Source of the DNA: a virus
Reading direction: 5' to 3' (one strand)
IMG/VR virus record: IMGVR_UViG_3300037882_000106
Coordinates: 1-32,573 of that record
Length of the DNA: 32,573 nt
Shown one piece after another: positions 1-32,573 of this stretch. Within the stretch, counting starts at the first letter, position 1, and each line of letters starts with the position of its first letter. The notes beneath the pieces were generated by a model that saw only the letters and a program-made list of their open reading frames with translations, did not search any database and was not told where the DNA came from. The position numbers and the translations under genes were made by a program.

Positions 1-287
1 ACGTGGATACCTGACGCCTCGGCGAGCAGCGCGGTCAGGTCGCACGTCTTGGCATACTCCCACGCTGCGTCGTTCGCGAATTCGTTCTCTTCGGACGCAT
101 CCACGGTGACGAGGTCCGGCCGATCCACCGCCACCAGTGCGCCGAGCGCGCAGTAGCACACGACACCGGTACGCCAGCCGAACAGCTCACCCTTGGTCCA
201 CGTACTTTCATCGGCGATGAGCGCACGCGCAGCCTTCAGTCTGGTCAGCTGACTGGCGGCGAGATCGGTGGCGATATGGACGTCCAT
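1..287 (-). CDS. Partial early protein, DUF6197-like
   Basis: The gene starts at ATG 287-285, overlapping the stop of the preceding gene by one base (TAATG), and stays open to the left edge, so 95 codons are visible and the C-terminus is missing. The N-terminus has a helix with the pattern LKAARALIADESTWTKGEL, followed by VVCYCALGAL. An 'ARALI..W.KG...CYCALGA' arrangement is typical of small phage and bacterial proteins grouped as DUF6197, whose function is unknown. This family assignment is from memory of the pattern. The strict overlap with the upstream early gene points to translational coupling. A promoterless position directly after the first early gene suggests an early, host-directed role, which is inference only. 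Confidence 0.7.
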   Translation of the reverse strand, partial: MDVHIATDLAASQLTRLKAARALIADESTWTKGELFGWRTGVVCYCALGALVAVDRPDLVTVDASEENEFANDAAWEYAKTCDLTALLAEASGIH

Positions 288-775
288 TAGTCCTCCTCGC
301 CGGAGTTGGCCAGCGCCTGCAACTTGGTGAGCATGGCCTCATCGCTCACGGTCGTGGCCTTGGACGCACGCTTGATGATACTGGCGATGGCCGCAGCGAT
401 ATCGAACACGGCGTCGGGTTCCTTGTCCGGGCTGAAGTCGAACCACGGCTGCGCCATGCACGCCGCCATGTCCGTCGTCTTGGCCTTGTCGTACAGGAAC
501 GGCGCTTCCTTCTTGTTGTCCCCGGTGTTGGCCACCAGTTTGCCGAACGCCAGACCCCACGCCGTGAGCGCCGACTTGCGGGCACCCTTGGGCAGCGCCA
601 GATACAGGCGGTTGAACAGCGTCACGTCTCCGTGCTGTTCGATATGCGCGAGGCAACCCACACCTGCGGCTTGGATGTCTGCATCCAGCTTCTTGCCCGT
701 GCTGGTGATGCGCTTGATCGTCGCCTCGATACCCGCCTTGTCGAGGATACCCGTGGCTTTCTTTGTGGCACTCAT
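287..775 (-). CDS. Conserved early phage protein of unknown function
   Basis: A 162-aa soluble protein, probably the first sizeable early gene. It carries the stretch LDADIQAAGVGCLAHIEQHG followed by DVTLFNRL, a pattern I recognise from early-region proteins of many T7-like podoviruses, none with a known function to my knowledge. The middle part is basic and hydrophobic (LPKGARKSALTAWGLAFGKL). The C-terminus is a predicted helix ending in an acidic tail (SGEED). No membrane segment or catalytic motif is visible. The ATG at 775 has only a weak GGTG ribosome-binding site, and the leader upstream is rich in hairpins, so translation may be modulated by structure. The one-base overlap with the next gene places both in one transcript fed by the sigma70 promoters at 1945-1647. 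Confidence 0.8.
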   Translation of the reverse strand: MSATKKATGILDKAGIEATIKRITSTGKKLDADIQAAGVGCLAHIEQHGDVTLFNRLYLALPKGARKSALTAWGLAFGKLVANTGDNKKEAPFLYDKAKTTDMAACMAQPWFDFSPDKEPDAVFDIAAAIASIIKRASKATTVSDEAMLTKLQALANSGEED

Positions 776-796
776 GTGCTTGCACCGTATGGTTAG

Positions 797-814
797 CGCA
801 GCGGTAGTGCTGCG
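797..814 (-). repeat. 6-bp hairpin in early leader
   Basis: Perfect inverted repeat CGCAGC / GCTGCG with a 6-base loop, about 20 bases upstream of the ATG at 775. In the mRNA it would lie just before the weak ribosome-binding site. Role unknown. Confidence 0.5.
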
Positions 815-893
815 GTCTGGACCCTCATGTAAGACACAGTGCGAATGTGCTTACACCTTGTCGCACCCTCGGAATCAATAAGGCGAAAGGTCG

Positions 894-910
894 GTTGCCT
901 CAGCGGCAAC
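894..910 (-). repeat. 6-bp hairpin in early leader
   Basis: Perfect inverted repeat GTTGCC / GGCAAC with a 5-base loop. On the transcribed strand it is followed by CGACCTTTCG, too poor in T for a typical intrinsic terminator. Confidence 0.45.
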
Positions 911-1017
911 AGGACACAGACGCTAATGACTTGAAGGTCCAGACCGTAGGACTACGCACTAGGCGCACCCACGGTATTTGTTCATCGTTCCGGCATCATG
1001 TGCGTTAGCTTCTAAGC

Positions 1018-1045
1018 CGTACTAGGTTCTTTCTGTCCTAGTACG
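1018..1045 (-). repeat. 9-bp perfect hairpin in early leader
   Basis: The strongest inverted repeat of the leader: CGTACTAGG and CCTAGTACG form a 9-bp stem around a 10-base loop that reads ACAGAAAGAA on the transcribed strand. There is no downstream T-run. The long stem with a purine-rich loop fits an RNase III-type processing site or a structured regulatory element better than a terminator. Confidence 0.55.
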
Positions 1046-1093
1046 CGGGTTTCCCCGTCACGTCACTCTTGACCGGCACCATGTCACGATTGC

Positions 1094-1109
1094 ATGCGTT
1101 GTCACGCAT
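1094..1109 (-). repeat. 6-bp hairpin in early leader
   Basis: Perfect inverted repeat ATGCGT / ACGCAT around a 4-base loop (GACA on the transcribed strand). It also contains an ATG that opens a 23-codon frame without a good ribosome-binding site. Confidence 0.45.
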
Positions 1110-1185
1110 ACTTAAGGGCTTCCCGTTGACCCTGCCCTAACACTTTGTCCATTACACCCGGTTTACACCGACAGTGCTATGTCGA

Positions 1186-1200
1186 TAGGCTACTAGCCTA
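1186..1200 (-). repeat. 6-bp hairpin in early leader
   Basis: Perfect inverted repeat TAGGCT / AGCCTA around a 3-base loop, next to a weaker 5-bp hairpin (CGACA / TGTCG) at 1169-1184. No T-run follows. Confidence 0.4.
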
Positions 1201-1284
1201 CCACTATCAACAGGCCGCAGCCCGTCTAGCTTTCACACGCCCACCTGCTACAGCTAGCGTGATACTGACCGCTTACTTCGTTGG

Positions 1285-1300
1285 ACCTGCTTACGCAGGT
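1285..1300 (-). repeat. Hairpin at the end of the 50-aa gene
   Basis: ACCTGC and GCAGGT form a 6-bp stem with a GTAA loop on the transcribed strand, and the first stem base is the last base of the stop codon of the 1300-1452 gene. No U-tract follows (CCAACGAAG), so it is more likely a 3'-end stabiliser or attenuation element than a full terminator. Confidence 0.4.
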
Positions 1301-1452
1301 TACAGCGTTGCCACGATGTACCGACCCTTGCCCCACATGCCGCAGAGCTTATCGGCTGCCCAACGGGCATCCCGTTCGCGGACATACCGCTTAACGGTTT
1401 CGCCAGTGTGCTTATCCTTGACCGCATAGCGGTTAGTGGTACGTCGTGACAT
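1300..1452 (-). CDS. Small basic early protein, 50 aa
   Basis: A 50-codon frame from ATG 1452 to TAA 1300. It starts MSRRTTNRYAVKDKHTGETV and then runs KRYVRERDARWAADKLCGMW to a hydrophobic end. The ribosome-binding site is good: AGAGGA about 6 bases before the ATG. The protein is strongly basic in its first two thirds, and the K-D-K-H-T-G-E-T-V-K-R-Y motif resembles a beta-hairpin as seen in small nucleic-acid-binding phage proteins. That reading is inference. I do not recognise a family. It is the first gene downstream of the sigma70 promoters, a position often taken by small host-takeover proteins. A TTGACA at 1486-1481 lies just upstream, but its -10 match (GAGGAT) is poor and overlaps the ribosome-binding site. 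Confidence 0.65.
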   Translation of the reverse strand: MSRRTTNRYAVKDKHTGETVKRYVRERDARWAADKLCGMWGKGRYIVATL

Positions 1453-1646
1453 GTTGCATCCTCTCACACTTACAACGGTTTGTCAACTGCTACTTGCATC
1501 GGTGTCGCTGGTACGTCTGTCCTGCTATCGGCTAGTCTTATCCGCCTGTGTAGGTTAGGGATTCGACATGCGGGCATCATCCTATCAGTGTCTTGAGGTA
1601 CGTTCCTTGTACCGCACTGCGAACCGCATCTGTTACCGTGTTGCCT

Positions 1647-1675
1647 ATACTACACTATTCCGTTCCCTGTGTCAA
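1647..1675 (-). promoter_or_regulatory. Early sigma70 promoter (third)
   Basis: On the minus strand a perfect -35 TTGACA (1675-1670) is followed after exactly 17 bp by TAGTAT (1652-1647), which matches TATAAT at the key T1, A2, A5 and T6. It is the promoter closest to the 50-aa early gene. Confidence 0.75.
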
Positions 1676-1747
1676 CACCTGATTACTGAACCTGTGTATT
1701 ACCTTGATCCTGTCCAGTGGTGTCCTGCTTACCTATCCTTCCTCCGT

Positions 1748-1776
1748 ACTCTACACCGCCCAGCTTTCGCTGTCAA
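1748..1776 (-). promoter_or_regulatory. Early sigma70 promoter (second)
   Basis: TTGACA at 1776-1771, a 17-bp spacer, then TAGAGT at 1753-1748 on the minus strand. It lies just downstream of the phage promoter-like repeat at 1796-1820, so host and phage polymerase start sites would be interleaved. Confidence 0.75.
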
Positions 1777-1795
1777 CAGATGCTAGACGCGGCTT

Positions 1796-1820
1796 CTGTG
1801 TATGTAGGGTGACGAAACTC
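1796..1820 (-). promoter_or_regulatory. Phage promoter-like repeat, copy 1
   Basis: The minus strand reads GAGTTTCGTCACCCTACATA followed by CACAG, matching copies at 8907-8928, 24133-24155 and 24197-24221. All four face the direction of transcription. The likely role is a promoter for the phage RNA polymerase. Here, before the early genes, it resembles in position the left-end phage promoter phiOL of T7. The assignment rests on repetition, orientation and location, not on similarity to a known phage promoter. Confidence 0.65.
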
Positions 1821-1916
1821 GAAGAGGTATACAGATACCGCCCGAGTGTACTAGTACAGGTAGTACAGTTCCAGTCCCTACCTGTCCCAGCCGTGGCCTA
1901 AGCGACCATGTGACAC

Positions 1917-1945
1917 AGCCTAGCACCGATGTTGCGACCCGTCAA
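1917..1945 (-). promoter_or_regulatory. Early sigma70 promoter (first)
   Basis: TTGACG at 1945-1940, a 17-bp spacer, then TAGGCT at 1922-1917 on the minus strand. The -35 has five of six consensus bases and the -10 keeps T1, A2 and T6. Together with the two similar boxes at 1776-1748 and 1675-1647 it makes a tandem early promoter array, as T7-like phages have. Confidence 0.65.
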
Positions 1946-2053
1946 CACCGACCCGACGAACGGTTACGGCCCTGCTACCGCACCAGCCTACTACCTCGGT
2001 GGTGTTGTAGGTGACCAGCACACCTGACCCTGCGGCCGGAGAAGCGGAGGGAA

Positions 2054-2155
2054 CGCGCGCGTGTGCGTCCGCGTGGGTGTGTGCGTGTACGCACAGGTGC
2101 GGGCCTGCGTGCGCGTGTGGGCGCGTTCGTGCGGGCATACGGGGGCGTGCGCGGG
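2054..2155. repeat. GC/GT-alternating low-complexity tract
   Basis: Around 100 bases made almost entirely of G, C and T on the plus strand, with long alternating purine-pyrimidine runs such as GCGCGCGTGTGCG and GTGTGTGCGTGTACGCAC. This composition is unlike anything else in the window. Such alternation favours left-handed (Z) DNA under negative supercoiling, by general DNA-structure knowledge. It begins about 55 bases after the o-spanin stop and about 110 bases before the first early promoter. Confidence 0.7.
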
Positions 2156-2209
2156 AGCTTCTATTGGAGTCGGTCCCGCGCGGCAGCAAACCAAATTTCG
2201 GCCCGTGGT

Positions 2210-2518
2210 TCAGTCGTCTAGGAACGTCAGCTCGTCGCTGCACTTATTCCGCAGTCCTTTGCACAGCTGGTCGTAGTAGGCCCGGAGTGCAGCCTTCTCC
2301 ACATTGCATGCACGAAGCGACTGCTGGTTATCCTTGGCGACACGCACGATGTCCTTACCCTTAGCCGGGCCGTCCGGCAAGTAATGGATCACGCAGGGCT
2401 GCAACAGGTCATCGCTTGGCTTTGGAATCCGGGTCGCGCAGGATGTCAGCAACATCGTCAGGCACGTCAGACTCAGCAAACTCAGGGTACTCACGTAGAG
2501 CGGCTTCTTCTTTCGCAT
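2210..2518 (-). CDS. Rz1: o-spanin (Rz1-like outer-membrane lipoprotein)
   Basis: Outer-membrane subunit of the spanin complex, which fuses the inner and outer membranes in the last step of lysis of Gram-negative hosts. Starting at ATG 2518, the 102-aa product has a basic start (MRKKK), a hydrophobic stretch and the lipobox LTSC with Cys27 as the predicted lipidated residue. The mature part begins CATRIPKPSDD and is less proline-rich than lambda Rz1. It has four further cysteines. The gene starts inside the i-spanin gene in another frame, overlaps it by 110 bases and runs on past its stop, the overlapping class of Rz/Rz1 architecture. A longer in-frame start at 2599 would bury the signal peptide and is rejected. 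It is the last late gene before the end region. Confidence 0.85.
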   Translation of the reverse strand: MRKKKPLYVSTLSLLSLTCLTMLLTSCATRIPKPSDDLLQPCVIHYLPDGPAKGKDIVRVAKDNQQSLRACNVEKAALRAYYDQLCKGLRNKCSDELTFLDD

Positions 2519-2750
2519 CTTGTTCTGCCTTGATTTCTTGGATGGCACGAGTGCCGGTACGCCATACGGAGTCTGCTGCCTTCTGGCCCAGGGTTTCACG
2601 GATGACCTGATGTTGTACGACCACTTTGCGCTTGAGTCCCCATACCGTCAGAGCGATACAGGTAATCACTAGGGCGGCCATGAGCCAACCCATAGCAGCG
2701 GCCGACAGCTTTGCCGACCAGTAGCCGGGAGTGAACTTACTTATGGCCAT
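2409..2750 (-). CDS. Rz: i-spanin (Rz-like inner-membrane protein)
   Basis: Inner-membrane spanin subunit. The 113-aa frame from ATG 2750 has one strong transmembrane segment (about residues 18-39, GWLMAALVITCIALTVWGLK) followed by a charged, helical region rich in Glu, Ala and Lys (IRETLGQKAADSVWR onwards) that fits the periplasmic coiled coil reaching the outer-membrane lipoprotein. The start overlaps the end of the endolysin gene by 14 bases. An upstream in-frame extension to 2933 overlaps the endolysin too deeply and adds no plausible sequence. The partner lipoprotein gene starts within this gene at 2518. The product is somewhat shorter than lambda Rz (153 aa). Confidence 0.82.
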   Translation of the reverse strand: MAISKFTPGYWSAKLSAAAMGWLMAALVITCIALTVWGLKRKVVVQHQVIRETLGQKAADSVWRTGTRAIQEIKAEQDAKEEAALREYPEFAESDVPDDVADILRDPDSKAKR

Positions 2751-3258
2751 GATATACCACCTTGGATGGTTTGATGCACAGTACACGTTCTTCGTAGCGG
2801 CGCTTAACGAGCCCGTTGAGCTTACGCTTGTCGGCGTACACCCATCGCGGTAGCTGATTACACGCCTCTGTCCATCGTTTCTGGTTGATGAGCTTGAGCA
2901 TAGTGCTGGTGCGGAAGTTCTCAGCGCCCGCATTGAACACGAAAGACGTGTATACGTCGTACTCGTTCTGCGTCAGTGGGGTCTTGACGTACTTCCTTAC
3001 AGCTAGCTCGGCTTCCATGAGGTCTTCACGTAGCCACTGGGTACACTGGTCGTGGGTTGCGACCATGCCGGGACGGACTCCCTTGGTGTGTCCATAGCAG
3101 ATGGTGTACGGGGCACCGCCAGTACCCGGATCGGGATAGGCTGCATACCGCAAGCCCTCGTGCTTCTGCACAAGGGCTACACCACCAATGGACAACAGGG
3201 AACCGACCAGCGCAGCACCAAGGGCAACGCCTACAGTACGCTTGCTGGATTCAGTCAT
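2737..3258 (-). CDS. SAR endolysin, GH24 lysozyme
   Basis: Muralytic lysozyme that degrades peptidoglycan at lysis. The 173-aa product has the P21/P22-type catalytic arrangement: Glu34 in KHEGLRY, Asp43 in YPDPGTGG and Thr52 in YTICYGHT. Residues 9-30 are a weakly hydrophobic segment rich in Gly, Ala, Val and Ser (TVGVALGAALVGSLLSIGG) with no cleavage site, the hallmark of a signal-arrest-release domain, as in the phiKMV endolysin. Such enzymes are exported in an inactive, tethered form and freed when the membrane is depolarised. Cys54 close to Thr52, and the other cysteines, could take part in disulfide control, which is inference. The ATG at 3258 overlaps the preceding stop by one base. Confidence 0.9.
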   Translation of the reverse strand: MTESSKRTVGVALGAALVGSLLSIGGVALVQKHEGLRYAAYPDPGTGGAPYTICYGHTKGVRPGMVATHDQCTQWLREDLMEAELAVRKYVKTPLTQNEYDVYTSFVFNAGAENFRTSTMLKLINQKRWTEACNQLPRWVYADKRKLNGLVKRRYEERVLCIKPSKVVYHGHK

Positions 3259-3446
3259 TAGCTTTGCACCACGTTAGGAGGGAGGATGACGTTGGCAGAC
3301 ATCCAGTTGTGTACGTCCGCACAGTGGACCACAACGTTAGCCGCATGCTCCGGGTGTGCCAAAGCGTAATCGCGGATCGCGGTGTGGAGCTGACTCAGTA
3401 GAACCTGTAGCGGAAAGTCATGCGGAAACATCGGAGCAACTGTCAT
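3258..3446 (-). CDS. Small protein of unknown function, 62 aa
   Basis: A 62-aa frame coupled on both sides by one-base overlaps (TGATG at its start, TAATG at its end) in the run between large terminase and endolysin. The sequence has an amphipathic helix (VLLSQLHTAIRDYALAHPEH) and the motif HCADVHNW. There is no transmembrane segment, so it is not an obvious holin despite lying directly upstream of the endolysin. I do not recognise a family. Confidence 0.65.
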   Translation of the reverse strand: MTVAPMFPHDFPLQVLLSQLHTAIRDYALAHPEHAANVVVHCADVHNWMSANVILPPNVVQS

Positions 3447-3685
3447 CAGCTTTCTTCCTCACCGCCAACGTCGCCCTCACCACCGGCATCGTCCACGGCA
3501 TTACCCGTCTGCGAGCGCAAGAGGCCCACATGGGTTTCAAGATAGTCCATCAGCAGCTCGCCCTTATCGGTTTCGCCGGTACGATGAGCAGTCACGAGAT
3601 AGCGACGGATGTGTTCTAGCTCTCGTTTGATGTAGTTCGCGCGCGGATAGTCTGCGAGCAGGAGTCGGGGAGTTACGACATTCAT
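3446..3685 (-). CDS. Small protein of unknown function, 79 aa
   Basis: A 79-aa frame starting at ATG 3685 in an ATGA overlap with the previous gene. GAGGAAA upstream serves as ribosome-binding site. Residues 1-55 form a charged helical part (ANYIKRELEHIRRYLVTAH), while the tail is Gly/Glu/Asp-rich (DDAGGEGDVGGEEES), suggesting a flexible acidic C-terminus. No membrane segment or known motif is visible. It is co-translated with its neighbours in the terminase-lysis interval. Confidence 0.65.
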   Translation of the reverse strand: MNVVTPRLLLADYPRANYIKRELEHIRRYLVTAHRTGETDKGELLMDYLETHVGLLRSQTGNAVDDAGGEGDVGGEEES

Positions 3686-3861
3686 TTGGTTTCCTCGGTA
3701 GCGTCGGGAGTGATGGAGTCGATGTCAGCAATTGCGGCAACGAAGTATTCTCGCATGACCTGAGTCTTTGCGGGAGTATCCTTCGCATACCGAACCGCCG
3801 CAGCGACCTCGCGATTCAGCTGAGTGCTGCGCAGATAGGTCTTAAACGGGATACGTTGCAT
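3682..3861 (-). CDS. Small protein of unknown function, 59 aa
   Basis: A 59-aa frame from ATG 3861, two bases after the large terminase stop. The ribosome-binding site GGAGG lies inside the last terminase codons, four bases before the ATG, and it decides this start over the in-frame extension to 3933, which would lie within the terminase gene. The sequence is basic at the N-terminus (MQRIPFKTYLRSTQLNR) with an Ala-rich helix (EVAAAVRYAKDT). No family recognised. Confidence 0.65.
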   Translation of the reverse strand: MQRIPFKTYLRSTQLNREVAAAVRYAKDTPAKTQVMREYFVAAIADIDSITPDATEETK

Positions 3862-3862
3862 G

Positions 3863-5638
3863 TTACCTCCGATATTTAGTGAGCATGTTGGGACGACCGA
3901 CTTTGCCGGGAGCTTTGATTCGATTGTGTCCAAGGGGATCGCGCATCCACTTCATCGCGCGCTGTTGTTCCATCTTTGCTATGGCCTTGTCTTGATCTAT
4001 TGCGATCTCGGTGAGCCACTTACGTACTGCACCCTCAAGTGCATCCGCCCTATCGTCGTGCTTCAGACACTTCCTGATTCGGGTCAGCTTTGCGAGCTGG
4101 TGGAATAGGCTGTATGTGATGCGCTTCGCGGGATCATACCGCTGAGTCTGTGCGTCGTCCTGCTCGATCACGTCTTCCATGATGACCAGCGCGCCACGGC
4201 CAATGACTGGCTCAAGCGTACTGATGATCCGGGTTTCCTTTTGGCCGCTGACGAACTCTTCTTCGATCTTACCCTTCCACTTCCTCTGAAGAATAGGGAG
4301 CCAGACCTTGACGAATGCACCGTGACCCATGTTCTTCTCGACGCCGATGCTGTTGGGCTTCCAACGTTCTGCGATGTCCGCCAGTTCCTGCAAGGGCTCA
4401 GGCTCGTAGCCACCGGGAATGCCACCACACGCAAGCAGATAGACAGTACCGTTGAGGAATCCTGTCACAGCGTAGCCGGTTTCGTCTGCATTCTCACCAC
4501 CACCAGCCGGATCGACGTGCATGTAGATACCCTGCAACTCGGCCGTCTCTTGTGATAGTTCATGTGGGGCAGTAAGACTAAAAGAGAACCCCGAAGAGGT
4601 AAACGGTCTGAGGGCCATAGGCCCGAAGCCGCGCGTAACCACCATAGGGAATCGCTTGCCGCCTGTGCCGTTCAGTACCACAATGTTGTGCAGCTTGATC
4701 GGATAACGCAGGGAGTCCATGAGCTTGGTGTTGAGCATGTACTGAAGTTGGAAGCCGGACTCTGCCCATATCTTCCACTTCTGCATCAGCTTATCTTCGT
4801 TGAACAGTTCGGGATCAGTAGGCTGCCCCTTGTCACCGAGTAGACCACCGCCGTACTGAAGTTCAGGATTCTCTTGAAGCCGTTGCATCAGTGAAGGTGC
4901 GAGGAACGCGCCGTAGTTCTTCAGTTCATCAGCAGTCGGGTAACGACCCGGCCACACACGAAGATCAAAGCCTTGAGCAGGCAGCGCATTGTAAACACTG
5001 TCCGTACTCTGCGGCGTACCAAGGTACACGATACGTGCCCAGTCATTAGTAGTCCACGCAGCGAACTCACGAATGAGGTTCGCCAACCGCTCACGCATCA
5101 CTGCGGTCATGGAGTTTTTGGGAGACTCGATGTCATCCGCAATCACGAGGTCCGCACGTTTACCGGGAAGGTTTGCACCAATGCCCACGCACGCTACAGA
5201 CGGCGACTTGTCGATGCCCTTGAGCGTGTAGTGTACGTCGAACGCTTCGACTGACGTACGCTGTATGCGCTTGTCAGGACACAGACATTCCAAGATCGGG
5301 ACTGTGGTTATGAGCTGCTGTACCAGTGTTGCGATCTCGTTTGCGGTAGATTCACCAGCAGAGACGATGACGACACGGGTCTTTGGATTATGGATCAGAG
5401 AGAACACAGCGAACATTGCGGTAATGGTAGACTTAGCCTCACCGCGCTGTGCTTGGATCATCAGGTTCTGCGGGCCGTACTGAAGGTAGGATGCGATGTC
5501 GTGCTGCATCCAAGTCGGGGAGAATCCCAACTCCTTCATCATGTCTTCCATGAAGCGGTTGAACGATGTGTAATGCTTCTGCAACAGCTCCAACTTTCTC
5601 CATCGGAGCTGTCCAGCTTCTGCGCTTTCGCGCGCCAT
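3863..5638 (-). CDS. terL: Terminase large subunit (T7 gp19-like)
   Basis: ATPase-nuclease motor that packages concatemeric phage DNA into proheads through the portal. At 591 aa it is close to T7 gp19 (586 aa). The N-terminal ATPase has a variant Walker A, QAQRGEAKST (residues 62-71), a Walker B with ADLVIADDIE (162-171) and a coupling motif VYLGTPQS (about 204-211). The C-terminal RNase H-like nuclease shows acidic residues in MHVDPAGGGENADETG (Asp376), SIGVEKN (Glu434) and HDDRADALEGAV (Asp532). The start at 5638 overlaps the small terminase stop by one base, the usual coupling of the two subunits. The final codons contain the ribosome-binding site of the next gene. Confidence 0.93.
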   Translation of the reverse strand: MARESAEAGQLRWRKLELLQKHYTSFNRFMEDMMKELGFSPTWMQHDIASYLQYGPQNLMIQAQRGEAKSTITAMFAVFSLIHNPKTRVVIVSAGESTANEIATLVQQLITTVPILECLCPDKRIQRTSVEAFDVHYTLKGIDKSPSVACVGIGANLPGKRADLVIADDIESPKNSMTAVMRERLANLIREFAAWTTNDWARIVYLGTPQSTDSVYNALPAQGFDLRVWPGRYPTADELKNYGAFLAPSLMQRLQENPELQYGGGLLGDKGQPTDPELFNEDKLMQKWKIWAESGFQLQYMLNTKLMDSLRYPIKLHNIVVLNGTGGKRFPMVVTRGFGPMALRPFTSSGFSFSLTAPHELSQETAELQGIYMHVDPAGGGENADETGYAVTGFLNGTVYLLACGGIPGGYEPEPLQELADIAERWKPNSIGVEKNMGHGAFVKVWLPILQRKWKGKIEEEFVSGQKETRIISTLEPVIGRGALVIMEDVIEQDDAQTQRYDPAKRITYSLFHQLAKLTRIRKCLKHDDRADALEGAVRKWLTEIAIDQDKAIAKMEQQRAMKWMRDPLGHNRIKAPGKVGRPNMLTKYRR

Positions 5639-5913
5639 TAGTTCACCTGACCACTACTGAAGTCAAGTTGTTCAAGCGCCGCGCTCAAGTCGGTGGCGTC
5701 TGCCTTCATTGGAGAGCTGGCAGTATTCAGCGCAGCCTGCAACTTGGTCAAGTCATCGCCCTCTGCCGGGGCACAGGTGATGTTGTTGTCCTTCAGCAAC
5801 TTGATTGCGTTACTGATGTCGGATGCCGACACTTCGCCACTCTCAATCTTGGTAGCGAGATATCGCGCCACGGCCTTATGGAGCAGGCCAAGCTCACTCT
5901 CACTCGCACTCAT
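5638..5913 (-). CDS. terS: Terminase small subunit (T7 gp18-like)
   Basis: DNA-recognition subunit of the packaging terminase. The product is 91 aa, compared with 89 aa for T7 gp18, and lies between holin and large terminase exactly as in T7. It is a helical, acidic protein; the N-terminal half carries ESELGLLHKAVARYLATKIE and SASDISNAIKLLKDNNI, the helical pattern of gp18-like subunits. The start ATG overlaps the holin stop (ATGA), with GGAGGAAA eight bases upstream as a strong ribosome-binding site. Identification rests mainly on position, size and the helix pattern. Confidence 0.82.
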   Translation of the reverse strand: MSASESELGLLHKAVARYLATKIESGEVSASDISNAIKLLKDNNITCAPAEGDDLTKLQAALNTASSPMKADATDLSAALEQLDFSSGQVN

Positions 5914-6113
5914 GCGGTTTCCTCCAATCGGTTCTTGCGCATGATTGCGCGGTGTTCTAGTACACGTAGGGTCATCTGCATCATTGCATAGACTATAGCC
6001 AAAGTAGTAACGATTGCTGCGCCGTACTCGCTGATGAAGCTCAAGTACAACGCACCGCCAGTTAGCGGAACGTTACGTGCAAGCTCCGTCGTAACCGAGG
6101 GTGCGTCGTTCAT
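5910..6113 (-). CDS. Class II-type holin (T7 gp17.5-like)
   Basis: Small inner-membrane protein that times lysis by permeabilising or depolarising the membrane. It is 67 aa, the same length as T7 gp17.5, and sits in the same place between tail fibre and small terminase. One clear hydrophobic segment (EYGAAIVTTLAIVYAMMQMT, about residues 29-48) is followed by a basic, charged tail (LEHRAIMRKNRLEE), and the N-terminal part has a second weak hydrophobic stretch (LTGGALYLSFIS). T7 gp17.5 has the same layout. Depolarisation by it would release the SAR endolysin encoded about 2.7 kb downstream. The ribosome-binding site AAGGATG overlaps the preceding stop region. Confidence 0.75.
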   Translation of the reverse strand: MNDAPSVTTELARNVPLTGGALYLSFISEYGAAIVTTLAIVYAMMQMTLRVLEHRAIMRKNRLEETA

Positions 6114-6122
6114 TGATCATCC

Positions 6123-7763
6123 TTATGGAAGTGTGTATACGCGGAAGGCGGTAGTCGCGAGATAGCCCGCCCTATGCAGGCGAACGTAGCGCGCGGTTAC
6201 ATCGATAAGCAAACCATGCTCAGTCGGTGCGAGGTCGTTGAATTGGCCGACGACGTTTTGCGGCGTTGACCAAGTAACGGCGTCTGAGGAGGTAGTAAGG
6301 TCAGACGGGATGAGATAAGCGCCAACTGCACCCCATCCGGGGAGTGTACCACCGGAGAGAACAACACGCTTGATCTGCTTGACGCTACCAAGATCGACCT
6401 GAATCCACTCAGACGGACCATTGTTGGTGGCTGCGCCAGTCGCAATGTTGTTTGGAACCTCACCGAGATTGGCAAACGTACCGGTGAGGCCGCCGAACGC
6501 GGAAGACTGCGTGACGGTAAACGTAGAGCTGACCAGACCGCCGAGGTAACCCCAGAGACGGAAGGTGGACGTACGGAGAGCAGTACCATCCACGCGGGAG
6601 ACACGCCAGTAGCGCGCAGTCGCCGGAGCAAAGTGGATGTCGAAGTCGGCAACCGGGAGATCGTTCGCAGCCGTGTACTGGTAGCAGTCGGTAACCTGCG
6701 TCCAGCCCGTAGTACCATTCGCACTCCATTCGATGCGCCCGCCGCGAGCCATCCAACCGCCCACGCTGAGTCCCTCGATTGTGCCTGTACCCAAGGTAAC
6801 GGTACACACCTCCTTGGCTGATCCAAGATCGACTTGAATCCAGACACTCGCACCGCCGTTCGTGATAGTGCCGGTAGCGGGCGTCACGTTGGTGTCTCTC
6901 GCCGTGGCGAGTGTAAGCGCAGATACCCCCACCCCGTTGAACGAATGCTGGGAGATGGCTACAGGCAAGTACTCAACATACGTACCAGCAGCAATCGTTT
7001 CAGGAATGACCCCGCTCCAGTCCGCTGTACGTCCCGCGCTGTCGGTAACCCGGAATGAAAGCGGAATATCATCTACGCTCCCAGTTCCGACAGCCGTTGT
7101 GTAGTCGCACGTTACTGCGTCAACCCACAACGGGTCTTTGCCACGGAACCGCTCACCCCGAATGAATAGGGCGAACGCTGTGGTTCCGGCGGGAAGTGCC
7201 GCAGTGATAGAGGAAAGCTGCCAGTTAGGATTAGAGCTGACAACGAAGTTACCAACGAAGTCAACCGTCCCAGTGGGAGTAAACGCACGCACGCCTATAG
7301 CAGCACGTACTGCGTTGGCCGAGCTGGCACCCTGTGCAACGCGGCACGTCGCGGTCACCACAGTGGTACCGTCGATCTCCACTGTGTTGTTTACAAAGTC
7401 CGCGCGGCCTGCGCCAAGAAACTTAGCAGACTGTCCCCCTGCATACGATGTGGAGTTGTCGATTGTCCATTGAGGACCAACCCAACCACCCGCGTTCTCA
7501 AACGACAGGTTTTGATTCGGTGTAGCCCCAGCGGCAGCGGCGGGCCACTTAACGACAACCTCATCATTGAAGTTGTCGTAGTAGAGTTGATGGCCGGAAG
7601 GCAGTGTACCACTCGTCTTTACTGCTGACGCCTTGCCAATCGCACCAGTAACGTCGAATCTATATTCGTATGCCACATCAGGCAGGTACGAGTCAGGATC
7701 ACCAGTAATCAACAGAGGGGCAGGCGGTGCAGGATAGACAAGCGGCTTGAGAACTAGCTGCAT
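6123..7763 (-). CDS. Adhesin with two discoidin-like (F5/8 type C) domains
   Basis: Probable receptor-binding tail protein that binds surface carbohydrate. The 546-aa product starts with a putative Ig-like or cadherin-type segment (residues 25-75). A jelly-roll region resembling a carbohydrate-binding module follows (about 85-220, with LSFENAGGW early in it), then another short beta module (PLSFRVTDSAGRT, 234-246). Two F5/8 type C-like domains end the protein: residues about 270-408 and 415-546. Both contain the diagnostic strand WIQVDLGS (positions 308 and 453), preceded by a Gly-rich turn, and end with a YWRVSR / YVRLHR strand. No enzymatic depolymerase motif is visible. The gene abuts the tail fibre gene with three bases between them and shares its transcript. 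Confidence 0.8.
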   Translation of the reverse strand: MQLVLKPLVYPAPPAPLLITGDPDSYLPDVAYEYRFDVTGAIGKASAVKTSGTLPSGHQLYYDNFNDEVVVKWPAAAAGATPNQNLSFENAGGWVGPQWTIDNSTSYAGGQSAKFLGAGRADFVNNTVEIDGTTVVTATCRVAQGASSANAVRAAIGVRAFTPTGTVDFVGNFVVSSNPNWQLSSITAALPAGTTAFALFIRGERFRGKDPLWVDAVTCDYTTAVGTGSVDDIPLSFRVTDSAGRTADWSGVIPETIAAGTYVEYLPVAISQHSFNGVGVSALTLATARDTNVTPATGTITNGGASVWIQVDLGSAKEVCTVTLGTGTIEGLSVGGWMARGGRIEWSANGTTGWTQVTDCYQYTAANDLPVADFDIHFAPATARYWRVSRVDGTALRTSTFRLWGYLGGLVSSTFTVTQSSAFGGLTGTFANLGEVPNNIATGAATNNGPSEWIQVDLGSVKQIKRVVLSGGTLPGWGAVGAYLIPSDLTTSSDAVTWSTPQNVVGQFNDLAPTEHGLLIDVTARYVRLHRAGYLATTAFRVYTLP

Positions 7764-7766
7764 GTA

Positions 7767-8891
7767 TTACTCCAATGCGAGATCGCCACCAATAACCCAC
7801 TCGTTTGTGGCTTGGTTGACGCAGAATGCGGAGATGGTCGAGTTCAGCGCGCGCGTTGCGGCGATGTAACCCTCGGGAACCAGCAGCGTGACTTCCCCAG
7901 TTTCAGGAGCCAGAGTCACTTGTCCGGTATCACGTTGCATGACGTAGAACTTGTCGCCAGTACGCATGCTGTCAGTACCGGGAACAGGAGGAATCTCTTT
8001 GATCTCGTGACTAACAGGCGTGTCGCTTGTCGTACAGATCATGCCGCGAGCGTACTCACCGTCGATGATTTGTGCGGTAGTAACGAAGAACACCGGATCG
8101 CGCAAGTCAGTAACCGGGGGCTCGCCAATGTAGGGCCGAGCAAATCCACGCAGCACTGTAAAGACTTGGGTACCCTCAGTGACGCCCTCTGCTAGCACTA
8201 GCACGCGCTCAGAAGTAACTGGGTCTACGATAACCTCGTAGTCGATGTCAGGGACAAGGCCGTTGCCGTTGGCATACGTGTCGTAGAAGCCGGCATTCGT
8301 CAGGTCCGCACCCGGAAGTGGGAACTCAGTCTGATCCGCCTCTGCTGCGAATACCCATACTCGTGGAAGAACAGAGACAACACCGCTAGCAGCCAGGATT
8401 TCGAGCGTTGCTTCGTACACCTGATTGATGATCACGTTAAGGTCAATGATCTCTTGGACCTGCTCGTTAACTCCTATCTGCGCGGCGTTCAGGCCATCCA
8501 TGATCTCAGCGATCCCGAACACGGCCTGCTGATTTGCGAGGTCAAGGTTCTTCTCGGTCATGATAGAGCCGTTCGTGTAGTTCACGATAGGCGCAGACTT
8601 GTCAGTGCTGCGGAAAATCACAACACGACGACCCTCCGCAACTGCCGGGATGATCTGTACGGTAGCGGATTTCCACTCGGTATCAGGATCAGTCTCTTCG
8701 GTCAGGAACGTAAGGGTATGAACTTGTCGGTCGGTAGTTAGGCCAGTAGCCTCATCCACCAACACGGAAAATGCAACAACGTCGGACTGACGGATGTAGC
8801 CGCCGTCGAAGTTGATTTCGTACTGTGTACGCACGCCATCCGCTTCCCACGTCTGCGTGGCGTAGCGGTAGTTCGGATCGTTGACCGCCAT
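7767..8891 (-). CDS. Tail fibre protein, T7 gp17 N-terminal type
   Basis: Tail fibre that attaches to the tail and contacts the host. It is 374 aa from ATG 8891. The N-terminus (NYRYATQTWEADGVRTQYEI then NFDGGYIRQSDVVAF) matches the pattern of T7-type fibre N-terminal domains, which bind the tail tube. A helical region follows (about residues 125-170, DLANQQAVFGIAEIMDGLNA), probably a trimeric coiled coil. The C-terminal part is beta-rich without a recognised enzyme. It is much shorter than T7 gp17 (553 aa), so it may serve as an anchor for the next gene's adhesin. The start follows TAGGAGAGG and lies just after a phage promoter-like repeat; an in-frame extension to 8936 would run through that element and is rejected. 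Confidence 0.85.
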   Translation of the reverse strand: MAVNDPNYRYATQTWEADGVRTQYEINFDGGYIRQSDVVAFSVLVDEATGLTTDRQVHTLTFLTEETDPDTEWKSATVQIIPAVAEGRRVVIFRSTDKSAPIVNYTNGSIMTEKNLDLANQQAVFGIAEIMDGLNAAQIGVNEQVQEIIDLNVIINQVYEATLEILAASGVVSVLPRVWVFAAEADQTEFPLPGADLTNAGFYDTYANGNGLVPDIDYEVIVDPVTSERVLVLAEGVTEGTQVFTVLRGFARPYIGEPPVTDLRDPVFFVTTAQIIDGEYARGMICTTSDTPVSHEIKEIPPVPGTDSMRTGDKFYVMQRDTGQVTLAPETGEVTLLVPEGYIAATRALNSTISAFCVNQATNEWVIGGDLALE

Positions 8892-8906
8892 GCAGCCTCT
8901 CCTAAT

Positions 8907-8928
8907 CTGTGTATGTAGGGTGACGAAA
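8907..8928 (-). promoter_or_regulatory. Phage promoter-like repeat, copy 2
   Basis: The minus strand has TTTCGTCACCCTACATACAC plus AG, identical over its core to the copies at 1796-1820 and 24197-24221. It ends 15 bases before the ATG of the tail fibre gene, leaving room only for the ribosome-binding site. It probably starts a transcript for the fibre, adhesin, holin, terminase and lysis genes. Confidence 0.65.
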
Positions 8929-8929
8929 T

Positions 8930-8949
8930 AGGCCACGTCCTTGTGGCCT
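8930..8949 (-). terminator. Hairpin after the internal virion protein gene
   Basis: AGGCCAC and GTGGCCT form a perfect 7-bp stem with a 6-base loop, five bases after the stop codon at 8955. On the transcribed strand ATTTCG follows, a short T-stretch that already belongs to the promoter-like repeat. It may be a weak terminator or a processing site that separates upstream transcripts from those started at the repeat. Confidence 0.5.
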
Positions 8950-8954
8950 TACGC

Positions 8955-11900
8955 TTATTCGTCCAGTTGATTTATAGCAGCCTGCAAGTAGGGCAGGTTA
9001 GAACCGGGCAGTAGCTTTACCATGCGGTGAGGATCGCGCGTCTGTGCAGCCTTCCACACGTCATTAACTGCACCAGCAGCGGGCACGATCTGCCCACCAA
9101 CGAATGGTGTGGTATTGCCAGACCGGCCGCCAGTAAGCTGCCCACCAGTCATGCTTGACGTGATATCAAGCAAGTCAGGCAACAGCCCAGCCGACGCCAC
9201 GTAGTTCATGGTAGACCGACCAAACGCCAGCGGGGACAACTCCTTGTCCAAGAACTCCTCACGATCAGGACGCCCAGCAGCACGTAGCTGCACACGAGCC
9301 ATGTGGATCGGCGCGGCCACAGACATAGCACCCAGCAGATAGCCCAGCGCGCGTGCCGTACCGTGCGTGTACGACTGGCGTCGCCACTGCTTCTGCGTAG
9401 CCGTGATGCTGTAACTGCGGAACTGTGTCATCAGCTTGAGCCAACCATCGTGCGCCCACTTACCTGTCTCACCAATGTAGGTGTCTTGGATGATCTGACT
9501 CGCACCACGATTGACAGCCACCATGTACGCATGAGCCGCCGCGTTATCGGAGAGCTTGGTAATGTCGAACGACAGTACCTCACCGCCCGGCCCGAACTTG
9601 GCCACCTTGTTGATGTCCTTGCGCATAGCATCACGAACAGCCGCAGTAATACCCATGTCGTCCAGCGCCACGTCTTCCTTGCCGTCGCGGATGTAGCGCA
9701 GAGACTTCTGCACGATCTGCTCAGACATGCCGCGAATCTGCACCGCCGTGATTGCACGGTGACCAGACAGCACACGATTACCATGAGCGCCAGCACGTAT
9801 GGCCTTGTCAAACACAGTCAGCGCCTCGGTGCCGTAGACCTCGAAGCCTTCGTTCACATCGTACATACCTTGCATGCGGTAGCCGTCCATGCCGAAGTCA
9901 CCACCGTACAATTCCATCGAACCCAGTAGCGTATTGCTTGCAGGCTTGCCCTGCTTCATTGCACGAACCTCACCCATCAAACGCGGGAGTGCAGCAAGCG
10001 CCTTGAAGCTACGCATCACGCCCAATCCAGCAACGCCGTTTGCATACTCATTGAACTGGTTGAAGCCCATACCACCCAGCCGCAACGCACTGGTGAACGA
10101 GCGGGCGTTGTCTGCCCACTTGCCCAGTTGATCACCGAATGGACGACCAAGGAACTCAGCAGCGACCTGATCAAACGCTTCCAACTCTTTCGAGCTAGCA
10201 CGCATTCCATCAGGACCAACCGTCATCGCCATGCGCAGTTCTTTCAGACCCTGCTCACCCATGATGCCGTACTTAGCCAGCGACACTTCGCCAGACACAC
10301 GACGCGCGTAGCTGCGGAACAGCTCGATGTTGTTCGTGTTCACCATGTCGAGCAGCTGCATGCTACCACCCGCACCATCTTCGTACAACGTGGTGAGGTC
10401 AGCGTCAATACGGCCCTTGGTGTGGGACGCACCACCACGAGAGAATCGACCCATTACTTTGGCGATCTGCTCTTCGTTCATCGATAGTGCGCGCAGTGAA
10501 TCACGCACGATGTCCGCTGCGTCGTCACTGTGCAAATTAGCGGGAACGTCGTACGCGCCCTTGGCTTTGGTGTTGATTCGTTCGATGTACTTGATGGCGA
10601 ACTGATCCGAGAACTCCTTGTCGAACCCTGCGGTCGCTTGGAACTCGGACGACAACGCTTTGGTCATAGCCTTACGCTGTGCATCATTGAGTTGTGCCAC
10701 CACACCCGGAGCAAAACGCCGAGGCTGATAGCCCGCCTTGTTGTAGTCGATGCGCGCACTGCCAATGGTACCGATGTAATCTTGGTCCATACCCATACGG
10801 CGATAACCCGCGTCGAGATGGTCAGCGGCGAGTTTGATCTCTGGATCAATTTCCTGTCCAGCCTTGTCGTTCCAACGACGGTCCCGCTCTGCATACACTT
10901 CCTTGTCAAAGCGACGACGCAGCGTAGTGTCGTGAAAATCCCGTAGCGTAGAGCCACCCTGCCGATTGCGCCACACCGTGTAGGCGTTATCGTAATCACG
11001 TAGAGTGTTGCCGAGGTAGACCCGCTCACGCATTGCTTTTGTCATTGCTGCCGTAACCTTGCGGCCTGCGGCACCTTCGGGATTCTCCAACGCAACGACA
11101 GCAAACGCACGCATCACAGGATTATCGGATAGCAGCATACGAGTAGAAGTAGCCTCCCAACCAACCTTGGACAAAAGCGGCTTGAGGCGCGTCACGTCTA
11201 CAGGGTTCTCACCCAGCACACGCTCAGCACGAGCAAACATTTCACCGACGATCTTGCGTTCCGCATCGTCAGCGATAGACACGTCCAAACCGTAGCGAGC
11301 GTACGCGGCCTTGCGCTTCTTTCGAGTGTTGAGTATTGAACCCGGCAGTGAGTCAATCTTAGGCAGCTCAGCACTTGCAACAGTACGCGGCTTGACCTCG
11401 ACTTTGTCCATGTCCATGTTCTCACGCAACGCTTGCCCTTCCGTGGTACGATTAGATACACGGCCTTCACCGAATACGCCAGTCTTTGCGTCACCAAGAT
11501 CAGCACCATACTGCTCGTTGGCAATCTTATACATCGCTGTTGCAATACCCTGCCGCTGATACTCAGGAGACACCCGAACACCAAGCGAGGTTGCAGACTC
11601 AGAACCTGCTTCGTTGAAGATCAAGTTGCCAACTGGACGACCGAGTGAATCAACCGCAGCCTCTCCCGTAGTGGGGTCAACTACAATCACACGCTTCACC
11701 TTTGTTCCGGCGAGGTCTTCATCTAGCACTTTGAACGTTATCTCGTCACCACTCTTGGCCGTATACAGAAACTCGTTGGGTACGATCTTCTGCTGCGGAA
11801 GTGGCGGAGTAGCAGTCGCGTCGGGTCGTGGGAACAGGCGCATGGAATCATCCACGTCACCCAGCACTACGTCCATGATGCGCTGTTCCTGCTCGGCGTT

Positions 11901-13421
11901 GATCCGAGTTGCAATCGTTGCGATCTCTTCAGGAGTTGCAGTCGGACCAGCTTCAGCCGACGCTGCCTGATAGAGCTGCGCGTTCATCTGCGCTGCACTC
12001 TGGTCAAGTCGATCCGCCATGTCCGCAAACTCTCGCTGCGCCTGTGTACGTGCAGCACCCCGCCACTCCAATCCACCGAGTCCGGAACCAATGAGCATAC
12101 CGAAACCTGCACTCGCTGCGTAGTCGTAGGACGACTGGTGCATACCAGCTGCATCCAGTGCGGCAGTCGTGAGTACGTTACCCACTGCGCCCTCTGAGCC
12201 GGCCAACGCGAAGCCGCGTGCTGTATTTCCTGCATTGAACGCAGCACGAGAACCAGCGCCTGCGATCTGGAAGACTTTGCCCACTCCGAAACCAGCAACC
12301 CAGCCCACTGGATCAGCAACGCCAGCTGCAAGAGTGTAGCCGACCACGGCCCCTGTGGAACTTCCAGTAGTAAGAACTCGATTACTCTCACGTTCCTGAT
12401 TCTGTCTAGCCTTGATAAGTCCGACTTCCCCTGCACTGCGCGCCTCACGCAGCTCGTCAATCTCATCTTCGCTCCTATCTTGTTCGACCTCTTCAATGTT
12501 GTCGAGGTAATTCCAGTTTGCATCTGGACGTGACGTAGGACCAGCACTCTTTTCCAAGAAGTGCATGAGGCCCGCAGTCAACGTGTTGTTGTCAAACGCA
12601 GCACCGAACTTGTCACCAAATGTAATTGCATCAGCGTCAGCCTGTTCGGCTTCAGCAGTGGTGGCTTGATCAAGGATCGCTTCCCACCCGCTGTCTCCAT
12701 CACCCGTACCAACAGGCACCGTACCAAGCTGCTCAATCGCCGCGTTGGTAACTGCCGTGACGTTTGGCCGCACAGCATCTCGTGCTTCGAGTGCAGCAGC
12801 ACTACCGTCAGTACCAGCCACAGCTGCGACGGTAGCTGCCTCTACGCCAGTCTGCGCGATGATGCCCTTCTCTACGTCAGACAAGAACTCCTTATTCGTG
12901 GCACCACTCGCGTCTTTATTTGTAACGGACATTAAGTCGTACGCACTTGTGTTCCAAGCTGCGTCAGCATCCGGCCGTTCAAAACCAGTCGGACGAACGT
13001 CGTATTCGCTAGTGGACATCGCCGTATCAGCATCCGTGCCAAGCACTTTACTTGCGTACGCGCGCGTCTCTTCGTTGTTCCAGCGGGAACGGTCAGGACC
13101 AGCGTTATACATACGCAGTGCGTCGGGCACGTTGCCCTTCGTTGCTTGCAGATTCTCACGCAAGGTGAGTGCTGCCAGAGTCAACCCGTCAGTAAAGTCG
13201 TAGGGGTCCAGTTTGCGACCAACACGGCCTTCCCACGTCTTGCGTGTGACAGGCATGATTTGAAAGTGTCCCTCTGCACCCGCAGCGGAGAGCATGTTCT
13301 TGCCCTCCGCCGATTCCGTACGCCAAATACCGCGAAGTACGGTCGCCGGAACCCCAGCGAACTTAGCAGCGGCTTCAAACTGTTCCGCTTGCGTCAGGTC
13401 TTTTGATATTTCCAGCGCCAT
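8955..13421 (-). CDS. Internal virion protein with lytic transglycosylase and GNAT-like domains
   Basis: The largest protein (1488 aa), counterpart of T7 gp16 and phiKMV gp37, ejected into the cell to build the DNA-injection conduit. The N-terminus is an SLT-type lytic transglycosylase: catalytic Glu36 in WRTESAEG, GHFQIMP (51-57) and YNAGP (105-109), which opens peptidoglycan locally. Hydrophobic glycine/alanine-rich segments at about 357-395 and 434-450 could insert into the membrane. Residues about 555-665 look like a GNAT domain, with LGVRVSPEYQRQGIATAMYK (613-632) as the acetyl-CoA loop motif, an unusual insertion for this family. The long C-terminal region, ending with the aromatic, basic stretch RSYSITATQKQWRRQS, is typical of gp16-like ejection proteins. 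The start has AAGGAG five bases upstream, next to the previous stop. Confidence 0.9.
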   Translation of the reverse strand: MALEISKDLTQAEQFEAAAKFAGVPATVLRGIWRTESAEGKNMLSAAGAEGHFQIMPVTRKTWEGRVGRKLDPYDFTDGLTLAALTLRENLQATKGNVPDALRMYNAGPDRSRWNNEETRAYASKVLGTDADTAMSTSEYDVRPTGFERPDADAAWNTSAYDLMSVTNKDASGATNKEFLSDVEKGIIAQTGVEAATVAAVAGTDGSAAALEARDAVRPNVTAVTNAAIEQLGTVPVGTGDGDSGWEAILDQATTAEAEQADADAITFGDKFGAAFDNNTLTAGLMHFLEKSAGPTSRPDANWNYLDNIEEVEQDRSEDEIDELREARSAGEVGLIKARQNQERESNRVLTTGSSTGAVVGYTLAAGVADPVGWVAGFGVGKVFQIAGAGSRAAFNAGNTARGFALAGSEGAVGNVLTTAALDAAGMHQSSYDYAASAGFGMLIGSGLGGLEWRGAARTQAQREFADMADRLDQSAAQMNAQLYQAASAEAGPTATPEEIATIATRINAEQEQRIMDVVLGDVDDSMRLFPRPDATATPPLPQQKIVPNEFLYTAKSGDEITFKVLDEDLAGTKVKRVIVVDPTTGEAAVDSLGRPVGNLIFNEAGSESATSLGVRVSPEYQRQGIATAMYKIANEQYGADLGDAKTGVFGEGRVSNRTTEGQALRENMDMDKVEVKPRTVASAELPKIDSLPGSILNTRKKRKAAYARYGLDVSIADDAERKIVGEMFARAERVLGENPVDVTRLKPLLSKVGWEATSTRMLLSDNPVMRAFAVVALENPEGAAGRKVTAAMTKAMRERVYLGNTLRDYDNAYTVWRNRQGGSTLRDFHDTTLRRRFDKEVYAERDRRWNDKAGQEIDPEIKLAADHLDAGYRRMGMDQDYIGTIGSARIDYNKAGYQPRRFAPGVVAQLNDAQRKAMTKALSSEFQATAGFDKEFSDQFAIKYIERINTKAKGAYDVPANLHSDDAADIVRDSLRALSMNEEQIAKVMGRFSRGGASHTKGRIDADLTTLYEDGAGGSMQLLDMVNTNNIELFRSYARRVSGEVSLAKYGIMGEQGLKELRMAMTVGPDGMRASSKELEAFDQVAAEFLGRPFGDQLGKWADNARSFTSALRLGGMGFNQFNEYANGVAGLGVMRSFKALAALPRLMGEVRAMKQGKPASNTLLGSMELYGGDFGMDGYRMQGMYDVNEGFEVYGTEALTVFDKAIRAGAHGNRVLSGHRAITAVQIRGMSEQIVQKSLRYIRDGKEDVALDDMGITAAVRDAMRKDINKVAKFGPGGEVLSFDITKLSDNAAAHAYMVAVNRGASQIIQDTYIGETGKWAHDGWLKLMTQFRSYSITATQKQWRRQSYTHGTARALGYLLGAMSVAAPIHMARVQLRAAGRPDREEFLDKELSPLAFGRSTMNYVASAGLLPDLLDITSSMTGGQLTGGRSGNTTPFVGGQIVPAAGAVNDVWKAAQTRDPHRMVKLLPGSNLPYLQAAINQLDE

Positions 13422-13430
13422 TGTGGCTCC

Positions 13431-15725
13431 TTAGAGTTTGGGTTGAATTGAGATAGAGGGCTGCATCGACTTTGTTTTCGGGTCGTAGTAATAGCCCGGT
13501 GGTGCGAACTGCTGACGGCGCGTGATCTCATCCTGTGCTTGCTTGTTACGCACAGACTTGATATCATCACCAGTGATCCAGATGGTCTTGCGCACACCGT
13601 CACGGTAGGCAGTCGCCATCATACGCGGACCCTTTGCGTCGTTACCGATGCGCAGAATGCTGATGCTCGTGTCTTTCGCCACGCTGATTCCCTGCGTGCG
13701 GAATCGGTTGGTAAGCACCTGCTCGAAGTAATCCTCGAACACGTCTTTCTGCATACCAGCTTCAGCATACAAGGGCTTCTGTCCGCGCACGTTTTGCCAT
13801 GCGTAGCGTCCGCTGATTTCAAGACCGTTTGCTTGTGCCATCTGGATAGACTGACTAGCTGCATCGGAGTCGCTGATCGCGGGATCGTTCTTCTTGATCT
13901 GCTCGAAGTAACGAGACGCGGCGTTAGTCACAACGTTGTTCGCACTCGCACCCATCGACTCAGAACCAAGCTGCCACCACGACGGATTCAGATTCGCCAC
14001 CACAGACGACAGCTTATCGCGCGCCTCGCGAGTAGCCTGTGAATCAACACCACGCAAGTCACCCTGACCGAAGCTAGCTTCATTGCCGAAGGTGCGTCGA
14101 TACGCAACCTCACGAGGAACACCCGTACGAACCTGATCGTCGTACTGCTGCATCGGATTCTGGAACTCGCCGTAGTATTCAATAGCCGTAGACAAACCAG
14201 AGGTACGATCCACCGAAGTGCCGTTGTCGATCTCATGATAACGGATACTCTTCCACGCCTGATAAGCAGTCTCGAAGCCTTCCGTGTACTCTTCACCAGC
14301 TGACAACGCAACCTGATTCTGCAACCGGGTCTTGAGTCTTGGAGATACGTAGGGCTCTTTACCACTTGTAGATACAGCATAGTTACCCACAGTAACATCG
14401 GCCAGCATGTTAGGGTTCTGAGTCACCACGGAATTGAACGCACGATCTGCGTCCTCCGCTGCTACACCTTTCATGTGTACCACGGTACCGACGCTGTTGG
14501 TCGTAACTGCCGCCGCAAGCTGCGCGTCTCCGCGTGCCTCCGCTGCTTCCTTCTCTGCTGCCGTTACTGCCTTCTCTTTGGCCGCGTCTCGCTTATTCAT
14601 CATGCGTTCCCACATGCTGTAGTACGCACCGCCTGCACTTTCTGCTAGCCTGATAGCGTCGTCCTGATCAAACATTCCGGTGTCGTCGCCGGTCAGGGCG
14701 GCGTACTGCATGTTGATCTCTTGCATACCGTTGACCGCATCCTCTGCACTGATTGCGCCAGCCTTGGCCTGAGTGAACAGTTGAGCAACCGGACGCATTA
14801 GCGGACCACTACCAAGATTACGTTTGAACTTGGTACGTGCAGTGTCGATACGACTATCCAACCGATCACGCATTTCAGGAGGAAGCTGGCCAAGTACGCC
14901 GCTTTCGTAGATCGCGCTAACGCTGTACCACTCACCCTTGTCGGCGAGCTGCTCGACGGTCGTCATGAGGTTCTTCATATATCCAGCGGGATCACGGCCC
15001 GGAGCAGCTTGGAATGTTTCCAAGAACAGGCGCTTGCGTTCCTGCATATCCTCAGCACTGAGAGGCTGATTGGGATTCTGTTTACCCTGTCGTGCAGAGT
15101 CAACCAGTGACCGCTGATACGCGGAGCTTGCCGACTGCCACGCACTATTCTCGCCGAGTGCAAGCTCTTGCTGCTGCCACTCGAATCGCGACTTAGCATG
15201 CAGCTCAAGCATTGGACCAGCGCGGTCCATGATCGCCTTCTGTAGCGCAGCGTTGGCGTACATATCGCCGGTGAGTCCCTTCTCCGTGATGTCATTAAGT
15301 CGCTGTCCAATCTGCGCACTGTCCAGCTTGCGTAGTTCGGGCAACTCTTCCATGAACGCCTGTTCCATATCGGAAGCGGACTTCAGTGCATGGTAAGTAG
15401 TAGCACCCTGCTCAAACGAAGTCTGCCCGAAGATTCGGGAGTACCACGGCTGATCATTTATAATTTCTTCAAGTGCCACGCCTTCACGAGCCGCTGCGAA
15501 GCCCTCGTACATTTTGCGTCGTGCCTGAGCTTCCAGCTTAGGACGAACCAACTCGGTCAGAAACTCCGGCAGTTGAACACCGGAGTTAAATGAGCCAGAG
15601 CCGTACCGCGATGCCTCGTTCACTCCGACGGTAATTTGCCCACCAGAGTTGCCGAGGATAGGTGCCGAGGCGCGAATGTCGGCACCAGCCACACCAGCTG
15701 TTTGGAACTGGAATACGTCTGCCAC
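13431..15725 (-). CDS. Internal virion protein (T7 gp15-like)
   Basis: Ejection protein of the internal core, 764 aa against 747 aa for T7 gp15, between the gp14- and gp16-like genes as in all T7-type phages. The sequence is hydrophilic and largely helical, with many Gln, Ala and Glu residues and no membrane segment, as expected for gp15, which forms the periplasmic tunnel with gp16. It begins MADVFQFQTAGVAGADIRAS and ends with a proline/serine-rich stretch. The start codon is GTG (15725), preceded by GGAGG at four bases, with the stop of the gp14-like gene 10 bases upstream. Assignment relies on order, size and composition. Confidence 0.85.
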   Translation of the reverse strand: MADVFQFQTAGVAGADIRASAPILGNSGGQITVGVNEASRYGSGSFNSGVQLPEFLTELVRPKLEAQARRKMYEGFAAAREGVALEEIINDQPWYSRIFGQTSFEQGATTYHALKSASDMEQAFMEELPELRKLDSAQIGQRLNDITEKGLTGDMYANAALQKAIMDRAGPMLELHAKSRFEWQQQELALGENSAWQSASSAYQRSLVDSARQGKQNPNQPLSAEDMQERKRLFLETFQAAPGRDPAGYMKNLMTTVEQLADKGEWYSVSAIYESGVLGQLPPEMRDRLDSRIDTARTKFKRNLGSGPLMRPVAQLFTQAKAGAISAEDAVNGMQEINMQYAALTGDDTGMFDQDDAIRLAESAGGAYYSMWERMMNKRDAAKEKAVTAAEKEAAEARGDAQLAAAVTTNSVGTVVHMKGVAAEDADRAFNSVVTQNPNMLADVTVGNYAVSTSGKEPYVSPRLKTRLQNQVALSAGEEYTEGFETAYQAWKSIRYHEIDNGTSVDRTSGLSTAIEYYGEFQNPMQQYDDQVRTGVPREVAYRRTFGNEASFGQGDLRGVDSQATREARDKLSSVVANLNPSWWQLGSESMGASANNVVTNAASRYFEQIKKNDPAISDSDAASQSIQMAQANGLEISGRYAWQNVRGQKPLYAEAGMQKDVFEDYFEQVLTNRFRTQGISVAKDTSISILRIGNDAKGPRMMATAYRDGVRKTIWITGDDIKSVRNKQAQDEITRRQQFAPPGYYYDPKTKSMQPSISIQPKL

Positions 15726-15734
15726 GTTGCCTCC

Positions 15735-16601
15735 TTATTCACTGAACCAGTCAGCGCCGAAACCTTTGCCGAAACTAAAGGCTGCGCTGGCCGAATCACT
15801 GGCACTGTCATCAAGGTCGCCCCAATTGATCTCGGAGCTTTTCTTTACATCATTCTTTTCCATGACGCGACCAAACCAAGAGTTTGAGTTTGAATCACCG
15901 CCACCCCAATCCTTTGCACTGGCAGCAAGTCCGCTAGCTGCACGACCGAAGTACGCGCCTGCTGCATCCCAGTCACCGTTGTTCTGCTTCCACTCACCTA
16001 CAGCAGCGTCAGCCGCAGCCTGTCCAGCTTGCGGACCACCGAAGTAAGTTGCTGCTGCAACACCGAGCAGTTTGAGCGCGCGATGCTTGAGTGGCTGCGG
16101 CTCTACGTTCACAGTGTAGTTGAAGTTCCCGAAGCTGCGCGACAGGTCTTGCGAGTTCGCAGCCGAGCTGATGATACTGGCTGAACTGCGACCACCAACT
16201 GCGGCCATGCGCTGCGTATCAACACGTTGCAAATCTTGTTCTATGTTCCTCTGCAACTCCACAGTCTTGGTCAGCAACTCAATGCTACTACCGCCAATAC
16301 CCGTTGCCGCCGCGCCCGCAGCAAGCTGACCAATCCGGTCAGCCGCCGCGAGAGAAGCATTCACACGCAAAGTAGTGCGGCCTTCAAGCTGCATAGCTAC
16401 CGTGTTGATTGCTTCGTTGTATTGCTTACCTGCCGCCTCCATGCGGAGAGAATTACCAAGCGAACGGGAGAAGTCAACTAGCGTTTGATTCGCCACTTCC
16501 TTCAGGTTGTTGGCCTTCTGTATATCGTTGGCAGCTTTGAACTCTGCCATACGAACACGATGAACGTTAGGCGAGTTCCAGATTTCGTACACGCTACCCA
16601 T
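15735..16601 (-). CDS. Internal virion protein (T7 gp14-like)
   Basis: Small ejection protein, thought in T7 to form the pore in the outer membrane. It is 288 aa (T7 gp14 196 aa). The N-terminal two thirds are long Ala/Gln-rich helices (MRMEAAGKQ-type region, then ASLAAADRIGQLAAGAAATG). A glycine/alanine-rich weakly hydrophobic segment (LLGVAAATYFGGPQAGQAAA, about 180-199) could insert into a membrane. The C-terminus is Ser/Asp/Gly-rich. The start overlaps the tail tubular B stop by one base (TAATG). Assignment is from order and composition. Confidence 0.82.
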   Translation of the reverse strand: MGSVYEIWNSPNVHRVRMAEFKAANDIQKANNLKEVANQTLVDFSRSLGNSLRMEAAGKQYNEAINTVAMQLEGRTTLRVNASLAAADRIGQLAAGAAATGIGGSSIELLTKTVELQRNIEQDLQRVDTQRMAAVGGRSSASIISSAANSQDLSRSFGNFNYTVNVEPQPLKHRALKLLGVAAATYFGGPQAGQAAADAAVGEWKQNNGDWDAAGAYFGRAASGLAASAKDWGGGDSNSNSWFGRVMEKNDVKKSSEINWGDLDDSASDSASAAFSFGKGFGADWFSE

Positions 16602-19156
16602 TACCCGCCCCTCCTAACCCGATTAAAGTATTGCCCGGTCCAGTCAATCGCAGTCACCGTCAACGGCAACCAGTCTTTGGATCGCAGCTCGTAGCTACAT
16701 TCACGCACTTCCTTCCCGATGCCAACAGTGATCTGCGTTGTCGGGCGCGGCTGTCTGCCGACCTGATTACTACTCAGACCAAGTACGCGGCCGTTGAAGT
16801 CTGTCACCAGACGCTCACCGTTCACCGTACGAACATAGGCCCGCATGCCGCTCGTTGTCGTCACACTTGGACTCACTTGATTCAACGTGAGCCGCCCGCT
16901 CAAGATCGGCTTGCCGTTGCGATCACGGTAGTACGGGTTCGTCGGGACAACGTAGCCATCAGAGACAGCCCCGTACCACAACTGAGAATCCAGTACCTCA
17001 ATCTGATCCGTCATCTCTTCCACAAGATCAGCACGGGTGCCTATCAGGAAGTACACAGAAGACGAATCGACCGCGACGGACAGCTCACTCTGATCTACAG
17101 CAACGTGCCAGCCGTCCACCAGATCACCGCGACGGGCGCTGTCCAGATACGGCAAGGAGCCAAGTTCCGTGTTGACGCTTTGTTTGTCAGCAACCACGAT
17201 GATGCTGTCATCGACTTCACGCAACGTAAATACGATAACCGCACCACGGTACGTAGTGAGTCCGCAGAGTCGTCCAAGGATGGACGTATAGCTCCACCGT
17301 GACCACGCATCAAGCAAACGCTGCCCACCGCCCTGATCGTCCACGTACATGTAGACGTAGAAGTCGTTGGGTGTTTCTTCTGTGCGGTACAGAATCACGT
17401 TGGGTGCTGTCATCGCGACCAACTGACAAGGCTTGCCTTGGATGTACTGATCGAGCTGCTGTGATACTTCGTATGAAACCGGAGACTCAACCAAGCTGCC
17501 GATCTGCAACTGATGCAACGTGGTGCGGAAGTCACCCTGTTCGGCTTCAGCACTCTTGCCGTAGAAGACAAAGTTGCCGCTTGCTACCGGGTGTGCCATT
17601 GCCGCGCCCTCATGCGCAGAGACTGTAGTGATGTTCGGAGATTTGGCCGACAGGACTGCTCGACCCGTGATACCGTACTGCTTCAAGTCACCGAATATGA
17701 TCAGGTCACGGTCGTACATCACTGCACTACGCAACGTGTCACCCTCGGCACCATAGCTGAACATTTCGATTGGATCGTTGTCTTGGATCGTCAATACTGT
17801 CTGACGGAAGAAGTTGAGGTAGTCACCCGGACGCGAGCAGCTTACAGTGCCACCGCTACCGATCAGCAGACGATCCTGAAACACTGTCATCATCGTGATT
17901 GTGCGACCAAAGAACTCCGGAGTCGGAGAACTCACACCGTCGCCAACGATGTTGGACTTGTAGTCGGGATGCTCGCCGCTGGTAGGAGCCATCGTAGCTA
18001 GCCCAGCGCCGTCCTGAGCAACGTACATTGTGCCTTCGTGGATGACCGCTTGTGCAAACATGTTCTCGGGCTGCTGCGTAACACCGGCACCTTCACGCCA
18101 CACCACATCGGTCCAGCCAGTGCTTACGTCATCTTTCGCATACGCGCGTAGGTAGTACGCTTCGCTGGCGCTAGCACCTTGCGGACGAATACGGACGATC
18201 TTGCCGACGTAGTGAATCTTCGTCATCAGCGTGGGCGCACTAACTTCCTTACCGACTGCCCGCAGCAACGTGTCGTCACCGCCGTCGTCACCAGAAATGT
18301 CAATGAACTCATCGTCCTCAATCACGACCGTACTGTCGATCCGAGTAGCAGCCACACCCTCTAGCAGCAACTCATCAACTAGCTTCTGTGCGATGTTCTC
18401 GCCAGTGATATCCTCAGCAGCTTCACCAATGTACGCATTAACCGCAGAGTTGTATGCGTAGATACGATCATTGATGTCTTTCTGATAATCCTCTCGCGGC
18501 GTAGTTCCGTCGATCTCAAAGAACGGGATATCAGAAGTGTCGAGCAGTTCCGGGTACGCGCTGGGCTTTGTCTTGTACGATACCGTGAGTTTGGTATTGT
18601 CGTCACGGGTCAGCGTGATACTGAACGTGCGCGAGTACGCGCCACCGCGAACCCAAGCTACCATGCGCGATAGGTTTTCTTCCGTGTCCCACGCATTCTC
18701 AAGGTCAATCGTCGGTATCGTGTTGTTGCCCGCGATGTAGACGTAGCGTCCAACGTTTGTCAGAGCAGACACACCGCCAGAAACGAGGTCGTCTACCCAC
18801 GTACTGTTCTCGTATTCGATGGGCATGAACTCGTCAGCGGTCTTGTTGTAAAGGTACATGAAAGTCTCTTCGCCCTTGACACTGGCGCGGTTTCGGTACA
18901 GCAGCGAGTATTCTACGCCGTCGATAACGAACGTGTACTCGCGCATTGCGCCAGCCTCCACGCCGTACTCTTCGAGTGTACCCTCACGAACCACCATCTC
19001 GTCCTGCCACACAGACCCGCGCCTGCGCGCGAGTCCATGCACAGGATCAGAGATCATGTTTACTTGTTCCTCACTCTGTCCGGGGCGGCGGTCATGCGCT
19101 ACCTGCTCGGACACGCCGAGAATAACAGAGTCGTACGAACCACCTACTTTGGACAT
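16601..19156 (-). CDS. Tail tubular protein B (T7 gp12-like nozzle)
   Basis: Tail nozzle protein of the short non-contractile tail, 851 aa compared with 794 aa for T7 gp12. The N-terminus MSKVGGSYDSVILGVSEQVA, followed by an RR..SEEQVNM pattern and NMISDPVHGLARRRG, is the family signature (a G-S-Y...GVSQQ...R.P.Q...Q.N....P..GL..R start). The rest is beta-rich, as in the T7 nozzle. The start is ATG 19156 because AAGGAG lies six bases upstream right after the tail tubular A stop; a longer in-frame start at 19225 would overlap that gene. The stop overlaps the next ATG by one base. Confidence 0.92.
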   Translation of the reverse strand: MSKVGGSYDSVILGVSEQVAHDRRPGQSEEQVNMISDPVHGLARRRGSVWQDEMVVREGTLEEYGVEAGAMREYTFVIDGVEYSLLYRNRASVKGEETFMYLYNKTADEFMPIEYENSTWVDDLVSGGVSALTNVGRYVYIAGNNTIPTIDLENAWDTEENLSRMVAWVRGGAYSRTFSITLTRDDNTKLTVSYKTKPSAYPELLDTSDIPFFEIDGTTPREDYQKDINDRIYAYNSAVNAYIGEAAEDITGENIAQKLVDELLLEGVAATRIDSTVVIEDDEFIDISGDDGGDDTLLRAVGKEVSAPTLMTKIHYVGKIVRIRPQGASASEAYYLRAYAKDDVSTGWTDVVWREGAGVTQQPENMFAQAVIHEGTMYVAQDGAGLATMAPTSGEHPDYKSNIVGDGVSSPTPEFFGRTITMMTVFQDRLLIGSGGTVSCSRPGDYLNFFRQTVLTIQDNDPIEMFSYGAEGDTLRSAVMYDRDLIIFGDLKQYGITGRAVLSAKSPNITTVSAHEGAAMAHPVASGNFVFYGKSAEAEQGDFRTTLHQLQIGSLVESPVSYEVSQQLDQYIQGKPCQLVAMTAPNVILYRTEETPNDFYVYMYVDDQGGGQRLLDAWSRWSYTSILGRLCGLTTYRGAVIVFTLREVDDSIIVVADKQSVNTELGSLPYLDSARRGDLVDGWHVAVDQSELSVAVDSSSVYFLIGTRADLVEEMTDQIEVLDSQLWYGAVSDGYVVPTNPYYRDRNGKPILSGRLTLNQVSPSVTTTSGMRAYVRTVNGERLVTDFNGRVLGLSSNQVGRQPRPTTQITVGIGKEVRECSYELRSKDWLPLTVTAIDWTGQYFNRVRRGG

Positions 19157-19166
19157 TGTTAACTCC

Positions 19167-19787
19167 TTAGCTGGGCCAGCCGGGGGTGTACGGGATTCGA
19201 GAACCCAGCACACCCTGACCACCAATGAACGTCATCTTCGCCTGATTGCTAGCAGTAGCCAGCAAGTTCGGGCGTCGGTTGCGCGTGTTCTCCGCACTGA
19301 GTTCCAGTCGGGCACGCGAGTAATCTTGGGAAAGCTGCGAGTACCGTGTGTTGTCTCCATCGAACTCGCGCTGAAAGCGCATAACAGTTCCGAAGTTAAC
19401 AGTATCGGCGGCGTGGAACGGTAGGTCTTCAAACGGAAGAACCCGAACGAGATCAACGTCAACGTGACGTTCCCATTCGTACGTGTTGCGAGACACGTTG
19501 TAAAGCCGTGTACCACGCTGCGCATACGGCGGCGTGTACCAGCGATCGATTGTCTTGACTGCCACCGCATCTTGCGGCACAGAGATATATTTGCTGATAG
19601 CGTCAGGTAGCAGTCTGGTGTATTCACTATTGAACCACCAACCGCGCTTCTGCTCAATCAGGTTTACTTGCTTGAGGATGTTGAGGGCCGCGTCTTTGTA
19701 GCTATGATCGTCCTCCAACGTATTGAGCGGAGTCTCGCCCATAGTGGCCAGACACGCATTAACTACATCGAGCTTGGTAATGAACAT
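19167..19787 (-). CDS. Tail tubular protein A (T7 gp11-like gatekeeper)
   Basis: Head-to-tail adaptor that joins the portal to the tail nozzle. It is 206 aa (T7 gp11 196 aa). The N-terminus MFITKLDVVNACLATMGETP followed by LNTL, and the later KRGWWFNSE, are the typical family features (DAVN..LA.IGE.P...L and the RGWWFN motif). The C-terminal half has conserved Tyr/Arg-rich strands (DRWYTPPYAQRGTRLYNVSR). GGAGAG four bases before the ATG serves as ribosome-binding site. It is the first gene after the terminator that follows the capsid gene. Confidence 0.93.
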   Translation of the reverse strand: MFITKLDVVNACLATMGETPLNTLEDDHSYKDAALNILKQVNLIEQKRGWWFNSEYTRLLPDAISKYISVPQDAVAVKTIDRWYTPPYAQRGTRLYNVSRNTYEWERHVDVDLVRVLPFEDLPFHAADTVNFGTVMRFQREFDGDNTRYSQLSQDYSRARLELSAENTRNRRPNLLATASNQAKMTFIGGQGVLGSRIPYTPGWPS

Positions 19788-19800
19788 TCAACTCTCCACG

Positions 19801-19833
19801 AAAGAAACCGAGAGCGGATTTCTCCACTCCCGG
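19801..19833 (-). terminator. Intrinsic terminator after the major capsid gene
   Basis: On the transcribed strand CCGGGAGTGGA (19833-19823) pairs with TCCGCTCTCGG (19818-19808) over 11 bp with two G-U pairs, closed by a GAAA loop and followed directly by TTTCTTT. It lies 10 bases past the capsid stop. T7 has its late terminator Tphi in the same place after gene 10. Confidence 0.88.
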
Positions 19834-19843
19834 TCGGGTAGTA

Positions 19844-20845
19844 TTACGGCAGTTCGATGGTCGCAGCGAACTCGGCACGGTTTGCCGTGACGCCGAACGA
19901 CAGCCAGCTATCAGCGAACCACTGCTTCGACAGGTCATCGAAGAACACTTTGCTCGTCAGCGGGATCGTCTCACCAGCCAGCAGCGCACGCGGCGACATC
20001 AGCAGACCAACGACCTTGGTGAAGTCACCGTCGTAGGCGTTGCTGTTGTTGGCGTTCGACAGCGGGTGGTTCGTGATCACGGTGTTGGGCAGGTTGTTGG
20101 ACGAGATGACCGGGATGCCCCACGCCTTGAAGATCGGCACGCCAGTCAGCTTGTTGCCATCAGCCGTCAGGTACTCACCGTTGATGATCTGCTCAGCCTG
20201 CTGCAACACGTAGAACTGTGCCGGACGCACGATCAGCATAACGTCTTCCGCCTGCGGCTCGATGTCCTTGTTCTCCATCGCAACGAGCGCATCCTTGATC
20301 GCGTCGTACAGTGCGGCCGGATCGAGTGCATCGCCAGCCGAGCCCAGGGTTTCGACGTGACCACCAAGGTGACCAGACGGAACCAGACCCGTCACCGGAT
20401 CGGTGAACGTCGAGACAGTGAGACGAGCAGCACGAACGCCAGCGATCATGAACGCCTGATCGGTCAGCTTTGCAATCTTCTTGCCCTGCTCATTCGCGAC
20501 CTGCTTACGCACGTCAAAGTTGTTCTGGAAGATTTCCAGCAGCGGGAAGATATTGCGGGCCAGAATCACCGTATCGATGACAAGGCTCATCTTGCTGAAC
20601 GATGCCAGCGTACCGTCAGGCGCAACGCCCGGCTGCAACGTCTGGAGCTGGGTTTCACCCACAGCATAATTGGTCAGCGAGTTGGTGCCGATAACACGCT
20701 TGCGCGAGATATACGGATCGAGCTTCGACTTACGTTCGAGGGTGCCCTCGACCATGCCGGTGAACTCGGTGATGTTGAGTGCGTTGATGTCACCAGTCTG
20801 ATTCTGCTGGTTCGGACGCACCGGGGTATTGGTAAACAGAGGCAT
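19844..20845 (-). CDS. Major capsid protein
   Basis: Main shell protein of the icosahedral head, 333 aa, close to the phiKMV capsid protein (335 aa). The sequence has the HK97-fold layout expected for T7-type capsids: a flexible, charged N-terminal arm, ALNITEFTGMVEGTLERKSK (about 23-42), then the P-domain and A-domain strands, including GLVPSGHLGGH (about 156-166), and a C-terminal part beginning VVGLLMSPRALL. Position between scaffold and tail tubular A, the AGGAG ribosome-binding site, and a strong terminator immediately after it support very high expression. No frameshift extension of the kind seen for T7 gp10B is evident. Confidence 0.93.
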   Translation of the reverse strand: MPLFTNTPVRPNQQNQTGDINALNITEFTGMVEGTLERKSKLDPYISRKRVIGTNSLTNYAVGETQLQTLQPGVAPDGTLASFSKMSLVIDTVILARNIFPLLEIFQNNFDVRKQVANEQGKKIAKLTDQAFMIAGVRAARLTVSTFTDPVTGLVPSGHLGGHVETLGSAGDALDPAALYDAIKDALVAMENKDIEPQAEDVMLIVRPAQFYVLQQAEQIINGEYLTADGNKLTGVPIFKAWGIPVISSNNLPNTVITNHPLSNANNSNAYDGDFTKVVGLLMSPRALLAGETIPLTSKVFFDDLSKQWFADSWLSFGVTANRAEFAATIELP

Positions 20846-20862
20846 TCATTACTCCTGAGAGA

Positions 20863-21648
20863 TTACTTGACGTTTGCGTATTTGGCGCGAAGTGCCGCGT
20901 ACTCGGGTGAACCATCCAGACGACTGGAACCAATACGTGCAACGAGTGTATTGAGTTCTGCCAAATAACCGGATCGGGTCAGAGGACCGCTACCAGCAGG
21001 TGCGGTTGGTGTGTAGCGAGTGGCGCTCGCCGGTTCGGCAACAGTGCCAGAGGCAGTCATGAACTGACGATGCAGCAGCTCGGCCATAGCCTTTGCCACC
21101 ATACCGCCCTGATTCAGAGCGCCACGCACTTCTTCCAGCTCAGAGGGTTCCGCGTTAGCTTTCACGAACTCGGTGATCTGTTTCCAGTTGTCTTCACCAC
21201 CGACTGCCTCATGCACAAGAGTGCGGCGGGCGTCGTAGGCGGCCTTGTCTGCGTCCGAGATGCGAGTGTACGCATCCTTAGCAAGCGCAAGGTACTTGTC
21301 TGCACCAGCAGCCTTATCGCCCATCGCGGCGAGCTTAGCTTCAAGGTACGAGAAGTTACCCTTACCAGCCTCCTGCATTTCCGGCGAGTCGAGCGTGAGG
21401 CCGAGGCCACCGAAGAACTCAAGAGACAGGTCAAGACTCACGTCACCAGTCGGCTTGAACGTAACCTTACCGTCGGTGGCAGGCGCGTTCTGTTCGATTG
21501 CGGTGACGGCAGGAACCGCTACTGGTGCAGCGGCGACGGGTGCAGCTTCACCGGGAACGGCAGCTACAGCAGGAACCGCAGCAACGGCCGGATCAACCGG
21601 TGCTGGTGCAGCGGCTACCGGAGTCGGGTTCAGGATATCATCGGGCAT
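20863..21648 (-). CDS. Capsid assembly scaffold protein (T7 gp9-like)
   Basis: Scaffold that directs prohead assembly and is lost on maturation. It is 261 aa (T7 gp9 307 aa), acidic, between portal and capsid. Residues 8-50 are a striking Ala/Pro/Val-rich, probably disordered tract (DPAVAAVPAVAAVPGEAAPV). The central part has PTGDVSLDLSLEFFGGLGL, the recognisable core of gp9-like scaffolds, and the C-terminus is helical and ends in basic residues (ALRAKYANVK), as needed for contact with the capsid. The ribosome-binding site GGAGTAAACG lies in the final codons of the portal gene. Confidence 0.9.
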   Translation of the reverse strand: MPDDILNPTPVAAAPAPVDPAVAAVPAVAAVPGEAAPVAAAPVAVPAVTAIEQNAPATDGKVTFKPTGDVSLDLSLEFFGGLGLTLDSPEMQEAGKGNFSYLEAKLAAMGDKAAGADKYLALAKDAYTRISDADKAAYDARRTLVHEAVGGEDNWKQITEFVKANAEPSELEEVRGALNQGGMVAKAMAELLHRQFMTASGTVAEPASATRYTPTAPAGSGPLTRSGYLAELNTLVARIGSSRLDGSPEYAALRAKYANVK

Positions 21649-21651
21649 CGT

Positions 21652-23169
21652 TTACTCCTGTTGAACTATTTGTTGTGCAGCAGCCTGTGTGCCTGCCTGC
21701 GCGGCATCCACTTCAAGTTGCTGTGCGAGTTGCGCCTGCTGCTGCTTCTGGAACTCAGCTTCGGTCAGAAGATAAGCGGATGGACTCAGCCCGCGCGCCG
21801 AAGCAAAGGCGGACTGAATCGCATCCACGCGCATACGCGCGCGTAGCTCAGGAGGAACCGTCATAAACGTAGCCATATCCTGTAGGAAGAGGACTAGATT
21901 ATCACGGTCGCCGGAGCGAGAAAGTGCAGCAAGACCAGTAACAATTGTTGGTTCGATGTCAGTGCCGGCGATCTTGCGACCACTCATGTCCATCAACCAG
22001 TACGACATTGGGAGCTGAATATCAACAGCGATACGCGAGTATGCACCACCCAACGAGTTCTCAAGTTCCTCAGCCGTGCGGCGGATTTCCTCTGCGGTTA
22101 CTCGCTCAGCCTGTCGGGTCACTGCTGATTGCAGTAGGAAGCCTGAGCCGATACGGTTGATGTAGACTTGCGCAATGTTGATGTTAACTTGAAGATCAGC
22201 AGCCTTGCCACTCTGGACAAGGTTGATGTCACCAGCAACGCCAGCGAGTGCAGCGCCGTTCTCAGAGTTCTCCAAGTCTTCGGGCTGCGTCATACCAGCG
22301 GGATTGACCAACCAACGGAACTCGGATGCGAGGATCGCAGCCTGCACCGTAGCCTTGGAGAGAATCGACAGCGCGGCAAAGTCGCCCGAATAATCTTCGA
22401 CCAGACCAGTACCATAGTCATCGCCACTAGCCAAGTCCCAAGTGATCGCACGATACGGCAGCTTCTCAAGCGGCCACTTACCGTCGAACCTGTCAGGGAG
22501 TTTGTCTTCGTTGACCCACTGCGTCATTTCGTAGTCGCCGTCTTCACGACGTTTGATCCACTTGTAAAGCTCGACCTGATCCAGTGCGTCGCACTTCAGT
22601 TTATCGCCGAGTGCTTCCACGACACCGGGTTCCAGTGCCATACGATCAACTGTTTCTTTCGTGATCAACTCCAACACTTCTGCGTTGGTGTCGCGCTTCA
22701 CTACGTAGTTCTTCAACCCCAGCACACGGAGGTTATCTTTGCCCATGATCAGCAAACCGTTGCCGGTTACGATGATGTGTTTGATACCGTCGTACATTTT
22801 GGGGCGGATTGAGCGGCGGTCGAGTTCTCGGACTGCCTTCTGTTCAGCCATAGAGAGCTGACTGTTGAGGTCGTCCTGCGTCATATTCATTTCGGCCAGA
22901 CTTGCAAGCATTTTGTCGCTTGCATCGAGTCGGAAGAACGGACGACTAGGCGCGAACAGCGCCAGCATGATCTTGTTGCTGAGATGATTAACAGCCTGAG
23001 CGCCGAGCGACTGATAGTCGTGGGACAACTCGTCACTGTCTTGATCGTACCCGTTGATCGGGCAAATCTTTGGGATTGTGAACGCGCTGTACTTCTCGCA
23101 TCGGGTAATGAAACCCTGCCGCTGTCCGTCTAGTTCGCTCCACCGACCTGATGCGGTATCTTGTCGCAT
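21652..23169 (-). CDS. Portal (head-tail connector, T7 gp8-like)
   Basis: Dodecameric connector through which DNA enters and leaves the head. It is 505 aa (T7 gp8 536 aa). Family features are the N-terminal WSELDGQRQGFITRCEKYSA with a following FTIPKICP, the DYQSLGAQAVNHLSNKIMLA block with LFAPSRPFFRLD, and the central helix with VTRQAERVTAEEIRRTAEEL and then ENSLGGAYSR. The C-terminal tail is Gln/Ala-rich (QKQQQAQLAQQLEVDAAQAG), the crown region. The ATG has AAGGAG a few bases upstream. The gene leads the head assembly module. Confidence 0.95.
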   Translation of the reverse strand: MRQDTASGRWSELDGQRQGFITRCEKYSAFTIPKICPINGYDQDSDELSHDYQSLGAQAVNHLSNKIMLALFAPSRPFFRLDASDKMLASLAEMNMTQDDLNSQLSMAEQKAVRELDRRSIRPKMYDGIKHIIVTGNGLLIMGKDNLRVLGLKNYVVKRDTNAEVLELITKETVDRMALEPGVVEALGDKLKCDALDQVELYKWIKRREDGDYEMTQWVNEDKLPDRFDGKWPLEKLPYRAITWDLASGDDYGTGLVEDYSGDFAALSILSKATVQAAILASEFRWLVNPAGMTQPEDLENSENGAALAGVAGDINLVQSGKAADLQVNINIAQVYINRIGSGFLLQSAVTRQAERVTAEEIRRTAEELENSLGGAYSRIAVDIQLPMSYWLMDMSGRKIAGTDIEPTIVTGLAALSRSGDRDNLVLFLQDMATFMTVPPELRARMRVDAIQSAFASARGLSPSAYLLTEAEFQKQQQAQLAQQLEVDAAQAGTQAAAQQIVQQE

Positions 23170-23178
23170 GGATTCTCC

Positions 23179-23496
23179 TTAGACGGAAAGGCCCGAACGT
23201 CGGTCAGACTGGTACGTCTGTCGCGTAGTGCGGCGGCGAGTAAGCAAATCGTCGTCATCCTCGGGACCAGAATCAGACGCGAGGTCTACAGTTGCCGACT
23301 CCATAGGAGTAGACAGCAAGTCCTCCGCAGCTTGTGCCTGCGTACGCTGTTCTTGTGCGAGTGACATCTGCTGTGCCGAAGCAGCAGCAGTATAGTTGGC
23401 GGAGGCCGTAGCACGTCGGGCTGCATCTGCAATGGCCTTAGCCTGTCGCTTCGATGCTTCCTTTGCGTCGTCCTTACCGAGATAGAGCATACCCAT
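23179..23496 (-). CDS. Probable virion-associated protein upstream of portal
   Basis: A 105-aa protein with an Ala/Lys/Gln-rich helical N-terminal half (DAKEASKRQAKAIADAARRA, about 10-29), an acidic middle (DSGPEDDDDLLT) and a basic end with RRRTTRQTY and a small hydrophobic terminus (GLSV). Short proteins of this layout, a helix, an acidic linker and an R-R-R...S-G-x-S/V end, are common next to portal genes in T7- and phiKMV-like phages; in several they are called head or virion proteins. Its exact role is unknown. The start overlaps the GNAT-like gene stop by one base. Confidence 0.7.
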   Translation of the reverse strand: MGMLYLGKDDAKEASKRQAKAIADAARRATASANYTAAASAQQMSLAQEQRTQAQAAEDLLSTPMESATVDLASDSGPEDDDDLLTRRRTTRQTYQSDRRSGLSV

Positions 23497-23954
23497 TAGT
23501 CTACCCTCTTGATGAATGTTGGGGAATCTTCCTCTACGAATCCGTGTTTCTCGTAAAGGTGCTTCAGTGCTTTGGTCTTGACTGCTAGCGCACCACCAGA
23601 TACTATGGCGTTACAGCCATGTTCTCTGGCTACGTCCTCAAGGAACTCACATACAACATCGAAGCTGGATGCGTTGCCGAGCTTTAGCACTAACCTTTCT
23701 ACCACCACACCGTAATCCTTATACCACGGCTCTACTACAGAGTAGCAGACTAGGTATGATTCATCTAGTATGACAGAGTTCGGATCACCTATTATTCTAT
23801 CCACTGCGTATTCTATGGACAGTCCAACACATACCTCTTTATCTCTGGCTTTATCAGTCGCCTTAGTTAGCTTGCAACAGATGCTAGACCTGTCGTTTGG
23901 GCGTAACTTACGGACGCGATGTGACGTAACCTTCTTGCAGTACGTTGAGGACAT
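23496..23954 (-). CDS. GNAT-fold acetyltransferase-like protein
   Basis: A 152-aa protein with the layout of the GNAT fold: an N-terminal HRVRKLRPNDRSSICC strand-helix, central strands SYLVCYSVVEPWY and VVVERLVLKL, a helix (FDVVCEFLEDVAREHGCNAI), and the closing KALKHLYEKHGF followed by a strand. A similar protein sits before the portal in many T7-like phages. It lacks a clear R/Q-x-x-G-x-G/A acetyl-CoA loop, so catalytic activity is doubtful. ATG 23954, with GGGA upstream, gives a 47-base overlap with the preceding gene; a longer frame starts with TTG at 23966. No ATG, GTG or TTG lies soon after the preceding stop, so the overlap seems real. Confidence 0.65.
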   Translation of the reverse strand: MSSTYCKKVTSHRVRKLRPNDRSSICCKLTKATDKARDKEVCVGLSIEYAVDRIIGDPNSVILDESYLVCYSVVEPWYKDYGVVVERLVLKLGNASSFDVVCEFLEDVAREHGCNAIVSGGALAVKTKALKHLYEKHGFVEEDSPTFIKRVD

Positions 23955-24123
23955 GGTTAATCCCAAGCTGGAATCCTGCCTGATGATCCGTAGTCAACTG
24001 AGTTACGATGCAGTTAGCACCAACCTTCTTGCGAAGATCAGCAAACACTGCGGGCTCCAGTCGTACAATAACCATCTTAGCCGGATCGTAGCCCAGCAGT
24101 TTCAGAATGAAGTTTCGGAACAC
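23908..24123 (-). CDS. Small protein after the tandem promoters, 71 aa
   Basis: First gene of the structural transcript, 71 aa. I choose the GTG at 24123 because AGGAG lies six bases upstream (in CAGGAGATACCT) and because the longer frame from 24150 would include the promoter-like repeat. It begins MFRNFILKLLGYDPAKMVIV with a mildly hydrophobic basic N-terminus, then has a strand-helix pattern (VIVRLEPAVFADLRKKVGA) and ends GYVTSRP. Small proteins of about this size lie between RNA polymerase and head genes in phiKMV-like phages. Function unknown. Confidence 0.68.
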   Translation of the reverse strand: MFRNFILKLLGYDPAKMVIVRLEPAVFADLRKKVGANCIVTQLTTDHQAGFQLGINHVLNVLQEGYVTSRP

Positions 24124-24132
24124 AGGTATCTC

Positions 24133-24155
24133 CTGTATGTAGGGTGACAAAACTC
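24133..24155 (-). promoter_or_regulatory. Phage promoter-like repeat, copy 3
   Basis: The minus strand reads GAGTTTTGTCACCCTACATA followed by CAG; one base differs from the other copies (T for C after GAGTTT). It ends nine bases before the GTG of the 71-aa gene, and the AGGAG ribosome-binding site begins inside its last bases. Confidence 0.65.
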
Positions 24156-24196
24156 GCCGTTTGACTTAACCGTCTGGTGTTCAGGGACGGCGAGTT
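24151..24196 (-). terminator. 10-bp stem between the two promoter-like repeats
   Basis: AACTCGCCGT on the transcribed strand (24196-24187) can pair with ACGGCGAGTT (24160-24151) over 10 bp, with a 26-base loop. The 3' arm runs into GTTTTGTC of copy 3. It lies directly after the RNA polymerase gene. It could be a terminator for transcripts from upstream, an RNase III-type processing site, or both; the long loop makes an intrinsic terminator less certain. Confidence 0.5.
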
Positions 24197-24221
24197 GTGT
24201 ATGTAGGGTGACGAAACTCAC
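24197..24221 (-). promoter_or_regulatory. Phage promoter-like repeat, copy 4
   Basis: The minus strand reads GTGAGTTTCGTCACCCTACA followed by TACAC. It overlaps the stop codon of the RNA polymerase gene (TGA, 24220-24218) and faces the structural genes. With copy 3 it forms a tandem pair. Confidence 0.65.
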
Positions 24222-26662
24222 CGGAAGAAGTAGGGGGAGTCCAACACCTGTCGGATGTCGAGTGTGCCAAGCTCAGGCGGTGGCGGAAGCTGGGGGTACG
24301 TCTCCCGCAGACGGGCCAGCGGGTCGAAGTTCTCGTACATCCACACGAACCGCTCGCGGATGGTCGTGTATAGGGCTGGCGCGTCCGCTGCGTGAGTGCC
24401 GTAGTCGTCGTGGATCATCGCAAGGGAGTCGATGCCCTGCGCCACCAGCGCGTTGACCGTGAGCGTCAGGTGGGTTGCGTCAAGGGAGTGGACGAAGTTC
24501 GGAGCGATCCCGTTCTTGTGGCGGTTCACGTCCGGTGTGCTGGTGTCGTGATGGAGCTTCAGAATCGCGCCACCGCAGAGCTTCGTGCGTATCTGGTGTA
24601 CGTCCTGCTCCCAATACGCCTGAAGCACAGGGAACCCGCTAGGCGTCATCCACTTGATTTCCGTATAGCCCTCTCGGATGAGCTGGCGTGCAGCCTGTTG
24701 CAGCCACGCCATTGCCTCGCGCGCTTTGACTACCACTGCTCCGATTGCTTTCCATACGTGGTGCGAAAGATAATTCGCAGCCTTGACGTACTCTACCTTA
24801 TCGAACGTAGCGACAACCCCAGTCCGCAGGTAATCCTGCACGATGAACTCTGCGCACGAATACCGTGTAGAGCCGTAGGGAAGCGTCATCACAGATCGTT
24901 TTACGAGAGTACGGTTCATGCCATGAGTAATCCAACGGTCCCGAAAGCCACGCTCGTCCTGTTCCGCACTCAATAATAATTGCAGTGTAACATCGGCGAC
25001 CATTTGGTAAATATCTTTCGGTGACGTAGAAGGAATCAAGTTGGTGGCTGTCCCGCCCAGCTCGTCCCTGAGCATCGCGGAGAAGTTCTGCAATCCATTG
25101 CAGCTCCCGTCCATCCCAACCACTAAGCGTGACGCAAAGGTTGAAGGGTCTGCACACCAATCCCTGTACTCCATGCACCATGCAAGGAACTGCAAAGGGG
25201 CCGCCGCGTCCTGCCATCCAGTATGCGATACTGGGTCGTTCGCGAACGAAAGCAACAGCTGGTGTCTCTCGTTCACCCACTCTACTTGTTCGGGGAAGGT
25301 CACCTTGTCGTAACCGAAGCGCGATGCTCCCGATATCTTGAACCATCTGATCTGTTCCTCTGTTGTTATCGGCTTACCGTTCGCAAACTCAAGCAATGCT
25401 TTCTGCAAATCACTGCCTTGCGGACTGACGCCAGTAGTCTGTGCGTACTTCCTGCCACGGAAGTCCTCAAAGTAGACGAACCACAGCTTCTCGTAGTCCT
25501 CAAACTTCGTTGCAATCTTCATCGCGTTGGTGAAGCGGCCCCACTTGGTGCCCCGCACCTTGCGCTCGGTATGCCACTCTGCTACGCTACGCTTCCAAAC
25601 AGAGAACGCCTCAGCTTGTGCTGGGGTCATATCCTCTTTCTTCATGTCATCAGTTAGCCACTCAGGCTTGTCCGGCTTTGGACTCTCTGCTTGACTGATA
25701 ATCTCTTCCATGTCGAAATGCTTGGCCACGTCACGGATGGCATGTAGCAAGGGCTTGTTGATGCGCCACTCTGTGCGCTGGAGTGCATTGATGCACGCAA
25801 TTTCTGCACTCATGTCTGCATCGCGGAAGTTATCGCGGTGAGATGGATGGGTCTTAACCATCCAAGGCATCAGCCTGCGCATTTCTTTCGTGTGGAATCC
25901 GCCTTCGGTTACGCTCGTCCAATTCTTCGGCGGCTCTACGCACGGTAGGAAGTACGGCGTGGACTCTATAGCAAATCCCTTAATCTGGTTGATCAACGCC
26001 ACACACTCTTCAGTGAATGTGACGACGATCTTGGTGCGTATGTTGTTCTTGTGTACGTGCGGGACGGTTACCTGCTTTGTATGCACCATGCCGAGCTTCG
26101 ACAGCTGCTCCATGAGGTACGATCCAACCTGATCACGGTCACCGCTACTCCACTCGTTGAAGCAGATGCCAGCCTTGCGTGCCTGCATCTTGAATACCGT
26201 CATGCGATGGCGTTCGTTGCGCGACATACGACGCTCGAAGTCATTGACGAGATGATAGAACAGGTCAGGCTCGATCTCTGCGAAGTGGTCAAGCACGTAC
26301 TCGTGGTACACACTGCGGCCGACGTCAGCAACAACACTGCGGCCAGCGCCTTCCGTTAAATTCTCACCTTTACCCGCTAACAGTGCGACCATCGCGGATC
26401 GCACAGCGATGTACGCCGTAGCTTCAGGATCAACTGGAGCCAGCAGACGCACATGCGCCTGCCGCCTGCCCACTTTCTTTACAGCGAGGTCTTCTCGGAT
26501 GATCTCCGCAAGCGGAAGAACGAACCGACGATAGATCGCTTGGGCATAGGGGTTGTTATGAGCGCGCCCCTTTTCTTCGTTACCCTGCATCGATCCAATC
26601 ATCCGAGTCTTGCCGAACTGGTAAGCCTCTAGTTCGAGTTCCGCCTGTGTCTGACGCATCAT
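24218..26662 (-). CDS. Single-subunit RNA polymerase (T7-type)
   Basis: Phage DNA-dependent RNA polymerase that transcribes the late genes. From ATG 26662 it is 814 aa, close to the phiKMV enzyme (about 816 aa) and shorter than T7 (883 aa). Motif A VGMDGSCNGLQNFSAMLRDE carries Asp518, motif B RTLVKRSVMTLPYG carries Lys588 and Tyr596, and motif C MIHDDYGTH carries Asp752, the counterparts of T7 D537, K631, Y639 and D812. The C-terminus is aromatic (YFFR). The ATG overlaps the upstream stop (ATGATG, with AAGGGG directly before it); translation could begin at 26662 or 26659. The in-frame TTG at 26686 is rejected. Its place before the structural genes is the phiKMV-type arrangement. Its likely promoter is the repeated element at 24197-24221, 24133-24155, 8907-8928 and 1796-1820. 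Confidence 0.96.
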   Translation of the reverse strand: MMRQTQAELELEAYQFGKTRMIGSMQGNEEKGRAHNNPYAQAIYRRFVLPLAEIIREDLAVKKVGRRQAHVRLLAPVDPEATAYIAVRSAMVALLAGKGENLTEGAGRSVVADVGRSVYHEYVLDHFAEIEPDLFYHLVNDFERRMSRNERHRMTVFKMQARKAGICFNEWSSGDRDQVGSYLMEQLSKLGMVHTKQVTVPHVHKNNIRTKIVVTFTEECVALINQIKGFAIESTPYFLPCVEPPKNWTSVTEGGFHTKEMRRLMPWMVKTHPSHRDNFRDADMSAEIACINALQRTEWRINKPLLHAIRDVAKHFDMEEIISQAESPKPDKPEWLTDDMKKEDMTPAQAEAFSVWKRSVAEWHTERKVRGTKWGRFTNAMKIATKFEDYEKLWFVYFEDFRGRKYAQTTGVSPQGSDLQKALLEFANGKPITTEEQIRWFKISGASRFGYDKVTFPEQVEWVNERHQLLLSFANDPVSHTGWQDAAAPLQFLAWCMEYRDWCADPSTFASRLVVGMDGSCNGLQNFSAMLRDELGGTATNLIPSTSPKDIYQMVADVTLQLLLSAEQDERGFRDRWITHGMNRTLVKRSVMTLPYGSTRYSCAEFIVQDYLRTGVVATFDKVEYVKAANYLSHHVWKAIGAVVVKAREAMAWLQQAARQLIREGYTEIKWMTPSGFPVLQAYWEQDVHQIRTKLCGGAILKLHHDTSTPDVNRHKNGIAPNFVHSLDATHLTLTVNALVAQGIDSLAMIHDDYGTHAADAPALYTTIRERFVWMYENFDPLARLRETYPQLPPPPELGTLDIRQVLDSPYFFR

Positions 26663-27096
26663 TGCCCCTTGATTGTCTTGATCCAATAATTTGCACTGGG
26701 TGTGGCCCAGCGGTATTGCGGATTGTGCATCCGGAATCCTTGCGATATCAGCGAGTTCGCCGACGCTGGATTATCCGTTGTGTCAGTGAGGACCGTAGTC
26801 ACTCCCTGCTTCTTGGCGTACTGTACGCGGGCGCGGATCAATCGCTTCTGGATACCATGTCCACGAGCGGCCGGCAGGACGCCGGCTCTCGATAGGTAGG
26901 CATCTGTCTTGTTAATCATCCGCATCGCTGCGAACGCCACAGGCAAACCATCTTGATATGCAATCCACCACTCGTCACCTTTCAATGCGCGCGGCTCATC
27001 ATGAGGAAGGCATGTAGTTTGCAGCCATAGAATGCAGTGGGAGATCGCCTCTTTACTCGCGTCAACTTTCTTTACTACGACTCTCCCAGTGGTCAT
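26659..27096 (-). CDS. GNAT family N-acetyltransferase
   Basis: A 145-aa acetyltransferase of the GNAT superfamily. The acetyl-CoA-binding motif is complete: SRAGVLPAARGHGIQKRLIR (about residues 69-88, with R-G-H-G as the loop), and the closing part has DNPASANSLISQGFRMHNPQ, the usual N-x-x-S...L-x-x-x-G-F arrangement. The central strands WWIAYQDGLPVAFAAMR fit the substrate-side sheet. Many T7-type phages do not carry such a gene here. The target is unknown; host polymerase, tRNA, toxins or small molecules are all possible. It is coupled by ATGA overlaps to both the DNA ligase upstream and the RNA polymerase downstream. Confidence 0.88.
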   Translation of the reverse strand: MTTGRVVVKKVDASKEAISHCILWLQTTCLPHDEPRALKGDEWWIAYQDGLPVAFAAMRMINKTDAYLSRAGVLPAARGHGIQKRLIRARVQYAKKQGVTTVLTDTTDNPASANSLISQGFRMHNPQYRWATPSANYWIKTIKGQ

Positions 27097-28010
27097 GCGT
27101 CAGGTTCCAACTTGTCGTGCCTGATTCCCTTCATCCGAGGCTCGCGTAGCATACCGTCGTCACTGTAGCCAAGTGCCTCAACCTCAACGATCTTACCCAG
27201 CCAATCGCGCTCGAAGTTTGCAACGTCGCGCTCATGCGCCTTCAGCCCAGTGCCAGCACCCTGCGGTCTGCCATTCAAACTCACGATCAGTGATCCAACC
27301 TTGCCGAGGTTTGCTTTCTTGCCCGGCTCGTATCCAATCACGCGGAGGTCAAGTGATACCTTGGCCTTAACTTTGATGATCTCGCCGTCAGTGCCGTTGT
27401 CACCTTTCCTCCACTCACCGTAAGGGTCGCGGAGAATAAGTCCGTCGTACCCACCAACAGCAACCAGCTTGTCACATACCTGCTGTGCTGTGGTGCCGGG
27501 CCACGTATCTGCGATATGGCCAAAGCTACCGCCAAGCCAGATCGGATTGATGCCCTGCGGAATCTGCGAGAGGTCTGGTGCCATGCGGGCAACGCGGTTG
27601 CCGTACACGATGTTGCTGCCACCCGCTTCCCACTCTTCTAGTGTGAGGTAATCGAAGATCGCGTACTGTAGTCGCGCGCTGTCTTCGCTCATGTACTGTC
27701 GCCGAAACAGACCGTTGATCTCACTGAACGTCAGGTCCGGTGCCCAGCACTCACCAAGGTAGACACCCGGAACCATGTTCGGGAAGGTATACATGGCCAT
27801 CTTGATATGCTCGACGCTCATAACTTCCTCGTTGGTACGAGAGAAGCACTGCACAGTTTCACCATCAAAAATTACAGGCATGTTGCAGCCGTCGTACTTG
27901 GGCTGCGCAATGTATACACGCTCAAGATAACCCGGAACTTCTACCTCTTTACGCCGACGTGTCTTCAGTTTGCGAACCTCAACGGCAGCGTGTACGATGT
28001 AGTCACTCAC
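27093..28010 (-). CDS. ATP-dependent DNA ligase
   Basis: Seals nicks in replicating phage DNA. I start it at GTG 28010, which overlaps the previous stop and has GAGG nine bases upstream, giving 305 aa; a longer frame to 28181 lies inside the upstream gene. The nucleotidyltransferase motifs are present: Lys38 in QPKYDGCNM is the adenylated lysine (KxDG), motif Ia has SRT (58-60), motif III YLGE (84-87), motif IV DGLILRDP (189-196) and motif V IIKVKAK (211-217). An OB-fold with VIGYEPGKKANLGKVGSLIV follows. It is a minimal phage ligase, shorter than the T7 enzyme (359 aa). Confidence 0.93.
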   Translation of the reverse strand: MSDYIVHAAVEVRKLKTRRRKEVEVPGYLERVYIAQPKYDGCNMPVIFDGETVQCFSRTNEEVMSVEHIKMAMYTFPNMVPGVYLGECWAPDLTFSEINGLFRRQYMSEDSARLQYAIFDYLTLEEWEAGGSNIVYGNRVARMAPDLSQIPQGINPIWLGGSFGHIADTWPGTTAQQVCDKLVAVGGYDGLILRDPYGEWRKGDNGTDGEIIKVKAKVSLDLRVIGYEPGKKANLGKVGSLIVSLNGRPQGAGTGLKAHERDVANFERDWLGKIVEVEALGYSDDGMLREPRMKGIRHDKLEPDA

Positions 28011-28245
28011 TGAGCGTATCCTCGATTGCTTTGTAGGCGTCAATGAACCGCAGTATGTACGTGCGGTTATCCCAACGCTCCTTGATGTCGGCGTACAGGT
28101 TTGCCCGGAACGTGTCACAGCGATCCCGGAACACCCAGTCCACGGCGTTCTGCAACGCTTCGTCCGAGTCTTCGTCACCATGCGTCACGCGGTCGGAGTA
28201 ATCCTCCATCAACATGATGGTTTTCAGATTGGCTTGTTCATTCAT
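28003..28245 (-). CDS. Small protein of unknown function, 80 aa
   Basis: An 80-aa acidic, soluble protein, MNEQANLKTIMLMEDYSDRV then DEDSDEALQNAVDWVFRDRC. The helical pattern with Trp and charged residues continues to DAYKAIEDTLSE. The start has AAGGGAGA upstream and lies two bases after the stop of the membrane protein gene. The stop overlaps the GTG of the ligase. I do not recognise a family. Its acidic nature could fit a DNA-mimic or protein-binding role, but nothing specific supports that. Confidence 0.7.
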   Translation of the reverse strand: MNEQANLKTIMLMEDYSDRVTHGDEDSDEALQNAVDWVFRDRCDTFRANLYADIKERWDNRTYILRFIDAYKAIEDTLSE

Positions 28246-28246
28246 T

Positions 28247-28459
28247 TCAATCTCCCTTGGCGAACCAACGCCGGATGATGTATTGTCGTATGAAGCTGAT
28301 CCCGGTGAACGCGATCCCGATAGCGTGGGCGCTCAGGAAGGGATGATCGGGATTCCACAGCAGCGGTAACAGTGCAATGTTGCAACTGTAGTTGATCGAG
28401 TATCCAATCGCTATGTTGATCCATGCTTCCTTAATGGATCGCGCTCGGGTCTGTGCCAT
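28247..28459 (-). CDS. Small membrane protein, DUF7220-like
   Basis: A 70-aa inner-membrane protein with two transmembrane helices: about residues 13-35 (AWINIAIGYSINYSCNIALL) and about 42-60 (LSAHAIGIAFTGISFIRQYI). It ends with IIRRWFAKGD, a positively charged C-terminus. The N-terminal KEAWINIAIGYSINYSCN...PL and the later A.GIAFT.IS..R.Y..RRWF match a small phage protein family I know as DUF7220, of unknown function. It lies among replication genes, so it is probably not a holin. The start overlaps the previous stop by one base. Confidence 0.78.
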   Translation of the reverse strand: MAQTRARSIKEAWINIAIGYSINYSCNIALLPLLWNPDHPFLSAHAIGIAFTGISFIRQYIIRRWFAKGD

Positions 28460-28767
28460 TATCGGGCCGCAGGCGCTTTAGGCGCACCTTCTTCTTCGAG
28501 CTGCATCTGTAGTGCAGCCAGCGCACGCCACGCCGCACCCTCAAGATCACGCTCCATCACATGACGCAGCAGAGCGTCCTCGTGGTCGGCCGATTTTCCG
28601 CGCGACCAGTGCATGTCTTGACCCGGATTGTGTTTCTCATTGCTGATGTAACTGTGATGCGCCACCGCAGCAAGCGCGGCAGGGAAGTAATCGAGCAGCC
28701 CACGAACAAGCGGCACTTCCTTGCGCGCGCTTGAGTCCTCGGGCAGAGGGCTTTTAATTCGTTGCAT
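28459..28767 (-). CDS. dATP/dGTP diphosphohydrolase N-terminal-like protein (DUF5664)
   Basis: A 102-aa protein with the DUF5664 pattern: PLVRGLLDYFPAALAAVAHH, then EKHNPGQDMHWSRGKSADHE and DALLRHVMERD. This domain is found in many phage genomes and is the N-terminal domain named after dATP/dGTP diphosphohydrolase, known from the MazZ enzyme of phages with 2-aminoadenine DNA. The conserved His, Asp and Glu residues (H-W, D-H-E-D, R-H) could bind metal. No PurZ-like gene lies in the window, so a modified-base role is not shown; trimming nucleotide pools is the cautious reading. GAGGAA lies just before the ATG. Confidence 0.75.
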   Translation of the reverse strand: MQRIKSPLPEDSSARKEVPLVRGLLDYFPAALAAVAHHSYISNEKHNPGQDMHWSRGKSADHEDALLRHVMERDLEGAAWRALAALQMQLEEEGAPKAPAAR

Positions 28768-28774
28768 GTGTTCC

Positions 28775-29620
28775 TCAGTTCATGAGAATGTGTGAGCGTT
28801 CGTCGCGGCTTGCGATCAGGAAACGACCACGACTCGGGGCGTGACAGTCATTGCAACGGTAACGCTGATAGATGCCAACCTGCGTACGTGCAACTCCCTT
28901 TTTGACAACGTGCGTGCTACCACACGTCGGACAGTTGTGCTTGCCATCTTCGTGTGCATGATACACGCCCATGTTCGGGTGTCCACGATACCAACCACGC
29001 AAGCTCAGGTACATCCCCTCATTCGCCACCACGTCTTGGATGTTGTACTTCTCACAACTCTTCCACCCTCTGATGTTGTCGGCCATACAAGCAAGCCACA
29101 GCTTCCAACCAGGGAACTCATTGTGTTCATCCTTCTGTGCGGAACAGAATGTCGGGATACCACTGACGTACTGAAGTTTCTGACTGGTAAACCCGAACGC
29201 ACCACGGTTCAGTAGCAGTGTGTCGATCACTTGTATCGGTTGTAGTGGTTTGAATCCGTTGATCGCGAGTCGCGCTTTGATCTTCGGCAGGTCGAACCGC
29301 AGCCCGTTGTGAGCAACCACCATATCAGTATGCTCAAGGATGTGCCACAACGCATGCAGCTGCATCGAGTCATCCCACGGGTCACCACGATCACGATTGT
29401 CAAGATAGAACACTTCGGGCTGGTCCAACCATTTCGCTGCAAACGACATCATGGCCCAGTCTTTAGCAATCTGATCAAGGCTGATGTTCTGCTTGAACAA
29501 ACCCCACACGTAAGCAAGGATTGGTAGCGTCTCAATGTCGGCGACGAGAACTCGCGGACCTGTCATCCGCTCGGACACACTGATAAATTTCGACAGGCTT
29601 CTTTCTCGTTTGATCTTCAC
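28775..29620 (-). CDS. DEDDy-type exonuclease with C-terminal zinc ribbon
   Basis: A 281-aa protein of the RNase H-like DEDD exonuclease superfamily. ExoI is VADIETLP (Asp28, Glu30), ExoII is VVAHNGLRFDLPKI (Asp110), and ExoIII is KYNIQDVV (Tyr192, Asp196), so it is the Y-subtype of 3'-5' exonuclease. The C-terminal part has a four-cysteine zinc ribbon, CPTCG (Cys230, Cys233) and RYRCNDC (Cys256, Cys259), likely for nucleic-acid binding. It could proofread, process recombination ends or degrade RNA. The GTG start overlaps the endonuclease VII stop, with AAGGGG five bases upstream. It is separate from the DNA polymerase gene, whose own proofreading domain would lie outside the window. Confidence 0.82.
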   Translation of the reverse strand: MKIKRERSLSKFISVSERMTGPRVLVADIETLPILAYVWGLFKQNISLDQIAKDWAMMSFAAKWLDQPEVFYLDNRDRGDPWDDSMQLHALWHILEHTDMVVAHNGLRFDLPKIKARLAINGFKPLQPIQVIDTLLLNRGAFGFTSQKLQYVSGIPTFCSAQKDEHNEFPGWKLWLACMADNIRGWKSCEKYNIQDVVANEGMYLSLRGWYRGHPNMGVYHAHEDGKHNCPTCGSTHVVKKGVARTQVGIYQRYRCNDCHAPSRGRFLIASRDERSHILMN

Positions 29621-29991
29621 TCGATCCCCTTTGGTTTGACACGAGAAGCGCGTGCCCGCTTGTTGCGCAGTAGGCGCTTTTCTTCCTCGTTCTTGTGGGT
29701 TGGGTGGAGTAATCCAGTTACGTTGACCATGTGTTCACGAAGATACTTTGCAACACCGTTCGTGAATGTGCCAATGTCCCTCACTCCGTAGCGTGCGGCA
29801 TTGTTCTCCAACTTCCCAAGAAGTGAATTACACCCGGCGTGCAAGACGCCACGCACAGCGCCAGTACCATGATGATGGTCCAAGACGGGCCGCGCGGTGA
29901 TGGGGGTACCGCACAGTTGACATAGACCCCGTTGCGCGGTGAGCATCGTTGCACGAGTCGTCGCGACTTCAGCATGCTTCAGTCTCCTCAT
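29617..29991 (-). CDS. Recombination endonuclease VII-like HNH nuclease
   Basis: Resolves branched DNA and Holliday junctions before packaging and helps degrade host DNA; it is the counterpart of phiKMV gp23 and T7 gp3 in role. The 124-aa product has the endonuclease VII zinc and HNH core: CQLCG (Cys24, Cys27), VLDHHHGTGAVRGVLHAGCN (37-55, with Asp38/His39 and Asn55). The second zinc pair is usually C-x2-C; here the first Cys is replaced by His51 (HAGC), which can still bind zinc. The tail is very basic (KRLLRNKRARASRVKPKG). The start overlaps the exonuclease stop (ATGA). Confidence 0.9.
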   Translation of the reverse strand: MRRLKHAEVATTRATMLTAQRGLCQLCGTPITARPVLDHHHGTGAVRGVLHAGCNSLLGKLENNAARYGVRDIGTFTNGVAKYLREHMVNVTGLLHPTHKNEEEKRLLRNKRARASRVKPKGIE

Positions 29992-30941
29992 TGTCGAAGT
30001 CCCTCAAGGATTGCCCTCTGTTCGTTGACGCGCTCAACAAGTCGTAAGCATGCCGGGTGTAACGAATGCGCCCACGGCATGATGTCCATGAAGTTTGTTA
30101 TCACAGCATGACGATCAGTTCTCAGCCACAGCAAGCACGCCTGCTCTACGAATCGATCTGACCAGTCGTCGGTGTAGTATCCAGCGTATAGACCAGACAC
30201 GACAGCGAACGCTTCTGCGTTACTGGTACAACCCTTCAGCAACTTGGCCGCTGTCGCTTCACCACACTGTGCCTCTTTGCCTGAAGACGTAACGTACTTG
30301 GGCAAACCCGGAATGAAGTCCGCACCATCACCCATGAGCATCTGCAACCAGAACCACTTGTGACCGTACGTTTTTCCGTCAGGTCCGATCAGCTCGAATG
30401 TACCGAATGGAACTTCCACAAGTTGCTTTGAATCCCAAATGACGTGACGGCCCGGAAGCATCTGCATGTCCTTGTCCTTGGTGCAGATAACAGCCAAGGT
30501 TCCAGCGCCAGCCGCAGCATGTGCTACGTACGCCATGCCGTCGTCGGCCTCGCGAGTCATCCAGTTCTTTGTCTTGAACCTATCGCCTTCGTAAGTTTCC
30601 ATATACTCTCGCAACACTTCCCAGTTCTTCGGCTTCCTGCCGCCGCGCTGCCCTTGATACGGCTTAACAGTCGCAACAAGATACCGCTCACCCTTCGTGC
30701 TTGCACGATCCGTTAAGTGTACGATCACTGAGGTTGCACCAGACGCCCGCTTGATCGAATCGAACTTCGACAGTAGGTTGCGTCTTGCTTGGCCGGGGTC
30801 AGTGTCGTCACTACCTGCGCAGTTGTATGCGCAGAAGTCACCATCGATATGTGCAACCAGCCCCTCCATTGGGGCTGGTGCATTGGTGAACGGCATGGGA
30901 TTCGCAGCAGCAGCCATAGCTGCGTATGCTGCAATGTCCAT
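29988..30941 (-). CDS. 5'-3' exonuclease (T7 gp6-like, FEN family)
   Basis: Removes RNA primers, degrades host DNA and takes part in recombination. The 317-aa product has the flap/5' nuclease metal sites: HIDGDFCAY (Asp33, Asp35), TREADDGMAY, ICTKDKDMQMLPG, and LMGDGADFIPGLPKY, the phage form of the GDxxDNIPG helix-turn motif. The DNA-contact Lys/Arg stretch (YQGQRGGRKPKNWEVLREYM) is also present. I take ATG 30941, which overlaps the previous stop by one base, although its ribosome-binding site is weak; the TTG at 30950 is less likely. The Ala-rich first 25 residues may be an extension, with ATG residues 16 and 25 as alternative starts. Confidence 0.9.
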   Translation of the reverse strand: MDIAAYAAMAAAANPMPFTNAPAPMEGLVAHIDGDFCAYNCAGSDDTDPGQARRNLLSKFDSIKRASGATSVIVHLTDRASTKGERYLVATVKPYQGQRGGRKPKNWEVLREYMETYEGDRFKTKNWMTREADDGMAYVAHAAAGAGTLAVICTKDKDMQMLPGRHVIWDSKQLVEVPFGTFELIGPDGKTYGHKWFWLQMLMGDGADFIPGLPKYVTSSGKEAQCGEATAAKLLKGCTSNAEAFAVVSGLYAGYYTDDWSDRFVEQACLLWLRTDRHAVITNFMDIMPWAHSLHPACLRLVERVNEQRAILEGLRQ

Positions 30942-31120
30942 CAGCCGCAATCACATTCGGCAGTAGCGTCGTGATAGCCGTCGTCGTAAGCCTCTCGCTT
31001 AACTTCAGCCATCGCATCGATCACCCACTGGTGCGGCTCGAAGTCCGCGTGTGCAGCGTAGGCTTTATTGGAGAGCGCGCCGTGGCGCTTGGCGATAGCG
31101 CGCAGCGTCGTCTCATCCAT
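30941..31120 (-). CDS. Small protein of unknown function, 59 aa
   Basis: A 59-aa frame filling the gap between the 274-aa gene and the exonuclease gene exactly: ATG 31120 overlaps the stop upstream (TAATG) and its TGA overlaps the exonuclease ATG (TGATG). It reads MDETTLRAIAKRHGALSNKA then YAAHADFEPHQWVIDAM and ends with a short cysteine pair (ECDCG). The His residues plus C-x-C could bind metal. No family is recognised. The perfect overlaps on both sides are strong evidence that it is translated. Confidence 0.75.
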   Translation of the reverse strand: MDETTLRAIAKRHGALSNKAYAAHADFEPHQWVIDAMAEVKREAYDDGYHDATAECDCG

Positions 31121-31944
31121 TACGCCACCCCGTCCAGCGGATCAGAGCCGGTGTCAGAAGGTGCGCCCGCTTCTTCGACACCACCGATAGCCGCATCAAG
31201 CGCGGCGTTGTCCGCCTTGCTGATCTTGCTATTGGCGTAGTCATAGATCGGACAACCCTTCCAGTTCAAGGCGCGGCGAATCTTCTCCTGAATCACGTTC
31301 TTGCTGCGCGCTTCACGGATGACCTCGCCCTTGTCGTTCTTCTTTTCAGCAGTCATACCCTCGATGTAGAGCGCATCCCACATTTCAGGAGTGGCGAAGT
31401 TCCAGAGGAACAGGCGCTGCTGCGAGATCGGTTGTGCAACTTCAACGCGGTCCTCTTCACCCGTCACGACGTTCGGCACGAACGGTTTGCGGATGTCGCG
31501 GATGTTGATGTAGGTGAAGTCTTTGCCGTCGATCTTGGTCGGGTTGTGTTCGATCCGGCCAATGAACGGCTGACCCAACAGCTCCGCAATGTGCGTGGCT
31601 TTGCCTTCCCAGTTCATCGCAGTGAACAACTTGAAGAGCGCAGCGTTCTCGCTCAGCGAAATGTTCACACGTTCGGTGACCATGTGCGGATACTTCACGC
31701 CGTCGATCTCGCGCGGCTGATGCTTCGGGCCGGACAGCTCGAACACCAGCTCGGCACCCGGCTTGACTTTCTTCACACCCTGCCACGTTGATTCTTTGTC
31801 ACCAGTCTCGATGTACTGCATGAAGCGCAGCGACACGAAACCTTCAGGCGGCAGCTCGAAGTCACCGCCACCCTTCTGCGCTTTGGTCATGTCTTGACCC
31901 TTGGCCTTGGCCTGCGCAACTGCATCTTTCAGATTGAAGCCCAT
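31120..31944 (-). CDS. Conserved phage protein, candidate ssDNA-binding role
   Basis: A 274-aa protein between DNA polymerase and exonuclease, the place of an uncharacterised gene (gp20) in phiKMV. The middle part is beta-rich: FVSLRFMQYIETGDKES, the strands around VTERVNISLSENAALFKLF, and FIGRIEHNPTKIDGKDFTYI followed by NIRDIRKPF, a pattern that could be an OB-fold. The C-terminus is acidic and disordered (GAPSDTGSDPLDGVA), reminiscent of the acidic tails of phage single-stranded DNA-binding proteins such as T7 gp2.5, though it lacks the final aromatic residue. Function is therefore inference from position and shape. Confidence 0.65.
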   Translation of the reverse strand: MGFNLKDAVAQAKAKGQDMTKAQKGGGDFELPPEGFVSLRFMQYIETGDKESTWQGVKKVKPGAELVFELSGPKHQPREIDGVKYPHMVTERVNISLSENAALFKLFTAMNWEGKATHIAELLGQPFIGRIEHNPTKIDGKDFTYINIRDIRKPFVPNVVTGEEDRVEVAQPISQQRLFLWNFATPEMWDALYIEGMTAEKKNDKGEVIREARSKNVIQEKIRRALNWKGCPIYDYANSKISKADNAALDAAIGGVEEAGAPSDTGSDPLDGVA

Positions 31945-32573
31945 TAACTATTCTCCTGCTCGAATGATGGGACGAATCCCGGCATGTACTTTGCGCGCAC
32001 CCAACTACGGGCTTGCTTAACTTCCAGCTTGAACCCTTCGGGCATAGCGATCTCTTCGATCATACTGGTGCCACTTTTGGTTTCAGTCGGAACTGGGACT
32101 GGCACAGTCCACTTGAACACGTACTCCATGTACGCGCTCGCTTCTTCCATACACGCATGGAGCAGAGCCGCGCTCTTGATCTCCACTTGTGGTGCCGTGT
32201 CGATGTAGATGGCATCGTGTACTTGATTCACAAGCAACGAAAGACCACCAAAATTTTCATGCTCATAGAACGCCCTCACTGCCAGCGTCATCGCAGCCTT
32301 GGCCCACTCACCACCCGAACCTTGAACGATGTAGTTCTTGATCTCGGTAGGACTGAACGACTGCGCAGTACCGCCCTTACTCTCTGGCTTGGTAGCGATC
32401 CACTTCGGTGACGGTGACTCACTGTACCCATACACCTTACCATCTGGCGTGGTGTAATGCGAACGACCAAGCTGACATGTCAGGCCCGGAACATCAGGGT
32501 GCTGCACGAACCGACTGGTGGGTACGCGGTTGGCTTTGATCTTCTCAGTCAGCATTGCGTAGAACGGATCAAG
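31944..32573 (-). CDS. DNA polymerase, family A, C-terminal part
   Basis: The last 209 residues of the phage replicative polymerase; the frame stays open to the right edge (LDPFYAMLTEKIKANR at the visible start), so two thirds or more lie outside. Motif C of family A polymerases is VNQVHDAIYIDTAP, with the catalytic Asp of the His-Asp pair; the Glu that follows in T7 and E. coli Pol I (HDE) is Ala here. Upstream of it, YIVQGSGGEWAKAAMTLAV is the conserved helix before the palm strand. The C-terminus EQENS follows a FVPSFE motif. With the exonuclease and ligase it forms the replication module. Confidence 0.92.
   Translation of the reverse strand, partial: LDPFYAMLTEKIKANRVPTSRFVQHPDVPGLTCQLGRSHYTTPDGKVYGYSESPSPKWIATKPESKGGTAQSFSPTEIKNYIVQGSGGEWAKAAMTLAVRAFYEHENFGGLSLLVNQVHDAIYIDTAPQVEIKSAALLHACMEEASAYMEYVFKWTVPVPVPTETKSGTSMIEEIAMPEGFKLEVKQARSWVRAKYMPGFVPSFEQENS

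Follow-up and report, generated by a model that had tools for sequence, protein, structure and literature searches.

The window analysed here is a virus record of 32,573 bases, in which the assignable genes all lie on the minus strand in a phiKMV-like order. Its one close relative, contig IMGVR_UViG_3300014042_000001 (referred to below as L005 and L007), has the same layout. The preliminary description of this DNA had placed the region of interest in the early leader of a T7-like phage; the placement is correct, but the leader belongs to the minus strand. Between the end of the spanins (2210) and the first conserved early gene (775), the late end of the genome joins the early one. Leftward from the spanins lie, in order, the block 2111-2210, a phage promoter, two host-like promoters, a 50-aa ORF, the hairpin region and the 162-aa early gene. 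The genes and promoters that frame the locus are as follows.

24218-26686, minus strand: single-subunit RNA polymerase (PHROG; best match in phage records 58% identical)
5910-6113, minus strand: holin (PHROG)
5638-5913, minus strand: small terminase (PHROG)
3863-5638, minus strand: probable large terminase, a name that we presume to apply (77% identical to L007)
2737-3258, minus strand: endolysin (PHROG)
ending at 2210, minus strand: spanins (PHROG)
1795-1811, minus strand: probable phage RNA polymerase promoter, the 17-mer CACCCTACATACACAGA (role proposed from its repeated copies)
1748-1776, minus strand: host sigma-70-like promoter TTGACA-N17-TAGAGT (promoter scan)
1647-1675, minus strand: host sigma-70-like promoter TTGACA-N17-TAGTAT (promoter scan)
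1300-1452, minus strand: small early ORF with a conserved start region; its 50-aa product shows 48% identity to L005 396-551 across 40 aa
287-775, minus strand: first conserved early gene, encoding a 162-aa protein of PHROG 1448 (E 7.5e-52)

The first conserved early gene is matched by 530 phage records at E of 1e-3 or lower, mostly over part of its length. The ORF at 1300-1452 and its counterpart at L005 396-551 form a small conserved early ORF of 50-51 aa; the window copy has no PHROG match, and phage records give weak matches at best (E 0.3). ORF1 of LKA1 is alike in size and place, and sequence similarity to it is absent. Three copies of the 17-mer CACCCTACATACACAGA occur in the window, all on the minus strand (1795-1811, 8906-8922 and 24194-24210; two exact, the third with 2 mismatches), where 0.04 were expected, and two more in L007 (2578-2594 and 10666-10682), a pattern suggesting that it is probably a phage RNA polymerase promoter kept in the relative. 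Two sigma-70-like sites were found against 0.8 expected by shuffling, and by eye L005 carries the same hexamers and spacing twice. Directly after the spanin gene, the non-coding block at 2111-2210 (minus) is 81% identical to L005 and may mark the end of the genome or serve in packaging. The stretch 2050-2160, also close to the genome end, is very GC-rich, of low complexity with alternating CG and TG, and contains many overlapping inverted repeats.

The preliminary description had also reported a lack of genes, and this holds for 776-1299, where no convincing minus-strand ORF of at least 15 aa was found; the conserved 50-aa ORF, however, ends at 1300. Its observation that no T-runs follow the hairpins is borne out by the absence of terminator-like sites from 700-2300 on both strands, and an intrinsic terminator or attenuator was rejected because a GC-rich stem followed by a T-run is absent there. 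ARAGORN found no tRNA or tmRNA in the window. A terminator, a tRNA, coding ORFs within 776-1299, a DNA element and a trans-acting RNA are all unsupported, and the suggestion of a non-coding RNA, taken as a separate trans-acting RNA, gained no positive support. Megablast found no close DNA relatives of window 1-4000 in phages, and distant blastn of the window and L005 leaders gave a single chance match in one search, to two records of the same phage, and nothing in the other.

Hairpins and a long stem before the first early gene

The structural features of the leader, in the direction of the minus strand, are listed here.

1285-1300, minus strand: hairpin, 6 bp, loop 4; no L005 counterpart found
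1186-1200, minus strand: hairpin, 7 bp with a 1-nt loop, equivalent to 6 bp with a 3-nt loop; no L005 counterpart found
1094-1109, minus strand: hairpin, 6 bp, loop 4; no L005 counterpart found
1018-1045, minus strand: hairpin, 9 bp, loop 10; no L005 counterpart found
932-955, minus strand: 5' arm of stem P1, 24 positions with a 15-position core CGGTCTGGACCTTCA (strongest helix in the window; MFE fold)
894-910, minus strand: hairpin P2 inside P1, a perfect stem of 6 bp, loop 5
856-879, minus strand: conserved block containing GTGCGA (861-866), 21 of 24 bases as in L005
829-854, minus strand: hairpin P4, with loop TTCGCAC (839-845) complementary to GTGCGA (hand reading of the strings; putative loop contact)
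804-827, minus strand: 3' arm of P1, 28 nt before the early-gene start codon (helix scan; compensatory changes with L005)
797-814, minus strand: hairpin, 6 bp, loop 6, competing with the base of P1; L005 counterpart at 942-960
783-788, minus strand: weak ribosome-binding-like stretch ACGGTG before the early gene, pairing with about 971-976 in the extended fold of 760-985

All six perfect stems named in the preliminary description (797-814, 894-910 and the four from 1018 to 1300) are present, and the hairpin at 1285-1300 touches the stop codon of the 50-aa ORF because that ORF ends at 1300. Within 797-1300, an interval whose bounds are set by the hairpins themselves, five hairpins with a stem of at least 6 bp and a loop of at most 8 nt were counted against 0.70 in 300 dinucleotide shuffles, none of which reached five. 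The neutral interval, 776-1299, holds four, against 0.63 (P 0.003) or 0.69 (200 shuffles, P 0.015), and the excess vanishes at stems of at least 7 bp (0 or 1 found). At stems of at least 6 bp, three coding control stretches gave 1, 0 and 1 hairpins, all near their own shuffles, and the non-coding control 1453-2209 gave 2 against 1.14 in shuffles.

The largest structure of the region, P1, was omitted from the earlier list. It is the top helix in the 32.6 kb on either strand at a 300-nt span, with a score of 44 (the next are 37 on the plus strand and 35 on the minus strand), and its 24 positions comprise 21 Watson-Crick pairs, 1 G.T, 1 A.C and 1 other. With host-like promoters upstream on the same strand and the start codon 28 nt downstream, P1 is presumably transcribed. 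The 145 nt from 804 to 948 fold with a z of -5.24, and the longer stretch 760-985, which takes in the early-gene start region, with a z of -5.78; in both cases 0 of 200 shuffles folded as well.

Comparison with L005 locates the conserved part of this structure. Leader blastn gave four matches below E 0.01. Three lie at the genome end, around the phage promoter and at the start of the small ORF; the fourth, window 879-773, covers the element with an E of 1e-12. The L005 element folds with a z of -4.83 (0/200 shuffles as good). In a hand alignment checked by script, the 21 aligned positions of P1 comprise 11 identical pairs, 5 in which both bases differ (giving G.T in two cases), 2 in which one base differs and 3 unpaired in one phage; MAFFT alignments misplace the arms of P1 and P2, so the pair counts come from the hand alignment. 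By eye, the counterpart of P2 at L005 859-873 lies in the same order and has a different stem sequence. Read from the strings, P4 in L005 keeps the 7-nt loop TTCGCAC (7/7) and a bulged T, while in its stem both bases differ in 3 of the 8 shared pairs.

The other four hairpins fared differently. In the window, 956-1299 folds with a z of -3.2 (0/100 shuffles as good), whereas the L005 stretch equivalent to the hairpins at 1018-1300 has a z of +0.64, with 144 of 200 shuffles as good. Because L005 keeps P1 while its four-hairpin stretch folds no better than shuffles, the conserved thing, as judged from the two sequences, is the element at 804-955 and not the hairpin chain. The preliminary description had let its idea of a structured leader depend on a hairpin count above that of shuffled sequence and on compensatory changes in relatives, and both came out for structure; the support, however, belongs to the element of about 150 nt at 804-955 rather than to a chain of six hairpins. 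A real, selected structure at 804-955 is very likely.

Inside P1, the six complementary bases of GTGCGA and TCGCAC are unchanged in the window and L005, with no covariation, which suggests that the block and the P4 loop may make a loop contact, proposed here as a kissing loop or pseudoknot. The stem flanking GTGCGA is incomplete in the window (a weak first hairpin), and when L005 is folded freely TTCGCAC is taken up by a different helix. These features could be read as a new structured RNA family with an activity of its own, in which GTGCGA/TCGCAC would bind a protein, of the phage or of the host, or another RNA, with P1 as the closing stem only. Block and loop are unchanged at 21/24 and 7/7 bases in two otherwise differing leaders whose stems change on both sides, and no Rfam family matches: Rfam 15 gave no match at the gathering cut-off in the window, L005, L045, L036, L066 or L073, and nothing up to E 5 at the element in a search of window 1-3000. 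We nevertheless regard such a family as unlikely, since it has two members only after two scans of viral contigs with the conserved-block pattern, which returned the known relative, and a nucleotide profile search of 84 sequences, in which only the window, L005 and overlapping copies of both passed the inclusion threshold. Other phages, by eye, keep the long stem and lack the inner domain of the window and L005. A kissing-hairpin scan of 31 leaders gave 12 hits against 3.8 by mononucleotide shuffling, several of them in AT-rich repeats, and neither GTGCGA nor the P4 element was reported; the architecture was absent elsewhere. As far as these sequences go, the inner domain with its putative loop-loop contact is a real peculiarity of the window and L005.

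Long stems in other phiKMV-like leaders

Further loci were obtained as 29 contigs via early-protein alignment, and more via the terminase and named phages. When the top helix was sought up to 2.5 kb from the early gene, it fell in the 1000 nt before that gene in 17 of 31 loci, some of them close kin, where 6.8 were expected (p 6e-5). Among the 260 nt that precede the first ORF, the top helix reached p<=0.05 in 17/17 previously inspected leaders, a set chosen after the helix had been seen, in 7 of 12 fresh sites (60 shuffles each) and in one of the four sites of a second fresh set (100 shuffles). Among the fresh phages, Brevundimonas AA is nearly identical to Cd1, Percy has two look-alikes in KSC and Lullwater, and two positions were tested in each of ISAO8 and LKA1; DoCa9, which is not a leader, was left out of the second-set count, and Burkholderia Paku and phage oldone were left unscored, the first early gene being unclear or the phage belonging to another group. 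For some metagenome contigs (e.g. L021, L030, L042) the first ORF is the start codon taken after the helix. No significant helix was found in Aristophanes, Kurenuki, NED111, WD615, ISAO8 (first position), LKA1 (both positions) or KP34 (p 0.09).

The leader helices span 16-31 positions including mismatches, and their sequences are mostly unrelated. Perfect helices of 20 bp occur in SnaP-R1 and in L045, where the helix closes a 150-nt stretch, and SB5 has a perfect one of 21 bp; the helix of Cd1 measures 23. A common helix sequence is found in Andromeda, Bf7, SeaP2 and partly L024. The leaders of L009, L012, L013, L018, L024 and L037 carry a nearly unchanged stem CGGTGGTTCCTNA..TNAGAAACTACCG, which is conserved in sequence, unlike other leaders; in Andromeda and Bf7 its 3' arm contains a GAGG. 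The highest score among the loci scanned belongs to L035, in which a near-perfect helix of 27 positions closes a 248-nt stretch (1888-2135). On average, leaders fold with a mean z of -1.03 (496 windows) against -0.69 for coding sequence (583); they fold only modestly better than coding, and therefore the statement that leaders are structured is by itself a weak claim.

Under symmetric scoring, the gene-strand pairs in 25 helices comprise 480 Watson-Crick, 44 G.T, 11 A.C and 22 others. The excess of G.T over A.C has a p of 4e-6, though the leaders were picked by a G.T-tolerant score and the strand bias may be inflated. Because G.T exceeds A.C, 44 to 11, selection probably acts on the gene-strand RNA. 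The same bias bears on the notion of a DNA-level element near the genome end, such as a replication origin, a cruciform or a packaging signal. The region does adjoin the junction of the late and early ends, and inverted repeats can act as DNA, but the gene-strand bias, the closeness of the helix to the first early ORF and the existence of a separate conserved genome-end block at 2111-2210 make a DNA element very improbable.

Chance hairpins in a GC-rich leader are hardly credible as a general account. Four of the six stems have no L005 counterpart, and in 10 other leaders perfect-hairpin counts exceed shuffles without being individually significant (P 0.055-0.575); chance may still account for the hairpins at 1018-1300. 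For P1, however, chance is untenable in view of its fold z, its helix rank, the fresh leaders, the compensatory changes and the G.T bias.

The hairpin at 797-814 shares bases with the 3' arm of P1, as does its L005 counterpart, and similar alternatives recur elsewhere. A short perfect hairpin formed from part of the 3' arm and part of the downstream sequence is present in 11 of 24 leaders, most of them chosen after the helix had been seen, against 1.65 expected when the 30 downstream bases are shuffled, and 0 of 2000 shuffles reach 11; it is missing in the other 13. The count is 9/22 against 1.45 without the window and L005, 6/19 against 1.35 (1/2000 shuffles) without the five phages first named for the idea, and 3/5 against 0.31 (2/2000 shuffles) among the fresh phages scored, whose sequences had been seen before scoring. 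The rule was widened after L026 had been seen, so that the 5' strand may run past the arm, and Brevundimonas AA, KSC and Lullwater were left unscored as kin of scored phages; Lullwater has an alternative hairpin of 5 bp with a 9-nt loop. A mirror hairpin on the 5' side, planned as a control, occurs in 6 of 24 leaders against 1.67 (8/2000 shuffles), four of which also have the 3' hairpin; since this count is above chance, it is a finding and not a null. In L036, L021, L066, L067 and L073, hairpins of 7-8 bp pair the 5' base of P1 with upstream sequence, and in P14 a 6-bp hairpin does so.

Mutually exclusive hairpins in 11 of 24 leaders are what would be expected if P1 were a translational control or stabiliser that masks or exposes the ribosome site of the first early gene, the 3' hairpin being the other state of a switch opened by ribosomes, a protein or the order of transcription. 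The ribosome region is paired in the extended fold, and in Andromeda and Bf7 a GAGG just before the start codon sits in the 3' arm itself. The helix sequence, however, is mostly unconserved, and by eye the purine-rich stretch lies outside the stem in phiKMV, L021, L030 and L042, so that hiding the ribosome site is not a common feature. We consider translational control of this kind conceivable but not probable.

Proposed RNase III processing of the early message

Processing by host RNase III, which the preliminary description had mentioned and set aside, is now the mechanism that we favour, because an RNA helix of about two turns on the gene strand keeps its length and place, mostly not its sequence, before the first early gene. 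Stems cut by RNase III are near-continuous double-stranded RNA of about two helical turns, and P1 has this double-strand length by prediction. We hold with roughly even confidence that host RNase III processes P1 and that the resulting end folds anew into a hairpin cap, leaving the ribosome site free. What computation shows is the predicted structure, its gene-strand bias, its placement ahead of the first early ORF in many relatives and a surplus of alternative hairpins; the model adds, as proposed steps, that the leader is transcribed, that RNase III reads and cuts the stem, that the end is capped, that translation is released and that the loops make contact.

Host RNA polymerase would start near 1776 and 1675 on the minus strand and give a long leader. 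The stretch from 955 to 804 would fold so that P1 closes a domain holding P2, the conserved block and P4 with a loop complementary to that block, and the extended stem base would pair with the ribosome region of the first conserved early gene. P1 would then be a double-stranded substrate recognised by shape by the host enzyme, and a cut in it would create the 5' end of the early message. The freed 3' arm could form the short hairpin 797-814 with downstream sequence as a 5' cap, the cut would make the ribosome-like stretch at 783-788 single-stranded, and the 5' arm could likewise refold with upstream sequence, as predicted in 6 of 24 leaders. Against the RNase III reading count the conserved inner block and the P4 loop, which it does not need, and the occurrence of the inner domain in two phages only. 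So do the shorter helices of T7, the 5 of 12 and 3 of 4 fresh sites that lack a significant helix, and the 13 of 24 leaders that lack the 3' hairpin.

Several known systems can be compared with P1. In T7, R0.3 is an RNase III site just before the first gene, and the T7 sites carry an internal loop. According to PMC4858673, RNase III cuts host-made T7 early RNA at five sites and a phage kinase raises the activity of the enzyme. Four of the phages compared here, P14, Brevundimonas AA, Kurenuki and Cd1, also have an annotated early kinase; of these, Kurenuki is without a significant helix. The T7 early sites resemble P1 in being hairpins in host-transcribed early RNA near the starts of early genes. 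In the same test at six T7 gene starts, however, the top helices span 9-17 positions and reach p<=0.05 only before gene 1.3 (1/6). The helices before genes 0.5, 1.1 and 1.3 share AAGGTC..GAGTGGCCTT, which by eye the arms of P1 lack in this orientation. P1, by contrast, has 24 positions nearly all paired, a folded domain of 104 nt on top and no sequence shared across phages. Since T7 leaders have shorter helices, with one of six positions at p<=0.05, P1 is not a T7-type site and is at most another form of the same principle.

The RNase III hairpin of the phage lambda N leader is a long leader stem directly before the first early gene, and its cutting relieves a block of translation; P1 is alike in that position, in a different phage group. 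Stems of ribosomal RNA precursors are long and near-perfect, close a folded domain and are cut on both strands by RNase III, whereas the domain closed by P1 is about 100 nt long, is not rRNA and has no Rfam match. Nearer to the window, phiKMV and LUZ19 have similar leaders, with 473 and 433 nt from the last annotated host promoter to the first annotated ORF and a 23-position stem that ends 14 nt before ORF1/gp1. Their stems differ in having a short span (50 nt) and hence no inner P2/P4 domain, and phiKMV also lacks the 3' alternative hairpin. No such element is annotated in the first 4 kb of the feature tables of either phage.

Titles and abstract openings in the literature on RNase III with phiKMV, LUZ19 and Autographiviridae, and on phiKMV and LUZ19 leaders and transcript mapping, mention nothing of the element, and the same is true of those on T7 or lambda RNase III. 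A term search of PMC10134795, on phage LUZ100, turned up neither RNase III nor leader nor hairpin.

A wider and more tentative version of the RNase III reading, which we offer as a speculation well short of even confidence, is that the stems directly ahead of the first early gene in many phiKMV-like phages are a strand-exchange device free of sequence, whose base can swap pairing partners with its flanks, so that one RNase III cut would leave hairpin-capped ends and an open early ribosome site, and that the lineage of the window added a conserved loop-loop domain, which may act as a sensor or binding site and so control the cut. If RNase III does process these stems, its control of early messages would extend from the T7 group to many phiKMV-like phages, with a different design in which long stems are selected for shape, not sequence, and are accompanied by alternative end-capping hairpins. 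The prediction would cover the isolates phiKMV, LUZ19, Cd1, Percy and SnaP-R1.
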